DNA of 64,000 nt from Anaerolineae bacterium (GTDB lineage Bacteria > Chloroflexota > Anaerolineae > Anaerolineales > Anaerolineaceae): contig JABLWW010000002.1 in assembly GCA_013178295.1 (NCBI GenBank), forward strand, positions 1 to 64,000. Reading direction: 5' to 3'. Below are positions 1-64,000 of the stretch, in pieces (the first letter of the stretch is position 1; each line of letters opens with the position of its first letter). Below the pieces are notes generated by a model. It searched no databases. It worked only from the letters and a program-made list of their open reading frames with translations, and was not told the DNA's origin. The position numbers and the translations under genes are program-made.

Positions 1-65
1 TCCAATTCATCTTGAGTAATCTGTGGGGCAATCAACCACAATCTTACAGACTGGTAAATATTCAT
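1..65 (-). CDS. hypothetical protein, N-terminal fragment
   Basis: An ATG at 65 opens a frame that runs off the left edge of the window without a stop and gives about 21 residues, beginning MNIYQSVRLW. It lies 31 bases downstream of the stop of the large glycosyltransferase gene on the same strand, so it is probably the next gene of that operon. A weak AAGAGA ribosome-binding site precedes the ATG. The fragment is too short to assign to a family. Confidence 0.4.
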   Translation of the reverse strand, partial: MNIYQSVRLWLIAPQITQDEL

Positions 66-95
66 TTTTTCTCTTTGTTTGCGTTACTTTAAGAC

Positions 96-3000
96 TCAGC
101 CAACCGGTGAGAAAAGATAATGTTCTTCCAAATCACGTTGTTTTTGGTAAATAGCCTGATAACCTGCGGCAGAGAAAATATCCAGAACTTCTTCTTTTGT
201 TGAGGAAAACCCAAGCAGCAGTTTAGGATGTATTTCTATAAACACATATTTGGGCAAATGGCTGTTAAGGAGATTAACCATCCCCCGCAAAGCCAAAATC
301 TCTGCTCCTTCGATGTCCATCTTAATGACATCCGGTGCTGGTAGCTCACCCGAATTGACTTTTTCATCGAGTGTATACGTCTCTACTTCGACTTCCTCCG
401 TAAAACCTGTATTCACCAAAGACGGAGATTTGCCCGCGGTCCCATCAGTAAAGAGCTTTAACACCCCACCCTTATCCGAAACTGCCCAAGGAATCACAAT
501 GACATTCGTCAATTCATTCAACATAATGTTGCGCTCCAAGTGTTGCCGAAAGCCCACATCCGGCTCAAATGCAAACACCTGGCGGCATTTCCTGGCAGCA
601 TGAAGCGAATACACTCCAATACACGCTCCAATATCAAACAAAATATGACGAGAAGACAGCTTTTCCAACAAAAAACGTACATCTTCCTCTTCTTCGGTGA
701 CTCGATAACGTTCTGTTGGATTTGTAACCCTGAACTTCACCCCTGAAGGGAAAATAGCTTTGTAGAGAAAAATCGAAGGATAGTGATCAGGGTATCCATC
801 TTCCACTACCTTGGAATCCGCTGCTATTTTCTTTTGCTGGATCAGGTTATATAGACGGTTAGAAATCTCATCTGATGGATCAAGACGCAAAGCTTGCAGA
901 ATGATCTTCTCCGCCGCCTCCAATTCTGCAGCCATCACCAGCACACTCGCCAGATTAGAGTATGCCAAAACCGAATTTGGCTGCAGAGCCACCAGCCGCT
1001 GAAACACCAACTGCGCCTCTCTCAATTTTCCAAGCTTGCCAAGCACAGTGCCATACGTATTCAATAGCATCACATCCTGAGGAAAGCTCGCCACCGCACG
1101 CTGCAACCAATTCTCAGCGGATACCATATCATTTCGCTCCAAAAGCCCCCGAACATAAGCAAGTATTTTCTCGGGTGAAAACTCAAAAACCGTCCTACCG
1201 TCTCTAGCAGAAACTTCCGACTGAAACAGGTCCGGTGCATCTGCTCTCAGATCTCTACCCACCATTGCACGATATATCCCTGAACATTTCTCTGCCAAAG
1301 CGGAGGTTCGCAAAGAATGATGTCGCCTGTAAATCTCCAAATAAAGTTTCTGGATCGTTTCAAGTGTCAGTTGATTGCGTGATGTCCCCCTCTGTTTTAC
1401 CTCATACTCCGCAGTAACGACAGGAACATGAACAAACTTACCTGCAGACGCCAAACGTATCAACCATTCCCAATCCTCAAGAGCTGCCAGTCCTGTATCA
1501 AACCCACCAACAGAAGCAAGCACCTCTCGTCTAAACATCAACGTAAGAATAGGGATATAGTTATATGCCAAAAGATTTTCAAAGTTAAAGTCCTCGGAAT
1601 AAGTTACCTTGCGTTCGACTTCTTTTGGGCTCTCTGTGGAATAATCGAACACAGCTTCAATCGCATCAGTATAAGCTGCAACCACCTCTCTATTGTTCTT
1701 TTCCAAACAATCAACTAAAGTACGAATATGATGTGGATAAAATACGTCATCATCATCCAAAAAAGTAATGTATTTCCCCTGTGCTACAGAAAATCCTGTG
1801 TTTCGCGCCGCCCCAGCTCCTTGATTATGCTCATGAACGATATACCTGATTGCGCGCTCTTTCTCAAAATCGCGGATAACCCCACGAACATCCTCACCAG
1901 CATCATTGACAACAATGACCTCTAAATTGGAATAACTTTGCTGGGCAATAGAAGCCAAAGCACGTTGAAGATATTGTGGGCGATTATATGTAGGAACAAC
2001 AACCGAAACCAGGGGAGGCTCAAGCAACTGATGTATGGCCACAGCGCTCTCAAAACGTTCCAAATAATACCCCCCTGGATGAGGTTTGGAGCCGTCCTCT
2101 GCGCGCCAATACTTTTCTCTGGCACGCTCCGATTCAACAGCGGCATATTGTGGAAATTGATGTTCTACACTTTCCAACGACTCATAATATAAACCTAGCA
2201 CCTCAGGGATATGGAAAAACTCTGTCTTATCCGAGACGCGAAGCCAAAAATCATAATCTCCAGCGACTTTATAATCTTCTCCAAATAACCCATATTTTTC
2301 GTGCAGTTCTCTTCTCCACATTGGCTGGGGACCAATGAAACACACCTGGAACAATAATTTTCGGTCAAATTCAGGCCAGCGAAACCTTCCCACTAATGGA
2401 GCTGTTTCCAAATTTGAATTTTCCTGCCTCGTCACCGCACTGTCAAAATACACCACCCCAACTCGCTCATCTTGCTCAAGAACTTGAATCATTTTTTCAA
2501 ACGCCTGGGGGTGATGACGGTCATCTGTATTAGCGTTGGTAATATACTTCCCGCGCGCAATTCGAATCGCCCGATTCCATGCTGCATATATGGTCTCGCG
2601 CTCTTCAGTCCGAATGTATATAATATTTGAATATTGACGTTGAAATGTTTCAACTATCGCACGCTCGTTCTGTTCTGATCCACTATCTACCACAATAATC
2701 TCAAGATGATCTGCGATCGTCTGATTTTCCAGATCTTGCAAGCAACCAGCTAAAAACTTCTCCGAATTGTAAGTCGATACAATTGCCGAAACAATCACCT
2801 CGCCTTTGGAAGACTCGCCAACCCTCAATAAAGGCAAATCCTTCGACGCCCTCTCGATGATATTGAACAAATTCTCCCGAAATAGGTCAAAGCTGCTTTC
2901 TTGAATCTTCTTTCTACCTTTTTCAATCAGATCCATTCTCTTCTTTTCATCTTGCCACAAAAGCAACATACCTTGCTGAATAGATTCCGCCGAGAAAGGA

Positions 3001-4043
3001 TCAACCAACAAAGCAGCATCGCCCACCTGTTCTCTCACACCCCGTATATCAGAGGTGATCACAGGACAATCAAAATGCCATGCCTCTATGATGGGAATGT
3101 TTGTTGGGCCAAAAAACGTCGGGAAAACCAAAGCAACAGCCATAGAGTAAAGAGCGGGTACATCCTCCTCAGGGACATACCCCAAGTAGTGTATTAGATC
3201 AGCAACCCCCAGTTGCCGAGACAGGGTTACACAGTTTTGAAATACTAAATCTCTGCGCTCATGCCTTGGCCCCGTATTTGAACCGGTAAGGACAAGAGGA
3301 ATTTCTAAACCATATTCAACCCGCAGATTATGAAGTGCGTGAATCAGTCTCGCATGATTTTTGTGAAGCCAAAATTGAGCCGGGTAATATAGATATTTGT
3401 CAGGAAGCTGATACTTTTCCTTCACAGACCGGTTTTGTTGGACATTTCTGTAACTGTTTACTTCCAACGCGCAAGTGTAAGGTAGGGGAAACACTTTCTC
3501 CGCGCTGATTAAGTCGCCATAACAATTGAGCACATCTTCTTTGCCAACTTCAGAATCAACCAAAACTCCAGAAGCAAAATGAACACTATTTGCAAACAAA
3601 TACTCACGCCGAAACCATTCCCCCTCCGCCGAAACCTCTGGAAACTCAGGCTGCAAACGGTGCTGAAGATCATGCACTGCTGTCAAATATGGAATTCCAG
3701 CTTCAAAGGAATAAAAAGAGGGCGCCGGGTATAACATCAAGCTCACGTCAAAGGAACAGAGAAAATTCCTAAGCCGCCGATTAAACCCTTTTTCCTTAAC
3801 GAGCACAGAGCAACTGCCATCCTGTGTCCCACCTGACATAGACAAAACTGGTATATCCTTTGGAAAAATGACAACCTGCCAATCAGACTTTAAACCCCGA
3901 ACCATTTGAGCAGCAGTGTCCTTAGAAAGAAAAAGCGCTTTTTCTCCAATATTCCAATTGTCTAACGCGCGAATAACTGCTTGCGTGTATTGAAAAAGAC
4001 CACCCCCAACATGCGAATGCAAAGATAAAACACCTATTTTCAT
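96..4043 (-). CDS. multidomain glycosyltransferase (GT4-GT2-GT2-TPR-FkbM methyltransferase)
   Basis: This giant polysaccharide- or glycan-modifying protein has about 1315 residues. Visible domains in order: a GT4-type glycosyltransferase (about 1-400, beginning MKIGVLSLHSHVGGG); a GT2 domain (about 415-640, VSAIVSTYNSE); a second GT2 domain (about 675-900, VSVVVPTYNRP and a FLDDDD metal-binding stretch); TPR-like helices (about 965-1075); and an FkbM-type SAM-dependent methyltransferase (about 1130-1310, ILFDIGACIGVYS and IKMDIEGAE). The frame is open up to 4103, but the ATG at 4043 is preferred. It starts exactly at the GT4 fold, has GAGGG upstream, and avoids overlap with the preceding gene. 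Such fusions typically build and O-methylate surface or flagellin glycans. The nearby flagellar cluster makes flagellin glycosylation plausible (inference). The DNA looks more AT-rich than the flagellar genes. Confidence 0.85.
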   Translation of the reverse strand: MKIGVLSLHSHVGGGLFQYTQAVIRALDNWNIGEKALFLSKDTAAQMVRGLKSDWQVVIFPKDIPVLSMSGGTQDGSCSVLVKEKGFNRRLRNFLCSFDVSLMLYPAPSFYSFEAGIPYLTAVHDLQHRLQPEFPEVSAEGEWFRREYLFANSVHFASGVLVDSEVGKEDVLNCYGDLISAEKVFPLPYTCALEVNSYRNVQQNRSVKEKYQLPDKYLYYPAQFWLHKNHARLIHALHNLRVEYGLEIPLVLTGSNTGPRHERRDLVFQNCVTLSRQLGVADLIHYLGYVPEEDVPALYSMAVALVFPTFFGPTNIPIIEAWHFDCPVITSDIRGVREQVGDAALLVDPFSAESIQQGMLLLWQDEKKRMDLIEKGRKKIQESSFDLFRENLFNIIERASKDLPLLRVGESSKGEVIVSAIVSTYNSEKFLAGCLQDLENQTIADHLEIIVVDSGSEQNERAIVETFQRQYSNIIYIRTEERETIYAAWNRAIRIARGKYITNANTDDRHHPQAFEKMIQVLEQDERVGVVYFDSAVTRQENSNLETAPLVGRFRWPEFDRKLLFQVCFIGPQPMWRRELHEKYGLFGEDYKVAGDYDFWLRVSDKTEFFHIPEVLGLYYESLESVEHQFPQYAAVESERAREKYWRAEDGSKPHPGGYYLERFESAVAIHQLLEPPLVSVVVPTYNRPQYLQRALASIAQQSYSNLEVIVVNDAGEDVRGVIRDFEKERAIRYIVHEHNQGAGAARNTGFSVAQGKYITFLDDDDVFYPHHIRTLVDCLEKNNREVVAAYTDAIEAVFDYSTESPKEVERKVTYSEDFNFENLLAYNYIPILTLMFRREVLASVGGFDTGLAALEDWEWLIRLASAGKFVHVPVVTAEYEVKQRGTSRNQLTLETIQKLYLEIYRRHHSLRTSALAEKCSGIYRAMVGRDLRADAPDLFQSEVSARDGRTVFEFSPEKILAYVRGLLERNDMVSAENWLQRAVASFPQDVMLLNTYGTVLGKLGKLREAQLVFQRLVALQPNSVLAYSNLASVLVMAAELEAAEKIILQALRLDPSDEISNRLYNLIQQKKIAADSKVVEDGYPDHYPSIFLYKAIFPSGVKFRVTNPTERYRVTEEEEDVRFLLEKLSSRHILFDIGACIGVYSLHAARKCRQVFAFEPDVGFRQHLERNIMLNELTNVIVIPWAVSDKGGVLKLFTDGTAGKSPSLVNTGFTEEVEVETYTLDEKVNSGELPAPDVIKMDIEGAEILALRGMVNLLNSHLPKYVFIEIHPKLLLGFSSTKEEVLDIFSAAGYQAIYQKQRDLEEHYLFSPVG

Positions 4044-4072
4044 TCGTTTCACAACCCTCTTCGTTGGTTGCC

Positions 4073-4351
4073 TTATCCCTTCCTGCCTTTTTGCATAAGG
4101 CAAAATTCTACATAATCCGCCTGCTTAACTTTCCCCACCTTGCGAAGACATCGTATGCGCAAACTCTGTAACTGTTCAATCTCCGCATCCAAATACATTG
4201 CCTTGTCCAAATAATCAAGCGCTTTGGAATAATCCTCAGAAACCAGAAAATCTACCGCCTTGTTAAAAAACGACGCGGCACGTTTCCGAATGATTTGTTC
4301 CGTTGAAAGTCCCTCGTCAGAAGGAACAGTTACAGCAGCGAGCGTTTTCAT
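4073..4351 (-). CDS. small TPR-like protein of the glycosylation cluster
   Basis: This is a 92-residue protein. Its start is chosen at the ATG at 4351, whose A is shared with the TGA stop of the upstream TPR-glycosyltransferase (a TGATG overlap, typical of translational coupling). A GTG at 4372 in the same frame is an alternative. The second half (AASFFNKAVDFLVSEDYSKA and the following helix) looks like one and a half tetratricopeptide repeats with alternating amphipathic helices. No catalytic motif, signal peptide or membrane segment is visible. Its position between two glycosyltransferase genes suggests an accessory or scaffolding role, but the function is unknown. Confidence 0.6.
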   Translation of the reverse strand: MKTLAAVTVPSDEGLSTEQIIRKRAASFFNKAVDFLVSEDYSKALDYLDKAMYLDAEIEQLQSLRIRCLRKVGKVKQADYVEFCLMQKGRKG

Positions 4352-6000
4352 CAAACCACTAATGACTTCCACATCTTCGCAATTTCTGCACTCTCACGAG
4401 TCTCGGCCTTCAATCTACCCTCCTCACCCAGCTTTTGGCGAAGAGAAGAGTCCTCATACAATTGCTTGAGAATTCGATACCAGCCGCCGTTCCTATCAAC
4501 AAAAATGCCACCCACACCCCATTCCTGATATGCAGGTATTTTTGAGGCAACCCACGGAATACGGCGGATGCCCGCCTCCATCACACGCACATCCGAGCGC
4601 GCATATCCATAAGGAGTGCGTTTGACCGGGCAGAGGAAAACATCGAATTGAGATAAAACATAAGGATAATCATCAAACGACGTGAAAGGCAGATACAAAA
4701 CCCGTTCTTCAGAAAGTTCATCAAAAATTTTGACTGCTTCTATATCTCCCCCCACGACCAACAATGCCTTTCGATGCTCTCGAATAAATTTTGTAACTTC
4801 ACCTTTTAACAGCATCAGATTACCGCGCTCCGTAGGTAAATCGATCCACCCCACATTGAACGTACGGTGCTTGGGAGCTGGCCTGTCCCACTGCGCATTA
4901 TCCTTGCTCCAACCATTTGGTATAACTTCCACGCGACGGGTATAGGTCTTATAACGGTCGGCAAGGATTGAGGAAGACACAGTAACCACATCGGCTACGT
5001 TCAACATTTTTTCAAAAATTTCTAAAGCTCTGGGATGTCCCTGCCCAACGATATTGAAGCCCGGGTGCGTGGCTGGCAAATTGTGAAAATCCTCATCAAT
5101 GTCAACAATAATCCGCTTCCCAGCGCGCATACATGCCTGAAAAGCATCCACCCACTCCTGTTTCAAGTGCGGACGAGAAAAGATAAACGTATCAGAAGAA
5201 GATATATCTTGAGAGTCTACATCACTGACATATTTGACCGACAAACCATTGTGCTGTAACGCCTGTGCCACGATCATCAACCGCGCCGCAGTAGCAAACT
5301 CAAATCCAGCATAAAAAACCACTTTTTTATCGCGAGCCATGCTAATGCGCAATCCTATGTCTTCCACTTTTGGCATCGTGCCATCGGCCGACGAAACTTT
5401 TGGCAAAAACGGCTGTTTGCCATCGCTTTGCTCCAAAGAAGATAATTTTGCAATCGCCCTTTGAGCAACTTCATTTTCTGGCTGGAGGTTAAGCACATAC
5501 TCATATAGCTGTATAGCAGAAGAATGCTGCCCGCCTTCCTCAAAAGTTGCTGCCAGAATCAAAACGGCTTCTATGTCCTCAGGGTCTTCCTCAACCAACG
5601 ACAAGAGAATATCCAACCCCTCGCGCACATGCTCCTCTTGCTTAACACACACAACCGCAAGACTCTTTTGTGCCAGGCGAAACGCAGGATCAATAGCCAA
5701 AGCCTTTCGGTAAGCCGTTTCTGCATGTTTCAGATCATCCATAGCCACATAAGCCAAGCCCAAACTATGAAGCGCCTCTGGCGAGTCAGGCAATAGAGAT
5801 ACAAGCTTTTCAAAACAAGCTACCGCTTCTTCTGCTCGCCCTAATTGCAACAAACAAACACCCAACCCGTTAAGTAATCCGGGATGTTCTGGTTGAAAAC
5901 GTTGCGCCTGAACCAACTTTTGGTATGCTGCCAACCAATTACCGCTATCCGCCGAGAGGTTTGCTTGCTCTATTAACTCATCAATTTGTTCCGATGCCAT
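4351..6000 (-). CDS. TPR-containing glycosyltransferase
   Basis: This 549-residue protein has four to five TPR units at its N-terminus (about 10-200; repeated patterns such as AYRKALAIDPAFRLAQ). A GT4-like glycosyltransferase half follows (about 220-549), with a VDIDEDFHNLP stretch, VIPNGW after the interdomain hinge, and VMEAGIRRIPWVAS near the end, where GT4 enzymes bind the nucleotide sugar. The start at 6000 has AAGGA upstream; the frame extends to 6057 without a better signal. It is a clear paralogue of the TPR-glycosyltransferase at 9840-11504 (same architecture, same NGW/EGW and EAGIRR motifs). TPR-fused glycosyltransferases often modify protein targets. With the flagellar genes nearby, flagellin or surface-protein glycosylation is the best guess. 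Confidence 0.8.
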   Translation of the reverse strand: MASEQIDELIEQANLSADSGNWLAAYQKLVQAQRFQPEHPGLLNGLGVCLLQLGRAEEAVACFEKLVSLLPDSPEALHSLGLAYVAMDDLKHAETAYRKALAIDPAFRLAQKSLAVVCVKQEEHVREGLDILLSLVEEDPEDIEAVLILAATFEEGGQHSSAIQLYEYVLNLQPENEVAQRAIAKLSSLEQSDGKQPFLPKVSSADGTMPKVEDIGLRISMARDKKVVFYAGFEFATAARLMIVAQALQHNGLSVKYVSDVDSQDISSSDTFIFSRPHLKQEWVDAFQACMRAGKRIIVDIDEDFHNLPATHPGFNIVGQGHPRALEIFEKMLNVADVVTVSSSILADRYKTYTRRVEVIPNGWSKDNAQWDRPAPKHRTFNVGWIDLPTERGNLMLLKGEVTKFIREHRKALLVVGGDIEAVKIFDELSEERVLYLPFTSFDDYPYVLSQFDVFLCPVKRTPYGYARSDVRVMEAGIRRIPWVASKIPAYQEWGVGGIFVDRNGGWYRILKQLYEDSSLRQKLGEEGRLKAETRESAEIAKMWKSLVV

Positions 6001-6060
6001 AGAAATCGTCCTTTTCAGCAACTTTTTGACATCCCAAGCACAATGCCTGCATAACAATCA

Positions 6061-6074
6061 AATCATATATGATT
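6061..6074. promoter_or_regulatory. perfect 14-bp palindrome upstream of the TPR-glycosyltransferase
   Basis: AATCATATATGATT is a perfect dyad in the 108-base gap between the cupin gene and the downstream glycosyltransferase gene. Read on the minus strand it lies about 60 bases before the ATG at 6000, inside an AT-rich stretch that could contain a promoter. It could be a repressor operator or a weak hairpin. No regulator family is recognised. Confidence 0.35.
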
Positions 6075-6108
6075 CAATCAAAAAAATCAAAGAATTTTCT
6101 GTAAAAAA

Positions 6109-6531
6109 TCAGAACATTTCCTTTTCCACCAGCCCGGTATACGGACCTTGTTTTATTTCCAAAAACACCGTATCCTCCAGACAGCGAAAACCATGTCCGC
6201 CAGCTACAAGGATAATCAGGTCACCAGCCTTCAGCAGCCAGGAACCCAGCGCAGATTTATCCAGGGCATACAAATCAACGATTGCTCTTCCCTTTTGGAC
6301 AAAAAGCGCCTCAGAAGTCCCCACCAGATGACGCTGGATGGGTAAGTGGATATGCCTCTTGACCTCACCACCTTCCGGGTAGACAACAAACCCTACCTGT
6401 TGATAGTAACTTTCGGGGGTTACAAAAGTAGTCTTATCCGGCAAATTACCTGGGCGGATAATCGTGGCAATATGCTGATCATGCCAGGTAATATGCTCAA
6501 TCGTCTCACCAGTCTCTCTAATGTCATCCAT
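6109..6531 (-). CDS. small cupin-fold protein of the rhamnose operon
   Basis: This 140-residue protein has a single predicted cupin beta-barrel. The stretch VVYPEGGEVKRHIHLPIQRH supplies the histidines of the first cupin motif, and LKAGDLIILVAGGHGF matches the second motif (PGDxxxxPxGxxH-like). The ATG at 6531 overlaps the TGA of rmlD by 8 bases, so the gene is translationally coupled to the dTDP-rhamnose operon. Small cupins of this kind occur in nucleotide-sugar clusters as isomerases, epimerases or accessory binding proteins. The substrate cannot be told from sequence. Confidence 0.75.
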   Translation of the reverse strand: MDDIRETGETIEHITWHDQHIATIIRPGNLPDKTTFVTPESYYQQVGFVVYPEGGEVKRHIHLPIQRHLVGTSEALFVQKGRAIVDLYALDKSALGSWLLKAGDLIILVAGGHGFRCLEDTVFLEIKQGPYTGLVEKEMF

Positions 6532-7417
6532 GTTTTGGTATATCCTCCATCGCCATTTGTAAAGCCAGCCGCCAGTGCGGCAGTTTTAAACCAAAGGTCG
6601 AGAAAAATTGGGTGCAATCCAGCGCACTCATTGGCGGGCGTCTGGCAGGAGCAGGAAACTCAGCGGAGGAGACCGGCAACAATTCAACCTGCCTGTCCCC
6701 GGAGGTCAGCCCTGCAAGCTCTAGAACCGCCTGTGCCCACTCAAAACGGCTGACGGCACCATCCCCCGCCAGATGATAAACACCCTTCCGTTCGTTAACC
6801 CAGCGATAGATATCCCCCATCCCCATTGCAATCAATTGGGCGCAAATCTCCGCCAGCAGCCGTGACCATGTGGGGCTGCCCACCTGATCATCAACCACCC
6901 GCACGACCTTGTTCTGGCTCGCCCATGTCAACACCTTATTGACAAAGGTATCCCTCCGCAGGCTATACACCCAACCCGTACGCAAGATGAGATACGCCCC
7001 ATCCATGTCCTGAATAGCTCTCTCTCCCTCAAGTTTTGTCATGCCGTACACATTGAGCGGCAAAGGAGTATCCGTTTCAACATACGCCGAAGACTTGTTG
7101 CCATCAAAAACATAATCGGTCGAAAAGTGAATAAACGCCACCCGTCGTTTTTTTGTCTGCCGCGCTATTTCGGCTGGAGCCGCCGCGTTCACCAGATGCG
7201 CCCGCTGCCGTTCTGTCTCAGCGCGATCTACTGCAGTATAAGCAGCTGTGTTGATCACCACATCTGGCTGATAAACATCCAAAAGCTCAGCAACAAGCTC
7301 CGTGCGCTCCAGGTCAAGCTGGTCACGTCCCAGCGCAATCACATCCCCAAAACAGCATAATGTGCGTTGCGCTTCCCAACCAACCTGACCATTCTTGCCC
7401 AGAAGGAGCAATCTCAT
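6524..7417 (-). CDS. rfbD: dTDP-4-dehydrorhamnose reductase
   Basis: This is the last enzyme of dTDP-L-rhamnose synthesis, a cytoplasmic NAD(P)H-dependent reductase that converts dTDP-4-keto-L-rhamnose to dTDP-L-rhamnose. The 297 residues match the family length. The N-terminus [11 protein letters not shown] is the dinucleotide-binding GxxGxxG-type loop, FSTDYVFDG carries the conserved Ser/Thr-Asp pair, and YGMTKLEGE is the YxxxK catalytic motif of extended SDR enzymes. The start overlaps the rmlA stop by 4 bases (ATGA). The operon order on this strand is rmlC, rmlA, rmlD. Confidence 0.95.
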
Positions 7418-8295
7418 GGCAAACGCCGTTTTTCTTCGAGCAAACGCAACAGATAAGCCCCATAACTGTTATTTGACATCTTCTCTGCCAAAGAACGCAA
7501 ATCATCCGCCGAGATATATCCGTTGCGATAGGCAATCTCTTCAGGGCAGGCAATCATCAAGCCCTGCCGGTCTTCGACTGCCTGAACAAAATTAGCCGCC
7601 TGCAAGAGTGATTCATGCGTGCCGGCGTCCAGCCAAGCAATCCCTCTACCAAGCACTTTGACATACAACTTCCCCTCGTTAAGGTACAGGCGATTCAAGT
7701 CTGTAATTTCCAGCTCTCCTCGTGCCGAGGGCTTGAGGGTTTTAGCAAGATCACACACACGCTCATCATAAAAATACATTCCAGGCACCGCATAATTCGA
7801 GCGCGGTTTTGCCGGCTTCTCCTCAAGACTCAGCGCCCTATCCTGCGCATCAATCTCGATCACTCCATAGCGCTGCGGGTCGCGCACCGGATAAGCAAAA
7901 ATGACTGCCCCTTGTTTGACCTGCGTGGCAGAGCGCAAAACTGGCGCCAGCCCGCTACCGTAAAAAATATTATCACCCAAAATAAGCGAAACAGGATTAC
8001 CGTTGATAAATTCGCTCCCGATGAGAAATGCCTCAGCCAGCCCGCGCGGTTCCTGCTGCTCCGCATAGTGAAACGCAAGCCCCCATTGGCTGCCATCCCC
8101 CAGCAGACGACGGAAAAGCGGCAAATCCTCCGGCGTGCTGATCACCAGAATCTCGCGAATACCCGCCAGCATCAGCATTGACAGTGGATAGTAAATCATC
8201 GGCTTATCATATACAGGGAGCATTTGCTTGCTCACCCCCAAAGTCAACGGATGCAATCGCGTACCTTTGCCACCTGCGAGAATAATCCCTTTCAT
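7414..8295 (-). CDS. rfbA: glucose-1-phosphate thymidylyltransferase
   Basis: RmlA joins dTTP and glucose-1-phosphate to make dTDP-glucose, the first step of the dTDP-rhamnose pathway. The 293 residues match the short RmlA form. The nucleotidyltransferase signature [16 protein letters not shown] is at residues 3-18, [15 protein letters not shown] follows, and [10 protein letters not shown] supplies the metal-binding Asp. GAGG lies 7 bases before the ATG at 8295. It overlaps rmlD by 4 bases and follows rmlC by 9 bases. Confidence 0.96.
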
Positions 8296-8304
8296 AGTTT
8301 ATCC

Positions 8305-8853
8305 TCAGTCATACAACTCTGCCTCAGCAAATTTTACTCCTTTACAATCCTTCTCAGAAAGAAGCAGGGGGACACCAGCTAACAAAGGCCATTCAATGGC
8401 AAGCTGCGGATCAGACCACAAAATAGTACGTTCCCATTGAGGAGCATAATAGTCTGTGGACTTATAAGCAACTTCTGCCCACTCACTCAACACGTAAAAA
8501 CCATGTGCAAAACCAGCCGGGATCCAGGTCTGCAAACGATTTTCCGCCGAAAGGCGAACCCCTACCCATTTCCCAAAAGTTGGCGAGCTGCGCCGCAAAT
8601 CTACCGCCACGTCATACACTTCCCCAACCAGCACCCAGACCAGCTTTCCCTGAGGTTGTCGGATTTGGTAATGTAAGCCGCGCAAGGTTCCCTGTCGAGA
8701 GCCTGAGTGGCTATCCTGCACAAATTCGGCGTTCAACCCCGCCTCGGCATATCGCCTTTTATGATATGTCTCCAAAAAAAATCCCCGCTGATCACCAAAA
8801 ACTTTGGGATTTATGATCAACACTGAGGGAATCGGTGTTGCCAGAATTTCCAT
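8305..8853 (-). CDS. rfbC: dTDP-4-dehydrorhamnose 3,5-epimerase
   Basis: RmlC is a cupin-fold epimerase that inverts C3 and C5 of dTDP-4-keto-6-deoxyglucose. The 182 residues match the family. Visible family motifs are FGDQRGFFLETY near residue 20, the QDSHSGSRQGTLRGLHYQ stretch with the catalytic His, and WIPAGFAHGFYVLSE. It starts 16 bases after the SUMF1-domain gene with no strong ribosome-binding site, so it is probably read from the same transcript. The pathway enzyme RmlB (dTDP-glucose 4,6-dehydratase) is not in the window. Confidence 0.95.
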   Translation of the reverse strand: MEILATPIPSVLIINPKVFGDQRGFFLETYHKRRYAEAGLNAEFVQDSHSGSRQGTLRGLHYQIRQPQGKLVWVLVGEVYDVAVDLRRSSPTFGKWVGVRLSAENRLQTWIPAGFAHGFYVLSEWAEVAYKSTDYYAPQWERTILWSDPQLAIEWPLLAGVPLLLSEKDCKGVKFAEAELYD

Positions 8854-8869
8854 ACCCGCTTACAGCACA

Positions 8870-9700
8870 TTATTCCAGCGAACGGGCAATGCGAAACCCC
8901 AGAGACGGGGAGACATAATCAGGAATGTTGCCCTCCCGCGCAGCACAGCGTGCCAGCTTACGGGTATAATTCCATGCCCCGCCACGCACAACATAGCGAT
9001 ACTGCTCGCCACGCGCAGGTGGCGGGGGATCGGGATCATAGGGATAGGGCAACAGCGGGCTACTTGTCCACTCCCACACATTTCCGCACATATCCACCGC
9101 ACCCATCGGGCTGACACCAGCAGGGACATACACATCTACCGCCGATGTTCCCTCCAAACCACTTTCCAAGGTATTACAACGCCACGGATCAAAATCTTCT
9201 CCCCACGGGTAAATACGTCCATCCACGCCCCGGCAAGCCTTTTCCCACTCTGCCTCTGTTGGCAAACGATACTCCCGTTTGGTCGCTTTGCTCAACCAGT
9301 TACAATAGGCAACCGCATCATGCATTGACACCCCAACCACAGGATGCCGCTGGGTGCCCTCTGTGTATCGAAAACCAATCCACCCCTTAGGTAGCTTGTA
9401 ATTACTCTGGTAAATAAAAAGATAATACTCTTCATTCGTCACCGGGTATTTCCCAATCTCATAGGCTGGCAAATCCACCCAATGCTGCGGCTGTTCGATG
9501 TTAAACATGCCATCTTCATGCCACTCGCGTGCCCAATCCTCTTTCCAGTACAAGCGCATAATTTGTTCATCACTGGTACCCATAATAAACTCACCCGCAG
9601 GCACAACCACCATTTCAGGAAGCGGCACCTGAGCAGAGCTCTCCATGAGTCTCACAGTTGCTTTTGGTTTCTTTTTCTGAGGCGGGAACGACATTGCCAT
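8870..9700 (-). CDS. SUMF1/formylglycine-generating-enzyme-fold protein
   Basis: This 276-residue protein has a C-type-lectin-like SUMF1 domain over most of its length: VVPAGEFIMGTSD (about 30), PVTNEEYYLF, PVVGVSMHDAVAYCNWLS, RLPTEAEWEKACRG, GNVWEWTSS and RGGAWNY up to LGFRIARS at the end. Real formylglycine-generating enzymes carry a Cys pair around the RGGSF region. Here that region has Trp-Asn-Tyr and only one nearby Cys, so sulfatase activation is unlikely. Other SUMF1-domain proteins bind ligands or act as iron enzymes. AGGAGA lies before the ATG at 9700, and the gene heads the rml operon behind a good promoter. A role in surface glycan metabolism is inference. Confidence 0.8.
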   Translation of the reverse strand: MAMSFPPQKKKPKATVRLMESSAQVPLPEMVVVPAGEFIMGTSDEQIMRLYWKEDWAREWHEDGMFNIEQPQHWVDLPAYEIGKYPVTNEEYYLFIYQSNYKLPKGWIGFRYTEGTQRHPVVGVSMHDAVAYCNWLSKATKREYRLPTEAEWEKACRGVDGRIYPWGEDFDPWRCNTLESGLEGTSAVDVYVPAGVSPMGAVDMCGNVWEWTSSPLLPYPYDPDPPPPARGEQYRYVVRGGAWNYTRKLARCAAREGNIPDYVSPSLGFRIARSLE

Positions 9701-9782
9701 GGACTGTTTCTCCTGGAGTGATTTTTACGGATAACCGCTGATAAATCAGTTATGGATGCTACTGTATTTTAGCATAAGTTAA

Positions 9783-9810
9783 AGTATAGTATTTAACCGC
9801 CATTTTGCAA
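9783..9810 (-). promoter_or_regulatory. sigma-70-type promoter for the SUMF1-rmlCAD operon
   Basis: On the minus strand TTGCAA (9810-9805) and TATACT (9788-9783) are separated by 16 bases. Transcription would start near 9776, about 75 bases before the SUMF1-domain gene. A short dyad, CTGAT-TT-ATCAG, lies just downstream and could be an operator. Confidence 0.55.
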
Positions 9811-9839
9811 CAGATTTTCGAAAAAACCCTGTAGAAATC

Positions 9840-11504
9840 TCAGCTTTTTTTGCGGGCATTCGGCATTGTTAACACCTTACGAATGACACGCTGCCAGGCT
9901 TTTGACCACGACTGACTTTCTCTCAGCATTGCCTTCTGATGCCCTGCTTTTGCCAGCCGCGCCCGCAGTTCCTCATCCTGCACCAGACTCTGCATGTTTG
10001 TGTACCATTCATCTAACGTATACGCGATCAAGCCTCCGCTCCCCCACAACAGATGACTGGCTATCGGTGAAGCCACCCACGGGAGACGTCGTATCCCCGC
10101 TTCCACCAGACGGCGGTCTGAGCGCAGCTGATTAAACGCCGTGTCATACATTGGCACCAAAACCACGTCCATCTGCGCCAAAACACCAGGATAATCATCC
10201 ACATCTGCAGGAGGAAGAAGCGTCTTGCGCGCTTCAGGAACACTATCAAAAAGCTGATAAGCTTCAATATCCCCATAAATCACCAGGCGCGTATGCGGAA
10301 ACTCCCGCAACACACGAATGATTGCCCGCCGTATGGGCGCCACATCCTGCAATTGCCCTCTGAGAAGATTCAAGCCAAGGTTAACCGTCAAGCGGGCAGA
10401 GGGGGGACGTAGCCACAAGTGATTCTGCTGACTCCAGCCTTCCGGCAACACCTCTGTCTGGCAACCCTTGTTGCGAAACACATCTGCCAGCCCTTCCGAA
10501 GCCACACAGACCATATCCGCCAACTGCAAAACAGCCTGATAGGAGCGCACCCGCTCGGTAGTTGTCATGCCCATTTTCTCATGGTCCGGATGTTCTATCG
10601 GGAGCATTTCGAAGTCCATGTCAAAATCCACCACAATAGGAATACCACATGCCGCTGCAGATGCCATGCCTCGCATCAAGTTCTGGTCAATATGTGGATT
10701 GCGGACAATCATCAGATCACACCCCTGATAAGATTGGCTTTTTGCCTCCGTCTCACGGGTCAAATAATACCCAGCATACGAAAGGGCATCCACCAGCGCA
10801 CCCAGACGATATGGCGACTCGTGAGAATCAAACCCCGCCGCAACGATACGCAACTGTTTGGATAGAATGGGAGACTCCACATCTGTCTGTACGTCCGTGT
10901 TTTTAGTTTGCAAATCAAGCTGGAGCAACACATTGGCTAGCAAATTTTGCAATGAGTCCGCCAAATCTGTTTTGCCATCTGCGCGCGCCTGACGGATGTT
11001 AATCTCAATGAGAGCTGGCAACAAAACATCAATTTCGTCCAGATGTTCTGCTACTGCAAGCGCCGGGGATGGGCTTTTGAGATAGGCATCCAGAAGGGAT
11101 CCGGCTTTTATGACTTCCTCTTCCGAAACAGGTGTCGCACGCCCTGTCAGACGCTGGATCAAATGCGCCACAGCCTGAGGATCAGTGGGTGCACCCGCAG
11201 GGGCACTGGTCCCATCTACTTGATCGCCAGCCGCCAACATCTCAATGCGGCGTTGAATGTCTCGGCGCTCCGGGAAAACGCGCGAGGCTTCGCGATACAT
11301 TGCAAGAGCTGCCTGGCGCTCATTGACAACCAGATAAGCATCCCCCAAAACAAGCATGGAATCAACATCTTGAGGATACTCGCTCAGGATACCCGAAAAA
11401 ATCCGCAGAGCCTTATCAATTTGATTCTGCCTTAAATATTGACGCCCCTGTTCTTTCAGACGCTGAAGCCTATCCGTGTCCTGAGGCTGCAAAAGGTCTC
11501 TCAT
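9840..11504 (-). CDS. TPR-containing glycosyltransferase coupled to csrA
   Basis: This 554-residue protein is paralogous to the one at 4351-6000. TPR helices occupy about 10-120, a linker with a second helical section about 120-210, and a GT4-like domain about 225-554 (VVDFDMDFEMLPIEHPDH, VLPEGWSQQNHLW, LVEAGIRRLPWVAS). Its ATG overlaps the csrA TGA by 4 bases, so it belongs to the late flagellar operon flgM-flgN-flgK-flgL-csrA. That linkage makes it a strong candidate for glycosylating the flagellin or hook-associated proteins (inference). About 140 bases separate it from the downstream rml operon. Confidence 0.82.
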   Translation of the reverse strand: MRDLLQPQDTDRLQRLKEQGRQYLRQNQIDKALRIFSGILSEYPQDVDSMLVLGDAYLVVNERQAALAMYREASRVFPERRDIQRRIEMLAAGDQVDGTSAPAGAPTDPQAVAHLIQRLTGRATPVSEEEVIKAGSLLDAYLKSPSPALAVAEHLDEIDVLLPALIEINIRQARADGKTDLADSLQNLLANVLLQLDLQTKNTDVQTDVESPILSKQLRIVAAGFDSHESPYRLGALVDALSYAGYYLTRETEAKSQSYQGCDLMIVRNPHIDQNLMRGMASAAACGIPIVVDFDMDFEMLPIEHPDHEKMGMTTTERVRSYQAVLQLADMVCVASEGLADVFRNKGCQTEVLPEGWSQQNHLWLRPPSARLTVNLGLNLLRGQLQDVAPIRRAIIRVLREFPHTRLVIYGDIEAYQLFDSVPEARKTLLPPADVDDYPGVLAQMDVVLVPMYDTAFNQLRSDRRLVEAGIRRLPWVASPIASHLLWGSGGLIAYTLDEWYTNMQSLVQDEELRARLAKAGHQKAMLRESQSWSKAWQRVIRKVLTMPNARKKS

Positions 11505-11761
11505 TTGTCTTCATCCGGAATAGCCTGCCCCATCAGGAAATCCCTCAAGCCTTTCATCCCAACACCAGAAGCAGAGGTCAACTGTTCAGCAATAATGCTC
11601 TGTTCGCGCACAGCCTCAAACAGCTCGAAGCGCACAATAGGGATATCACGCGGCGCATCAATACCCAACCTGACTTGGTCACGATCAATCGCCAGGATGG
11701 TAACAATGATGTTATCGCCGATGACGAGGCTTTCATCCTGTTTACGGCTTAGGACCAGCAA
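11501..11761 (-). CDS. csrA: carbon storage regulator CsrA
   Basis: CsrA is a small dimeric RNA-binding protein that represses or stabilises mRNAs at GGA-containing hairpins. In flagellated bacteria it typically controls flagellin translation. The 86 residues start MLVLSRKQDESLVIGDNI, the exact family signature, followed by VRLGIDAPRDIPIVR. A C-terminal extension of about 25 residues is poorly conserved. The start codon is TTG at 11761 with GGAGA 7-8 bases upstream. A TATAAT on the minus strand (11786-11781) may give a separate promoter. FliW, the usual CsrA antagonist encoded next to csrA in Gram-positive-type flagellar operons, is absent here. Confidence 0.95.
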   Translation of the reverse strand: MLVLSRKQDESLVIGDNIIVTILAIDRDQVRLGIDAPRDIPIVRFELFEAVREQSIIAEQLTSASGVGMKGLRDFLMGQAIPDEDK

Positions 11762-11780
11762 GCGATTTTCTCCAGATGTA

Positions 11781-11786
11781 ATTATA
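11781..11786 (-). promoter_or_regulatory. possible internal -10 box for csrA
   Basis: TATAAT lies in the 27-base gap between flgL and csrA on the minus strand, about 20 bases before the TTG start. No convincing -35 is seen at 16-18 bases, so this is only a candidate for csrA-specific transcription. Confidence 0.3.
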
Positions 11787-11788
11787 CC

Positions 11789-13471
11789 CTACTGCAATGT
11801 ATCAAAAAGGGATAACGCAGTATTTGTACGCCCTGTTATATTAAGCACAGTTTGATATATCTTTTCTTGATTCAACACTTCGGAGATTGCCTCAGCCATG
11901 TTAACATCTTCGTTCTGCGAAAGCAGAGATTTAATCTCCAAGATGGCTTTATCTGCACGGTCAAAACTATCTGAAAGGTTTTTCATCCTTGCGCCATTAT
12001 CAGACGCGACCGTAGAGACACTGTTCAGCCATGTTTGCTGCGTGCGGTATTCGGTCTCAAGATATGTACGTTCCGGATAAGCCGGTGTTGTGTCGGGCTG
12101 GTCCAGCAAGACGTATTTCAGCCCTCCCATGCCATCCGGCACTAACGCGTGGGGGCGTGTATAATCCTCGGCATTAAGAATATCCCGCATCAGTATCATG
12201 TTATCAAACATGGTAGATATTTTTACTTTCTCACCAGTCACAGGGTCAGCCGGATCCGTAACAATGGTCTTGCCAAACGCTTCTCCTCCATTCACGTTGA
12301 CCACCATGCTCTCGTTAGGGGCAATTTCGCGCAGCATGACATTGTCATCACCTGAATACATCACCCGGTCACGATAGTATGCGGGGTACACATTGGGAAG
12401 TGTGGGATCTATAGAAACATTCACGTTCTTTAGTTTTACAAACGTAGGATCAGGACCCGTTGGCGTTACAATGCGGTTACCCCCAACGACAAAAGTGGGA
12501 AACGGATCTGTGGGGTTTTCCACCGCAACCCGCACACCATACACCATGCGCGCGTTCGGATCCGGCGGAACCGTCGGATCACCCGTACTAAAAACTGGCG
12601 GGGAACCGGGGGTTACCGTAACAGCTACACCGCCAAACGGCGGGGGAGGCGCTGCTGGATCAATGTTCACCCCTTCAACTGTATAAGGCATTGTTGGATT
12701 GCCAAGATCATCCACCTGTATCCGAAAGCCATCAACAGTAATCTCCGGGCTGGAAGGATTCTCTGGATAGATATTTGTGGTGCTGTTGACGCGAAAATAC
12801 GGCGGGCTGCCATCACCAGGGCGGAAGAAAGAAATCTGATTCCCATTCACAGTGATATTCAGCGGTTCGGCAGGGTCTGTGAGAACCTGAATCCCCCCCA
12901 TGCGAATAGTGTTTGCTCCCTCATGGATAACGGGCATATTAGATTTGATATCTTTCACCTTGACGGCATCCACAGCCGCCGGATTGGTATCCAATCCCAA
13001 CTCAATCAGATTGCTCTGCGAGATCAGTGTAAAAGGCTTTGTATCTGTCTTAAGCCCTGAAAAGATATATCGGTCGCGATCCTGAGCGTTCAACACTGAG
13101 AGCGACTGTTCCACCAGCCCCGCCAGTTCATTTCCCATGACACTACGCTCGTCCGGGCCTTGCGTATCATCCAGCCCTTTGATAATAAGCGTCTGCACTT
13201 TTTTCTGGATGGTAACCATTTGTTGCAGCGAAGTATCCGTCATCTCCTGCCAGGTTCTGGTGGATGACATGGTGCTCTGATACACCTCAATATGCGTGAT
13301 GGTCGAACGCAACGCCATATTCTGGGTGGTAACCGCCGGGTTTTCAGAAGCACGGGCATATTTCTTCCCTGTAGCCGCTTTCTGCTGCAATTTATACAGA
13401 CGGTCAAGGCTATCGGCAATATTGGCTATGTTGGTATCCGCCATCAACTGATTGGTTATACGCATCGTCAT
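11789..13471 (-). CDS. flgL: flagellar hook-associated protein 3 (hook-filament junction)
   Basis: FlgL forms the junction between hook and filament. The N-terminus RITNQLMADTNIANIADSLD and the C-terminal helix (LLSQNEDVNMAEAISEVLNQ, then ALSLFDTLQ) are the flagellin-like D0/D1 coiled-coil ends. At 560 residues it is nearly twice the usual size of about 300. The extra part (about 205-375) is a Pro/Val/Gly-rich run of degenerate 30-40-residue beta repeats with cores such as ITVNGNQI, ITVDGFRI, MVYGVRVAV and FVVGGNRI. This would be an outward-facing variable domain. The ATG at 13471 has GAGGTG upstream. It lies between flgK and csrA in the sigma-28-type operon. Confidence 0.92.
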   Translation of the reverse strand: MTMRITNQLMADTNIANIADSLDRLYKLQQKAATGKKYARASENPAVTTQNMALRSTITHIEVYQSTMSSTRTWQEMTDTSLQQMVTIQKKVQTLIIKGLDDTQGPDERSVMGNELAGLVEQSLSVLNAQDRDRYIFSGLKTDTKPFTLISQSNLIELGLDTNPAAVDAVKVKDIKSNMPVIHEGANTIRMGGIQVLTDPAEPLNITVNGNQISFFRPGDGSPPYFRVNSTTNIYPENPSSPEITVDGFRIQVDDLGNPTMPYTVEGVNIDPAAPPPPFGGVAVTVTPGSPPVFSTGDPTVPPDPNARMVYGVRVAVENPTDPFPTFVVGGNRIVTPTGPDPTFVKLKNVNVSIDPTLPNVYPAYYRDRVMYSGDDNVMLREIAPNESMVVNVNGGEAFGKTIVTDPADPVTGEKVKISTMFDNMILMRDILNAEDYTRPHALVPDGMGGLKYVLLDQPDTTPAYPERTYLETEYRTQQTWLNSVSTVASDNGARMKNLSDSFDRADKAILEIKSLLSQNEDVNMAEAISEVLNQEKIYQTVLNITGRTNTALSLFDTLQ

Positions 13472-13493
13472 CTTGCACCTCTAACTACTTCTT

Positions 13494-15176
13494 TCACCTG
13501 CCAACCAGCCCCATATTGTTGATAATGCGGTCAAGCATCTCGTCCACAGTAGTCAGCATACGAATAGAAGCCTGGTAGGAGCGCTGATACTTAACCATGT
13601 TGGCAGCTTCCTCATCCAGCGACACCCCATTAACCGAATCGCGCTGCTGTTTCATCACATCCACCAGGTTCTTATGTTGCACCGAAAGGGTATCTATGCG
13701 GCGAATCGTCAAAGCCAGCTCTGCAACCCGATCCTCATTGTGGTGATTAATGTTGTCGACAATGCCGGTATCCAGATACGGAAATGTGGTAGGGTCGGAA
13801 GGATTATACAGCGCCGGATCATAGCTGGGGTTGGGTGTATAAATCTTTGTATCCGTAGCTGTTTGCAAACCAAAGAGCGCTTCAGCTATGCGCCCATCGC
13901 CGCTCACTTCCGGATCCTGAGCCGCACCCACATCCCGCGCCGTCAATTCCGGGTTCACTCGAATCAAAGTAGCTATCTTGGTCATATCCAGCGGCGGGGT
14001 AACCGGCGGAGGCGGAGGCGGGGCAGCCACATAGGGCGGTGTAGGTAGCCAACCCGACTGTGGCGAAACATCACTGAGGGTGAAAAAATCCCGTCCGATT
14101 GGGTTGTCTGGGGGGTAAGGATAGCCGGGAGGGAAACCCGTACCCGGATAGGTAACGTAGTCCGGCACAGGTGTGGGGTCATCCAAGCCAAAGCCCTGGC
14201 GATGTAATTCGTTGACATTGGTAAAAACTGTTGTCGCCAGCTCATTTAATTTATCTTTTTCGTCCCGGATGATCACATCGCGGATCTCAAACAAGCCAGC
14301 CAGTTCACCGCTGTTAATATACTTTTCCAGATACTCATTATCTTCACTATAACGATAAAGATACTGACCATCTTCCCAGCGAATGTCAATCATATTTTCA
14401 TTGGCACCATTGACAACCGTTTCAAGCTTGTGAACGCTGATCCCCTGCACCAGAACATGTCCGCCAATGGATACCATCACCTGTCCATTATCTTCACGGA
14501 CGATCTTGGCATTTGCCAGTTCAGCAAAGCGGTCAAGATATTCCGCCTGCTCATCCAGAAAATCATTTGGCTGCATACCCTGATTGGCATACCGCCCAAT
14601 TTCCCGGTTCAGACGTGCCACCTGCTCCGCCAGCTGGTTGATTTCCTGCACGTTTTGGATGATCTTCAGGTTTGTGTCTTGTTGTATCTCGTATAAACGC
14701 TCCATACGTCCATTGAACGCCCTTGCCAGCCCACGCCCCTGTTCCAACAAATTGGCACGCAAAGCCGTGCTTTCCGGATCGGTACTGACGGCTTTCCACC
14801 CCGCCCAGAAAGCATCCAGTTTGGCATTGATGCCCTCTGTCCCCGTCTCCATCAGTGCAGATTCGACTTGTTTCAAGAATTCGGTTTCAATATCATAACG
14901 CTTTAAATTCGCCTGTTCCAGACGATAGCGCGAGTCCATATAATCCATACTGTAGCGGCGGATACTCTGCAGAATCACCCCCGTACCCACCTTCCCTGCC
15001 AGGGTAGAAGCCTGCAAACCAGGTGCCCCCTGCGTCGGTCCTGCCCTTAGAACCGCTTCCTGACGATGATAACCAGGGACACTGGCATTCGCTACATTGT
15101 GCTGTATCACCTCAAGTGCCTGCTGATGCGCCAGCACCGCCTGAAGTGCGATTGTTATCCCTGAAAACGAAGGCAT
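13494..15176 (-). CDS. flgK: flagellar hook-associated protein 1
   Basis: FlgK is the first hook-filament junction protein, secreted through the flagellar export gate and assembled at the hook tip. The 560 residues begin with the rod/hook family signature (LQAVLAHQQALEVIQHNVAN, then ASVPGYHRQEA), and the C-terminus (GVSLDEEAANMVKYQRSYQA, then RMLTTVDEMLDRII) is the diagnostic flagellar C-terminal helix. A proline-rich linker (PPYVAAPPPPPPVTPP) interrupts the variable central domain near residue 395. It is followed after 22 bases by flgL and preceded by flgN, the usual chaperone-client order. Confidence 0.96.
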   Translation of the reverse strand: MPSFSGITIALQAVLAHQQALEVIQHNVANASVPGYHRQEAVLRAGPTQGAPGLQASTLAGKVGTGVILQSIRRYSMDYMDSRYRLEQANLKRYDIETEFLKQVESALMETGTEGINAKLDAFWAGWKAVSTDPESTALRANLLEQGRGLARAFNGRMERLYEIQQDTNLKIIQNVQEINQLAEQVARLNREIGRYANQGMQPNDFLDEQAEYLDRFAELANAKIVREDNGQVMVSIGGHVLVQGISVHKLETVVNGANENMIDIRWEDGQYLYRYSEDNEYLEKYINSGELAGLFEIRDVIIRDEKDKLNELATTVFTNVNELHRQGFGLDDPTPVPDYVTYPGTGFPPGYPYPPDNPIGRDFFTLSDVSPQSGWLPTPPYVAAPPPPPPVTPPLDMTKIATLIRVNPELTARDVGAAQDPEVSGDGRIAEALFGLQTATDTKIYTPNPSYDPALYNPSDPTTFPYLDTGIVDNINHHNEDRVAELALTIRRIDTLSVQHKNLVDVMKQQRDSVNGVSLDEEAANMVKYQRSYQASIRMLTTVDEMLDRIINNMGLVGR

Positions 15177-15199
15177 GTCTTACCTCCTGCCTGCACACA

Positions 15200-15724
15200 T
15201 CACGCCAGATGATCCATTCCCCAGCTCGTTGGGGGTTCCACAGTGGGAACATTCACCACCGGGTGGTAATACGTTGGCGTAGAAAAGATACCCATAATGT
15301 AACCCTGAACAGCTTCCAACCGTTGCAAGTTGAGAGTGGCTAACGCGTAGTTACCATTATTTAGTTCACGAATTTCAGACTGTAAAGCCAGAATACCCTG
15401 TTGCAGACGCTGAACTTGTTCGGCATCTACCCCCTCCAACCTGGAAAGCAAATCTGTCAGCGTTACTTCCTTGCTTTCAATACCCAAACCAAGAGCAAGC
15501 TGCCCCATGATCTTGCTGCGGGCATTCTCGCTCTTTTCCATTTCAGCCACCACCGTCTCTTTCTTCTTTGCCAGCGCCATCAGATCATCAGCTTTCCCCT
15601 CAAGCAGCGCCTGCCGTTCCTCTTTCGTCAGGTTATATAAAAACTCACATAAGCGGAAGGAATTCACCATCACCGCTTCCAGTGAATCAAACATATCCAG
15701 AATGTTTTGTTTACTCAAAGGCAT
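15200..15724 (-). CDS. flgN: FlgN-family export chaperone
   Basis: This is a 174-residue, largely helical cytoplasmic protein. It sits between flgM and flgK, where FlgN (YvyG in Bacillus) is encoded. FlgN holds FlgK and FlgL soluble and delivers them to the export apparatus. The helical heptad-like pattern and the block LYNLTKEERQALLEGKADDL, followed by LAKKKETVVAEME, match the family. The start at 15724 (MPLSKQ) is preferred because AAGGAGG lies 5 bases upstream; the open frame extends 12 codons further without a signal. Confidence 0.85.
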   Translation of the reverse strand: MPLSKQNILDMFDSLEAVMVNSFRLCEFLYNLTKEERQALLEGKADDLMALAKKKETVVAEMEKSENARSKIMGQLALGLGIESKEVTLTDLLSRLEGVDAEQVQRLQQGILALQSEIRELNNGNYALATLNLQRLEAVQGYIMGIFSTPTYYHPVVNVPTVEPPTSWGMDHLA

Positions 15725-15796
15725 CGTGCCTCCTTCGCCATAGCAGCTACCTCTCTGCAAAAACGCCGCCTGCGAAGCGTGGCGCCACTCGACAAA

Positions 15797-16087
15797 CTAG
15801 CGCAACCATATCTTGGACGCCAACCTCTTCGCAAGTTCTTCATACTTGATCTGATATTGACCGTTCATGATCAGGGCGCGAATCTCTTCGAGTTGGCTCT
15901 CCCGTATCCCATCAGAACCCCGCAGAGCATCCATCGCCTTTGCCATCAGTTGTGCGCTTTCAGACACCACTGCCTTATCCACACGCTTCTCGGCGCTTTT
16001 GTCCTGCGATGCGCGGACAGAGACACGGTCTTTCTTCGACACCCGATCCAACGGATTGACATTGTTGACGTTGCTATCAATCTTCAT
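15797..16087 (-). CDS. flgM: anti-sigma-28 factor FlgM
   Basis: FlgM binds FliA (sigma-28) until the hook is complete and is then secreted, releasing late gene expression. The 96 residues match the family: a disordered N-terminus (MKIDSNVNNVNPLDRVSKKD), then a helical C-terminus (RESQLEEIRALIMNGQYQIK, YEELAKRLASK) that contacts the sigma factor. GAGGAGG lies upstream of the ATG at 16087. A matching sigma-28 promoter sits 35 bases upstream, so the inhibitor is under control of the factor it inhibits. Confidence 0.94.
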   Translation of the reverse strand: MKIDSNVNNVNPLDRVSKKDRVSVRASQDKSAEKRVDKAVVSESAQLMAKAMDALRGSDGIRESQLEEIRALIMNGQYQIKYEELAKRLASKIWLR

Positions 16088-16121
16088 GCCGATACCTCCT
16101 CATATAACACCTTCTTAAACC

Positions 16122-16148
16122 TTATCGGCTGAAAATCATAGAACTTTA
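16122..16148 (-). promoter_or_regulatory. sigma-28 (FliA) promoter for flgM-flgN-flgK-flgL-csrA
   Basis: On the minus strand TAAA (16148-16145) is followed after exactly 15 bases by GCCGATAA (16129-16122). This is the consensus of flagellar sigma-28 promoters. The TAAA overlaps the stop codon of the upstream hook-basal body gene. Transcription would start near 16115, about 28 bases before the flgM start codon. It separates the middle genes from the late genes of the cluster. Confidence 0.88.
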
Positions 16149-16886
16149 CCCTTGGCGCATGCGAATTGCCTGTGCCATCATCTGGTCCGCCTGCTGCAAA
16201 GCACGCGCTGTTACCTGAAAACTGCGCTGCGCAGTGATAATGCGTGTAAATTCATTGGTCAAATTAACATTTGAAGCTTCAAGGGTGTAGTCAACAATCG
16301 AACCAAAACCTGCCGCCCCAGCTCTGCCCGTTTCCACAGCGCCAGAAGCAGCTGTCTCAAGAAACAGATTATCACCCAGACTCTGTAACCCTGAGGGGTT
16401 CATGAAGCGATACAGACTGATACGCCCGGCGTACTGGCGGTTATCATCCAGGTCATCATAGAACACCTCTCCCTGGTATGTAACTTCAATATTACGGGCT
16501 GCCTGCGGCAAGGTGCCGTCCCATACCAGGGCATTTCCTTCGCTATCCACGATTCTGTCATCGGCATCCACCATGAAATCGCCATCTCGGGTATATGCCT
16601 GCTTTCCATCAGGAGTGGTCACCGCAAAAAACCCCGTCCCCGATATCGCCAGATCCAAAGGGTTCTGAGTGTTCTTGAAAGCGCCCTGTTGTATGCTGAT
16701 CTGACTGGATACCATCTGTGCACCGCTCAACACCGCCTGCGACAGCATCTCCTGAAAGTTCATCCGCTGCGCTTTATAACCATTTGTATTGATATTGGCA
16801 AGGTTATTGGCTGCGCTGTCCAAATCCAGCATATCCGCATACATTCCATTTCGCGATATTCCAAAAATCTGTGCAAACGAACCCAT
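16146..16886 (-). CDS. flagellar hook-basal body protein (FlgF/FlgG family)
   Basis: This axial rod/hook-family protein of 246 residues is exported by the flagellar type III system. The N-terminal helix region carries the rod-protein signature (LDLDSAANNLANINTNGYKA). The middle has QGAFKNTQNPLDLAISGTGF, then YTRDGDFMVDADDRIV, the FlgF/FlgG core. The end (LEASNVNLTNEFTRIITAQR) is the conserved C-terminal helix. The start is the ATG at 16886, with AGGAGG 8 bases upstream; a GTG at 16895 in the same frame is less likely. Together with the next gene it forms a FlgF-FlgG (or Bacillus FlhO-FlhP) type pair. Which of the two is the distal-rod protein cannot be decided by eye. Confidence 0.88.
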   Translation of the reverse strand: MGSFAQIFGISRNGMYADMLDLDSAANNLANINTNGYKAQRMNFQEMLSQAVLSGAQMVSSQISIQQGAFKNTQNPLDLAISGTGFFAVTTPDGKQAYTRDGDFMVDADDRIVDSEGNALVWDGTLPQAARNIEVTYQGEVFYDDLDDNRQYAGRISLYRFMNPSGLQSLGDNLFLETAASGAVETGRAGAAGFGSIVDYTLEASNVNLTNEFTRIITAQRSFQVTARALQQADQMMAQAIRMRQG

Positions 16887-16905
16887 AAACTGCACCTCCT
16901 CTTAA

Positions 16906-17700
16906 CTAGAACTGACCAAGTGTTGTGATTGCTCTTCCCAGCAGGGAATCCTGTACAGTTACCAGCTGCTGGGCAGCTTCATAAGCCCTGCCAACCAGCA
17001 GCATTTGTGTTGTTACTTCAGCAATGCTCACATTAGACGCCTCAATGGCTCCCTGTCTTATTCTGCCCAGTTTCTCAGCAGTTGGCGTGCCTACCGCCTC
17101 AAACAAGTTAGGTCCATCGCGCACTAAATCAAGTTTGGGATCAGCAAAGTTAAAAAAGCCCAGCTTTGCCATTTGAACCCCATTGACAACGATCGTGCCG
17201 TTGCCATCAATATACGTCTCTCCCTGACTCAAAACAATCGGCGCACCGCCCTCATCGAGCACCTTATACCCATCAACGGTCACAAGATTCCCCTCCGAAT
17301 CACGGTTGAACCGCCCATCGCGGGTATAGCGGTTGCCATCGGGTGTCTGCACATAGAAAAAGCCCTCCCCCTCAATTGCTAGATCAAATGTCTCGCCTGT
17401 GTTCAGGAGCGCCCCCTGTGTAAAATCAACCTCTTCGGGCGTAGTATCTGTTCCCAGCCCAAGATTTCCAATGTAGCGTACCTGCTGGAGTGTCAAATTT
17501 TCATACACAGAGGGTAAAAAAGGCAATTTGACCTGCTTGTTAACACGGGGGAACACACCTGTCTCTTCCCAATCTTCCATGGAAATCAAAAGCTGCTTGA
17601 AGCCTGGAGTAGTCAGGTTGGTGGCATTGTGCGTCAATACTGTTTGACGTTCCAGATTTGCCACCATCGAAGATGCTGCCGCATATAAACCTTTGAGCAT
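16906..17700 (-). CDS. flagellar hook-basal body protein (FlgF/FlgG family), second copy
   Basis: This 264-residue axial protein is the paralogue of the gene at 16146-16886. It begins MLKGLYAAASSMVANLERQT with TTPGFKQ, contains TQGALLNTGETFDLAIEGEG and then RYTRDGRFNRDSEGNLV, and ends with GAIEASNVSIAEVTTQMLLV. All are rod/hook family signatures, and the length fits FlgG. Two consecutive ATGs exist at 17703 and 17700; the second gives the better spacing (6 bases) from GGAGG. It follows the helix-turn-helix gene by a few bases and precedes its paralogue by 19 bases. Confidence 0.88.
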   Translation of the reverse strand: MLKGLYAAASSMVANLERQTVLTHNATNLTTPGFKQLLISMEDWEETGVFPRVNKQVKLPFLPSVYENLTLQQVRYIGNLGLGTDTTPEEVDFTQGALLNTGETFDLAIEGEGFFYVQTPDGNRYTRDGRFNRDSEGNLVTVDGYKVLDEGGAPIVLSQGETYIDGNGTIVVNGVQMAKLGFFNFADPKLDLVRDGPNLFEAVGTPTAEKLGRIRQGAIEASNVSIAEVTTQMLLVGRAYEAAQQLVTVQDSLLGRAITTLGQF

Positions 17701-17703
17701 CAT

Positions 17704-18096
17704 CTACCTCCTTTTGCCAATCGCTGCCAGATTCAAAATCATACGCACCTCATCGCGGGTCATGCCAAGCTGGCGGGCAATTTCCACGTCGTTCATTCCA
17801 CCCATCGCCATCGCAGAGACCATACGGCTGCGGTCTTCAAACCCGCCCGCAGTGTTTTCTGATTTTTTGCCCCTCTCCGCTGCCGACAACATGGTCTGGA
17901 AATCCGCCTGCGCCAGGACCCCTTGAGACGGTTGAGGTCGGGACGCCCGTTCGCTGTTCACCAGCGTCTGCAATTGCTGCACAACCGGCCCCAGCCGCTC
18001 TGCCTGACTCTGACTGCCCTTAATACGCGCCGTCTCTCGAGCTAACTGCACAAGATTCAGAGTATCGGTAAGTAAATTTGAGCTGATCTTTTCCAT
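17704..18096 (-). CDS. small helix-turn-helix protein of the flagellar operon
   Basis: This is a 130-residue protein with no clear family assignment. Its C-terminus (GGMNDVEIARQLGMTRDEVR, MILNLAA) reads as a helix-turn-helix of the type seen in small DNA-binding or sigma-region-4-like domains. The first 90 residues are polar and helical. The gene lies directly downstream of fliA and ends at the start of the rod gene, so it is co-expressed with flagellar genes. A flagellum-specific transcription factor or fliA-associated regulator is possible (inference). Confidence 0.65.
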   Translation of the reverse strand: MEKISSNLLTDTLNLVQLARETARIKGSQSQAERLGPVVQQLQTLVNSERASRPQPSQGVLAQADFQTMLSAAERGKKSENTAGGFEDRSRMVSAMAMGGMNDVEIARQLGMTRDEVRMILNLAAIGKRR

Positions 18097-18120
18097 AAAT
18101 CAACCTCTCCCATTCTGTGG

Positions 18121-18945
18121 CTACTGCTGGACAGGCACCCCTGTAAACGCGCCTGGCGACGGGTTTTTCGTTTCTCTTTTGTGCTCTCCCGTTTCGAGCA
18201 AAGATTTCAAGTTCATCATAGCGCGCCCATGTATCTGACATACCCGTGACTCAGAAATGTCCAGCGCCTTCCCAATTTCCTTAAAGGTTAACTCCTCATA
18301 GTAATACAACGACAAAACCAGCTGTTCACGATCGGGTAAACACTTGATCGCCTTAATGAGATTCTTCTGCATATCATCCACCTCATAGCCCTCAGAAGGG
18401 TCAATTTGTTTATCGTCCTTCAGTTTTTCGTGTAAAGAAGCACCATCTTCTCCGACCACATCGAACATCGTATCATCCAGCGAGACAACCGTATGACTCG
18501 AATCCTGCAGTGCCTGCTGAAGTGTCTCCATATCAATTTGCAAATATTCTGTCAGTTCCTCATCGGTTGGCAAACGATGTAGCTGGTTCTCCAGCGTTAC
18601 CATCGCCTCTTGAACAGCCCGCACTCTTTGCCGTGCGGAGCGTGAAAGCCAATCCATTTCCCGCAAATAATCAAGCACCCGGCTGCGAATTTTCAGGGTT
18701 GCATACGTGCTCAGGCGAGTGCCAAATTCCGGCTTGAAATGGTCAATTGCATCAATCAACCCCAACAGCCCCTGACTTTCGAGGTCATCATATTCGGCGC
18801 TACGTCCTCTGGTTACACCCAAACGACCCAATACAAAGTTGACCAAAGACACATGGCGCAATATCAGCTCTTCACGCAGCGCCGCATCACGCGTAGCAAG
18901 AAATTGCTCCAACAGTTCCGTATCCGATTTGGTCTTCTCGCCCAT
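18121..18945 (-). CDS. fliA: flagellar RNA polymerase sigma factor FliA/WhiG
   Basis: FliA is the sigma-28 factor that directs transcription of late flagellar genes. The 274 residues contain sigma region 2 (LILRHVSLVNFVLGRL; GLLGLIDAIDHFKPEFGTRL; STYATLKIRSRVLDYLREMD), where promoter melting occurs and the FliA-family block DWLSRSARQ follows, then region 3 and region 4 (LSLYYYEELTFKEIGKALDI, SESRVCQIHGRAM) for -35 recognition. GAGG lies 6 bases before the ATG at 18945. Its cognate inhibitor gene flgM and a consensus sigma-28 promoter are about 2 kb downstream. Confidence 0.95.
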   Translation of the reverse strand: MGEKTKSDTELLEQFLATRDAALREELILRHVSLVNFVLGRLGVTRGRSAEYDDLESQGLLGLIDAIDHFKPEFGTRLSTYATLKIRSRVLDYLREMDWLSRSARQRVRAVQEAMVTLENQLHRLPTDEELTEYLQIDMETLQQALQDSSHTVVSLDDTMFDVVGEDGASLHEKLKDDKQIDPSEGYEVDDMQKNLIKAIKCLPDREQLVLSLYYYEELTFKEIGKALDISESRVCQIHGRAMMNLKSLLETGEHKRETKNPSPGAFTGVPVQQ

Positions 18946-18953
18946 AGCCTACC

Positions 18954-19373
18954 TCAAGCTTCAACTTTCACCATAGAAGGTTCGGACTCCTCATCCGCAA
19001 CATCTGGCTGTTGAGACTCCTCAGCCGTCTGTGCCTCTTGTTCCTCTCTCATTTTCTCTTCTTCTAACTCCATCAATTTTGCTTCTACCAAATACCTGCC
19101 CAGAAACCAATTGATCAACCAGCCCAGAAAGCCCAACGAAAGTATCGTTACCGCTGTGCGAATAAGAATATCATACCACTGCGCTCGCGCCAAAATAGAT
19201 AAAATAGCCACCAAACAGGTAACAACAACGATCAGCAGTTTGGTAACCGTAAAGGCGACCTCCTGCAGCCAGGCGACTTTGCTGTGCGGCAAAAGCATCA
19301 CCTGTGTCTGTTCCTCTTGTGCCCCGCCTTCGCCGTTTTGCCCGGAAGAAGAAGTGAAATCTGCTTCTGTCAT
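18954..19373 (-). CDS. small membrane protein between flhF and fliA
   Basis: This 139-residue protein of unknown function has two adjacent membrane segments (about 47-65, VTKLLIVVVTCLVAILSIL, and about 71-92, LIRTAVTILSLGFLGWLINW). They are flanked by an acidic, Gln/Glu-rich N-terminus and a long Glu-rich C-terminal tail predicted to be helical or disordered. Its ATG overlaps the flhF TGA by 4 bases. In many flagellar clusters the gene after flhF is flhG, an unrelated ATPase; this protein is not that. A basal-body or export-gate accessory role is inferred from position alone. Confidence 0.7.
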   Translation of the reverse strand: MTEADFTSSSGQNGEGGAQEEQTQVMLLPHSKVAWLQEVAFTVTKLLIVVVTCLVAILSILARAQWYDILIRTAVTILSLGFLGWLINWFLGRYLVEAKLMELEEEKMREEQEAQTAEESQQPDVADEESEPSMVKVEA

Positions 19374-20665
19374 AGATCAAATTTCTCCGTAAACAAAGCA
19401 CGTACAAGAATGTCCGTGCGCGCCGGTGTCATTTCGTTGAGCACCCGGCTGCCAAAACTGTAATATACCAATGGCAGCTGGCTGCGCCACGCAAGATTGT
19501 ACACCGCGCTGAAGTTATTGGTTTCATCCAGCTTGCTCACCACCAAACCACGCGGCTTAAACGGCGAAATTGCCGCAAGAGAATTCTGCAAATCTGCCTC
19601 TTTTGCAGTAGCAGAGATTACCAACCAGGTTGAACGTCTTGGGAAGGCTGTCAGAATAGCTGCCAGTTCCATCACGCTGGACTCGTTGCGTGGGTTATAG
19701 GCGGGAGTATCAACAAGAATAAAATCCACGTCCGGGCGAAGCGCTTCTATTGCCGATGGAATGTCATTTGGAGTGTAAGCAAGTTTCAGCGGAACACCAA
19801 TGGTCTCAGCATACGTACGCGTTTCAGCCAGAGCGCCAATCCGCACAGTATCCGCGCATACCCATCCCACTTTCTGCCCAAGATCAAGCGAAAAGCGAAC
19901 TGCCAGCTTGGCGCAGAAACTGGTTTTCCCCACACCACTGGCACCAACCAAGAAAATTACGCGCGGCATGAGATTCAGCGTTTCCTTTTGTACACGCAGT
20001 ACCGCTTCAAGCTGGTGTTGAATACACTCCTGCACACGTTTCTCCTCAGTCAGCGTTTTGGGGTTGAGCGTATCTGCGCAAACCCTGCACGCACGCTGCA
20101 ACAGTTTTTCATCCAGCCCCTGACGTACAAGATGGCGATAAAATCTCGCCAGAACAGGCGGCATATCCAAAAACTGACCGAAGTCAGGAAAGGTCGCCCT
20201 GATATCCATCGTCTCCCTGGTATCCACTCTCGGCAGCGCAGACTCAATAAAACGCGGGTTTGATTCGGAAGGAAGCATCTCCAGAGAAATGCTCTTTGCC
20301 ACAGCCTCTTGAGAAGCCACCTTCTGGTCTGCCACCTCAACACCTTCCTGCGCAGCCTCGTGCACGGCTGCTTCCTGACTCATCTGGTATTTCTGTGCGA
20401 AAACAGACTTTCGCTTGGGTTCAGTTTCCGTTTGATCAGGCTGAACCATCTCCAGCGCGGGTTGTCGCTCCCGGCTTTTATCATACTGTTCGCCTGGCTG
20501 AAGCTGCACCGCAATCACTTCCACAATCGGCTTGCGCCACACTTGCCATGCAGAACCTGGCAACACCTGCCGCACCGAGACAACCAATGCGTCCTCCCCC
20601 ATCTCTTTTTTAATCGTCTGAAGGGCTTCTATCATACTTTCGGAACGGTATGTCTTCGTAATCAT
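19370..20665 (-). CDS. flhF: flagellar biosynthesis GTPase FlhF
   Basis: FlhF is an SRP-type GTPase that sets the place and number of flagella. The 431 residues show a basic N-terminal domain (about 1-150), an SRP54-like N domain and a G domain. P-loop GASGVGKTSF is near residue 240, GWVCADTVRIGALAETRTYA is the G2/insertion-box region, ILVDTPAYN is G3 and VVSKLDETN is G4. It is followed with a 4-base overlap by a two-helix membrane protein and preceded after 12 bases by flhA. Its usual partner FlhG is not encoded in the window. Confidence 0.95.
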   Translation of the reverse strand: MITKTYRSESMIEALQTIKKEMGEDALVVSVRQVLPGSAWQVWRKPIVEVIAVQLQPGEQYDKSRERQPALEMVQPDQTETEPKRKSVFAQKYQMSQEAAVHEAAQEGVEVADQKVASQEAVAKSISLEMLPSESNPRFIESALPRVDTRETMDIRATFPDFGQFLDMPPVLARFYRHLVRQGLDEKLLQRACRVCADTLNPKTLTEEKRVQECIQHQLEAVLRVQKETLNLMPRVIFLVGASGVGKTSFCAKLAVRFSLDLGQKVGWVCADTVRIGALAETRTYAETIGVPLKLAYTPNDIPSAIEALRPDVDFILVDTPAYNPRNESSVMELAAILTAFPRRSTWLVISATAKEADLQNSLAAISPFKPRGLVVSKLDETNNFSAVYNLAWRSQLPLVYYSFGSRVLNEMTPARTDILVRALFTEKFDL

Positions 20666-20677
20666 AAGCTGCTACCC

Positions 20678-22771
20678 TTACCCCTTAGTCGCCGAAACAG
20701 GAACATCCACCATGCCATGCGCCCTCACCTTTGTGCCAGCGCTGATTTCAGAGAATGCCAGCACAACCAGATTGGGAAACGCCTGTTCAACCAGACGGCG
20801 GAAAGCCAAACGGAGTTCGCGTGGACACAGCAATATTGGCATATAACCTTTTTGCGCCATCTGCTCCATCTGCATCCCCGTAGCAGAAAGAATTGACTGA
20901 GCAAGGTCTGTTTCAATATGAAAACCAAGCCCACCCTCACCTGACGCCAACGCGCTACGTAAAACCTTTTCGAGTTGCGGCGACAAGGTGAACACATGCA
21001 AAAACCCATCCTGATCACGATACATATTTGATAACGTCAGCGACATGGTCTGACGCACAGCCTCTGCCAGGACATTCGGGTCACGGGTGACCGCGGCATG
21101 TTTGCCGACCACTTCCAAAACCCCCGCAAGGTCACGGATTGGCACCCGCTCGCGCAGCAGGTTGCGCAACACATCCTGCAACTCTCCCAGACTCAACACC
21201 TCAGGGATCAGCCCCTCAACCGCAGCAGGCACTTTTTGACGCAGCTGATTCAACATCTCCTGCACCATTTGGCGGCTGAGCAGTTCCGAAGCATGCGAGC
21301 GGATCACCTCGGTGAGGTGCGTGCTCAAAGCCGCCAGCGGCGAGACCACCGTGTAACCAGCCAGTTCAGCCCTTCCTTTCTCTGCCTCGCCAATCCAGAT
21401 GGCAGGCAAGCCAAAAGCCGGTTCAACTGTGGGCACCCCACGAATGCTCTCATCCGGTTCTGCACCCTGAATGGCAAGATAGCGGTCAACAAAAATCTCG
21501 CCGCGGCTGATCTCCTCACCGCGGATTTTTATCCGATACGTCTGCGGCGGCAGACGCAGATTATCCCGGATGCGCACCACCGGCAAGACAAAACCCAACT
21601 CGGCAAGAATCTGTCTACGGATATTGGTGATCTGGTGAAGCAGATTATCCACACGCTCCTCATCTACGAGGGGGAGCAAGCCATACCCCACCTCCAGCTC
21701 AATCGGGTCAACAATCATCATTCCCATCATCTCTTCCGGGGTCTCCAGAGCTGGGGCAGGCGCGACAAGCTCTTCAGGCACTGGCGCGGGTTTCTGCTCC
21801 TGACGCCACAAAACAAAAGCAGCTGCCCCCAGAATCACCGTTACCAAAAGAAACGGAAGCTTGGGCAGACCAGGAATAAGTCCCATAACGAATATGATGC
21901 CGGTCGCAGCCAGCAGCATACGAAAGTTGGAAAACTGCTGAACAACATTCTTCCCCAACGTCTCCTGCGCCGTATTGCGAGTTACGATTAAGCCCGCCGC
22001 CGATGAAACCATCAACGCTGGGATCTGGATTGCCAGACCTGCCCCAACCGTTACCATAGCATAGCTTTGCAGGGCAGCGGTTAAGTCCATGCCGCGTTGG
22101 ACAATACCAATGGTAAAACCGCCAAGAATATTGATCAAAATCACGATCAGCGCGGCAATTGCATCTCCCTTAACAAACTTAGTCGCGCCATCCATTGCGC
22201 CGTAAAAATTTGCCTCGTTTTGAACATCCTGTCGGCGTCTTTTGGCTTCATCCTCATCAATAATCCCAGCATTCAGGTCAGCATCAATCGCCAGTTGCTT
22301 GCCGGGCATGGCATCCAGCGTGAAGCGGGCTGCCACTTCTGCCACGCGGGTCGCACCACTGTTGATCACCGCAAACTGGATCACCATCAGCATAATAAAG
22401 ATGACAATACCAACCACATAATTGCCGCCAATAACAATGCTGCCGAACGTCGCTACCACCTGACCAGCCGCGCCCGTGGTAAGAATTTGCCGCGAGGCAG
22501 AAACATTCAAAGCCAGACGAAACAGGGTTACAATCAATAATAGCGAGGGAAACACAGAAAATTCAAGCGGACGTTCCACATACATGCTCAATAGCATGAT
22601 CCCCAAGGAAATCGCCAGATTGAGCACAATTAATACATCAATTAATATGGTCGGTATGGGCACAAGCATGATGGCTACCAGCAGCACCAGCCCAACCGCC
22701 ATGATGGCGTCGTTGGATTGCAAAAGGGCTTTTACATCAAATGTCCCTGTTGTTGGTTTTGCTGTTGTCAT
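20678..22771 (-). CDS. flhA: flagellar export gate protein FlhA
   Basis: FlhA is the large inner-membrane ion-conducting component of the flagellar type III export gate. The 697 residues have about eight N-terminal membrane helices (to about 330) and a large cytoplasmic domain that docks chaperones. The FHIPEP signature region (RFTLDAMPGKQLAIDADLNA) lies in the cytoplasmic loop near residue 150. The order flhB-flhA-flhF, with a 4-base flhB-flhA overlap, is the classical arrangement. Confidence 0.97.
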   Translation of the reverse strand: MTTAKPTTGTFDVKALLQSNDAIMAVGLVLLVAIMLVPIPTILIDVLIVLNLAISLGIMLLSMYVERPLEFSVFPSLLLIVTLFRLALNVSASRQILTTGAAGQVVATFGSIVIGGNYVVGIVIFIMLMVIQFAVINSGATRVAEVAARFTLDAMPGKQLAIDADLNAGIIDEDEAKRRRQDVQNEANFYGAMDGATKFVKGDAIAALIVILINILGGFTIGIVQRGMDLTAALQSYAMVTVGAGLAIQIPALMVSSAAGLIVTRNTAQETLGKNVVQQFSNFRMLLAATGIIFVMGLIPGLPKLPFLLVTVILGAAAFVLWRQEQKPAPVPEELVAPAPALETPEEMMGMMIVDPIELEVGYGLLPLVDEERVDNLLHQITNIRRQILAELGFVLPVVRIRDNLRLPPQTYRIKIRGEEISRGEIFVDRYLAIQGAEPDESIRGVPTVEPAFGLPAIWIGEAEKGRAELAGYTVVSPLAALSTHLTEVIRSHASELLSRQMVQEMLNQLRQKVPAAVEGLIPEVLSLGELQDVLRNLLRERVPIRDLAGVLEVVGKHAAVTRDPNVLAEAVRQTMSLTLSNMYRDQDGFLHVFTLSPQLEKVLRSALASGEGGLGFHIETDLAQSILSATGMQMEQMAQKGYMPILLCPRELRLAFRRLVEQAFPNLVVLAFSEISAGTKVRAHGMVDVPVSATKG

Positions 22772-23856
22772 CTGCTTACAAAATCCTCACTCACAATTGA
22801 TGATTGAGAACGTGGCGGTTTGATACGATACACATACGCCAGCACTTCCGCCATAGCCAGATACAACTCGGGCGGTATCTCCTGCCCAATGTCCACCAGC
22901 CGGTACATGGCGCGCGCCAGAGGAACATTTTGGACCACAGGAACATCATTGCTCTTTGCCAATTCGACAATACGCCTTGCCACCAGTTCAGCGCCTTTTG
23001 CCAGCACACGCGGCGCGCTCATGGTTTGTGCCTCATATTGAACAGCCACTGCATAATGCACCGGGTTAGTAATCACCACATCCGCCTTTGGCACCGCAGC
23101 CATCATCCGCGCCCGCGCCATGCGCTGTTGCTGCTGTTTGATCCTGCTCTTGATGGTGGGATCTCCCTCCGTAGATTTAAACTCCTCTTTAAGCTCTTCT
23201 TTGGTCATACGCATATTGCGCATAAACTGCCAGCGCTGGTATACATAATCCGCCACGGCAAGAATCAGAAACGCTATCGCCACCCTCCATACCAAAGCCA
23301 GCGCCAGCCCACCCCAGATGGCAACACCCGAACGCAAATCCATCTGCGCCAGGCTATAAAACTTATCCACGTTGGAACGCAGGAAACCAAAGGCAACCCA
23401 CCCTATCAAAGTGAGCTTTAGCAGCGACTTCAGCAGGTTTGCCAAACCCTCAATTGAAAATAACCGCTTCAGCCCATTCAAGGGATTGAGTCGACTCACA
23501 TCAAACGGGTTGCGCTTGCTTGCCCAAACAAAGCCCACCTGCGCCAGATTGGAGACAACACCTACTGCCATCAAAACCAAAACAATTTGCATCGTCGGTA
23601 GAAAAACTTTAGAGCCTTGCAGATAGATAAAATGTCCCAGCCATGCATCATCCACCTCTGTCATGGACAGCCCAACCACCAGCGTTTTAAATAAATCGTA
23701 AAACGCATTGTAAAGCTGTCTGCCAGGGCCCTGCAGCAGCATCGCTGCCACGAGTAAACCAACCGCCGCGTTGATTTCGATGCTATGCATCACCTGCCCA
23801 CGCTCGCGAGCCTCCTGTAACCTTCTAGGGGTCGGTGCCTCTGTTTTCTCCGCCAT
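22768..23856 (-). CDS. flhB: flagellar export switch protein FlhB
   Basis: FlhB sets substrate specificity of the flagellar export gate and normally cuts itself at an NPTH motif. The 362 residues start MAEKTEAPTPRRLQEARERG, the family signature, with four membrane helices up to about 215 and a cytoplasmic domain after it. Here the cleavage site reads VITNPVHYAVAV near residue 264: the Asn-Pro pair and His are kept, but Thr is replaced by Val. GGGGA precedes the ATG at 23856, and fliR ends 3 bases upstream. Confidence 0.96.
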   Translation of the reverse strand: MAEKTEAPTPRRLQEARERGQVMHSIEINAAVGLLVAAMLLQGPGRQLYNAFYDLFKTLVVGLSMTEVDDAWLGHFIYLQGSKVFLPTMQIVLVLMAVGVVSNLAQVGFVWASKRNPFDVSRLNPLNGLKRLFSIEGLANLLKSLLKLTLIGWVAFGFLRSNVDKFYSLAQMDLRSGVAIWGGLALALVWRVAIAFLILAVADYVYQRWQFMRNMRMTKEELKEEFKSTEGDPTIKSRIKQQQQRMARARMMAAVPKADVVITNPVHYAVAVQYEAQTMSAPRVLAKGAELVARRIVELAKSNDVPVVQNVPLARAMYRLVDIGQEIPPELYLAMAEVLAYVYRIKPPRSQSSIVSEDFVSR

Positions 23857-23859
23857 CGT

Positions 23860-24621
23860 TTATATCCCCAATATCTCGATCATACGTGGCCCCATCGCCT
23901 TAATGATACGCCCGGCAACCGGGATCAAGACTGTAAAGGACAGCCCCAACGCAAAAATTCCCATCCACACCTTGACCGGCAAACCCAAAAAGAACACCTG
24001 AATCTGCGGCGCCACCTTGGCGAGCAGCCCCAGCGTCAAATCTGCCAGCAAGATGGCACCCATAATGGGCAAAGCCATTTGAAACGCACTACTAATCAAC
24101 TGAGCAAATATCCGCAACAATCTATCCGGCGATAACCCCGCAACAGAAGCGCCTACTGGTAAAACCTCAAAGGTTTTCGTCAGACCAACAATGAAGGCAT
24201 GATGCCCATCCACAGAGAAGAAGTAGATGAAAAGGATCATCATAAATAACTGGTCGTACGAAGACGACATTTCGCCCAGCGTTGGATTGAATATCTGCCC
24301 GGCGCTGAAACCACTTCCCACCTCCATGAGCTTGCCCGCCATCTGAAAAGCGCCAAAGGTCAGATTCACCGCAAACCCAGCCAGCAAACCGATAATCATT
24401 TCACGCAAGATGGCAAATACAAAAGGCAGAAGCGGGGTTATTGCCTGGTCTGAAGATAAACTTTGCCAGGGAACAATAATCATCGTCAGGGTTACACCTA
24501 AAGCCAGTTTAAACTTATTTGGCACAAGTGCACCCCCAATAAAAGGCATTTGCACCATAATCGCTAGAACCCGCGTCAGGGCAAGAAAAAATAGCTGAAA
24601 CTGGGCGACAGAAATCAACAT
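23860..24621 (-). CDS. fliR: flagellar export gate protein FliR
   Basis: FliR forms the core export pore with FliP and FliQ. This is a 253-residue membrane protein with about six helices. Family features are FLALTRVLAIMVQMPFIGGA near the start, EMIIGLLAGFAVNLTFGAFQ, then GKLMEVGSGFSAGQIFNPTL in the middle, and ADLTLGLLAKVAPQIQVFFL, then GLPVKVWMG towards the end. It is separated from fliP and fliQ by an HDOD gene and a receiver-domain gene, which is unusual, and is followed by flhB after 3 bases. The ATG at 24621 has only a distant GGAG. Confidence 0.95.
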   Translation of the reverse strand: MLISVAQFQLFFLALTRVLAIMVQMPFIGGALVPNKFKLALGVTLTMIIVPWQSLSSDQAITPLLPFVFAILREMIIGLLAGFAVNLTFGAFQMAGKLMEVGSGFSAGQIFNPTLGEMSSSYDQLFMMILFIYFFSVDGHHAFIVGLTKTFEVLPVGASVAGLSPDRLLRIFAQLISSAFQMALPIMGAILLADLTLGLLAKVAPQIQVFFLGLPVKVWMGIFALGLSFTVLIPVAGRIIKAMGPRMIEILGI

Positions 24622-24766
24622 AGAGATACAGATACTCCACGTTAAATTTACAAGATACCCCCTTCTGTTTCTGTAAAGCCCTAATGAAGCATAACTAAAT
24701 ATGACGTAAAAATGATTGCAGTCGAAAAAATCTCTTTTTCCAAATGCCCCCTACATTGGGGAACCG

Positions 24767-25207
24767 CTACAAAGCCGTCAACCCCCGCAACACCTTGGCA
24801 GCCAAAACATCCATATCAAAGGGCTTAACAACAAAATCCGCAGCGCCGAGAATAATTGCCTGCTGCAACACTTCCATAAAACCAAAAGCGGAGATGACAA
24901 TCACACGTGTGTGCTCCAGCAAACCAGAATCTTTGATCTGCCGCAAAAGTTCCAAACTGCTATAACCCAGCAAAAATAAATCCAGCAAGACAACTTGCGG
25001 TTTTTCCATTTCCAGTATAGAGAGTATCTCTGAAGGCTCCTCTGACGTTCTGACGAGAAATCCTAAACGCTTCAAAGAAAGATCCATCAACTCTCTAAGA
25101 GCGCGATCGCTTTCAATGACGAGTACCGTCCCGCGGTAAAAGAAACCTTCTTCGTGCAATTTATTATTATGATGTGCATACGCAGGGAGATTTTCCCTCT
25201 CCCTCAT
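24767..25207 (-). CDS. single-domain response regulator (CheY-like receiver)
   Basis: This 146-residue protein is essentially one receiver domain after a short N-terminal extension of about 25 residues. VLVIESDRALRELM gives the acidic pocket, VVLLDLFLLG holds the phospho-acceptor Asp, VIVISAF the Ser/Thr switch, and DFVVKPFD the conserved Lys. No output domain is present. The ATG overlaps the HDOD stop by 4 bases. The pair sits inside the export-gate genes, between fliQ and fliR, so it may tie a phosphorelay to motility or surface behaviour (inference). The next 145 bases up to fliR contain no gene. Confidence 0.85.
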   Translation of the reverse strand: MRERENLPAYAHHNNKLHEEGFFYRGTVLVIESDRALRELMDLSLKRLGFLVRTSEEPSEILSILEMEKPQVVLLDLFLLGYSSLELLRQIKDSGLLEHTRVIVISAFGFMEVLQQAIILGAADFVVKPFDMDVLAAKVLRGLTAL

Positions 25208-26070
25208 TGTTGCTCTTTACCTACCCTATAGTACTGATACATATCAACGCGCAGCTTCTCAAGCCGTTGAGGATTTATCTTCAATATCTCCAGCGAATGG
25301 GGGCTGATCTCGCGCTTACCTAGCCTCGCCAGAGTCGCAGCGTCAAGTGGACACAAAGCATTGGCAATATTGACAAGCGCAGCAAGGTCTTGTCTGGTGC
25401 TCGCCAGATGTGGTGAATGATGATGCTGAATAGCATCAATCAGCGTGGCTGGAAAATTCCATTTCGCCGCCATCAACCCCCCAACCTGAGCATGATCAAC
25501 ATCAAAGAGCTTCTGCTCCACCTGATAAAAAGTCAAACCATAATTCTTTACCAAGTCAAAAAGACGATCATAGTCCGCCAACGCAAACTGGTCAAGCATC
25601 AATTTCCCCATATCATGCAGCAACCCTGCCACATAAGCATCCTCTGGGTTAGGGTACGAAACCGCCCGGGCAAACCACTGAGCTGCCACAGCGGTGGCTA
25701 CGGAGTGATTCCACAACTCACCTGAACCAAGACGATAACCGGGCAAACTGGTTGTCAGCGACCCAGAAACTTCCACACCCAACACCAGCGTACGGATACG
25801 CCCAAACCCCAAACGCATGACCGCATCTGTTAGGTTTGTGCAGGAGGGACCATAGCCCAAATAAGCCGAATTTGCCGCCTGGAGCACATTGGCTGCCAGA
25901 GCCTGATCAAGCCCTAACAACTCGCCTACCAAGCCAGCATTTGATTTCCCATCCTCAAGGGCGTTCAGAACCCGCGTAACGCTGGTAGGCATCGGGCGCA
26001 TTCGGTCAATAGACGCCAATATCTTTTGCAATCGGCGATTGGCTGTTGGCGATGTTTGCAGATTGCTCAT
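25204..26070 (-). CDS. HDOD-domain signalling protein
   Basis: This 288-residue HDOD protein belongs to the HD-related family without nuclease or phosphodiesterase activity. It has SVTRVLNALEDGKSNAGLVG, then LGLDQALAANVLQAANSAYL near the N-terminus, AVMRLGFGRIRTLVLG, GELWNHSVATAVAAQW, and DAYVAGLLHDMGKLMLDQFA with the HD pair, followed by EQKLFDVDHAQVGGLMAAKW. HDOD proteins often act in motility, chemotaxis and two-component signalling. It is translationally coupled to the single receiver protein that follows. The pair interrupts the otherwise conserved fliP-fliQ-fliR order. Confidence 0.88.
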   Translation of the reverse strand: MSNLQTSPTANRRLQKILASIDRMRPMPTSVTRVLNALEDGKSNAGLVGELLGLDQALAANVLQAANSAYLGYGPSCTNLTDAVMRLGFGRIRTLVLGVEVSGSLTTSLPGYRLGSGELWNHSVATAVAAQWFARAVSYPNPEDAYVAGLLHDMGKLMLDQFALADYDRLFDLVKNYGLTFYQVEQKLFDVDHAQVGGLMAAKWNFPATLIDAIQHHHSPHLASTRQDLAALVNIANALCPLDAATLARLGKREISPHSLEILKINPQRLEKLRVDMYQYYRVGKEQQ

Positions 26071-26106
26071 TGCTTGTCTCTTAATCCGGTGACATAAAAA
26101 TAATAA

Positions 26107-26376
26107 CTATTTTACCAGATTGGGCAAATTAACAAATATGTTTGTTGTGTAAGTGACGATTTGCTGCAACATCCAACCGCCAAGGATAATCAAGACCAAA
26201 ATGGTTGCGGCAATCTTAGGCACAAAGGTCAGGGTAATTTCATTCACCTGCGTTGCAGCTTGAAAGAGGCTGATCAGACTACCAATCACCAGGCTAACCA
26301 GCAAAAATGGCGTTACCAGCAACAACGTCATGGTAATGGCGTTCATCGCAAAAGACATTAAGTAGCCCTGATCCAT
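26107..26376 (-). CDS. fliQ: flagellar export gate protein FliQ
   Basis: FliQ is a two-helix membrane protein that packs around the FliP ring in the export gate. The 89 residues have helices at about 10-35 and 50-75 and the family stretch LISLFQAATQVNEITLTFVP (K follows). The ATG at 26376 is chosen because GAGG lies 5 bases upstream; an in-frame GTG at 26382 is less likely. It follows fliP after 55 bases. Confidence 0.95.
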   Translation of the reverse strand: MDQGYLMSFAMNAITMTLLLVTPFLLVSLVIGSLISLFQAATQVNEITLTFVPKIAATILVLIILGGWMLQQIVTYTTNIFVNLPNLVK

Positions 26377-26431
26377 CTTCACCTCGACATTATATTACAA
26401 AACCCAAGCAAAGTGGTGCAGTACTCCTGTT

Positions 26432-27193
26432 TTACTTAAAGCTCATCACCAGCGACTGGGTAATAAGATACCAGCCATCCACCATGACAAACAGCAGCAA
26501 TTTGAAAGGCAAAGAAATCAGTGAGGGCGGCAGCATCATCATGCCCATCGATAACAGAACGCTTGATATCACCATGTCAATGATTAAAAACGGCACATAG
26601 ATCAAGAATCCCATCGTAAATGCCGTGCGCAGCTCGCTGATCACAAAAGCGGGCATCAAAACAATTGTGGAAACATCCTCACGCGAGTTTGGCCGCCCTT
26701 GTCCATTAAGAGACACAAATAAAGCCAGATCCTTTTCTCTTGTCTGCCGAAACATAAATTCACGCACGGGTTGCATGGCTTTGCTCAAGGCAGCTGATTG
26801 ATCAATCTCCCCTTTCAGATAAGGCTGAAGAGCGTCTTTATCAATTTGATTATAAACGGGAGACATAATAAAAAACGTCAGCAACATTGCCAGCCCCACA
26901 AGCACCTGCGTTGGCGGCGCTGAAGGTGTGCCAAGCGCATTGCGCAGCAAAGACAGCACAATCACGATGCGCGTAAACGACGTCATCAAAATCAAAATAG
27001 ATGGTGCTACCGATAAGACGGTTAATAAAACCAGCAGTTGAACGCCAGAACTGACCTCCTTTGGCTGATTTGCCGAATCAATCGTTAGAGTTACCCCCGG
27101 CGCCGTCAACTCCGGCGTGCCAGCACATCCCGCCAGCAAAAACAGCGAGATCAGAGAAAACAGCAATGCACTCCACAAGCCTTTTTTTGTCAT
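26432..27193 (-). CDS. fliP: flagellar export gate protein FliP with a lipoprotein-type signal
   Basis: FliP forms the central ring of the export gate. The 253 residues contain the family signature (SFTRIVIVLSLLRNALGTPS, then PPTQVLVGLAMLL) and four membrane helices. FliP proteins usually begin with a cleavable signal peptide. Here the N-terminus (MTKKGLWSALLFSLISLFLL, then AGC) ends in LAGC with Cys23 followed by Ala-Gly, a good lipobox for signal peptidase II. About 25 extra periplasmic residues follow before the first helix. Lipid modification of FliP would be unusual. Confidence 0.95.
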   Translation of the reverse strand: MTKKGLWSALLFSLISLFLLAGCAGTPELTAPGVTLTIDSANQPKEVSSGVQLLVLLTVLSVAPSILILMTSFTRIVIVLSLLRNALGTPSAPPTQVLVGLAMLLTFFIMSPVYNQIDKDALQPYLKGEIDQSAALSKAMQPVREFMFRQTREKDLALFVSLNGQGRPNSREDVSTIVLMPAFVISELRTAFTMGFLIYVPFLIIDMVISSVLLSMGMMMLPPSLISLPFKLLLFVMVDGWYLITQSLVMSFK

Positions 27194-27205
27194 ACACCAA
27201 CATCA

Positions 27206-27760
27206 TCAAAACGATAAACGAGAAGAGCCACCTTGAGAACCTTCATGCGAAGGTCTGGCTGGCTCGAAAAAGGAACGCACCAGAGAATCAAAACTTTCTG
27301 ACTGGTTCTGATTTGATGCCGCAACGGCAGCAATCTGCTCAGCGTTATCCAGCTCAGAGAGCAATGTCAGGGATTGATCAGTCGCGCCGACCAAAAACTG
27401 ATGCGCATCCACCTGAACAAGGTGAATTGCCTGCCGCTGGGAAAGACGAATAGTTTCAACAATAGCCAGACGTTTATGCGTTCCCCCAGGACGCCAATTC
27501 TGCCACTTGCGCAACGCTGCAAACAGAAGAAACATCAGGGCAAATACAAGGAGTATCTTAAAGACCACCTGCACAATCATCAGAGTAGTATCGAGCGCAT
27601 AAGGCGTGTCCGCTTCGGAGCGTTCCGTTTGTTTATCTTGAGCGACAGACCACCATGCCAGTCCAAAAAGTAAGGCTACCGCCAGAAAATAACCCAAATA
27701 AGATACCAGTTTCTGCATTCTGGTATCCATACTCCTGAAGCGCTCGATCAGCTTTCGCAT
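27206..27760 (-). CDS. fliO: flagellar assembly protein FliO
   Basis: FliO helps FliP assemble. The 184 residues include a first hydrophobic segment at about 20-40, a second at about 62-82 (the canonical FliO helix, VVFKILLVFALMFLLFAALR), then the basic strand-rich domain RLAIVETIRLSQRQAIHLVQ with VDAHQFLVGATDQSLTLLSE, which is diagnostic of FliO. The C-terminus is a Ser-rich tail. It starts right after fliN and is followed by fliP after 12 bases. The extra N-terminal helix is unlike short FliO proteins. Confidence 0.9.
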   Translation of the reverse strand: MRKLIERFRSMDTRMQKLVSYLGYFLAVALLFGLAWWSVAQDKQTERSEADTPYALDTTLMIVQVVFKILLVFALMFLLFAALRKWQNWRPGGTHKRLAIVETIRLSQRQAIHLVQVDAHQFLVGATDQSLTLLSELDNAEQIAAVAASNQNQSESFDSLVRSFFEPARPSHEGSQGGSSRLSF

Positions 27761-27761
27761 A

Positions 27762-28202
27762 TCACCCTGCTGGATTTGGGGAGATCAACTCTGTAATACG
27801 AACGCCAAATTTGTCATCCACCACAACGACATCACCACGTGCGATCAATCGGTCGTTCACATAGACATCCACCGCTTCGCCAGCAATGCGGTCCAGTTCA
27901 ACCACAGAGCCTTTCTGCAAATCCAAAACCTGGCGCACCGATAAATTCGCACGCCCCAGTTCAACCGTCAAATTAAGATTCACTCCCATCAACATACTAA
28001 GATTTCCCATTCCACTATCTGAACTGAGATCCGGCAAAGAAGGCTCTACAATGCGTGGATGAGCAGATTGCTGAGGTGCTGTCTTTTCCGCTGCCAATCG
28101 GTGAGACAATTCCTCAGCCATATCTGCTGCTGGCGCTTGATTCTCCATCGCAGGTTTTGGCTCAATCTGTTCCGCAATATTGTTCTGAGGTTCATCGCTC
28201 AT
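27762..28202 (-). CDS. fliN: flagellar motor switch protein FliN
   Basis: FliN builds the lower C-ring of the rotor. It has 146 residues, with a Glu/Ala/Gln-rich leader of about 60 residues and a C-terminal SpoA domain (VNLNLTVELGRANLSVRQVL, then DLQKGSVVELDRIAGEAVDV, then YVNDRLIARGDVVVVD). The start at 28202 (MSDEPQN) has GGAGG 8 bases upstream. The open frame extends to a GTG at 28226 that would overlap fliM by 4 bases, so the longer form cannot be ruled out. Confidence 0.94.
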   Translation of the reverse strand: MSDEPQNNIAEQIEPKPAMENQAPAADMAEELSHRLAAEKTAPQQSAHPRIVEPSLPDLSSDSGMGNLSMLMGVNLNLTVELGRANLSVRQVLDLQKGSVVELDRIAGEAVDVYVNDRLIARGDVVVVDDKFGVRITELISPNPAG

Positions 28203-28222
28203 GCCCGTTACCTCCAAGCAAC

Positions 28223-29257
28223 TCACTCCATAGCTACAGTGCCATTGATTTGAATTGCCAGTTTATTTCCTTGCCGTCCGATACGCCCCACAAAACGGGG
28301 CTTCTTGGCTATTTCCACCGTCAACTCATCTTTGACATTAGTATTAAGGACAAAAACGTCTCCAACACGCATCTGGACGATATCCTTCATCGCCACTTTG
28401 CTGCTACCTAACAGAACCCTTACAGGCAATATGACGCGGCACAAATTATCAAAATTTATTCGTCGGGCGGTTGGATCCTGCATCTGTTCCTTTCGTCCTG
28501 TAATGATGCGGTGGGTGTTGAGGTCATTAATTACCGGCTTGACCATCGAATAAGGCACATAAAAGCTCATGGTTCCGGTAACCTGATTAATCATAATTTC
28601 AAAAGTAACCATCATCACCCGCTCGTTACCAATCATCATCTGCACCCAGTGCTGATTGGTTGTGCTGTCAACAAGCTTTGGCTCCACCGTAGTAACCTTT
28701 GACCACGAGGCTTTGATGTCATTCAACATATTCTCAATCAGGTCTTGCAGCAAGGACTGGTCAATATCTGTCAGCACATGATCTTTGAAGCGCGGGTCCG
28801 AACGTCCGCCCAATCTCTGCTCAAGAATAATAAAACTGACCTCCTGACTGATTGTGATTAACATCTGCCCTGGCAACGGCGCCAGAGTAATCAGGTGAAA
28901 GAGACTGTTAGGATGCAAATCACTCAGAAAGTCATGAAACCTTCCCTGCTCTGTGTGCACAATGCGGGGGCGAACATTCGTGCGCAAGAAAGTAGGCATT
29001 GTATTCGAAAGACGCTCGCCCAATTCCTCATGCACCAGCTCAATCGCCCGCATCTGATCCTTAGAGAAGCGGTCTGGCGACCAAAAATTGTAAGGTCGAA
29101 CCTTACGGTCACTGACATCTTCGGCTTCCTCAGCAGCGGCAGCCTCGGGTTTGGCACCCATCAGCTTGGCAAGATTGACACCGCCATCTTTTTCATCTGC
29201 CTGCTCAATTTCGATTGCCCCAGCCAACAGGGCATCAATTTCAGCCTGGGTTAACAT
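28223..29257 (-). CDS. fliM: flagellar motor switch protein FliM
   Basis: FliM is the C-ring protein that binds phospho-CheY and flips motor direction. The 344 residues start with LTQAEIDALL (residues 2-11), which is the CheY-binding peptide motif, so the organism should have chemotaxis genes elsewhere. The central domain begins near RPYNFWSPDRFSKDQMRAIE, and the C-terminal SpoA domain includes DIVQMRVGDVFVLNTNVKDE. GAGG lies 5 bases before the ATG at 29257. Confidence 0.96.
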   Translation of the reverse strand: MLTQAEIDALLAGAIEIEQADEKDGGVNLAKLMGAKPEAAAAEEAEDVSDRKVRPYNFWSPDRFSKDQMRAIELVHEELGERLSNTMPTFLRTNVRPRIVHTEQGRFHDFLSDLHPNSLFHLITLAPLPGQMLITISQEVSFIILEQRLGGRSDPRFKDHVLTDIDQSLLQDLIENMLNDIKASWSKVTTVEPKLVDSTTNQHWVQMMIGNERVMMVTFEIMINQVTGTMSFYVPYSMVKPVINDLNTHRIITGRKEQMQDPTARRINFDNLCRVILPVRVLLGSSKVAMKDIVQMRVGDVFVLNTNVKDELTVEIAKKPRFVGRIGRQGNKLAIQINGTVAME

Positions 29258-29271
29258 ACCAACCTCATCCT

Positions 29272-30030
29272 CTACTGCATCACAAACTCAGTAAAGTACA
29301 CATAAATTACCTGATAACCATGCAAGCGTGAGTTGACTGCCTGAATAATTTCCTGACGAAGTGCCTCTTTCCCTTCCGAAGTATACACATCGCTGAATGT
29401 TTTAGTGGACAGCAAAGAAATAATAATATCGTTGATGATGGGCATCTTCGCATTCAACTCGCTCATGAACTCCGTCACGTATGCTTCACGCGGGGAGACT
29501 GCCACCGTACCCTCACCGCCATGTCCGCCACTCGAACCTTCTGCTACCACTTCCGTTTGATAATACCTTGGGTCATTAGGAGCAAATTCCAGCACAATAT
29601 TGGTGCGAATAAATTTGCGCCCCCCAGGCTCATTGAGATTGACTATCTTTGTCCCCGTATCCAGCAAGACGCCCTCTCCCGGCATCACCTCCCCCACAGG
29701 CGCCGGATTCTTTTCCATCGTCTCAGGTGCGCTACCATGAGAATCTGCTGGTGTAGGCACAACCTCCTGCCCCGTTTCGGGATTCTGCACTACCGGTTGT
29801 TCGCCTTGAGGGTTCGAGGCAGCCATCTGAGGCGTTTCACCCGGGCCATACGAATTGATATAAAACGGCTTAGGGAAGTCGTCTGGGGCAAAGATAATAT
29901 ATACTACCAGCAGGTTGGTAATAACGGTGATCAAAAACACCACAATCCCAACCAGCATCGCAACCGTCTTCAAGATCGAAAGAATCGACGGCTTTGCTTT
30001 TTTTGATACGGCATCACTCTCTTCTGTCAT
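29272..30030 (-). CDS. fliL: flagellar basal body-associated protein FliL
   Basis: FliL surrounds the stator and supports torque under load. The 252 residues consist of a short cytoplasmic start, one membrane helix (about 22-46, VAMLVGIVVFLITVITNLLV), a Pro/Gln/Glu-rich linker of about 80 residues and a C-terminal stomatin-like FliL domain ending with the periplasmic block SEGKEALRQEIIQAVNSRLH, then VYFTEFVMQ. The linker is longer than in most FliL proteins. The ATG at 30030 follows GGGAGGG; an in-frame GTG at 30066 would overlap motB. Confidence 0.9.
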   Translation of the reverse strand: MTEESDAVSKKAKPSILSILKTVAMLVGIVVFLITVITNLLVVYIIFAPDDFPKPFYINSYGPGETPQMAASNPQGEQPVVQNPETGQEVVPTPADSHGSAPETMEKNPAPVGEVMPGEGVLLDTGTKIVNLNEPGGRKFIRTNIVLEFAPNDPRYYQTEVVAEGSSGGHGGEGTVAVSPREAYVTEFMSELNAKMPIINDIIISLLSTKTFSDVYTSEGKEALRQEIIQAVNSRLHGYQVIYVYFTEFVMQ

Positions 30031-30055
30031 AGCATCACTGCCCTCCCAATGTCTT

Positions 30056-30820
30056 TCATGGAGCACTGGATAAATTCAGCTGAATCACATCTTCTGTATC
30101 TTTTGGGTAGACCACGACAATATCTACCCGGTTGTTCAAAGCCCGATGCTCAGGCGTATCATTGGGCAAGATGGGAAAATACTCGCCACGCCCAGAAACA
30201 GTCAAGCGGCGGGGATCAATCCCCTTGCTGATAAGATAATCCACCACCACAGAAGCCCGCGCCAGGGAAAGTTGCCAGTTATCTGTGTAGCGTGTATCTT
30301 TTGGCGGGGTATTATCCGTATAGCCCACCACGCGGATGTCATTGTCCATCGTACGCAGCATCCCAGCCACATCATCCAGAACAGGATATGCTTCGGGAAC
30401 AAGCTGTGTAGTTCCTTCCAAAAACAACAGTTTTTCACTCAGAGCAATCAACACACCCTCGATATTGTTCTGCACGCTGACATCACTCGACAAATTCGAT
30501 TCGCTTAACATTCTTACCAGATCACGTGCAATTTCTGCGCCAGAACTTGACTGTCTTTGCAAGCCCTCCACCACAATCGGGGCGGGCGGTGCGTTTTCAT
30601 CGGTCACACCGCCAGAGCTATCAATCATCGGGCTAACCACCCGCGCCGGCCCCCCAGCCCCCAATGAAAATGCCGCTCTGAAGCTCTCAGCGATTTCCTT
30701 GTAACGCTGCACGTCCGTCTGCCCCATCGCGTAGAGAACGACAAACAACACAAACAGCAATGTCAGAAAGTCAGCATAGCTGACCATCCACCTTCCAGAC
30801 TCACCGCCATGGCTGCTCAT
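30056..30820 (-). CDS. motB: flagellar motor stator protein MotB (OmpA-like)
   Basis: MotB anchors the stator to peptidoglycan. In its 254 residues, the single membrane helix carries Asp17 in SYADFLTLLFVLFVVLYAM, the proton- or ion-binding residue of the channel. The C-terminal OmpA domain is shown by VVGYTDNTPPKDTRYTDNWQ, LSLARASVVVDYLISKGIDP and RVDIVVVYP. It overlaps the motA stop by 4 bases, giving the standard motA-motB pair, with GGAGG 7 bases upstream of the ATG. Confidence 0.96.
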   Translation of the reverse strand: MSSHGGESGRWMVSYADFLTLLFVLFVVLYAMGQTDVQRYKEIAESFRAAFSLGAGGPARVVSPMIDSSGGVTDENAPPAPIVVEGLQRQSSSGAEIARDLVRMLSESNLSSDVSVQNNIEGVLIALSEKLLFLEGTTQLVPEAYPVLDDVAGMLRTMDNDIRVVGYTDNTPPKDTRYTDNWQLSLARASVVVDYLISKGIDPRRLTVSGRGEYFPILPNDTPEHRALNNRVDIVVVYPKDTEDVIQLNLSSAP

Positions 30821-31614
30821 GCTTTCGCCTCCGCTTTGGCACCTGCTTTGCCTTCCTCAGCACGTGCTTTTGGCGCCAGGAAAACGTTCAATTTATCCCG
30901 TATCAAGCGCGGATTCTCGCCCGCCTGCAGCGATAAGATACCTTCCAGCAACATGCGGCGAAATACAACTTCTTCATGACTCTTTGAAAGCAGTTTGCCG
31001 CCCAGAGGCAAAAACAGCAAGTTCGCTGAAATCAACCCCCACAGCGTTGCCAGAAAAGCAGCAGCAATGGATTTTGCCAGTGAATCTGGGTCCGAAAGAT
31101 TTTTCAACACCGAAATCAACCCCATCACGGTACCGATAATACCAAAGGTTGGGGAAAAACCGCCAGCTGCGTTAAAAAAGCCATAACCCTGCGCATGACG
31201 GCCCTCCATGTTGTGAATTTCAAGCTCAAGGATTGTACGCACCTGTGCTGGTTCAACACCATCCACCACCATCATGATCCCTTTGCGCAGAAAGGGGTCC
31301 TCCAGCTTCCTGGCTTCTTCTTCCAAAGCTAGCAAACCCTCACGACGGGCTTTATCCGCCATCACCGCCATCATCTCAATAATCTCTTGCGGGTTTTCTT
31401 TTTTCTGGAAAGCCGCAACTTTGATCAACGCAGGCAACCGCATGGTAACCTCAAGGGGTACCGTGATTGCCGTCGCTACAAGTGATCCACCAAGGGTCAG
31501 CAGAATTGCCGATGGATGTGCAATCAGCTCAGCAGGCGAACCGCCATCCAGAATCAAGACCGTAACCACAACCACAACCGCCAATATCAAACCGCCAACA
31601 GTCGCTATATCCAT
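30817..31614 (-). CDS. motA: flagellar motor stator protein MotA
   Basis: MotA is the four-helix stator subunit that couples ion flow to rotor movement. The 265 residues contain the C-terminal conserved helices with the proline of the SPTFGIIGTVMGLISVLKNL stretch, then AAAFLATLWGLISANLLFLP. The cytoplasmic loop (about 70-140) has charged residues (DKARREGLLALEEEARKLED) that contact the rotor. The C-terminus is an unusual Ala/Lys/Glu-rich tail. GGAG lies 8 bases before the ATG. Confidence 0.96.
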   Translation of the reverse strand: MDIATVGGLILAVVVVVTVLILDGGSPAELIAHPSAILLTLGGSLVATAITVPLEVTMRLPALIKVAAFQKKENPQEIIEMMAVMADKARREGLLALEEEARKLEDPFLRKGIMMVVDGVEPAQVRTILELEIHNMEGRHAQGYGFFNAAGGFSPTFGIIGTVMGLISVLKNLSDPDSLAKSIAAAFLATLWGLISANLLFLPLGGKLLSKSHEEVVFRRMLLEGILSLQAGENPRLIRDKLNVFLAPKARAEEGKAGAKAEAKA

Positions 31615-31617
31615 TCT

Positions 31618-31827
31618 TTACACTCCCTGTTCAATATCAACTTGGGGATTGTGAATAATTCGCTGATACTCAAGAACTTTTCTAATCACATCCTCTACCT
31701 TATCTTTGACCAACAGCTTTTGGCTGTTGCTCAACGTTATCAATGTATCAGGAGTCGACTCAACGCTTTGAATCATCTCAGCGTTGAGATAAAACTTGCC
31801 GCCGCTAAAATGCGTCAACTGAATCAC
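31618..31827 (-). CDS. flbD: FlbD-family flagellar protein
   Basis: FlbD of the Gram-positive type is a small cytoplasmic protein of unclear function, commonly encoded just before motA. This is not the Caulobacter regulator of the same name. The 69 residues begin MIQLTHFSGGKFYLNAEMIQ, and STPDTLITLSNSQKLLVKDK continues the family pattern. The start is GTG at 31827 with GGAGA about 6 bases upstream. It heads the whole minus-strand flagellar cluster, 3 bases before motA. Confidence 0.9.
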   Translation of the reverse strand: MIQLTHFSGGKFYLNAEMIQSVESTPDTLITLSNSQKLLVKDKVEDVIRKVLEYQRIIHNPQVDIEQGV

Positions 31828-31844
31828 TTTTCTCTCCGCAAAAA

Positions 31845-31873
31845 ATTATAAGACAAATTTGCATGAAATAACA
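31845..31873 (-). promoter_or_regulatory. probable promoter of the flagellar cluster
   Basis: A perfect TATAAT on the minus strand (31850-31845) lies 17 bases before the flbD GTG. The -35 region 15-17 bases further up (GTTATTT) is a poor match, as often seen where an activator helps. A very short leader carrying GGAGA would result. This is the only gap of over 100 bases before the cluster. Confidence 0.45.
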
Positions 31874-31948
31874 TGATGCCAATCTAAATTTAACATGTTT
31901 GTAATTAAGTTCGTGTAAATGTGCTGTGAAAACAGAGTAAAGAGAGCA

Positions 31949-34036
31949 TTACACCTTTGCGATCGGCAGGCTAACCGTAAAAACTGTTCCCTTGCCCAGT
32001 TCACTATCAACCAGAATCAGACCGCCGTGTTGTTTGATCACCCGATGACACACCGATAATCCCAACCCTGTGCCCCTATCGGGGTCTTTGGTGGTATAAA
32101 ACGGCTCGAAAATACGCTTGAGATTCTCTTGAGCAATACCCGGTCCATTATCCGCAACGCAAACGCGGACATCCTCCCCCTGGCGAAACGAAAACACCCG
32201 CACCATACCTTCCTGCCTCTCACCAATTGCATCCATCGCGTTGAGGATCAGGTTCAACCAAACCCCCTGCAAGTGGTTGGGACTACCAAGAACAGGGGGT
32301 AAATTTTGCCCCGGTTCAAAAACAAGCTCTATCGAACGGGTAACAAACTCATGCTTCAGCATCTCCAGCGAACGTTCAATTGTTTCATTCACATCAATTG
32401 GTGAAAGCTCAAACTCCTCTTTGCGAGCAAAGTTTAATAAATTGCGCACCGCGTGCAAAGCCCGTGTGCCTGCGCGAAAGATCAAATCCACCGAGTCCTG
32501 CCAATCCTCCTTATCAGGCGGCAGGTCGCGCTGCAACATCTGCGCATTAGCCATAATCACCGTCAGGGGGTTGTTGATCTCATGTGCAATCCCTGCAGCC
32601 AACTCACCCACCGCCGCCATTTTTTCAGACTGTGCCAGAAAACTTTCCAGCCGTCGCTTTTCGGTCACATCCTTTTCCATCAAAATGGCTTGAACAACTT
32701 CTTCATCTTCCCCCATAATCGGGTATGTGCTGATCTCCCATTCCGTCGACTCCTGCCCATTCCACTGACGCACACTTCGGAATGTAACCTGCTTCTTGAG
32801 AAACGTATCCGCCACCAGACATCCTTCGCATGGCGCATCACGGTTGAATAAGGCTTCGTAGCAGGTTCTACCCACCAACGTAGAAGGCTCTTCACCCAGA
32901 CGCTGGGCGCGGGTCGAATTGACCGCCGCAAGGTAATACATTCGGTCAATGATATACAGCGAGTCGGGGAGGTTGTCAAACAAACTACGCAGCGTGTTCC
33001 GTGACCGCACCAGTTCCCAGCGGCTGGCCTCAAGATGTGCATTGAGAACATGGAACTTCTGAATCTTCTGCAACGAAACAAACGAGTTTACCACCGCCTT
33101 GGCAATTGTGTTCAAAAGCTGCTGATCGTAAACCGTAAAATCGCCATTGCGCTTGTTTTGCAACACAAGCACCCCAATAACCTCCCCCTCATCTTCAAAT
33201 GGAACACACAGCATGGAACGTATCTGATATCCAGGAACCGAATCGATCGCGGGCTTGAAACGCTCATCGGTTTCTGGATTATTGCTGATCAACGATTTTC
33301 CAGTTTCAAGGCATTCCCCGACAAGACCATCCCCTGTGCGCGTGCTCACCTGGTAAACCCAGCGCTCCTGCCCTGCCACCAGCGACTTTTTGATAAGCAC
33401 ATCAGCATGGCTGCGATCTACAAGCACAATAGAACTCACCTCGCACGAAAAGCTGTTGCGCAGCCCTGTAACCAGTTTCAACTGCGCCTCATCCAGCGAG
33501 TTCTTGGGATTCATCCCATGAACAATCATTTCCAGTGTGTCAAGCAACTTGCTGATCTCAAAAAGTATGGAGCCGTTGCGTCCGAGATAGACGGAGTGTG
33601 CCAGAGACTGCGCCGCCTGTATGAGAAAGCTCTTCTCCTCCTCTGAAGACTCCAGCCCGCTCAATAACAAAAGACCCTGCTGACCAATCGCTGTTGTCAA
33701 TGGGTAAATAACAACCGGCGTATATGGCCCTTCCGTCACCACAATCCCGCTTGGCTGTATCCAGCTGCGGCATAGCATACGCAGCATACTGCCCTCTTCT
33801 CCCAGCTGTTTTTTCCAGTCATGGGGTGGAGCATGAGAAACTGACAACAAGGGTTCCACATCATCCGGGCCTTGAACAATCAGCAACCCTCCAGAGCGCT
33901 GGGTCACCTCGACAATGTATTTGAGTGCCTTGGTAAGTGTGCTCTGCAAATCGGGATACGCAGCCAGCAGTTTCGTAAGCCCCTCTAAAGGCTGCCTATC
34001 AACTATTTTAGCCTCACAAAGCCCAGCAGTTTCCAT
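31949..34036 (-). CDS. GAF-GAF-PAS hybrid sensor histidine kinase
   Basis: This 695-residue cytoplasmic sensor kinase has no membrane segments. A GAF-like domain lies at about 15-165, a second GAF at about 180-335 (TGDGLVGECLETGKSLISNN; MLCVPFEDEGEVIGVLVLQN), and a PAS at about 355-455 containing a Cys-rich piece (CYEALFNRDAPCEGC). HisKA has the phospho-acceptor His near 484 (AAGIAHEINNPLTVIMANAQ). HATPase_c has DNGPGIA and TGLGLSV near the end. It follows a response-regulator gene by 145 bases on the same strand, so the two probably form a pair. There is no Shine-Dalgarno sequence; a TAATAT lies 6 bases before the ATG (possible leaderless transcript). Confidence 0.92.
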   Translation of the reverse strand: METAGLCEAKIVDRQPLEGLTKLLAAYPDLQSTLTKALKYIVEVTQRSGGLLIVQGPDDVEPLLSVSHAPPHDWKKQLGEEGSMLRMLCRSWIQPSGIVVTEGPYTPVVIYPLTTAIGQQGLLLLSGLESSEEEKSFLIQAAQSLAHSVYLGRNGSILFEISKLLDTLEMIVHGMNPKNSLDEAQLKLVTGLRNSFSCEVSSIVLVDRSHADVLIKKSLVAGQERWVYQVSTRTGDGLVGECLETGKSLISNNPETDERFKPAIDSVPGYQIRSMLCVPFEDEGEVIGVLVLQNKRNGDFTVYDQQLLNTIAKAVVNSFVSLQKIQKFHVLNAHLEASRWELVRSRNTLRSLFDNLPDSLYIIDRMYYLAAVNSTRAQRLGEEPSTLVGRTCYEALFNRDAPCEGCLVADTFLKKQVTFRSVRQWNGQESTEWEISTYPIMGEDEEVVQAILMEKDVTEKRRLESFLAQSEKMAAVGELAAGIAHEINNPLTVIMANAQMLQRDLPPDKEDWQDSVDLIFRAGTRALHAVRNLLNFARKEEFELSPIDVNETIERSLEMLKHEFVTRSIELVFEPGQNLPPVLGSPNHLQGVWLNLILNAMDAIGERQEGMVRVFSFRQGEDVRVCVADNGPGIAQENLKRIFEPFYTTKDPDRGTGLGLSVCHRVIKQHGGLILVDSELGKGTVFTVSLPIAKV

Positions 34037-34181
34037 AAAAATATATTACCATATCGGTCTATAATGGGCAATTACCCTTGCCCTGATGCGATAGCTTAGT
34101 GGATTGCAAGATTCACACCACCCCCATTTACCTTCAGCAATATCAGAAAACAGCTTTTCAGGAGCTTTTGCCCAAGCCGAG

Positions 34182-34967
34182 TCAGGTTCCCTCAGGAGAA
34201 ATTGTATACCCATAACCCGCAACTGTCTGAATAAACTTCGGGTTTTTGGGGTCAGCCTCTATCCTCTCACGCAAATTTTTGATATGTACACGCACCAGAT
34301 CCGGGCTGCCAGCGTCGGAGGGATAATCCCAAACCTCATCCAGCAAACGGGCAGGTGAGAAAATCTCACCGGGGTGACTCATCAGGTGGTACAGCAAGTC
34401 AAACTGAACCGGCGTCAAACGCACCTTTCCGCGTGCAGGTGAAATCAGCTCATACGTCCGCACATTCAACGTGTATTCTCCAATCACAATCTGAGGCTTT
34501 GCACCAGTTTCTTTCTCCACCTCAGTCCCCAGCACAGACGCCGTACGCATAACAACAGCGTCCCCCTTTCCCCCCGCGCGCGCAGAGCGATTTTTCGCCC
34601 GGCGCAAAATCGCCCGAATCCGCAATATCAGTTCATCTACATTAAAAGGCTTGACCAGATAGTCATCTGCCCCCGCCAAAAAACCCATGATTTTGTCCTC
34701 ATCTTTAGCCCTTGCAGTCAAAAACAAAATGGGTAGATCAGCCAGCAGAGGATCCGCTCTCATCTCCCGGCAAACCGCATAACCATCCATGCCAGGCATC
34801 ACAATATCTAGAATAACCATATCGGTGGGCTGTCTGCGAGCTACCTTTAATCCTTCTACACCACTGTTTGCGATTGTGATATGAAACTCATTACCCCTCA
34901 AACTGCGCTCAATCGTCCGCGCAACGATCTCATCATCTTCTATAACAAGCAGGTTTACGCTTTCCAT
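34182..34967 (-). CDS. OmpR/PhoB-family response regulator
   Basis: This 261-residue DNA-binding response regulator begins with a receiver domain (VNLLVIEDDEIVARTIERSL; acceptor Asp in DMVILDIVMPG; VKPFNVDE). A Lys/Arg-rich linker of about 40 residues follows, then a winged-helix OmpR domain (LTPVQFDLLYHLMSHPGEIF, then VRVHIKNLRERI, then FIQTVAGYGYTI). The ATG at 34967 with AAGGTG upstream is chosen; the frame stays open 46 codons further upstream but lacks signals. It probably pairs with the downstream GAF-PAS kinase. Its target genes are unknown. Confidence 0.93.
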   Translation of the reverse strand: MESVNLLVIEDDEIVARTIERSLRGNEFHITIANSGVEGLKVARRQPTDMVILDIVMPGMDGYAVCREMRADPLLADLPILFLTARAKDEDKIMGFLAGADDYLVKPFNVDELILRIRAILRRAKNRSARAGGKGDAVVMRTASVLGTEVEKETGAKPQIVIGEYTLNVRTYELISPARGKVRLTPVQFDLLYHLMSHPGEIFSPARLLDEVWDYPSDAGSPDLVRVHIKNLRERIEADPKNPKFIQTVAGYGYTISPEGT

Positions 34968-35142
34968 CCATACACCTTGCCCGGGATTGGGATTTGCCTG
35001 TTTCCTTGTTTTATCTGATAATATTATAATGGAATTGCAACTTTTATCACAGGCATAAACACCACTACGAACATTGTACACCGATACATAAAAATTATTG
35101 CACAATCTAAAGCAGCAGGCAACAGGATTTCAAACACACTTC

Positions 35143-36168
35143 ATGGAAACAGTGTTCCCGCCCCCAGAAATCAGCATTTCGCAGGCAATGGAAGCTTATC
35201 TCAAAGGGCTCTCTCTGGCGCGCAGTGCCAATACAGCGCGCACATACCACAACGGCATCGAAATGTTCAAAGCCACCCTAATTGATCAAAAACTCGATCC
35301 CGATACAACCGACGTAAAAAAACTCAGCGAAGACCTCATCGTCTACTTCACCACCGCTCTCAAGGAACACTCGCCTGCCACTGAACGCCTGTACATTACC
35401 GCAGTGACCGGGTTCTATGAGTACCTTGAAGCGCAAGCGTTGACCTCTGTTAACCTCCCCCGCCTGCGGCTACTCATTCGCCAGAGGGCACGCCGACCAG
35501 GCATTCGTCTTCCACAGTTTCCCCGCGATGCCATTGACGAGGTTCTGGCGTATGCGTCCAGGCTTGCTTCACATCCTGCAGAAGATGAGAATGCGCGCCT
35601 GCGCAACCTGCGCGATAAAGCCTTCCTAATCACCCTGGCAGACACCGGTCTGCGCGTCCACGAAGCCTGCAATCTGCGGCGCGGCGACCTGGACTGGAAT
35701 GAAGGACGCGCCATCATCATCGGAAAAGGCAACAAACAAGCAGTCGTACGCTTTTCACAACGCGCACAGGCTGCCATACAGCAATACCTCTCCGCACGCG
35801 CACCGCTGGATGGCGCCAGCGGGCGCCCTCTCAGCGCCCAGCCACTTTTCGCCCGCCATGACAAAGGTACGGGCAAAAAAGTAAAACCGATCACCACTGC
35901 CACAGGACGCAACATCGTCGCCGCGCGGGTCAAAGAAGCCCTTGGCAGCCAAGCTGCTGGCAGCATCACCCCCCACTCATTTCGGCATTACTTTGTTACG
36001 CGCGTCCTTCTGGCATCCGGCAATCTTAAACTGGCACAGGAACTAGCACGCCACCAGAACATCGCTGTGACCACCCGTTATGCCCACCTGAGCGATGATG
36101 AACTGGATAAAGGCTACTGGAACGTGTTCGAAGATAGCAAAGACGATCTTGTAACTGGTGAGCAGTAA
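35143..36168 (+). CDS. tyrosine recombinase (XerC/XerD-like integrase)
   Basis: This 341-residue site-specific recombinase has an N-terminal SAM-like core-binding domain (about 10-100) and a catalytic domain with all expected residues: Arg171 in DTGLRVHEACNL, a Lys in GKGNKQ, His278 and Arg281 in HSFRHYF, and Tyr313 in TTRYAHLS. The ATG at 35143 is used; an upstream in-frame TTG at 35098 is less likely. No tRNA, direct repeat or phage gene lies beside it, so it may be a housekeeping Xer-type enzyme or a relic rather than part of an element. It is followed after 4 bases by an Mth938-like gene. Confidence 0.85.
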   Translation: METVFPPPEISISQAMEAYLKGLSLARSANTARTYHNGIEMFKATLIDQKLDPDTTDVKKLSEDLIVYFTTALKEHSPATERLYITAVTGFYEYLEAQALTSVNLPRLRLLIRQRARRPGIRLPQFPRDAIDEVLAYASRLASHPAEDENARLRNLRDKAFLITLADTGLRVHEACNLRRGDLDWNEGRAIIIGKGNKQAVVRFSQRAQAAIQQYLSARAPLDGASGRPLSAQPLFARHDKGTGKKVKPITTATGRNIVAARVKEALGSQAAGSITPHSFRHYFVTRVLLASGNLKLAQELARHQNIAVTTRYAHLSDDELDKGYWNVFEDSKDDLVTGEQ

Positions 36169-36172
36169 AGAA

Positions 36173-36535
36173 ATGAAAACCAAAATTGACAGCACAAAAT
36201 TTGGTCAAATCACCATAGACGGGCAGAAATACAATAATGACGTCATCATCCGCCTCGACGGGCAGGTAGAAAAACGCAAAAAGAAGCTGTCTAAAGCCAT
36301 TTACGGCACATCGCACATGATTTCGCTGAACGAAGCACAATATGTTTACGAGAGCGGGGCACAAAACTTAATCATTGGCAGTGGTCATATGGGAATGGTA
36401 AAACTTTCCCGTGAAGCTGAAACCTTCTTCTCCGATCAGCACTGCCAGGTCAATATTCATCCCACACCAAAAGCTGCCAAGTTGTGGAACAAGACAGAAG
36501 GCAGCGTCATAGGCCTTTTTCATATCACCTGCTAA
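36173..36535 (+). CDS. Mth938-like domain protein (DUF498/NDUFAF3 family)
   Basis: This 120-residue protein matches the small Mth938/DUF498 fold, whose members include the human complex I assembly factor NDUFAF3; bacterial functions are not settled. Visible family features are KIDSTKFGQITIDGQKYNND near the start, a central YESGAQNLIIGSGHMGMV (the conserved GxG-G segment) and HPTPKAAKLWNKTEGSVIGL at the end. The ATG at 36173 is preferred; an in-frame GTG at 36158 overlaps the recombinase stop. Confidence 0.82.
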   Translation: MKTKIDSTKFGQITIDGQKYNNDVIIRLDGQVEKRKKKLSKAIYGTSHMISLNEAQYVYESGAQNLIIGSGHMGMVKLSREAETFFSDQHCQVNIHPTPKAAKLWNKTEGSVIGLFHITC

Positions 36536-36565
36536 CCGCTCAGCGATTCGGATAACAAGTTGAAC

Positions 36566-37093
36566 ATGTTTTCATCGCCCAAAGAAATCCTGCTTATTAC
36601 CATTGGAGAGATAGATACCACCCTGATCGAAGAACTGAGCAAATCCCTCAGTACAATACTGCGCCTCAGATGCAGGTTGGGACATATCTCCACGCCGCCG
36701 CTGCGGGCATACGACCCCAGCCGCGGGCAATATCTGGCAGATGCCGTCTTAGCCAATTTACACCCCGGAGAAGCAGAGCGTGTACTGGGTATTGTTGAAG
36801 TGGATATCTTTATGCCAGACCTTAATTTTGTGTTTGGTCTTGCAGATGAAAAAGGCAAACGCGCCATCATTTCCCTGGCGCGCTTGAAAGAGAGCTTTTA
36901 CAAACAACCTGAAGACCAGAGCCTGCTGATAGAACGTGCGATTAAAGAAGCTCTGCATGAAGTAGGGCATACGTATGGTCTGGCGCATTGCCGCACCCGC
37001 CGCTGTGTCATGGCATTTTCGAACTCTGTGGTAGATGTGGACTATAAAGACGCCGATTTCTGTTACAGCTGCAAGCAATCCCTTCGCGCTTAA
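36566..37093 (+). CDS. amzA: archaemetzincin (Amz-family zinc metallopeptidase)
   Basis: This 175-residue protein carries the archaemetzincin signature HEVGHTYGLAHC. The zinc-binding HExxHxxGxxH is at residues 131-141, followed by Cys142, then RRCVMAFSNS with the Met-turn and a CysxxCys pair (FCYSCKQ) near the end. The family includes human AMZ1/2 and archaeal members; the cysteines bind a second zinc. No signal peptide is seen, so it should act in the cytoplasm. The ATG at 36566 is chosen over an in-frame TTG at 36560. Substrate and role are unknown. Bacterial members are patchily distributed. Confidence 0.9.
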   Translation: MFSSPKEILLITIGEIDTTLIEELSKSLSTILRLRCRLGHISTPPLRAYDPSRGQYLADAVLANLHPGEAERVLGIVEVDIFMPDLNFVFGLADEKGKRAIISLARLKESFYKQPEDQSLLIERAIKEALHEVGHTYGLAHCRTRRCVMAFSNSVVDVDYKDADFCYSCKQSLRA

Positions 37094-37145
37094 GATGGCT
37101 TCTGCAAGCACAGGTAGAAATCTCTCACAACATGACCACAATGAT

Positions 37146-37174
37146 TTGACCTGTAACCCAACACGCCTTAAAAT
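37146..37174 (+). promoter_or_regulatory. sigma-70-type promoter for the glycoside hydrolase and DarA genes
   Basis: TTGACC (37146-37151) and TAAAAT (37169-37174) are separated by 17 bases, matching the consensus at 5 of 6 positions each. The expected start of transcription (about 37181) coincides with the first codons of the hydrolase gene (GTG at 37180, ATG at 37186), so the mRNA would be leaderless or nearly so. Confidence 0.65.
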
Positions 37175-37185
37175 AAAGAGTGATT

Positions 37186-39546
37186 ATGAGAACATGGTCA
37201 CTCCGCAAAGGAGACCCAATAAGCCTCACGCTGGCAGCAGATGCCCGTCTCTGCAAACCTGACTATGTAGACGATCACATTTGGGAAATTCATCTTGGCA
37301 GTTCTAACCCACCCGCTCTGACAGCCGAAACAACTTTTGGCTTACGCGCAAACAGCATGCGGCTTTTTCCCCGCTTTGTAACCTCAGACGGCGATTATAC
37401 TGACCCAGAAACTTTCACCCAGCCCCCCATCTTGACCTCTTTCCTTCCAAATTACCTATCTTTCTCCCTTGCACCATGTGAAGAAATGCGGGTAACAACG
37501 GAGTATTGGGTCGCAGAGCCAAAAGTCATTGCGGGCAGGCTATGTATCACGAATGAAAGCTCTATCACACGCACACTACACATTGCGCTTGCTGCTTTGC
37601 TGCAACCGATGAGCGAAGGCGAACCCATGTCGCCAGCTGTCATGGCGAACCAGCAAATCCTGCTTGGCAAAGCTGGCAATTTGGCACCAGTGCTCTACCT
37701 TTCAGGAAATCCATCCGCAGAACAAAGTCCCTATCCTGCACTTGCCCACACAATTGAACTTCTTCCCGGAAATCGGCGGCAATTTATCTGGGCGCTGGCT
37801 GCCCTCAAACAGCCCGAGCTATCCTTCGACTTGGCAAAACAAACCATTGCCCGCTCATGGGATGGCGAAATCACCCGCCTGGAATTGTTCAACACCTCTC
37901 AAATGCTTGAAATTTACACCGGAAACCCCGATTGGGATGCCACCCTGGCACTTTCGCAGAAGGTTGCCAATCACCTCTTAATGCAAACCGACCTCGACTC
38001 AACTTTTCCCCCTTTTGTTATCAGCCGCCAGCCCGACCACGGTTACTCACTGCGCGGAGACGGCAGCGACTATCCAAGCCAGTGGAGCAACCCAACCACC
38101 CTGGATTTGTATTATCTGACCAGCTTGCTACTTCCCGGCAATGCCAGCGCAGCGCAGAATCTCCTGCGTAATATGCCGGCAAAGTTTGCCGCACTGAATG
38201 AAACCACACACACCCGCTCAGGCAAAAAAGCCTCGCCAAAACTAAACCCCTTGCCCCTATGTGCTTCCATCGCCTGCCAGATTGACCGTCATCTGTCAGA
38301 TTCCAACTGGCTCACCGAAATTTACCCTCAGGTGTTAAAAGGGCTGAAGGTATGGTTCACAGCGGCTCAAGATAAAGATGGCGACCTGTTTCCAGAATGG
38401 AGCCATGTACAACAAACCGGAGCACCCGATTGCCCCGTCTACAATCAATGGCATCCTGAGGGACAAGGTGTTGACATCAAAACTCTCGAAGCGCCAGCGT
38501 TGGCTGGTTTTCTCTACAAAGAGTGTCAAAGCCTGATGCAAATTGCCCAAAAAATTCATCGCGAGGATGATATCCCCTGGCTGCTTGACACCGCCAACGC
38601 CATCAGACAAGAACTCAACTCCTCCTGGGATGCGTCGCGGGGTATCTTTCACTATCGTGATTATCAAAGTCATCTCAGCCTGGCAGGAGAGAAACTGCTC
38701 GATTTTCAAGGATGTGGCAAATTCCCCTGCAACTATCAATCGGACTACCCACAACGCTTGTTGATCCGCCTCTTTCACAGCGATCCTCCCCCTTCCACCA
38801 TCACCATCACCATTCAAGGGCAAAACAAACAGGACACGGTGCACGAAAAGTTAACAACCCGTGTTGCTGTCTGGTCAAACCAACGTGCATGTTTAACAAG
38901 CCAAAACCTTTACACAAGGGTTAATCTCATTAAGGTTGAAACAGAAAAAGAAAACATCACTGGCAACCTCCAAACAGTGGACTATCTGTCAGAAGACATC
39001 TCACTGCTGATCCCTTTATGGAGTGGGGCCTGCAGCCCTGAGCAGGCAAACATCATGATTGCCAATTTCTCCCAACACCTGAAGCCCTTTGGCATCCCCC
39101 TATCCACCATGCAGCAACTCTCTGCTGATGATCCCAACGCTGTAAGGATGCTATGGAATCATCTAGTCGGTGAAGGTCTTCTCTCGTTTGGCGCTCGTGC
39201 CCAAGCTGCTGAACTGGTCACGCGTTTGCTGAATGCCGCGTCGCAGGCGCTCAAGTATCAAAGCGCTTTTGCCGAGTACTACGATGCCGAGAAAGGAACA
39301 TGGTTTGGCGAGCGAAATTCACTGCATGGTCTTGCACCGGTCGGTCTATTCCTCCAGACGCTCGGCGTGGATAAAATTACAAAAGACTGCGTATTGCTCT
39401 CCGGCAGCAATCCTTTCCCGTTGCCCATCACGATAAAATTCCGCGGGGTGACCATTACCCGTCACCCAAAAGATAGTGTCATCACATTCCCCACGGGTCA
39501 AACCATATCCCTCAGAGACCCGGGGCCACACTATATTACAATATGA
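37186..39546 (+). CDS. putative alpha/alpha-barrel glycoside hydrolase (MGH1/GH63-like)
   Basis: This 786-residue protein has no signal peptide. The N-terminal 270 residues are beta-rich, and the middle looks like an (alpha/alpha)6 barrel of the GH63/mannosylglycerate-hydrolase type. DKDGDLFPEWSHVQQTGAPD resembles the conserved Asp-Gly-Asp-Leu-Pro-Glu stretch of these enzymes. It is followed by EGQGVDIKTLEAPALAGFLY, and ACSPEQANIMIANFSQHL late in the barrel. A C-terminal beta domain has FRGVTITRHPKDSV. The substrate (oligosaccharide or compatible solute) cannot be told. The ATG at 37186 with AAAGAG upstream is used, but the strong promoter makes a leaderless GTG at 37180 possible. It is followed after 31 bases by DarA genes. 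Confidence 0.6.
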   Translation: MRTWSLRKGDPISLTLAADARLCKPDYVDDHIWEIHLGSSNPPALTAETTFGLRANSMRLFPRFVTSDGDYTDPETFTQPPILTSFLPNYLSFSLAPCEEMRVTTEYWVAEPKVIAGRLCITNESSITRTLHIALAALLQPMSEGEPMSPAVMANQQILLGKAGNLAPVLYLSGNPSAEQSPYPALAHTIELLPGNRRQFIWALAALKQPELSFDLAKQTIARSWDGEITRLELFNTSQMLEIYTGNPDWDATLALSQKVANHLLMQTDLDSTFPPFVISRQPDHGYSLRGDGSDYPSQWSNPTTLDLYYLTSLLLPGNASAAQNLLRNMPAKFAALNETTHTRSGKKASPKLNPLPLCASIACQIDRHLSDSNWLTEIYPQVLKGLKVWFTAAQDKDGDLFPEWSHVQQTGAPDCPVYNQWHPEGQGVDIKTLEAPALAGFLYKECQSLMQIAQKIHREDDIPWLLDTANAIRQELNSSWDASRGIFHYRDYQSHLSLAGEKLLDFQGCGKFPCNYQSDYPQRLLIRLFHSDPPPSTITITIQGQNKQDTVHEKLTTRVAVWSNQRACLTSQNLYTRVNLIKVETEKENITGNLQTVDYLSEDISLLIPLWSGACSPEQANIMIANFSQHLKPFGIPLSTMQQLSADDPNAVRMLWNHLVGEGLLSFGARAQAAELVTRLLNAASQALKYQSAFAEYYDAEKGTWFGERNSLHGLAPVGLFLQTLGVDKITKDCVLLSGSNPFPLPITIKFRGVTITRHPKDSVITFPTGQTISLRDPGPHYITI

Positions 39547-39577
39547 GGGAACGTCCAAAAAGTGAGGTGAAAATCTT

Positions 39578-39916
39578 ATGGAAGACGATAGCGAGTGCCT
39601 GATGATGATTGTCATTGTTCAATCGCAGGACATGGACGAAGCGCAGAGCAGCTTAGAAAAACTCGACATTGCCATTACCCGCTTACCCAGCGTCGGCGGG
39701 TTTCTTGGTTTGCGAAACGCCACCTTTTTGATTGGTCTTCAAAGCGCAAAAAAGCAACAGGTGCTTGATGCATTGCATCAAACTTGCCGACAAAGGGTCG
39801 AATACATTGCAGTACCCTTAGAAAGCGCCCCCCTCCCACTACCGACCCCTACTGCTGTTACTGTAGGCGGCGCAACCATTTTTTCCATTAATGTCGAACA
39901 TCTGGAGGTGCTATAA
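39578..39916 (+). CDS. PII-like c-di-AMP receptor (DarA/PstA family), first copy
   Basis: This 112-residue protein belongs to the DarA/PstA family of PII-like cyclic-di-AMP receptors. The core matches well: VGGFLGLRNATFLIGLQ corresponds to the family GGFLxxGNTTFLIGxE, VLDALHQTCRQR to the helix after it, and VGGATIFSINVEHLEVL is the family C-terminal strand. The first strand is preceded by an acidic extension (MEDDSECLM). GAGG lies about 10 bases before the ATG. It is directly followed by a shorter homologue after 2 bases. Which process it controls is unknown. Confidence 0.88.
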   Translation: MEDDSECLMMIVIVQSQDMDEAQSSLEKLDIAITRLPSVGGFLGLRNATFLIGLQSAKKQQVLDALHQTCRQRVEYIAVPLESAPLPLPTPTAVTVGGATIFSINVEHLEVL

Positions 39917-39918
39917 CC

Positions 39919-40185
39919 ATGAAAATGATTATTGCAATTATCCGTGATACGGATTATGGCCCGATATCACATGGTCTGACCATTGCCGACTTTCGCGTAA
40001 CGCACATCGCCTCGACAGGAAGTTTCTTGCGGCGCGGTCAGAGTACTCTCCTCATTGGCGTGGAGGATGATCAGCTTGAACACGCGCTGGACATCATCCG
40101 CAAAAACTGCACAAAAGCCAGCGAAAATGACCCGCGCCATACAATTATCTTTGTGCTCAAAGTGGACGATTTTTTGCATTTCTAG
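39919..40185 (+). CDS. PII-like c-di-AMP receptor (DarA/PstA family), second, shorter copy
   Basis: This 88-residue homologue of the preceding gene begins MKMIIAIIRDTDYGPISHGL, with the family pattern FRVTHIASTGSFLRRGQSTL, then LIGVEDDQLEHALDIIRKNC, and the closing strand HTIIFVLKVDDFLHF. The loop of about 20 residues that precedes the last strand in full-length DarA (where the PMGG-like motif lies) is missing. It is translationally close-coupled to the first copy (2-base gap), which suggests a heteromeric trimer or a paired control protein. Confidence 0.86.
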   Translation: MKMIIAIIRDTDYGPISHGLTIADFRVTHIASTGSFLRRGQSTLLIGVEDDQLEHALDIIRKNCTKASENDPRHTIIFVLKVDDFLHF

Positions 40186-40188
40186 AGC

Positions 40189-40216
40189 TTGCCTTTTTTG
40201 CAGATTGTGCTATAGT
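40189..40216 (+). promoter_or_regulatory. sigma-70-type promoter for the DUF4013 gene
   Basis: TTGCCT (40189-40194) and TATAGT (40211-40216) are spaced by 16 bases. A start near 40223 leaves a 90-base leader before the gene at 40313, which has an ideal TTAGGAGGAAACATC ribosome-binding region. No leader structure was identified. Confidence 0.5.
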
Positions 40217-40312
40217 GTGATATATGCTCGGGCTGGAATAATCCGGGATACTCTCATCCCAAGCCTTAAATCAATCCGTTCGATTTTGTTCAATTTGTTA
40301 GGAGGAAACATC

Positions 40313-40969
40313 ATGGAATTTGGTTCTGCGTTTTCATTACCGTTCAAGGATAGCGATTGGTTCAAGAAGATGATCCTGAATGGGCTGATCATGCTCATTC
40401 CTGTGATTGGCGGAATGGTGCTATTCGGCTGGGCGCTTGAGATTGCCCGCCGTACTTTGAAAGATGAGCCATACCCGCCATTGCCCGACCTCGATTTTGG
40501 CGGCCAGCTTGCCAAGGGATTTCAAGGATTTATCATCAGCCTTGTCTATGCCCTGCCAATCATTATCCTTTCGATCCCAATCCAAATTGTACCGTTTCTC
40601 GGCAGCGCCCTTGAGCTGGATGCGGACACCCTGAACTATGCTGTCATTGCGGTTTCGGTCTGCTGCGGCGGCATCAATCTGATCTATGCTATCTTGATGG
40701 GTTTCATGCTGCCTGCTGCCCTAGGGCGCTTCCTCGATCTTGGCTCGATGGGTGCCGCATTCAAGATTGGCGAGGTCTTCTCGCTTGTGCGGGCTGCGCC
40801 TGTGGCTTTCCTTTTGGTCATCATCGGTAACCTGGTCGCCGGTATCATCAGCAGCCTGGGAACGATCGTCTGCATCGTGGGCGTCCTGATCACTGCACCC
40901 TTTGCCATGGCAATCATGGGCAATCTGTACGGGCAGGCTTACAAACAGGCAGCTCTGGCAAAACGATAA
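40313..40969 (+). CDS. DUF4013-type membrane protein
   Basis: This 218-residue integral membrane protein has about five hydrophobic segments. Its features fit the DUF4013 family: an amphipathic start (FSLPFKDSDWFKKMILNGLI), a PPLPDLDFGGQLAKGFQGFI segment, and a C-terminal pair of helices ending in YGQAYKQAALAKR. The start at 40313 is fixed by AGGAGG 8 bases upstream; the open frame begins much further upstream inside the DarA region but is not coding there. The function is unknown. It has its own promoter and a strong hairpin after it. Confidence 0.85.
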   Translation: MEFGSAFSLPFKDSDWFKKMILNGLIMLIPVIGGMVLFGWALEIARRTLKDEPYPPLPDLDFGGQLAKGFQGFIISLVYALPIIILSIPIQIVPFLGSALELDADTLNYAVIAVSVCCGGINLIYAILMGFMLPAALGRFLDLGSMGAAFKIGEVFSLVRAAPVAFLLVIIGNLVAGIISSLGTIVCIVGVLITAPFAMAIMGNLYGQAYKQAALAKR

Positions 40970-40989
40970 TCACCATCAAACTTTTGACA

Positions 40990-41027
40990 ACAAACAACAA
41001 TCGGCTTACGCGCCGATTGTTGTTTGT
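40990..41027. terminator. bidirectional hairpin terminator between convergent genes
   Basis: Two perfectly complementary 16-base arms (ACAAACAACAATCGGC at 40990-41005 and its complement at 41012-41027) enclose a 6-base loop. It lies between the convergent DUF4013 and AMMECR1 genes and is AT-rich at the base of the stem, so it can serve both strands. It lacks a long U run. Confidence 0.75.
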
Positions 41028-41054
41028 ATACCTCGCCAACGGCAAAGATTCGCT

Positions 41055-41636
41055 TCAAAGGTGGGATTCAGAGAACTCTTCCACCTGATACAAAGATACC
41101 TGAAGCGCCTTACGCCGCCAGGTATCCGGTGCTGCTCCCATCTTTAAACAAAGCTGCGACAAAAAATCGGCTTTATCGGGCACTTTTTCCCACACCTGGG
41201 GAAGAAACGTGGCGCGCCGTATTCCATCGCGCAGCACCACCCCGTCAACACCCGGCCGTAAGGCAGCAAGCAATTCCTCCGGTCGGGTATATGTCAACGG
41301 CTGTGGGGGTGTTAGCCGTGAAATTTCGATACACAGCTGATCTACCTCCTCAGGCTGAACGGGCGGGAAACGGTAATCCTCCAGCGCCGCCGCAACCGCA
41401 TGTTCGCACACATCTTGCACCAAAGGCTGGTATGCTTCCAATGCCCCTATGCACCCGCGTAGATGTCCATGTTTGGTCAAGGTTACAAACGACGCTCCAT
41501 CCGCGCGCAAGTTTTCTGGATAATTCTCAAGCAGCACCTCTGGGAGCGGCTGTTGCTTGACCGCTCGTTCAATGCAAAGCCGCGCCAGCTGCAATAATAT
41601 TCGCTTTTCGTCATCACTTAAGGGAATTACCTTCAT
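41055..41636 (-). CDS. AMMECR1-family protein (AmmeMemoRadiSam system protein A-like)
   Basis: This 193-residue AMMECR1-fold protein carries the family motif LRGCIGALEAYQPLVQDVCE; LRGCIG is diagnostic. It also has EEVDQLCIEISRLTPPQPL and GVVLRDGIRRATFLPQVWEK, then FLSQLCLKMG. Members often occur with Memo and a radical SAM protein, which are not seen here. The function remains unknown. The ATG at 41636 with AGGA 9 bases upstream is used rather than further upstream in-frame codons. It is convergent with the DUF4013 gene. Confidence 0.92.
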   Translation of the reverse strand: MKVIPLSDDEKRILLQLARLCIERAVKQQPLPEVLLENYPENLRADGASFVTLTKHGHLRGCIGALEAYQPLVQDVCEHAVAAALEDYRFPPVQPEEVDQLCIEISRLTPPQPLTYTRPEELLAALRPGVDGVVLRDGIRRATFLPQVWEKVPDKADFLSQLCLKMGAAPDTWRRKALQVSLYQVEEFSESHL

Positions 41637-41788
41637 TCTCATCCATCCTGAAACGTTGTTGTTATCTTTATACAATGCAAAAAACAGCACGTCAAGAGGG
41701 CAAAAACTTGCCCTCAGGCGCAAAGTTGGGTACTATCGTACTATCATATATTCATAAAAAATAAGATAACGATAGGTCTAGCAAAAGA

Positions 41789-42622
41789 ATGAGCGAAAAC
41801 ACCCATACGCCAGTTAGCGAACCTCTGCCCAAAAGACCATCCGCTTCCAGACGGTCGCCTGTTCTGGGTTTTTGGAGCATTTTGCAATCCGTTGTCAGCA
41901 CCGCTATCATCGTTGCCACATTATTCACCCTGTGGAGCCCAAGCAACGTTTTCTCAGGACAAATGTTTGACAACATGATGAGAGCTTTGCAATCCAAGCC
42001 GGAAACCAATCTTCCGCAGCCCACCCTGGGAGCAGCCAAAGAGTTCCGTATCGGGCTTGTTGCCGGGCATAACGGCTATGACCCTGGCGCTGTTTGTGGA
42101 GACGGGCTAACCGAAGCATCCGTCAACATGAAAATTGCCACCCTCACCCGGCAATACCTATTGAAAGCCCTCCCCGAATACGAAATCAACCTGTTGCAAG
42201 AGTTCGACCCTCTGCTCGAAAACTATCAGGCGATTGCCCTGGTTTCTATTCACAATGATACCTGCGAATATATAGGCAACGACGGCACCGGTTTTAAAGT
42301 GGCTGCCGCTTCAGGAATACCCTATCAGGAAAAAGCCAACCGATTGCAAGCCTGTCTGATTGACCGTTATCGCAACCGCACAGGTCTCACTTTCCGCGCC
42401 ACCCAGATCACAGCAGATATGCGCGATTACCACGCCTTTAACGAAATTGACAGCAATACCCCCGCCATTATCATCGAAACAGGCTTCCTCAACATGGATC
42501 GCGAACTGCTTGTTAACAACACCGAACTGGTCGCGCAGGGAGTCGCTGAGGGAATTTTATGCTACGTCTTAAACGAACCCATTCCTTTTGAAGGATCCAA
42601 CCAGGCACAACCAGCGCAATGA
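41789..42622 (+). CDS. N-acetylmuramoyl-L-alanine amidase (Amidase_3)
   Basis: This 277-residue peptidoglycan amidase cuts the bond between muramic acid and the stem peptide. A short cytoplasmic N-terminus is followed by a membrane anchor (about 31-50, ILQSVVSTAIIVATLFTLWS). The zinc site is visible: His94 in AGHNG, Glu109 in TEASVN, His155 in SIHND, and catalytic Glu230 in IETGFLN. There is no cell-wall-binding repeat. The gene overlaps the next (L,D-transpeptidase) by 4 bases, so the two are coupled. The ATG lacks a clear ribosome-binding site. Inverted heptamers (CTATCGT at 41733-41739, ACGATAG at 41769-41775) lie in its upstream region. Confidence 0.92.
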   Translation: MSENTHTPVSEPLPKRPSASRRSPVLGFWSILQSVVSTAIIVATLFTLWSPSNVFSGQMFDNMMRALQSKPETNLPQPTLGAAKEFRIGLVAGHNGYDPGAVCGDGLTEASVNMKIATLTRQYLLKALPEYEINLLQEFDPLLENYQAIALVSIHNDTCEYIGNDGTGFKVAAASGIPYQEKANRLQACLIDRYRNRTGLTFRATQITADMRDYHAFNEIDSNTPAIIIETGFLNMDRELLVNNTELVAQGVAEGILCYVLNEPIPFEGSNQAQPAQ

Positions 42623-43764
42623 GCAAAGAGAACACCCGCAAAGCCAGACACGCACTCAAACAAGCACAACTTGCTATCCGGAAAGGAAGCAAAGCGCAGG
42701 CGCACGTCTGGGCATCCAGAGCCGCGCAGCTATGCCCGCATATAGAAGAGCCATGGCTGATTCTGGCTGCTGTGGGAACACCAAAGGCAAGCGTTTATTA
42801 TCTGAATCATGCTCTTCACATCAACCCAGAGAGTTCTCAGGCACAGGCAGCGCTGTGGTGGGCTTTGCAACGACAAGCGGCAGCATACCCCGCCGCGCAC
42901 CTGCACGAGTCTGCTCTGCCACAGGAAAACACCTGCCTAACCCACATCAATGATACACAACGTGTTTCCAGCAGGCTGCACCCTTCAAAACGCGCAGTCA
43001 TCCCATGGATGATTGCGCTGGTGGCATGCATCATGCTGGCATTCACCAGTCTGCTCACGCCGCGGCTGGAAGCACGCGCAAATACCGTAAGAACACCTTA
43101 TCGGATACACATCATACTGAAACCCATCAACAACTCAAGCGCATCTGCTCACGCGCCTGCCACCCTGTCAGAAGGCGTTCCACATCCCCAAATTTCTCTT
43201 TCGCCAAACCCATCTACCGCCACCAGCGCCTTTGTGCAAGGCAAAACAGCAACAAAAACTCTCCAGGTCACCAGCACCTCACTCCCTACTGCAACCTCAA
43301 CGCTCGAACCCACCAGCACACCAATACCTACTGCAACACTGCCTCCGCCCCCTGTTCCCATTCTGGCGCCGCCCCCCGTGTCCGAACAAAGCAACCCCGT
43401 CAGCAACAATGCAGAACGCTGGATTGATGTTGACCTGAGCAACCAGAAGGTGTATGCTTATGAAGGAGAACAGATAATCCGCGAGTTTTTGGTCTCAACC
43501 GGCACCTATCGGCATCCAACGGTAACCGGGCAATATCGTATCTATCTCAAGCTCATCGCCGACGACATGTCCGGCCCAGGGTATTACCTGCCAGATGTAC
43601 CGTACACCATGTACTTCTACAAAGGCTACAGCTTCCACGGCACCTATTGGCATGACAACTTTGGCACCCCGATGAGTCACGGATGTGTCAATATGCGCAC
43701 CAGTGATGCACAGTGGTTATTTGAATGGGCAGATACAGGTACAATGGTTAACATTCATTACTAA
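42619..43764 (+). CDS. L,D-transpeptidase (YkuD) with TPR-like N-terminus and membrane anchor
   Basis: This 381-residue enzyme cross-links peptidoglycan or attaches proteins to it. It has an N-terminal TPR-like helical part (about 1-90), one membrane segment (about 131-152, PWMIALVACIMLAFTSLLTP), a Thr/Pro/Ser-rich spacer (about 160-255) that spans the wall, and a C-terminal YkuD domain (about 270-381, RWIDVDLSNQKVYAYEGEQI). The catalytic motif HGTYWHDNFG, then SHGCVNM has Cys356. It is coupled to the amidase by an ATGA overlap and followed by a second transpeptidase 1 base after its stop. Confidence 0.93.
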   Translation: MSKENTRKARHALKQAQLAIRKGSKAQAHVWASRAAQLCPHIEEPWLILAAVGTPKASVYYLNHALHINPESSQAQAALWWALQRQAAAYPAAHLHESALPQENTCLTHINDTQRVSSRLHPSKRAVIPWMIALVACIMLAFTSLLTPRLEARANTVRTPYRIHIILKPINNSSASAHAPATLSEGVPHPQISLSPNPSTATSAFVQGKTATKTLQVTSTSLPTATSTLEPTSTPIPTATLPPPPVPILAPPPVSEQSNPVSNNAERWIDVDLSNQKVYAYEGEQIIREFLVSTGTYRHPTVTGQYRIYLKLIADDMSGPGYYLPDVPYTMYFYKGYSFHGTYWHDNFGTPMSHGCVNMRTSDAQWLFEWADTGTMVNIHY

Positions 43765-43765
43765 G

Positions 43766-44824
43766 ATGACTTGGGCGCTATTCAAAGAGCAATTGGATGG
43801 TCTGTCGCGCCGCGATTTCCTGAAAATGTCTGCGGCGTTTCTGGTTTCTATCATGCTGCCGCCCAGAACTATCGAAGCCCAACTCACCGAAAGCCAAAAT
43901 AATCCACCATTGACAATCCCCCCCTACGGCAGAGTTTTTAAGAGCAATACCCCTATCTATCAATCCAGATCGTTCTCAGCCGAAAAAATTGGCGCTTTAC
44001 CTGCCGACAAAATCGTCAAAATACGCGCCGCGCTCGAAGGCGAGGCAGATAAAAGCGGCAATCCTCTCTGGTACCAGCTGGATAAAGGGACAATCCATTC
44101 CAGTAGCGTTCAACCCGTCAAAGCCCAGTTGAACCCGGCTTATCGGGAGATCAACAAAAGCCGCCTGGCAGAAGTTACTGTTCCATACACAGATGCCTAT
44201 CGTCAGCCCGGCTTAAAACACACAGCAGCCTACCGTTACTATTTTGGTAGCACCCACTGGGTGACCGATGTTCTGATCGAGGAAAAGGCAGTCTGGTACA
44301 AAGTGCGCAATGAACGTGGCAAAGGGTTGTATGTGAACGCCGTCCACCTGCACATCTTTCAACCAGAGGAGCTTCAACCCATCTCTCTGGATGTGCCAGC
44401 CGAATCAAAACGCATTGAGATACATCTCGAAAAACAAATGTTATTTGCTTATGAGGATGACAGCCCGGTGTTTGTTGCCCCAATCTCCAGTGGGGCAAAA
44501 TTCAGTTCGGGCAACTTTACCACACCACGTGGGAGATACATTACCAATCGCAAACGCCCCTCGCGTCACATGAGTTACCTGACAGCTTCCAGAAGCCACA
44601 ACTACGACTTGCCAGGTGTGCCATGGGTCTCTTATCTGACGACCACCGGGATTTCGATTCACGGAACGTACTGGCATAACAGCTTTGGGCGTCCGCTCAG
44701 TCATGGATGTATCAATCTCACCCCTGAGGCTTCGCGCTGGATATTTCTTTGGACACAGCCCATTGTACCTTTCGAAAAAGTATTCTGGGCTGAAGCAGAC
44801 GGCACACGCGTAGAAGTTCTTTAG
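43766..44824 (+). CDS. L,D-transpeptidase (YkuD) with Tat signal and SH3-like repeats
   Basis: This 352-residue protein begins MTWALFKEQLDGLSRRDFLK. The SRRDFLK sequence plus the following hydrophobic stretch ending in IEA is a twin-arginine export signal, so it should be folded before export. The middle (about 40-210) has beta-rich SH3-like segments (VPYTDAYRQPG; VWYKVRNERGKGLYV), and the YkuD domain occupies about 220-352, with HGTYWHNSFGRPLSHGCINL (catalytic Cys315). It starts at the ATG one base after the first transpeptidase stop. The trio of amidase and two transpeptidases forms a cell-wall module. Confidence 0.92.
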   Translation: MTWALFKEQLDGLSRRDFLKMSAAFLVSIMLPPRTIEAQLTESQNNPPLTIPPYGRVFKSNTPIYQSRSFSAEKIGALPADKIVKIRAALEGEADKSGNPLWYQLDKGTIHSSSVQPVKAQLNPAYREINKSRLAEVTVPYTDAYRQPGLKHTAAYRYYFGSTHWVTDVLIEEKAVWYKVRNERGKGLYVNAVHLHIFQPEELQPISLDVPAESKRIEIHLEKQMLFAYEDDSPVFVAPISSGAKFSSGNFTTPRGRYITNRKRPSRHMSYLTASRSHNYDLPGVPWVSYLTTTGISIHGTYWHNSFGRPLSHGCINLTPEASRWIFLWTQPIVPFEKVFWAEADGTRVEVL

Positions 44825-44880
44825 CTCAAAGCTCAAACGCCCAATTCTTTTATCCACGCCTAACAAAGCCATTAAAATTT

Positions 44881-44911
44881 TTGCCGCAATAGCCGCAATT
44901 TGCCTTATAAT
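44881..44911 (+). promoter_or_regulatory. promoter for a leaderless mRNA of the thioredoxin operon
   Basis: TATAAT (44906-44911) lies 7 bases before the ATG at 44919, so transcription should begin at or next to the start codon. A TTGCCG (44881-44886) lies upstream at a rather long spacing of 19 bases. No ribosome-binding site precedes the ATG. Confidence 0.5.
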
Positions 44912-44918
44912 TATTTCT

Positions 44919-45344
44919 ATGAGGCAGCAAGCGATATTTGCAGGGCTTATTTACGACGAAAATGACAACCCGGTCGAAACTACATACATCGGGGAGGAAC
45001 CCTGTTATGTGGTCAACGACAGCGGGTTCCGTCGGCACATCCCCGCCAGAGAAGTTGACCAACAGGTGGTTCGCATGATGCTTGATCAGGTCAAAGGGCA
45101 CGAGGATATCCTTACCGAGCAGGCAGCCCGCATGATGGGGCAGGAAGATATCTTTACCCGTGCGATCATACAAAATCAGATCAAAAACATCGACCAGCAA
45201 ATCGAGATGCTTTTTCAGACTGGCATTCCAGAGGAAGGGCGCGCCTATTTAGGCATGATGGGTTTTCGAATTATCATCAACCTGCACGGCGAAGTGATCA
45301 AGGTCGAACAGCCCGGGATAATCCCAGATGAAGACGGAGAATAA
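44919..45344 (+). CDS. hypothetical protein upstream of the thioredoxin-TPR gene
   Basis: This is a 141-residue protein of unknown function. It begins MRQQAIFAGLIYDENDNPVE, continues with a mixed beta start and a helical middle (about 45-110) rich in Gln and Met, and closes with a strand GFRIIINLHGEVIKVEQPGI. There is no signal peptide or membrane helix. It ends 2 bases before the thioredoxin-TPR gene, which has a ribosome-binding site within its final codons. The two are certainly co-transcribed. The start follows TATAAT by 7 bases, which suggests a leaderless mRNA. Confidence 0.75.
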   Translation: MRQQAIFAGLIYDENDNPVETTYIGEEPCYVVNDSGFRRHIPAREVDQQVVRMMLDQVKGHEDILTEQAARMMGQEDIFTRAIIQNQIKNIDQQIEMLFQTGIPEEGRAYLGMMGFRIIINLHGEVIKVEQPGIIPDEDGE

Positions 45345-45346
45345 AC

Positions 45347-46180
45347 ATGTCCCCTGACTTTATCGTTGACGTAACCGAAGCGGATTTTGAATATGAAGTT
45401 CTACAATACTCGCAGAATATCCCTGTCATCGTTGATTTCTGGGCAAGCTGGTGTCAGCCCTGCAAAGTATTGGGACCACTGCTTGAAAAACTCGCCTACG
45501 AGTCAAGAGGCGCCTTCCGTCTTGCGCGGGTGGATGTAGATCGCAATCCCAATCTCGCCATCCGTTACAACGTTCGCAGCCTTCCAACCGTGATCGCCTT
45601 CAGTCAAAGTCAGCCGGTTTCTGAGTTTGTCGGTGTACTGCCAGAAGCACGCGTCCGCGAATTTCTCAGCAACGTCACCCCGCCCAGTCCAACCCAGCTT
45701 GCCATTGAAAAAGCAGAAAGTCTTCTTGCTCAGGGGCAATGGGCGCAGTCAGAAAAGATGTTTCGCCAATTAATTGAACAGGAAATATTACAGCCATCCG
45801 TTCTTCTGGGATTAGCCATGTCGCTTTTGGGACAGGGCAAAGGCGAGGAGGCTTTGCCCATTCTGCAAAATTTCCCCGCCAGCCGCCAGTTTGCCCAGGC
45901 AGAGCTGCTCATTCCCTATGCGCAAGCTCTTGCTGCCTACACCCATGGAGACCTACCAGATGACCACGACCTTGACCCAGCCTTCCAAAATTGCATCCGC
46001 CTGGCTGCGCGCGGCAACATTCCCGCCGCTTTAGATGGATTAATTGATATTCTCCGACAAGATCGCCACTACCGCGATGATATCGCACGTAAAGTCGCTC
46101 TTGGGTTGCTAGAGCTGCTTGGCGAAGAAAATCCCCTCACCAGGCAATACCGCTCTGAGCTAGCTTCCGTCCTCTTCTGA
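45347..46180 (+). CDS. thioredoxin-TPR protein (CnoX/YbbN family)
   Basis: This 277-residue protein has an N-terminal thioredoxin domain (about 1-110) with active site WCQPC (Cys36, Cys39; the usual form is WCGPC) and the cis-Pro region RSLPTVIAF. A helical TPR-like domain (about 115-277) of the CnoX/YbbN type follows. CnoX acts as a redox-linked holdase that passes substrates to chaperonins. E. coli CnoX has lost the CxxC, but this one keeps it, so it may reduce disulfides as well. GGAG lies before the ATG at 45347. It is convergent with the isomerase operon. Confidence 0.92.
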   Translation: MSPDFIVDVTEADFEYEVLQYSQNIPVIVDFWASWCQPCKVLGPLLEKLAYESRGAFRLARVDVDRNPNLAIRYNVRSLPTVIAFSQSQPVSEFVGVLPEARVREFLSNVTPPSPTQLAIEKAESLLAQGQWAQSEKMFRQLIEQEILQPSVLLGLAMSLLGQGKGEEALPILQNFPASRQFAQAELLIPYAQALAAYTHGDLPDDHDLDPAFQNCIRLAARGNIPAALDGLIDILRQDRHYRDDIARKVALGLLELLGEENPLTRQYRSELASVLF

Positions 46181-46204
46181 GAAAACAGGCTCCGCTCTAC
46201 GGCG

Positions 46205-47263
46205 TTATAGCTTTTTCAGCGCCGCCTTGAGATTTTCCATGACTGTAATCGGCGTAGGGTCAATATCGTAGCACATCGCAAGATAATATGCCACAAAATC
46301 GCCAAAATACAGCGTGCTCCAAATATGGCTGAGGGGGTCATTCCCCCAAGCCGCGATCATATTCACTCCCATTCCAGCAGACTTGAAATAATCACGGGTG
46401 AACTCCGCCCTCAAGCGGTTACGGGGGTGATCTGAAGCAGACACTAGAAACAGCGTCATGCACTGTGCCAGTTTGTCCTTAGGAACCTGGATACCCGCCA
46501 GTGTATTATGATCAGCCTCAGGCAAAAATTCAAACTGTCCCCAAGCTTTCGCCAGCTCGTTGAATTGTCCCTTCCAGCGGCGCGCAACAGGCGCCAGATA
46601 CCCAGAGCCAATCACAATCGCCCACCGCCCATACAGTTGCTCCGCCAGTTGTTTGGCAGGATTCTTCGCTATCGGTATTGCCTTCGCCAGTGCCTCCCTT
46701 ACCCTGCGCATCTCGTCCGTCACGCGGTAAAGCATATCGTCCGAAACAGATACCAACCCCAGACGGCAAAGGGCAGCAAGAAAGTATATGGACGAAAAAC
46801 CGACCGCAGCACGTGGCATCCCCTGATGAGCAAAATGCCATACAGGCTGCTGTGCAGCGCGGGCCATCTCCGCCAGCTTCCCCCCTGTGCAAATTGCCAG
46901 CGTCCGGCACCCCCTCTGCAAAGCCGCTTCAAACGTGGAAAGTGTTTCTTCTGTATTCCCTGAGTGAGAAGAAGCAACCACCAAAGTCTCAGCGCCTTTT
47001 GCCCATGCTGGCAGCCCATAATCGCGATGAATCACAATGGGCACAGGACACTCAGCAATCACATACGAAGCAACCAGATCAGCGCCAATAGCTGAGCCTC
47101 CCACACCACTGACAAGAATATTGCGTATGCCCTCCATCAGCGGCAAGGGTAGTTCGCCCGCCTGACGCCACGCCGCATCCAGCTGATCCGGCAGCCCCTC
47201 AATCTCGCCATACATATTTTCCACATCAATCTCTGCAAAGTTCACGTGTGCATCCAGCTTCAT
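46205..47263 (-). CDS. bifunctional phosphoglucose/phosphomannose isomerase
   Basis: This 352-residue SIS-fold enzyme interconverts fructose-6-phosphate with glucose-6-phosphate and mannose-6-phosphate. The first SIS domain shows NILVSGVGGSAIGADLVASY and the phosphate-binding VVASSHSGNTEETLSTFEAA. The second domain has the WGQFEFLPEADHNTLAGIQV loop with the acidic and His residues used in catalysis. The length and motifs fit the archaeal/bacterial bifunctional form rather than classical Pgi. GGAG lies 8 bases before the ATG. The gene follows the Ig-like lipoprotein gene by 13 bases and can feed sugar phosphates to nucleotide-sugar synthesis. Confidence 0.93.
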   Translation of the reverse strand: MKLDAHVNFAEIDVENMYGEIEGLPDQLDAAWRQAGELPLPLMEGIRNILVSGVGGSAIGADLVASYVIAECPVPIVIHRDYGLPAWAKGAETLVVASSHSGNTEETLSTFEAALQRGCRTLAICTGGKLAEMARAAQQPVWHFAHQGMPRAAVGFSSIYFLAALCRLGLVSVSDDMLYRVTDEMRRVREALAKAIPIAKNPAKQLAEQLYGRWAIVIGSGYLAPVARRWKGQFNELAKAWGQFEFLPEADHNTLAGIQVPKDKLAQCMTLFLVSASDHPRNRLRAEFTRDYFKSAGMGVNMIAAWGNDPLSHIWSTLYFGDFVAYYLAMCYDIDPTPITVMENLKAALKKL

Positions 47264-47276
47264 TCAACACTCCCGT

Positions 47277-48272
47277 TCAATTTGGTTTAGCCCAGGTCAA
47301 GTATTCTACGGTAACCATCGGTTCCGTAAGGTTTATATACGTAATACGAGCATAGCCAGGCAACCCAACCTGTGTGCGGTAGCACAGAAAAACACCGCTT
47401 TCTACCTCTCGAAGATCAACCGGCTGGTTATACAGGGGCAGCCCGCGGCAGGTTCTCTCCTCAGGCAAACTGTTCCCCACCACTATCAATCTGGCGCCAT
47501 TTTCAGGCACAAGTTGTGGAGAACCCTCCCCTGAGAGGCGCAAAGACAAATCAGCCTCCTTGAAACCACCCTGTCCAATGCCGTCCAAATCAACAAAGTC
47601 ATTGACAGACAGCGTGGGCTTGCCCGTTGAATACACCAGAGGCGTCGCAGAGGGTGAAAAAACAAACGCTGCACTTGGTGTGCGCGGGTCAACAACCTGA
47701 ATACGCACCCAGAAAGGAGCTTCACCTTTGGGACCAATTCCAAATTCATCTCCGTCAGGCGAACGTAGCTTCCAATTGCTCTGATAAATACCCGGCTTGG
47801 ACGGCGCGATCATATCGACCCCAACATCTATCATCTCGTGCGGCAAAACTTCCGCACCAAGATACTGCACCTGCTGACGGCTCATCTGAGCACCCGAAAA
47901 CCACACCACCGCATAGGCTTGCGACCAAGCACAGCTGCCCTTATTAGCCAAACGCCAAATCTTTGTGAATGGTTCCCCCGGTTTCATAACTGTACCATCC
48001 GGAATCGTGATGTCCAGTGGAATACCCGCAGAAGCTAGATGACACTCTTCAGCGTCTTCTGCCAGTTGTGCAGTAGGCAGAAGCACAGTTGACTGCACTG
48101 CGTCGCCCTGCGCAGCCTCGCCTGTGGTTTGCGTTTCAACAGTGAAAGCAGACGGAACGGTCAGCGTAGAGAGCGCAGACACCTCACCTGCCTGTTCTCT
48201 TGATACGGCAGAGGCGCACGCTGTAAGCCCACAAAAAATAACCAACGATACAACAGCGCGTGAAAAGCGCAT
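47277..48272 (-). CDS. lipoprotein with NBR1-type Ig-like domain
   Basis: This 331-residue secreted protein begins MRFSRAVVSLVIFCGLTACA; LTAC with Cys19 is a lipobox. The central region (about 95-195) is an NBR1-like Ig domain with its spaced tryptophans: FTKIWRLANKGSCAWSQAYA, VVWFSGAQM, IYQSNWKLRSPDG and PFWVRIQVV. Such domains are common in surface proteins of Chloroflexota. The remainder is beta-rich and unassigned. The ATG at 48272 overlaps the stop of the preceding 59-residue gene (TGATG), without its own ribosome-binding site. An extracellular adhesive or sugar-binding role is possible. Confidence 0.85.
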   Translation of the reverse strand: MRFSRAVVSLVIFCGLTACASAVSREQAGEVSALSTLTVPSAFTVETQTTGEAAQGDAVQSTVLLPTAQLAEDAEECHLASAGIPLDITIPDGTVMKPGEPFTKIWRLANKGSCAWSQAYAVVWFSGAQMSRQQVQYLGAEVLPHEMIDVGVDMIAPSKPGIYQSNWKLRSPDGDEFGIGPKGEAPFWVRIQVVDPRTPSAAFVFSPSATPLVYSTGKPTLSVNDFVDLDGIGQGGFKEADLSLRLSGEGSPQLVPENGARLIVVGNSLPEERTCRGLPLYNQPVDLREVESGVFLCYRTQVGLPGYARITYINLTEPMVTVEYLTWAKPN

Positions 48273-48451
48273 CACACAATCAATTTTACCAGGCTCTTAA
48301 ACTCTTCCCATTCCTCCGAGAAAAAGTTAATGGTCACATTGTTAAGCTGAAGATAGTATGTAGTTTCACCATCCGGCTCTTCCGCCTGCCAGATCACATA
48401 ATTTTCGGTTTCTGCCAGAGTTTTGGTGATAGGTTCAGACGCGTTACTCAT
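48272..48451 (-). CDS. 59-residue hypothetical protein
   Basis: A short but well-supported gene. AAGGAG lies 6 bases before the ATG at 48451, its start overlaps the transporter's 3' end by 8 bases, and its TGA overlaps the ATG of the lipoprotein gene (TGATG). The product begins MSNASEPITKTLAETENYVI and continues with alternating strand-like residues (TYYLQLNNVTINFFSEEWEE) and a final helix (FKSLVKLIV). It is acidic and soluble, with no membrane segment or signal peptide. The function is unknown. The coupling suggests that it is made together with the transporter and lipoprotein. Confidence 0.82.
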   Translation of the reverse strand: MSNASEPITKTLAETENYVIWQAEEPDGETTYYLQLNNVTINFFSEEWEEFKSLVKLIV

Positions 48452-49715
48452 TTTTATCTCCTTTTTCGCTTTTCAAGACACGTTTTGCTTTTTGATGTCG
48501 ATTCTGCCACCAACGCCGAAGTTGCCGCCAAACAGACGATAACCCCGCAAATGACCGCCTGCGATAAGCCTCCCCTTCCCCAGGCATTCCTGCCCATGGG
48601 TCACGGTCAAACAATTTCAAAAGAGCATATCGCGCGAGCAGCTTGAGAGATGCCAGCACGGGCGCTGCAAGAACAATCCCAACCACACCTAACCAGCTCG
48701 CGCCAATCAGCGCAGCCACCAACACCCCCGCCGGGTGCACACGTAAGGTATCGGACATCAAGCGCGGAGTGATCAGATTATCAATGCTCCAGTCAATCAA
48801 CAAGCCAACTGCCACTACCATTGCCGAATATGCCAGAGGCTGCAAGCCAAAGATAGTGCTGCTCTGCATATAACTGACCAGAAAGTACACAACCCAGGTA
48901 ACGGCGGGGCCAATATAAGGCACGAAGCGCGCCAGACCAGCCAGCAACGCCAGCACATAAAAATACTGCACCCCCACAATCCCCAAAAAAGCGGCATAGA
49001 TGACCACCGTCATCCCCATAAGAAGAAGCTGTCCCCGCAAAAACGCATTCCAGATACGCCCCAGTTCATGCTGCATCCGTTTGATATCCCCGTGATATCC
49101 CGGTAAATCAAGGTGAAAAAGCCCCTCACGCACACCTTTGGACTCCGACAGCACAAAATAGGAAATCACGACCACAAATAAAATCCACCCCAACGTCGAA
49201 ATTGCCCCAGTTGCCAAAGCGCCTACAATTGTCCCCACTCTGCCAAACACCGGTTGCACAATACTCAAAAGCTGGTTGCCCAAAGCCACCAAATCCAGAT
49301 TGGATAGATCATACGTAAAGGGTCCAAATGTGATTTCCTGGGTGCTAAGCCGGTTGAGCAAGTCCGGAAGCTCAACCAGCGTACGCTGCAAAAACCTGAT
49401 CAAACTCTGCACCTGATCAACCACCACGATTCCAGCAGAAGTCAGCAAACCCGCTAGAAGAAACACCACACACAAATAAATCAGATTGACTGCCAGGTTC
49501 CAGCCAATCCTTAATTTATCCCTCAAAAAACAGGCTACAGGATATAACAAATACACCACAATAAACGCTACCAGCAGCGGGCCAACAATCTGGTGGAAAT
49601 AAAGCAAAATGAAAACAATAAAAGCAACAAAAGTCAGCGTAATTGCCAGTTTTGTGCTCGTGCTCCATCTCGGCGAGACTGAATTTGGAGGAGTGTGCTC
49701 AAAGTCTTCATTCAT
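48444..49715 (-). CDS. AI-2E family (PerM-like) transporter
   Basis: This 423-residue membrane protein has about eight helices, the fold of the AI-2 exporter / PerM family. The N-terminal helices include TLTFVAFIVFILLYFHQIVG, then VAFIVVYLLYPVACFL. A large central domain follows (to about 220), and the C-terminal helices contain the family pattern (FVPYIGPAVTWVVYFLVSYM; LIDWSIDNLITPRLMSDTLR, then VHPAGVLVAALIGASWLGVV). GGTGA lies 5 bases before the ATG at 49715. The substrate is uncertain; members export signal molecules or ions. It heads a coupled operon with a 59-residue protein, a lipoprotein and a sugar-phosphate isomerase. Confidence 0.92.
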   Translation of the reverse strand: MNEDFEHTPPNSVSPRWSTSTKLAITLTFVAFIVFILLYFHQIVGPLLVAFIVVYLLYPVACFLRDKLRIGWNLAVNLIYLCVVFLLAGLLTSAGIVVVDQVQSLIRFLQRTLVELPDLLNRLSTQEITFGPFTYDLSNLDLVALGNQLLSIVQPVFGRVGTIVGALATGAISTLGWILFVVVISYFVLSESKGVREGLFHLDLPGYHGDIKRMQHELGRIWNAFLRGQLLLMGMTVVIYAAFLGIVGVQYFYVLALLAGLARFVPYIGPAVTWVVYFLVSYMQSSTIFGLQPLAYSAMVVAVGLLIDWSIDNLITPRLMSDTLRVHPAGVLVAALIGASWLGVVGIVLAAPVLASLKLLARYALLKLFDRDPWAGMPGEGEAYRRRSFAGLSSVWRQLRRWWQNRHQKAKRVLKSEKGDKNE

Positions 49716-49845
49716 AAGATTCACCCAAACCGTACGAAAACATTTTATCCTGTAACCGCCGCAAATACCAGAGAAATCTCACACATATCTTAGAGTGGCT
49801 TTCTTTCATTGCCAGGTGTAATAATTTATTTAATATTTTATTCAC

Positions 49846-49875
49846 TTGGAATATACAACACCATAAGGCTACAAT
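49846..49875 (+). promoter_or_regulatory. sigma-70-type promoter for the altered-GDH operon
   Basis: TTGGAA (49846-49851) and TACAAT (49870-49875) are 18 bases apart. The start near 49882 gives a 70-base leader before the ATG at 49952 with GAGG 4-5 bases upstream. The 236-base gap between the divergent transporter and this operon is AT-rich and holds no other recognisable element. Confidence 0.5.
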
Positions 49876-49951
49876 TTATAAATAGATATGTACGCCCAAT
49901 CAAAGAAGAACATTATCTGTATTGCGCAAAATAAAACACCACAGAGGTCTT

Positions 49952-51238
49952 ATGACAGAGACAGAATACAACCTGTTTGAAGTTGCTCAAAGACAATTTG
50001 ACCATTCAGCCGAACTGTTGGGGCTGGATCAGCCAACGCGCGAACTGTTGCGTGTTCCCATGCGGGAATATCACTTCACCATCCCTGTTTCTATGGACAA
50101 TGGAGAGCGAAAAATATTCCGCGGATTTCGCATACAGCACAACGACGCGCGCGGCCCATGTAAAGGCGGCATACGTTTTCACCCCTTGCAAACTGTTGAC
50201 ACCATCCGGGCGCTTGCGATGTGGATGACATGGAGAGCTGCCATTGTTGACCTTCCGCTGGGCGGCAGTATGGGAGGGGTTATCTGCGACCCGCATGACC
50301 TGAGCCAGCCGGAACAGGAAAAGCTTTGCCGCGGATGGGTAAGAAAAATTTCGCGCGAACTTGGTCCGGATGTGGATGTGCCTGCGCCCGACCTGATGAC
50401 TGGTGAACAACACATGATGTGGATGCTGGATGAATACGAAGCCATTCATAACATCAAAAGTCCTGGCTTTATCACCGGCAAACCCACTGGGCTGGGCGGA
50501 TCCTTCGGGAAAAAAGAAGCTACCGGCTATGGCATCATGATTACCGTGCGCGAGGCGCTCAAAGAATTGGGGACAAAACCCGAGGATACCAAAGCAAGCT
50601 TTCAAGGATTCGGAAACGTCGCCCAAAATGCAATCCGTCTGTATCAGCGTATGGGAGGAAAAGTTACTTGCGTTTCCTCATGGAATCAGCAAGACCGCAC
50701 CGCCTACGCTTACCGAAAAAAGGAAGGCATCTATCTTGAGGAACTGTTGCCCATCACCAATCTTTTTGGAGAAATTAACCGCGGCAAGGCGGAAGAACTT
50801 GGGTATGAAGTGCTGGAGGGCAACGCTTGGCTGGAACAAGACGTTGATATTCTGGTTCCAGCTGCCATTGAAAATCAGATCACCATTGAAAATGTTGTAA
50901 AAATCGCCCCCAGCGTAAAACTTATTGCAGAAGGCGCAAATGGGCCAACTACCCCAGAAGCTCAAACAGAGCTTTCAAAACGCGATATCCTTATCATCCC
51001 AGATTTGCTGGCAAACGCAGGTGGCATGATCTGCAGTTACTTCGAACAGGTGCAAGGCAATATGAATTACTACTGGAAGAAAGATGAAGTGCTTGGAAAG
51101 CTGGATACGCAAATGACCTCAGCGTATATTGAAGTCAGCGACTTTGCACACAAATATAACTTCAATTTGCGTGATGCAGTCTATCTCATTGCAATCGAAC
51201 GTGTTGCCAAAGCCTGCCAGGCGCGCGGCTGGGTATAA
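49952..51238 (+). CDS. glutamate dehydrogenase homologue lacking active-site lysines
   Basis: This 428-residue Glu/Leu/Phe/Val dehydrogenase-fold protein is clearly homologous to the intact enzyme at 57199-58482. The substrate-side Lys71 (GPCKGGIRFHP) is kept. The second conserved lysine is Arg95 (MTWRAAIVD, not MTWK), and the catalytic lysine of the GGGKGG motif is Met107 (LPLGGSMGGVI). The NAD-binding half has FQGFGNVAQNA and is intact in outline. Loss of both lysines should abolish glutamate oxidation, so it is probably a pseudoenzyme that senses glutamate, 2-oxoglutarate or cofactor (inference). The start is the ATG at 49952 with GAGG. It is followed after 13 bases by two PEP/pyruvate-binding proteins. 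Confidence 0.88.
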   Translation: MTETEYNLFEVAQRQFDHSAELLGLDQPTRELLRVPMREYHFTIPVSMDNGERKIFRGFRIQHNDARGPCKGGIRFHPLQTVDTIRALAMWMTWRAAIVDLPLGGSMGGVICDPHDLSQPEQEKLCRGWVRKISRELGPDVDVPAPDLMTGEQHMMWMLDEYEAIHNIKSPGFITGKPTGLGGSFGKKEATGYGIMITVREALKELGTKPEDTKASFQGFGNVAQNAIRLYQRMGGKVTCVSSWNQQDRTAYAYRKKEGIYLEELLPITNLFGEINRGKAEELGYEVLEGNAWLEQDVDILVPAAIENQITIENVVKIAPSVKLIAEGANGPTTPEAQTELSKRDILIIPDLLANAGGMICSYFEQVQGNMNYYWKKDEVLGKLDTQMTSAYIEVSDFAHKYNFNLRDAVYLIAIERVAKACQARGWV

Positions 51239-51251
51239 TCGGAGAAAAAGA

Positions 51252-53006
51252 ATGACATTAGACGAACAAAAGCTACACTTACATGCCGGGCTGGTTGATT
51301 TCAAACGCGACTTCCTCAACCCAGAAACGCCTGTGTCCTGCATTGGCAAGGGGGAAATCGGTGGAAAAGCAAAAGGGCTGGTGCTTATCCGCGATATTCT
51401 CTACTCCAGCTTTAACCATGCTGAATTCCCGCAAATCAGCGTGACCATCCCCTCGCTGGCAGTATTGCGCACGGATGTGTTTGACGCTTTCATGAAACAA
51501 AATCAGCTGTATGACATTGCCTATTCAAACCTGCCAGATGACCGTATTGCCCACGCATTTCAGAAAGCTGATCTGCCCTTCGAGGTATTGGGAGATTTAC
51601 GCTCCCTGATTGAACAGGTGCATTCGCCACTGGCAATCCGCTCATCAAGCCTGCTAGAGGATACAAAGCACGAACCATTTGCCGGGATCTACGAAACTAA
51701 AATGATCCCGAATAATCAGTTTGATCCAGACGAACGCTTTCGCCGTCTGGTTGAAGCGATTAAGTTTGTATACGCTTCAGCATTCACAAAAAGGGCAAAA
51801 GATTATCGCCTGGTGAACCATCACGAAGACCGTGATGAAAAAATGGCGGTCATCATTCAGGAGGTTGTCGGCAAGCGATACCATAACCGCTTCTATCCTG
51901 AACTATCCGGCGTGGCGCGCTCCTACAACTATTATCCTGTGCAACCCGCTAAACCAGAAGAGGGGGTTGTCAACCTAGCGCTTGGGCTTGGTAAAATGAT
52001 CGTGGATGGAGGGGTATCATGGACATATTCACCTGCCCATCCAGCGGCAGAGCCACCCGTCCGTTCTGCTCAGGAACTGGTTGATCTAACACAAACCCAA
52101 TTCTGGGCAGTCAATATGGGAGAGCCAGCAGAATATGACCCCATCAACGAGACAGAATACCTGCTCCTCGAACCACTAACGCTTGCCGAGAAAGACGGCA
52201 CCCTTGACCTTATCGCTTCCACATACGACCCACAATCCGAGCGTCTCTACATGGGCTGCGGGATGCAGGGTCCGCGTGTGCTGACGTTTGCGCCCCTGCT
52301 GGTAGCCAACCTGCTCCCCCTCAATTCTCTCATCATCCACTTACTAAAAATCTGCGAACAGGCAACGGGTTCTCCGGTAGAAATCGAATTTGCCATGACA
52401 TTTAACCCTCACCGTTTCAACCTGCTCCAGGTACGCCCAATGGTCATTCCCACAGAGAACATCGAAGTTAGAGAAAGCGAGATGACAGGTGAAAACGTGC
52501 TTGTGGCTTCCAAAAACGTACTGGGAAACGGCATTGATGACAATATCACAGATATTGTCTATGTTAAACAGGATGTTTTCAAGCTGGTGCATTCTGTGTA
52601 TGTTGCCCCTGAATTAGCCCAAATTAACCACATGATGATCTCACTCAAAAGACCATACGTGCTCATTGTTCTGGGACGTCTGGGCACCACCGATCCCTGG
52701 CTTGGTATCCCTGCCAGCTGGGGACAGGTATGCGGTGCGAGAGTCATCGTTGAGGCAACTCAGGAGAATGTTGTCGTTGACTTGAGCCAGGGATCCCATT
52801 ACTTTCATAACATTATTGCTCAAGGCGTAAAATACTTCACCCTTCCCTATTCCAGCCCCTACAAGGTCGACTGGGAATGGCTAAACAAACAAAATGTGGA
52901 AGAAGAAACACAATTTTTGCGCCATGTTACTTTGCCAGAGCCTCTTATCGTTAAAGTGGATGGGAAAAGCAGCAGAGGCGTTATTTTGAAATCTCACAAA
53001 GGATAA
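51252..53006 (+). CDS. stand-alone PEP/pyruvate-binding (PPDK N-terminal) domain protein
   Basis: This 584-residue protein has the ATP-grasp PEP/pyruvate-binding domain of PEP synthase. GKGEIGGKAKGLVLIRDIL is the conserved Gly-rich start, LAIRSSSLLEDTKHEPFAGI the ATP-binding Arg-Ser stretch, and VIIQEVVGK, then ALGLGKMIVDGG follow. It lacks the phosphohistidine swivel domain (no TGGxTSHxAI) and the C-terminal PEP-binding barrel. After about residue 430 it has a separate C-terminal part (VLIVLGRLGTTDPWLGIPAS; LSQGSHYFHNIIAQG) shared with the next protein. The full PEP synthase reaction is therefore unlikely; phosphotransfer to another protein, or ligand binding, is possible. GGAG lies 7 bases before the ATG. 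It is in operon with the altered dehydrogenase. Confidence 0.87.
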   Translation: MTLDEQKLHLHAGLVDFKRDFLNPETPVSCIGKGEIGGKAKGLVLIRDILYSSFNHAEFPQISVTIPSLAVLRTDVFDAFMKQNQLYDIAYSNLPDDRIAHAFQKADLPFEVLGDLRSLIEQVHSPLAIRSSSLLEDTKHEPFAGIYETKMIPNNQFDPDERFRRLVEAIKFVYASAFTKRAKDYRLVNHHEDRDEKMAVIIQEVVGKRYHNRFYPELSGVARSYNYYPVQPAKPEEGVVNLALGLGKMIVDGGVSWTYSPAHPAAEPPVRSAQELVDLTQTQFWAVNMGEPAEYDPINETEYLLLEPLTLAEKDGTLDLIASTYDPQSERLYMGCGMQGPRVLTFAPLLVANLLPLNSLIIHLLKICEQATGSPVEIEFAMTFNPHRFNLLQVRPMVIPTENIEVRESEMTGENVLVASKNVLGNGIDDNITDIVYVKQDVFKLVHSVYVAPELAQINHMMISLKRPYVLIVLGRLGTTDPWLGIPASWGQVCGARVIVEATQENVVVDLSQGSHYFHNIIAQGVKYFTLPYSSPYKVDWEWLNKQNVEEETQFLRHVTLPEPLIVKVDGKSSRGVILKSHKG

Positions 53007-53012
53007 AACTGT

Positions 53013-56000
53013 ATGGTTACACCCGATGTGCCTATCGAGCAGTTTATTGACGAACTTCGCGAAAGGGCAAAAGAACTAAACTGCCTCTATAAGATACAAG
53101 ACCTGCTTAACCGCTCTGACATTTCAATCAACAACTTTTGTCAGGAGATCGTTGAAATTATCCCACAAGGCTGGCAATATCCGGAAATATGCAAAGCCGA
53201 GCTTTCCTGGCACAACAAAGCCTGCCACACCAGCGGGTTTAGAAAGACTCCATGGGCGTTAAGCGCGGATATCAATGTGCAGGGTCAGGTGATTGGAAAG
53301 CTGAGTGTGTACTATACAGAGGAACGCCCCGAATGTGATGAAGGGCCCTTTCTCAAAGAGGAACGTAAGCTGATCAACACCATCGCGGAACAAATCGGCT
53401 TTTTTATCCTTCATCAGCAGCTCAAAGAGGTGTTTGAAAAACAGCTGAAAGCCCAGCAGAAATCAGAAAACGAGCTGGAGGTTATCCTCAATCTTCTAAG
53501 AACCACAGAGCCCGATTTGCTGCTACGGGTAACCCGCAAGATGATCAACTATCTCTTCTGGCAGGGTATCGGCGAAGCAAGCCAATTACTGGAAAAATTC
53601 AACCCCGCTGCCTGGGAGGGAATGAGCACGGAATCCAACCGCCCCTTCCAACAACAAACCACCAACGATATGCTCGCTATTAGCAGTGAGGTTTTTAGTA
53701 TCGCCGACAAATATATCACCCGAAACATCATCCTCGAAAACATCCAGAAATGGATCAAAGAAGAGCGCTCAAGCTTTCTGGTGGATACACTGATCAATCC
53801 CAGTTCCTCGCTTTCCGATATTTCGTTGTCCATTGAGCGTTATCGCGCCCTGTCCGAACAAGGAATCGAGCTCCCCCCGACCCGCGCCCAATGGCTGAAC
53901 GTAACCTTGATTCGCCGCATCCTCAGCGATCAACCCTCGTTCGTGGACATTGCCAAACATTTCATCACTATAGATACTTTTAAAGACCTTCTGGAAAAAA
54001 TCATCCACCCCGCTAACAGTCATGGCAAACTAGGTGGTAAAGGCTCCGGGTTATTCCTTGCCTCTCAGATTATTCAGAAGTCCGCCCACCAAGACGAGCT
54101 GTTACAGAGAATCAAAACCCCGCGCACCTGGTACATCTCGTCAGACGGGGTGATGAGCTTTATCAACTACAACAACATGGAAGATGTCATTGAACAGAAG
54201 TATAAAGACCTGGGGCAGGTTCGTCAGGAATACCCCTATATTGCCCATCTGTTCAAAAACTCGCCTTTTTCACCCGAAATCGTCAAGGGGCTATCCATTG
54301 CTCTGGACTACTTTGGAGATGTCCCCCTGATCGTGCGCAGTTCAAGCCTCCTTGAAGACCAGGTGGGGATGGCTTTTGCTGGCAAATACAAAAGCCTGTT
54401 TATTGCCAACAAGGGCACAAAAGAAGAGCGTCTGGCAGCGCTGATGGATGCAATTGCAGAGGTGTATGCATCCCTCTTTGGGCCAGACCCCATCGAATAC
54501 CGCGCCCAACATGGCCTGATGGATTACCACGAAGAAATGGGTATTCTGATCCAGGAAGTTGTCGGCAAACAGATTGGTCAGTATTACCTGCCCGCCTATG
54601 CCGGGGTGGCTTTCAGCAACAATGAGTTCCGTTGGTCAAGCCGCATCCACCGCGAAGACGGACTCGTCCGTCTTGTGCCCGGTCTGGGTACCCGTGCCGT
54701 TGACCGCCTGAGCGATGATTACCCGGTACTGATCGCCCCCGGGCAACCTGGTCTGCGTGTCAATGTCACCACCGAAGAGATTATTTATTATTCTCCTAAA
54801 AAAGCGGACGTCATCGACTTGAAAAACTGCAGATTTGAAACTGTTGAAATCCGCACCCTGTTGAAAGAATGCGGACGCCAATACCCACTGATCAATCAAA
54901 TTGTGTCTGTTCTCAAGTCTGATCACATCCAGCTACCCTCAACCATCGGGATGGATTTTGAAGAAGACAATTTTATTGTAACCTTTGAGGGGCTGTTTAC
55001 CCGGACCCCCTTCCTGAAGCAAATCAAGTCCCTGCTGCGCGTTCTGCAAACAGCCTTTAACCGCCCAATTGACATCGAATTCGCCCATGATGGAACTGAT
55101 TTCTACCTGCTTCAATGCCGCGCCCAGAGTTTTGGAGAAGATTACAGCGCTGCCAACATCCCCAAAGACATTCCCAGAGAAAAGGTGATCTTTTCGGCAA
55201 ACAAATACATCTCCAACGGCAGGGTGCCCGATATCACATACATTGTGTACGTTGACCCAATCAAGTACGGCGAAATTTCCAGCTACCAGGACCTGGTCAA
55301 CATTGGCAAAATCGTCAGCCGCCTTAACCAGATTCTTCCCAGACGGCAGTTTATCCTCATGGGACCGGGCAGATGGGGCAGCCGCGGTGACATTAAGCTG
55401 GGAGTCAGTGTTACCTATTCTGACATCAACAACACTGCCATGCTAATCGAAATCGCCCGCAAGAAGAAAGACTACGTTCCTGACCTGTCATTTGGAACAC
55501 ATTTCTTTCAGGACCTGGTAGAAGCCTCCATCCGCTATCTTCCCCTGTATCCCGATGACCCCCGCGTCGTCTTCAACGAAAACTTTCTAACAGGTGAGAA
55601 AAATCTGCTTGCCGAAATCCTGCCGGACTTCGCCTATCTTTCAGATACGGTTCATGTCATTGATGTTCCTGCCTCCACAGGGGGGCAAATCCTCAAAGTG
55701 CTGATGAATGCGGAAAATGAGGAAGCGGTTGCCTTCCTCACCGAGCCCAGCGGCGTTATCGAGCTAGAGGAAAAGAAAAAGGAAACCCTGCAAAGAGGGC
55801 TGACAGATCCCGATATGCACTGGCGATGGCGGCTTCAGGCAGCCGAGCGCATTGCGGCGCAAATAGACCCCCAGCGATTCGGTGTCAAAAATATCTATGT
55901 CTTCGGCAGTACAAAAAATGCCACCGCCGGACCGCAAAGTGATATTGATCTGCTGATTCACTTTGAGGGCACACAGGAGCAGCGCAAAGACCTGTTGACA

Positions 56001-56192
56001 TGGCTGGAAGGCTGGAGTCTGAGCCTGAGCCACTACAACTACTTGCAAACAGGGATGAAAACCAAAGGTCTGCTGGATGTCCATATCATCACCGATGAGG
56101 ATATCAAAAACCGCACCAGCTACGCCTCAAAAATCGGGGCAGTTACCGACGCCGCCCGCCCACTTGCCATTGGCACCGATTGCCCTAACTGA
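53013..56192 (+). CDS. GAF-like / PEP-pyruvate-binding / nucleotidyltransferase fusion
   Basis: This 1059-residue multidomain protein begins with a GAF-like sensor (about 10-130; LYKIQDLLNR, IPQGWQYPEICKAELSWHN, CDEGPFLKEERKLINTIAEQ). It is followed by a coiled coil (about 130-165), a helical linker (to about 330), and a PPDK-type ATP-grasp domain (about 335-740; GKLGGKGSGLFLASQIIQKS, LIVRSSSLLEDQVGMAFAGK). The shared C-terminal element (ILMGPGRWGSRGDIKLGVSV) follows. The protein ends with a polymerase-beta-type nucleotidyltransferase (about 955-1045): Gly965-Ser966 in YVFGSTKN, Asp978 and Asp980 in SDIDLLI, and a third Asp near 1023 in LLDVHIIT. The three acids suggest an active nucleotidyl transfer enzyme. 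No His domain is present. It follows the previous gene by 6 bases. Confidence 0.85.
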   Translation: MVTPDVPIEQFIDELRERAKELNCLYKIQDLLNRSDISINNFCQEIVEIIPQGWQYPEICKAELSWHNKACHTSGFRKTPWALSADINVQGQVIGKLSVYYTEERPECDEGPFLKEERKLINTIAEQIGFFILHQQLKEVFEKQLKAQQKSENELEVILNLLRTTEPDLLLRVTRKMINYLFWQGIGEASQLLEKFNPAAWEGMSTESNRPFQQQTTNDMLAISSEVFSIADKYITRNIILENIQKWIKEERSSFLVDTLINPSSSLSDISLSIERYRALSEQGIELPPTRAQWLNVTLIRRILSDQPSFVDIAKHFITIDTFKDLLEKIIHPANSHGKLGGKGSGLFLASQIIQKSAHQDELLQRIKTPRTWYISSDGVMSFINYNNMEDVIEQKYKDLGQVRQEYPYIAHLFKNSPFSPEIVKGLSIALDYFGDVPLIVRSSSLLEDQVGMAFAGKYKSLFIANKGTKEERLAALMDAIAEVYASLFGPDPIEYRAQHGLMDYHEEMGILIQEVVGKQIGQYYLPAYAGVAFSNNEFRWSSRIHREDGLVRLVPGLGTRAVDRLSDDYPVLIAPGQPGLRVNVTTEEIIYYSPKKADVIDLKNCRFETVEIRTLLKECGRQYPLINQIVSVLKSDHIQLPSTIGMDFEEDNFIVTFEGLFTRTPFLKQIKSLLRVLQTAFNRPIDIEFAHDGTDFYLLQCRAQSFGEDYSAANIPKDIPREKVIFSANKYISNGRVPDITYIVYVDPIKYGEISSYQDLVNIGKIVSRLNQILPRRQFILMGPGRWGSRGDIKLGVSVTYSDINNTAMLIEIARKKKDYVPDLSFGTHFFQDLVEASIRYLPLYPDDPRVVFNENFLTGEKNLLAEILPDFAYLSDTVHVIDVPASTGGQILKVLMNAENEEAVAFLTEPSGVIELEEKKKETLQRGLTDPDMHWRWRLQAAERIAAQIDPQRFGVKNIYVFGSTKNATAGPQSDIDLLIHFEGTQEQRKDLLTWLEGWSLSLSHYNYLQTGMKTKGLLDVHIITDEDIKNRTSYASKIGAVTDAARPLAIGTDCPN

Positions 56193-56236
56193 CGCTAACG
56201 CCCCAAAAGCTTTCCGTGTGAAAGCAATACCCCCGC

Positions 56237-57097
56237 CTACAACAAGACTCGCCTGGCGTTGGCAAGATCATATAAATCAAAGCAAACTATTGCAAGCTGC
56301 TCTCCATCGTACGCGGCAGAGAAAAGATGCGTACGCCCAATACAATCTCGCCATGCCCCTGTAAGGCGCGAGGATTCATGAATATGCCCATGTAAGGTCA
56401 GCAGCGGCTGGCGAGCCTCGATAAAGCGTCGAATCGCAATGCTGCCTACATGCACATCCAACGGGACATGATCAACAAACTTTCCGTCCAGCGCTGCCCT
56501 GTCCAGTTTTGTTTGATAAGGAGGCGCATGAAACAAAAAAATCGCAGCGGACATATCATCATCTGCCGTCATCGCATCTATGTCTGCCTGGATCGTGCCT
56601 GTGTTGACTGCTACTTGATCTACAGGCACAGTACGCCAGCCCTCATCCAGCGGCACACAGCCAGGATCAACATATCGGGAGACATCATACCGCTCCCAAT
56701 CTTTGAGCAAAAAGGGGGTTGGCGGAACACAGGCATAACCATACACAGAAAACGCCCCCAGCAAAACACGCCGCTGATGGATATATTCCCACAAGCCCAG
56801 CCCCTCCCCCATTTTCAGGTACTCTATCGCTGTTGCACGATCATCGTTACCCGGGATCACAAAAACCCGCGGATAATCAGCGCCAAGTTTCGATCTAATA
56901 TTCTCAAAGCCAGAAGCCAAAAACCCAAGAACGAATTCTTCGGTTGTGGTATTTCCCCCAAGAGAGGAAAACCAGGCAGGCAACAAATCGCCGCCCAGAA
57001 ACACCGCTTGGGGTGGGCTTTGCAACACATAATCAAATAACTTTTGATAACGTGTTACCTGTCCATGTATATCTGAGACAAAATAACAGGCTGGCAC
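56237..57097 (-). CDS. metallophosphoesterase
   Basis: This 286-residue calcineurin-like phosphoesterase carries the metal-binding motifs FVSDIHGQVTRY, VFLGGDLLPAW, VIPGNDDRATAI and a late LTLHGHIHESSRL. The open frame extends to 57154, but GTG at 57097 is preferred: a TATAAT lies 6 bases upstream with TTGGGT 18 bases above it, and the longer version would run through an inverted repeat. The mRNA would then be leaderless. Related enzymes cut nucleotides or phosphodiesters; the substrate is unknown. It is convergent with the nucleotidyltransferase-fusion gene and downstream of glutamate dehydrogenase. Confidence 0.87.
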   Translation of the reverse strand: MPACYFVSDIHGQVTRYQKLFDYVLQSPPQAVFLGGDLLPAWFSSLGGNTTTEEFVLGFLASGFENIRSKLGADYPRVFVIPGNDDRATAIEYLKMGEGLGLWEYIHQRRVLLGAFSVYGYACVPPTPFLLKDWERYDVSRYVDPGCVPLDEGWRTVPVDQVAVNTGTIQADIDAMTADDDMSAAIFLFHAPPYQTKLDRAALDGKFVDHVPLDVHVGSIAIRRFIEARQPLLTLHGHIHESSRLTGAWRDCIGRTHLFSAAYDGEQLAIVCFDLYDLANARRVLL

Positions 57098-57103
57098 ATC
57101 GCG

Positions 57104-57133
57104 ATTATACCCTATACAAAATGCGCAACCCAA
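57104..57133 (-). promoter_or_regulatory. promoter for the metallophosphoesterase (leaderless)
   Basis: On the minus strand TTGGGT (57133-57128), an 18-base spacer and TATAAT (57109-57104) end 6 bases before GTG at 57097, so transcription would start at the first codon. No ribosome-binding site is visible there. Confidence 0.6.
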
Positions 57134-57137
57134 TTCG

Positions 57138-57175
57138 GAGGGTTTTGAAAGCAAACCTGCGCCCTCAAAACCCTC
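57138..57175. terminator. inverted repeat between gdhA and the phosphoesterase
   Basis: Perfect 11-base arms (GAGGGTTTTGA at 57138-57148 and TCAAAACCCTC at 57165-57175) surround a 16-base spacer just after the gdhA stop. It may act as a hairpin terminator for gdhA or insulate the next promoter. No U run follows on the minus strand, so termination is uncertain. Confidence 0.55.
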
Positions 57176-57198
57176 TCTGTCAGTTTGTGAGATGTATT

Positions 57199-58482
57199 CT
57201 ATACCCAGCCGCGCAATTGCATCGCCTGAACCACGCGGTCAATCGCAATCATGTAGGCAGCTTCGCGCATGTAAACTTTCTCTTTCTCCGACATCGCCAG
57301 AACGGCATGAAAAGCAGAGGTCATCTTATCATCCAGGTTTTTCAACACCTCGTCCTTTGACCAGTAAAAGTTCATGTCGTTCTGAACACCCTCAAAGTAG
57401 GAGCAGGTAACGCCGCCAGCATTGCAGAGAAAATCAGGAATATTGAAGATGTTGTTCTTCTTGAAAAACTCATCTGCTTCAGGGGTAGTAGGACCATTGG
57501 CACCTTCAGCGACAATTTTGACACGCGGATGAACTTTGCTGACATTGGCACCGGTGATTTGCCCCCCAAGCGCGCCAGGCATAAGAACATCTGCCTCCTT
57601 TGTGAGCCATGCCTCAGCATCCTCAATCTCATATCCGGCTTCCCGCGCCTTATCTTTGTGAATAGTGCCATACTGATCGGTGATCGATTGCAAAAAGCGC
57701 GGATCAATCCCATCCTTCTTGCTAAACGTGTAAGACACCTGATCATCGCGATCCCAGCATGAAACGCAGACCACTTTACCACCCAACATTTCCACAAAAC
57801 CGATAGCCGCATACTGGGTAACATTACCAAAGCCCTGCATGGCTGCCACAGATTTTGAGGGGTCAATCTTGAGGTGCTTCATCGCTTCTCGAACCGTGTA
57901 AATAACCCCATACCCCGTGGCTTCCGTGCGCCCCAGCGATCCTCCGCCGCCCACCGGTTTTCCTGTAATTACACCAGGCGTATATTGCCCGGAAAGTTTG
58001 GAATACTCATCCATCATCCAGCCCATCATCTGCGGGGTCGTGCCAACATCCGGCGCCGGAACATCCATCCTCGGCCCAATGTTTTTCCATACCTGATCCA
58101 CCCATCCGCGGCACAGCCGTTCCTTTTCAGTAACCGTCAGCGAAACCGGATCAACAATCACACCGCCCTTCCCACCGCCAAGCGGAATATCAGCAACGGC
58201 ACACTTCCAGGTCATCCACATCGCCAGACCACGCACAGTGTCTAGCGTCTCAGCCGGGTGAAAGCGTATCCCTCCCTTGCAGGGTCCACGCGCATCGTTA
58301 TGCTGCACCCTGAACCCGGTAAAAACACGCAGCGATCCGTTATCCAGACGAACAGGAATTCGGAAAGTGAACTCTCGCAAGGGCCAGCGCAGAACCTCGC
58401 CGATTTCCGGGTCGAGATTCAACAGCCTAGCCACATTATCAAACTGTTGCTGCGCTAACTTAAACTCATTGACCGTTTCCAT
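57199..58482 (-). CDS. gdhA: glutamate dehydrogenase (Glu/Leu/Phe/Val dehydrogenase)
   Basis: This 427-residue enzyme carries out oxidative deamination of glutamate to 2-oxoglutarate and ammonia, or the reverse. The active-site lysines are all kept: Lys69 in GPCKGGIRFHP, Lys93 in MTWKCAVAD and the catalytic Lys105 in GGGKGGVIVDP. The nucleotide-binding half shows MQGFGNVTQYAAIGFVEML and KIVAEGANGPTTPEADEFFK. AGGAG lies before the ATG at 58482. It is about half identical by eye to the altered homologue at 49952-51238, which suggests duplication and divergence. Cofactor preference was not determined. Confidence 0.95.
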   Translation of the reverse strand: METVNEFKLAQQQFDNVARLLNLDPEIGEVLRWPLREFTFRIPVRLDNGSLRVFTGFRVQHNDARGPCKGGIRFHPAETLDTVRGLAMWMTWKCAVADIPLGGGKGGVIVDPVSLTVTEKERLCRGWVDQVWKNIGPRMDVPAPDVGTTPQMMGWMMDEYSKLSGQYTPGVITGKPVGGGGSLGRTEATGYGVIYTVREAMKHLKIDPSKSVAAMQGFGNVTQYAAIGFVEMLGGKVVCVSCWDRDDQVSYTFSKKDGIDPRFLQSITDQYGTIHKDKAREAGYEIEDAEAWLTKEADVLMPGALGGQITGANVSKVHPRVKIVAEGANGPTTPEADEFFKKNNIFNIPDFLCNAGGVTCSYFEGVQNDMNFYWSKDEVLKNLDDKMTSAFHAVLAMSEKEKVYMREAAYMIAIDRVVQAMQLRGWV

Positions 58483-58789
58483 ATATTTTCACTCCTGTTA
58501 TAAGATGCAAAATGTTTTTGCTTAATGCCAAGATAAAAAACCCATCATAGATGGCAAAGAATCTTGCCTAATCAACGTTACACAAAAAAGGGCATCTCGT
58601 CAATATGACAAAAATCAACACGCAACACCATTTAAGATGCTAATCATCACAAAATACTGGGCACAACACCATTACTTACTTCCCCGCCGAATAGAACAAA
58701 TCATGTACGCCCAACAAGCCCAAAAGGACACCTTCGAGAAATCGTTCATGGCTAAAACCGTACCACAGGAAACAATTTCTAACCCCAAA

Positions 58790-58817
58790 TTGCATTTGAC
58801 GGGAATTGCGATATAAT
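58790..58817 (+). promoter_or_regulatory. sigma-70-type promoter for cydAB
   Basis: TTGCAT (58790-58795) and TATAAT (58812-58817) are 16 bases apart. Transcription would begin near 58824, leaving a 60-base leader with AGGAGG 11 bases before the cydA ATG. Confidence 0.65.
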
Positions 58818-58833
58818 AAATGCGGGTCGTTGA

Positions 58834-58857
58834 TGTCAAATAAGGTCTTATTAGACA
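58834..58857. promoter_or_regulatory. 24-bp dyad (operator candidate) in the cydAB leader
   Basis: TGTCAAATAAG (58834-58844), a 2-base centre and CTTATTAGACA (58847-58857) form an inverted repeat matching at 10 of 11 positions. It lies about 10 bases after the predicted start of transcription, a typical place for a repressor site. It does not match the Rex or FNR consensus known to me. A structural hairpin in the RNA is the alternative. Confidence 0.5.
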
Positions 58858-58884
58858 GAATAGTATCAGGAGGATAACCATTCT

Positions 58885-60264
58885 ATGGATACGGCAACCT
58901 TATCCCAATGGCAGTTTGCCATTACATCGGTTTACCATTTCTTCTTCGTGCCGCTTACACTAGGGCTTTCCATTCTTGTAGCAATCATGGAAACCATCTA
59001 TGTGCGCACCGGTCAAGAAGTATACAAACGCATGACCAAGTTCTGGGGAAAGCTTTTCCTCATCAACTTTGCAATGGGTGTGGTAACAGGTATCGTCCAG
59101 GAGTTTCAATTCGGAATGAACTGGGCAGACTACTCGCGCTTTGTGGGAGATGTGTTTGGCGCTCCGCTGGCTGTGGAAGCACTGTTGGCATTTTTCCTTG
59201 AATCTACCTTTCTGGGAGTATGGATTTTCGGCTGGGAACGTATCTCAAAAGGGCTACACGCCCTCGCAATGTGGCTGGTGGCGTTGGGAACAAACCTGTC
59301 CGCTCTATGGATTCTGACCGCCAACTCATTCATGCAGTCGCCAGTGGCATATCAGCTGGAAGGCAATCGGGCGGTGATGACTAACTTTTTTGACCTGTTG
59401 CGCAACCCCTATCTCTGGCGGCAGTTCCCACATACCATTGCCGCGGGGCTGACCACAGCAGCTTTCTTCGTGGTCGGTATCAGCGTATACCATCTGCTGC
59501 GCAAAAAAGAGGATGAACTGTTCCAGCGTTCGCTAAAGATAGGTGCAATCGCCGCGCTGGTTGCGGTCATTCTGGTAGGCGGGGTAGGACACGCCCAGGC
59601 ACAGAAAATGTTTACTGCACAACCGATGAAAATTGCCGCCGCCGAAGGAGTTTGGGATACCGAAGACCCCGCAGGCTTTTCTTTTTTCACCATCATTGAC
59701 CAGCAAAACCGGCGTAACCTAGTAGATGTGCGCGTGCCATATCTGTTGAGCATCCTGGCATATAACAGGCCTAGCGGGGCTGTCATTGGCGTGAACCAGC
59801 TTCAGGCAGATTTTGAACAGCGTTTCGGCCCTGGCAACTATATCCCCAATATGAATGTGCTTTATTGGACTTTCCGCATCATGGTGGGCGCTGGGCTGTT
59901 GATGGGTTTTGCAGCATTGTATCTAGTCTGGGTATCTACACACAAACATAAGCTGGCGGCAGACCAACCCTTTATGCGCCTGTTCCCGTTCTTTATTGCC
60001 CTGCCCTACCTGGCAAACACAAGCGGCTGGATTATGACCGAAATGGGGCGGCAGCCGTGGGTCGTATATGGATTGATGAAAACACAGAATGCTGTCTCTC
60101 CTAATCTGACACCGGGCATGGTGCTGACCACACTGATAGGTTTTCTACTAATCTATGGGCTATTGATGCTGGTGGATATCTACCTGCTGGTCAAGTATGC
60201 CAAAGCAGGTCCCCAGGAGGAAGAACACGCGCCCAGTCTCGAAACCGTACAGGCGATGGAATAG
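58885..60264 (+). CDS. cydA: cytochrome bd quinol oxidase subunit I
   Basis: CydA binds the haems and oxidises (mena)quinol. It is the catalytic subunit of the membrane-bound bd oxidase that reduces oxygen to water at high affinity. The 459 residues have about nine helices; this fits the short-Q-loop type. His18 in SVYHFFFVPLTLGLS is the haem b595 ligand position, and GRQPWVVYGLMKT near the end is the conserved CydA block. AGGAGG precedes the ATG at 58885. cydB follows after 11 bases. In an otherwise anaerobic lineage it may scavenge oxygen. Confidence 0.96.
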   Translation: MDTATLSQWQFAITSVYHFFFVPLTLGLSILVAIMETIYVRTGQEVYKRMTKFWGKLFLINFAMGVVTGIVQEFQFGMNWADYSRFVGDVFGAPLAVEALLAFFLESTFLGVWIFGWERISKGLHALAMWLVALGTNLSALWILTANSFMQSPVAYQLEGNRAVMTNFFDLLRNPYLWRQFPHTIAAGLTTAAFFVVGISVYHLLRKKEDELFQRSLKIGAIAALVAVILVGGVGHAQAQKMFTAQPMKIAAAEGVWDTEDPAGFSFFTIIDQQNRRNLVDVRVPYLLSILAYNRPSGAVIGVNQLQADFEQRFGPGNYIPNMNVLYWTFRIMVGAGLLMGFAALYLVWVSTHKHKLAADQPFMRLFPFFIALPYLANTSGWIMTEMGRQPWVVYGLMKTQNAVSPNLTPGMVLTTLIGFLLIYGLLMLVDIYLLVKYAKAGPQEEEHAPSLETVQAME

Positions 60265-60275
60265 GAGAAGCAAAA

Positions 60276-61283
60276 ATGGATCTTAATATCTTGTGGTTTA
60301 TTCTGGTAGCAGTGTTGTATATTGGCTATTTTGTGTTGGAGGGGTTTGATTTCGGCGTCGGGATATTACTCCCATTCCTCTCAAAAGAAGATACTCGCCG
60401 TAGGGTGATTATCAACACCATCGGACCACACTGGGACGGTAACGAGGTATGGCTGATCACCGCTGGCGGGGCAACTTTTGCCGCCTTTCCTGGCTGGTAC
60501 GCAACCCTGTTTAGCGGCTTTTATCTTCCGCTTTTTCTCATCCTGGTGGCGCTGATTGTGCGCGGCGTGGCTTTTGAGTTTCGCAGCAAAGATGAGAACC
60601 CCCTCTGGCGCAACTTCTGGGATTGGGCAATCTGCATTGGCAGCATTTTACCAGCACTATTATGGGGGGTAGCATTTGCCAACCTTGTACGCGGTGTGCC
60701 AATTGATGCAACTGCCAATTATGTGGGCGGTTTCTGGAATCTGCTTTCACCCTATGCTCTGCTGGGTGGCGTGGTCTCACTGTTGGGGTTCACCTTGCAT
60801 GGGGCAATTTTCCTGATGCTGAAGACAGAAGGAACACTGCATGAACTTGTCCACCGTGTGGCGCGCAGCTTATATCCTGTCACACTGGTTCTGCTGGTGG
60901 TGCTGTTCCTCTGGTCATTCTACACCACCGACAAATTGGGGTTAAACCCTGTCCCGGCGATGGTTGTCGCGCTGATTGCACTCCTGGCAGCCGGGTGGTT
61001 CTTACGGCAAAAGCGCACTGGCCTTTCATTCACCTTTACCTCGCTGACGATCTTGCTGACCATGCTGGCGGTCTTTTTACATTTCTTCCCACGGGTGATG
61101 ATATCCAGCTTGGACCCAGCATGGAGCCTCACAATCTATAACGCCGCCTCCGGGGCAGTCACGCTGCGCACCATGACCATCGTAGCCGCAATCTTTGTGC
61201 CAATTGTTCTGGCATATCAGGCATGGTCGTACTGGGTTTTCCGTCAGCGCATCGTGGAGAAAGTCGAAACGTTGGAATATTAG
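60276..61283 (+). CDS. cydB: cytochrome bd quinol oxidase subunit II
   Basis: CydB is the second membrane subunit of bd oxidase. The 335 residues with about eight helices match the family: YFVLEGFDFGVGILLPFLSK, GPHWDGNEVWLITAGGATFA and an FEFRSKDENPLWRNFWDWAI segment. AGGAG lies 9 bases before the ATG. No cydC/cydD assembly genes or CydX-like small gene were seen downstream before a strong terminator. Confidence 0.96.
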   Translation: MDLNILWFILVAVLYIGYFVLEGFDFGVGILLPFLSKEDTRRRVIINTIGPHWDGNEVWLITAGGATFAAFPGWYATLFSGFYLPLFLILVALIVRGVAFEFRSKDENPLWRNFWDWAICIGSILPALLWGVAFANLVRGVPIDATANYVGGFWNLLSPYALLGGVVSLLGFTLHGAIFLMLKTEGTLHELVHRVARSLYPVTLVLLVVLFLWSFYTTDKLGLNPVPAMVVALIALLAAGWFLRQKRTGLSFTFTSLTILLTMLAVFLHFFPRVMISSLDPAWSLTIYNAASGAVTLRTMTIVAAIFVPIVLAYQAWSYWVFRQRIVEKVETLEY

Positions 61284-61321
61284 ATTGGCTATTGTGATTT
61301 TTTAGAGAATCGTTTATCATT

Positions 61322-61356
61322 GGTGAACAGCAAGCAAGTTGCTGTTCACCTTTTTT
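61322..61356 (+). terminator. rho-independent terminator of cydAB
   Basis: A perfect 12-base stem (GGTGAACAGCAA with TTGCTGTTCACC) and 5-base loop are followed directly by six Ts. It lies 39 bases after the cydB stop. Confidence 0.95.
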
Positions 61357-61408
61357 ACATGGCAAACGAAGTTATCTTCTAAAAAACTTATCGAACACGA
61401 GGTTGACA

Positions 61409-61846
61409 ATGTGCTGTTGTTGTAAAGAAAAAAAAGTGGTTGTAACTGAAGGAGCACCAAAAGCAATAGGTCCATATTCGGTGGGAATTAGCGCGGGGCA
61501 TTTTGTCTTCACCGCTGGGCAGATTGGGCTAGATCCGGCAACGCAAAACATCGTAGAAGGCGGCGTGGAAGCGGAAACCAGGCGGGCACTGACCAATCTC
61601 AAGAATATTCTGGAAGCCGCCGATTCGAGCCTGGAACATGTGGTCAAGACAACTGTTTTCCTGCGCGATATGGGCGACTTTGCGCGTATGAACGCTGTCT
61701 ATGGTGAATTCTTCAAGGAAAACCCGCCAGCGCGCTCTACAGTTCAGGTGGCAGCGCTTCCCAAAGGTGCAGCGGTTGAAATTGAAGCAATTGCAATGAC
61801 CCACTGTCACCATGATGATGATCATGAGTGTTGCTGCAAAGATTGA
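61409..61846 (+). CDS. RidA-family deaminase with Cys/His-rich tails
   Basis: The core of this 145-residue protein is a canonical RidA/YjgF enamine/imine deaminase: GPYSVGISAGHFVFTAGQIG, NILEAADSSLEHVVKTTVFL and PARSTVQVAALPKGAAVEIE with the catalytic Arg. Unusually, the N-terminus is MCCCCKEKK and the C-terminus is THCHHDDDHECCCKD, giving clusters of four and four Cys plus several His and Asp. These look like metal-binding tails. The ATG at 61409 follows GAGG by 6 bases; an in-frame TTG at 61403 is rejected. RidA usually detoxifies 2-aminoacrylate in the cytoplasm. Confidence 0.92.
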   Translation: MCCCCKEKKVVVTEGAPKAIGPYSVGISAGHFVFTAGQIGLDPATQNIVEGGVEAETRRALTNLKNILEAADSSLEHVVKTTVFLRDMGDFARMNAVYGEFFKENPPARSTVQVAALPKGAAVEIEAIAMTHCHHDDDHECCCKD

Positions 61847-61917
61847 ACGCTGTCTCGGGCGCAGATACGATACAGCCTGATTGTGAATCAACCCCATAAC
61901 TACCATACGAAACAACA

Positions 61918-62913
61918 GTGCCAGCTGTTTCGATTATCGTTCCATGTTACAATGAGGAAGCAACCATCAAGTTGCTGCTGCAGGCAATTGCTCAACAGGA
62001 TTTTCCATGTGCCGACATGGAAGTCATCGTGGCAGATGCCATGTCCACAGATCGGACGAGAGAAGAGATTGCTGCCTTTCAGAAGGAATGTCCGCATCTG
62101 AAGGTCAAAGTGGTTGATAACCCAAAACAAACGATACCCTCCGCGCTGAATTACGCACTACAAGCGGCGCAAGGCACCTACATTGTACGTCTGGACGCCC
62201 ACTCGGTGCCCATCCGCGAATACGTTAGCCGTTGCATGGCAGACTTACAGGCTGGTCGCGGCGATAATGTCGGCGGGGTATGGGAAATCGAACCGGGTAG
62301 TTCGCATTGGGTCGCAAAATCAATTGCGCTGGCTGCAGCTCACCCGCTGGGAGCAGGCGACGCTAAATACCGCATCGGCGCCCGCGCTGGCGAGGTAGAT
62401 ACCGTGCCATTTGGTGCTTATTGCCGCCAAACGGCGGAACGTTTGGGTGGCTATAACGAAGACTTGCTGGCAAATGAGGATTATGAGTTCAATGTCCGCT
62501 TGCGTCAGCAAGGAGGTCGGGTCTGGTTAAACCCCGAAATTCGCTCGACTTATTTTGCCCGCCCTACACTGGGGGCGCTGGCGCGGCAGTACTGGCGGTA
62601 TGGCTTCTGGAAACAGCGGATGCTGCGCGCGTACCCAAAGACTTTGCGCTGGCGGCAGGCTTTGCCGCCGTTGTTTGTGGCAGGGGTAGTGTTCCTGCTT
62701 TTGCTTTCATTTTCATCGGCACTGGCCCGAATTTTGCTCCTTCTTCTCGTACTATGTTATGGATTGGTTTTGCTGGGTGCCTCCGTTCCTTTAGCACTGC
62801 GTCAAAGACAGGCTTACTTGTTGATAGGTGTTCCCGTAGCAATCATGACCATGCACTTTGCCTGGGGCGGCGGCTTTTGGTGGAGCCTGATCAGCAGCTT
62901 GGTGAGACGGTAG
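61918..62913 (+). CDS. GT2-family glycosyltransferase with C-terminal membrane helices
   Basis: This 331-residue family 2 glycosyltransferase shows the GT-A fold start PAVSIIVPCYNEEATIKLLL, ADAMSTDRTREEI and the metal-binding VRLDAHSVP, then GGYNEDLLANEDYEFNVRLR in the acceptor region. The last 90 residues hold two or three membrane helices. This resembles ExoA-like succinoglycan transferases that elongate lipid-linked sugars at the cytoplasmic face. The start is the GTG at 61918; an upstream in-frame stop rules out a longer form, and no ribosome-binding site is evident. It precedes a sugar-phosphate transferase gene by 12 bases. Confidence 0.88.
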   Translation: MPAVSIIVPCYNEEATIKLLLQAIAQQDFPCADMEVIVADAMSTDRTREEIAAFQKECPHLKVKVVDNPKQTIPSALNYALQAAQGTYIVRLDAHSVPIREYVSRCMADLQAGRGDNVGGVWEIEPGSSHWVAKSIALAAAHPLGAGDAKYRIGARAGEVDTVPFGAYCRQTAERLGGYNEDLLANEDYEFNVRLRQQGGRVWLNPEIRSTYFARPTLGALARQYWRYGFWKQRMLRAYPKTLRWRQALPPLFVAGVVFLLLLSFSSALARILLLLLVLCYGLVLLGASVPLALRQRQAYLLIGVPVAIMTMHFAWGGGFWWSLISSLVRR

Positions 62914-62925
62914 TGGCAAAAAGTT

Positions 62926-64000
62926 ATGACAATTGAGCAGAAAACAACACCACGTCCTACCCAGATCGGCCTGCGTCCCGGCGAACGTCGTCTGATTTTG
63001 ATATTTGGCGATCTGGCAGTATCAACCGTTTCATTGTTTGTGGCGTTATATTTCTGGTCGCGCCCTGATTGGTACAATTTCTCCATCCAGTTTCTGCAAG
63101 AGCGCACACCAGGCTGGTATTACCTCATGCCATTCCTGTGGCTGTTGCTGCTAATTGAGCTGTATGACACACGCCGCGCCAGCCGTATAGACGAGACGGT
63201 AAAAGGTATTGGCATCGCAGCGAGCATCGCGCTGGGATTTTACTTGCTGGTATTCTTCCTGTCAGAGCCCAATTCGCTGCCACGGCGCGGGGTAGCCATC
63301 TTCATCGCCTCCAGCTTTATTCTTACGCTTCTGTGGCGTTTTGTCTTTATCAAGATATTCACAGCGCCTATGTTCTCGCGCCGGGTTCTAATTGTTGGTG
63401 CAGGAAGGGCTGGCTCCACCATGGCGCGCATCGTGCGCGAAACGCAGCCGCCGCCGTTTGTTTTAGTAGGTCTGATAGACGATGACAAAGCCAAATGCGG
63501 TTCACTTATCGAAAGCTATCCGGTACTGTGTGGCAGTGAAGGCTTGCTTTCTGTCATCGAAGAGGAAGGCATCACTGATCTGATTTTCGCCATCTCACAT
63601 GAGATGAGCTCACAAATGTTTCAAGCAGTGATGACTGCCGAAGAGCGGGGGGTGATTGTAACCAGCATGCCGATTGTTTACGAGGAAATTCTTGGGCGTG
63701 TACCCATCTTTCTGCTTCAGTCCGACTGGATTTTGCGATCATTTCTCGATCAAATCCACGTCAGCGGTTTTTATGAGATTCTGAAACGTGGGATGGACAT
63801 CATTGGCGGTCTGATTGGCACAGCAATGCTGGCAATCGCTTTCCCCTTTGTTGCCATTGCAATTCTGCTGGATAGTGGCGCGCCGATCTTGTATTCACAA
63901 AACCGCCTGGGCAAAAGCGGCAAAGTGTACCAGATGCTCAAGTTTCGCACCATGTATCAGGATGCCGAAAAGGATGGAAAAGCACGGGTAACCGTTGAAA
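62926..64000 (+). CDS. polyprenyl-phosphate sugar (glycosyl-1-phosphate) transferase, truncated by the window
   Basis: This frame is open to the right edge (358 codons, no stop). The N-terminus has about four membrane helices, then a Rossmann-like CoA-binding-type domain (RVLIVGAGRAGSTMARIVRE), and the start of the bacterial sugar transferase domain (KRGMDIIGGLIGTAMLAIAF; YSQNRLGKSGKVYQMLKFRT, M follows). This is the WbaP/WcaJ-type enzyme that starts exopolysaccharide or glycan synthesis by loading a sugar phosphate onto a polyprenyl carrier. The ATG at 62926 is the first good start; the C-terminal catalytic part is missing. Confidence 0.92.
   Translation, partial: MTIEQKTTPRPTQIGLRPGERRLILIFGDLAVSTVSLFVALYFWSRPDWYNFSIQFLQERTPGWYYLMPFLWLLLLIELYDTRRASRIDETVKGIGIAASIALGFYLLVFFLSEPNSLPRRGVAIFIASSFILTLLWRFVFIKIFTAPMFSRRVLIVGAGRAGSTMARIVRETQPPPFVLVGLIDDDKAKCGSLIESYPVLCGSEGLLSVIEEEGITDLIFAISHEMSSQMFQAVMTAEERGVIVTSMPIVYEEILGRVPIFLLQSDWILRSFLDQIHVSGFYEILKRGMDIIGGLIGTAMLAIAFPFVAIAILLDSGAPILYSQNRLGKSGKVYQMLKFRTMYQDAEKDGKARVTVE

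Follow-up and report, generated by a model that had tools for sequence, protein, structure and literature searches.

A lineage-specific Pro/Val/Gly-rich insert in the flagellar hook-associated protein FlgL of an Anaerolineae bacterium

Introduction

The FlgL proteins of the hook-filament junction vary considerably in size. According to the accessible part of one study, they comprise 317 residues in Salmonella, 410 in Burkholderia and 750–950 in Campylobacter and related organisms, and divergence of FlgK is also described there (PMC5691160). The accessible text of a second study gives Bacillus cereus FlgL as consisting of D1 only and Xanthomonas FlgL as D1 plus a D2 beta-sandwich that splits helix alpha3 and was modelled as exposed; this 'variable D2 domain' was proposed to strengthen the junction (PMC6155364). 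In the available portion of a third, the Salmonella junction holds 11 FlgL molecules with their D1 helices buried and D2 exposed, and Campylobacter jejuni FlgL carries a bulky D2 (PMC12221982). A first-pass annotation of the DNA described here held that the junction usually varies little, which the sizes of 317–950 residues and the accessory D2 domains reported in the accessible parts of these sources (PMC5691160, PMC6155364) contradict.

Here we describe a long FlgL encoded in a stretch of 64,000 nucleotides (the window) from Anaerolineae bacterium assembly GCA_013178295.1, contig JABLWW010000002.1. Our preferred reading, to which we give a probability of roughly 60%, is that of a standard FlgL ring protein carrying a lineage-specific accessory segment of ~215 residues that works as a D2-like outer domain. 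The finding is real but modest because extra FlgL segments are already known, and since the general kind (long FlgL, D2) has been published, the contribution of the present case is an insert without a match, found in a new lineage. Among the matches listed by a literature search, none dealt with this insert or with FlgL size in Anaerolineae.

Results and discussion

A FlgL ring protein with an additional segment

The product of window positions 11789–13471 is an ordinary FlgL ring protein plus an additional segment (Table 1). Its TIGR02550 match scored 166.4 bits, above the curated cut-off of 127.2, its PF00669 match covered residues 6–139, and its model aligned with the D0/D1 helical core of solved FlgL structures (9go6_P, Z 21.3, rmsd 3.1 over 268 residues; 3pwx_A, Z 19.8, rmsd 2.1 over 223). 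The genes flgN, flgK and flgL follow one another on the minus strand, in the same order as in loci L079–L088. The initial assignment of the gene as flgL was therefore borne out by both family models, by the solved structures and by the flgK-flgL order. No other FlgL was found in the genome (G000), where a self-search at E 0.001 returned only the protein's own match. Flagellin as an identity for the 560-aa protein was ruled out by the TIGR02550 match, and the separate flagellin gene of this genome sits on contig C9.

The short FlgLs of the family (294–322 aa) aligned with residues ~3–155, 370–400 and 470–559, which defines residues ~156–369 as the insert, with some spread in the ends of the matches on the window protein. 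The insert, first estimated at ~170 residues, is thereby corrected to about 215. Its description as rich in Pro, Val and Gly was supported by composition, with 15.4, 12.6 and 8.4%, respectively, versus 2.0, 4.7 and 4.0% in residues 1–150. Whether FlgL is 'nearly twice normal length' depends on the reference: this holds against the close relatives of 294–322 aa and fails against the FlgL-type NCBIfam models, which span 287 to 827 positions. Because the insert is flanked by conserved D1 segments, is in frame and is present in a sister FlgL (locus L078, see below), we consider it bounded and lineage-specific. An assembly artefact was rejected given the in-frame insert in another metagenome-assembled genome (MAG), the lack of any N and a GC content of 51.9% versus 49.7% in the window. 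The second, smaller expansion (residues 401–469) was 38.5% identical between the window FlgL and L078 over aligned positions.

Table 1 Features of the flgL and flgK genes in the window.
Feature	Residues	Coordinates	Strand	Evidence
flgK, expanded by Pro-rich stretches	560 aa	13494..15176	-	TIGR02492 E 3.6e-87
flgL, flagellar hook-associated protein 3	560 aa	11789..13471	-	TIGR02550 E 1.2e-48; PF00669 E 6.4e-10
D0/D1 N-terminal helices	1–150	13022..13471	-	Aligned in 25/25 FlgL; pLDDT 84–96 (51–150), 52–69 (1–50)
Pro/Val/Gly-rich insert, between 'KPF' strand and 'Y-GD' hairpin	~156–369	12365..13006	-	Absent from short relatives; common to L033/L078
Candidate repeat unit W1	201–241	12749..12871	-	Profile match 205–229, 6.5 bits (whole-protein run 4.5)
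Candidate repeat unit W2, marginal	240–279	12635..12754	-	Profile match 241–261, 5.3 bits in insert run
Candidate repeat unit W3, best kept	304–342	12446..12562	-	Profile match 304–337, 17.6 bits (whole-protein run 15.2)
Conserved D1 hairpin 'YSGDDNVMLREIAP'	within 370–400	12272..12364	-	Many short relatives match directly after insert; pLDDT 85–87 (371–400)
Second, smaller expansion	401–469	12065..12271	-	Mostly gaps vs short relatives; partly common to L078
D1/D0 C-terminal helix	470–560	11789..12064	-	35–46% identity, C-terminal matches of family FlgLs

Distribution among relatives

Relatives were collected at four taxonomic depths. At family level, matches were obtained in 19 of 147 genomes. 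Once the window genome and G331, whose match was of flagellin type, had been set aside, 17 genomes with a FlgL remained, 16 of them with proteins of 294–322 aa and one with a protein of 553 aa. The latter belongs to Anaerolineae bacterium MS_R1_8 (L078, JAJTBH010000020.1; the same protein as L033 of G252), the sole other sampled genome with the insert. Comparing insert length among relatives, as had been recommended from the outset, thus confined the insert to the window and MS_R1_8, the short relatives being without it. One of the 16 short family FlgLs (L043 of G259) has a clostridial look, with ends resembling L089/L091, and may be a contaminant. The order search matched 50 of 400 genomes, 30 with loci (27 new ones were read) and 20 judged by frame length alone (297–345 aa); no further insert of the window kind was seen among the FlgLs of these 50 genomes. 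Exceptions in length were L130, with 383 aa and an extra part at another place, and L127, with just 244 aa. In L144 (G951), whose genome consists of few contigs, flgL is split into three frames, through sequencing error or decay. The class search matched 25 of 396 genomes, and the FlgLs read there measured 291–318 aa, none of them long (L072 and L073 yielded no FlgL), while the phylum search matched 29 of 201 genomes and returned long FlgLs (394 to 601 aa) in other families.

A search of genome contigs with an alignment as query yielded 38 loci, of which 37 were taken on (L114 matched at the C-terminal end only); the same search with the window FlgL as a single query found no relative. Together with the window, 24 loci made up the FlgL alignment (n = 25). 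Leptolinea, Bellilinea and Anaerolineae MAGs are the relatives with names that the core has, and on this kinship the window probably belongs in or near Anaerolineaceae (Chloroflexota). Cores of the short FlgLs in this group (L079–L088, L093, L103) are 35–38% identical to that of the window over aligned positions, but the proteins have 294–322 aa and are without the insert.

Merging identical proteins gave 93 FlgLs, excluding copies or flagellin-type matches (L001, the window itself, L002, L003, L032, L049, L050 and L074–L077) and the two loci without FlgL. Six of these with coverage below 0.7 (L010, L012, L021, L026, L111, L115) were left out of the core-only tree (n = 87), in which the window and its sister paired with a FastTree local support of 0.998. 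The pair fell inside a clade with L034–L038 (Leptolinea type plus two MAGs) at a support of 0.971, the step between having 0.184. This distribution fits one gain of the insert, or one gain followed by losses. Identity between the window and L078 was 52.7% over residues 1–150, 37.6% over 151–369 and 44.4% over 470–560; on these figures the insert is faster-changing than the core, yet retained.

Entry site of the insert

All FlgLs of at least 330 aa (n = 20 among the 93) were mapped onto a profile built from 55 short FlgLs. Breaks fell near profile positions 145–175 (window, L033, L095, L107, L022, L023, L027, and, mapping less cleanly, L111 and L115), near 185–189 (L094, L099, L100, L104, L113) and near 199–219 (L010, L012, L020, L021, L026, L028). 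The zone used by the window insert is not unique to it because Petroclostridium (L095) and a Lachnospiraceae MAG (L107) share it. Overall, the window adds one lineage to the known large accessory segments of FlgL, which enter at more than one place in D1 (three zones in these 20 proteins). In another Chloroflexota family (f17: L010, L012, L020, L021, L026), FlgLs of 511–601 aa carry other inserts, which enter D1 at another position.

The FlgLs of Xanthomonas campestris (5ziz/5zj0) and Legionella (5yti, 7c7z) resemble the window protein in having the same D1 core (Z 19.2–21.1) plus an accessory D1 segment. Similarly, C. jejuni FlgL (9gsx, 750 aa; core Z 17.2) is long, with a large outer part formed by its bulky D2. 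The large extra segment in the solved Legionella and Campylobacter proteins comes after the 'Y-GD' hairpin, however, whereas the window insert comes before it, and the C. jejuni segment is bigger. In Xanthomonas and Legionella, the extra segment lies at or in alpha3 after the hairpin (for Xanthomonas, according to the accessible text of PMC6155364), and the window insert has neither a sequence match nor a confident fold match to it. Since it precedes the hairpin, the insert does not occupy the position of a D2 of the Xanthomonas FlgL type.

Loose internal repeats

The first-pass annotation described a degenerate motif repeated about five times and named self-similarity as the check. The best off-diagonal self-alignment of the window insert scored 72, exceeding shuffled sequences (means 37.6–38.2, SD 7.3–7.4), none of 60 of which reached this score for residues 185–400 and one of 200 of which tied with it for residues 185–370. 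The insert of the sister likewise scored 72 (0/200 shuffles). A unit profile was then built from the three units of the sister insert alone, without window sequence. On the window insert it matched at residues 205–229, 241–261 and 304–337 with a total of 17.7 bits, which none of 500 shuffles reached (shuffle maximum 7.7), and three stretches exceeded 3 bits compared to a shuffle average of 0.02. Run over the whole protein, two stretches passed 2 bits, 205–229 and 304–337; unit W2 is regarded as marginal because no match above 2 bits was found there in this run. Among 93 FlgL proteins, including the long ones of other families, the best other score of the profile was 4.9 bits versus 15.2 in the window.

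Similarity between the window units was modest (W2-W3, z 3.5; W1-W2, z 2.1; W1-W3, z 0.8), and comparison with the sister units G1–G3 gave z 8.4 for W3-G3 and 4.3 for W2-G2, while W1 was nearer G3 (z 2.7) than its counterpart G1 (z 1.9). The pairing of W2 and W3 with their counterparts suggests that unit duplication predates the split of window and sister; W1 gives no such sign. Judged from the sequence, the insert is recognisable as about three loose units of ~40 residues, possibly plus half-units, and the repeat is weak. The self-similarity beyond composition thus stands, and the count of five is too high by this analysis. The MS_R1_8 insert lies at the same place, also with three units by reading of its sequence, and differs in having fewer Pro (8.9%) and more Ser+Thr (22.1%).

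Predicted structure and role of the insert

AlphaFold2 was run on the 25-sequence alignment, which is two sequences deep within the insert. The model of the whole protein had a mean pLDDT of 66.7, with ten-residue blocks at 84–96 over residues 51–150 and at 26–71 over the insert. Two-strand elements appeared at 204–216, 225–234, 243–253, 263–270, 308–317 and 326–335. Folded alone on the two sequences (mean pLDDT 40.1), the insert again gave four of the six (204–216, 225–234, 263–270 and ~307–316, without 243–253 and 326–335), a recurrence that is not independent because method and sequences were identical. AlphaFold2 therefore suggests, at low confidence, that the insert possibly consists of beta-hairpins. 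Structure prediction, which had been proposed to separate an ordered from a disordered insert, returned these low-confidence elements and demonstrated neither state. Foldseek gave no fold match for the insert model better than E 0.92, the model being too poor for a miss to carry meaning.

Alternatively, the insert may be a mostly disordered Pro-rich spacer, the hairpins being a habit of the predictor when given degenerate sequence of low complexity: pLDDT was below 50 at residues 164–198, 275–314 and 341–366, the mean for the insert alone was low, Pro reaches 15.4% and unit-to-unit similarity is weak. We nevertheless find a spacer quite unlikely, as the insert keeps 37.6% identity to L078, including a large number of Gly, Val and Ile positions, the sister-unit profile finds its matches in it, and low pLDDT is also expected where an alignment is only two sequences deep.

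Most probably, the insert forms a lineage-specific, beta-rich domain at the outside of the FlgL ring. It can reasonably be inferred to project outward from the hook-filament junction, by analogy with the exposed D2 of Salmonella FlgL in the available portion of PMC12221982. An exposed position of this kind, together with the predicted beta-hairpins and the loose repeats, would also suit an adhesive or binding domain whose hairpin units stick to particles, polysaccharide or partner cells. This is unlikely in our view, given that no known domain was matched in Pfam, PHROGs or PDB sequences and that 11 FlgL per junction, as the accessible part of PMC12221982 gives for Salmonella, are few copies for an adhesin. 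In these searches, Pfam returned nothing for the window insert and, for that of the relative, a single weak match to PAAR (E 0.32); PHROGs had no match for the insert, and PDB sequences gave nothing significant (best E 0.13). PADLOC returned no match for the whole FlgL protein, viral contigs none for the whole-FlgL alignment and plasmids none for the insert. In its own genome, the insert profile matched, besides FlgL, one protein at E 0.15, by reading kinase/beta-propeller-like, and this was judged a chance match. Across the 147 family genomes it found G000 and G252, plus matches in G283 and G285 (E 0.003–0.007) to proteins read as membrane-anchored and peptidase-like with TPR-like ends, which were likewise judged to be due to chance.

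The accessory segment sits in the D1 loop between the 'YIFSG..TDTKPF' strand and the 'Y-GD' hairpin. Each unit may form a pair of short beta-hairpins, and together the units would build a beta-rich domain that covers the ring on its outer face. Such a domain would act like the D2 known from other FlgLs: it would decorate, and might brace, adjacent FlgL and FlgK at the junction. The core would keep the job of FlgL, and the insert would tune the collar in its surface or its stiffness. The expansion of FlgK in the window raises the possibility that both junction proteins changed together. Of the 14 relatives whose flgK frame is whole, 11 had frames of 467–482 aa, versus 560 aa in the window, and the other three (L080, L081, L083; Leptolinea type) had 550–659, partly through upstream extension. 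Near the first expansion of the window FlgK, L081 and L083 have an insertion that is larger and distinct from it. The flgK of L078 is cut by the contig end, and its fragment of 192 residues partly shares the second expansion. The short-FlgL relatives L080, L081 and L083 also have shorter versions of this second expansion, and expansion of FlgK is therefore only weakly tied to that of FlgL.

A more far-reaching version is doubtful, namely that the units form a new tandem double-hairpin repeat family, placed at a D1 loop unused by the extra domains of Legionella, Campylobacter and Xanthomonas, co-evolved with the Pro-rich insert of FlgK and building an 11-fold collar that has its own mechanical or binding function in a small Anaerolineaceae group. 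If the repeats do fold and the co-change with FlgK is true, the two proteins would offer a natural case for testing how outer domains are tolerated or put to use at the junction.

Neighbouring glycosyltransferase genes

Downstream of flgL lie genes for a TPR-glycosyltransferase (9840–11504) and an FGE-sulfatase-like protein (8870–9700). The next three genes we take to be the dTDP-rhamnose genes rmlC, rmlA and rmlD, and beyond them lie two more genes for TPR or glycosyltransferase proteins. The run at window positions 96–11504 perhaps serves flagellar or surface glycosylation. Neighbourhoods were compared in 19 of the 38 named loci (L078–L094, L103 and L108), some of which, e.g. L088, carry little downstream DNA. 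The TPR-glycosyltransferase and FGE-like genes followed flgL in six of these 19, L078 and the short-FlgL loci L079–L083. Their presence beside short FlgLs indicates that the island marks a wider clade and not the insert, and a tie between island and insert was rejected on this ground.

The same genes bear on whether the insert carries O-glycans attached by the neighbouring TPR-glycosyltransferases. Glycosyltransferase-like genes adjoin flgL and, on contig C9, the flagellin gene, but we regard this role as improbable, in view of the short FlgLs of L079–L083 that have the same neighbours. Ser+Thr amount to 13.1% in the window insert versus 20.0% in its own D1, which also argues against a glycan carrier and is not decisive because the L078 insert reaches 22.1%. 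On contig C9 (L149, 1–9430), a further TPR/glycosyltransferase block lies directly before the flagellin and fliD genes.
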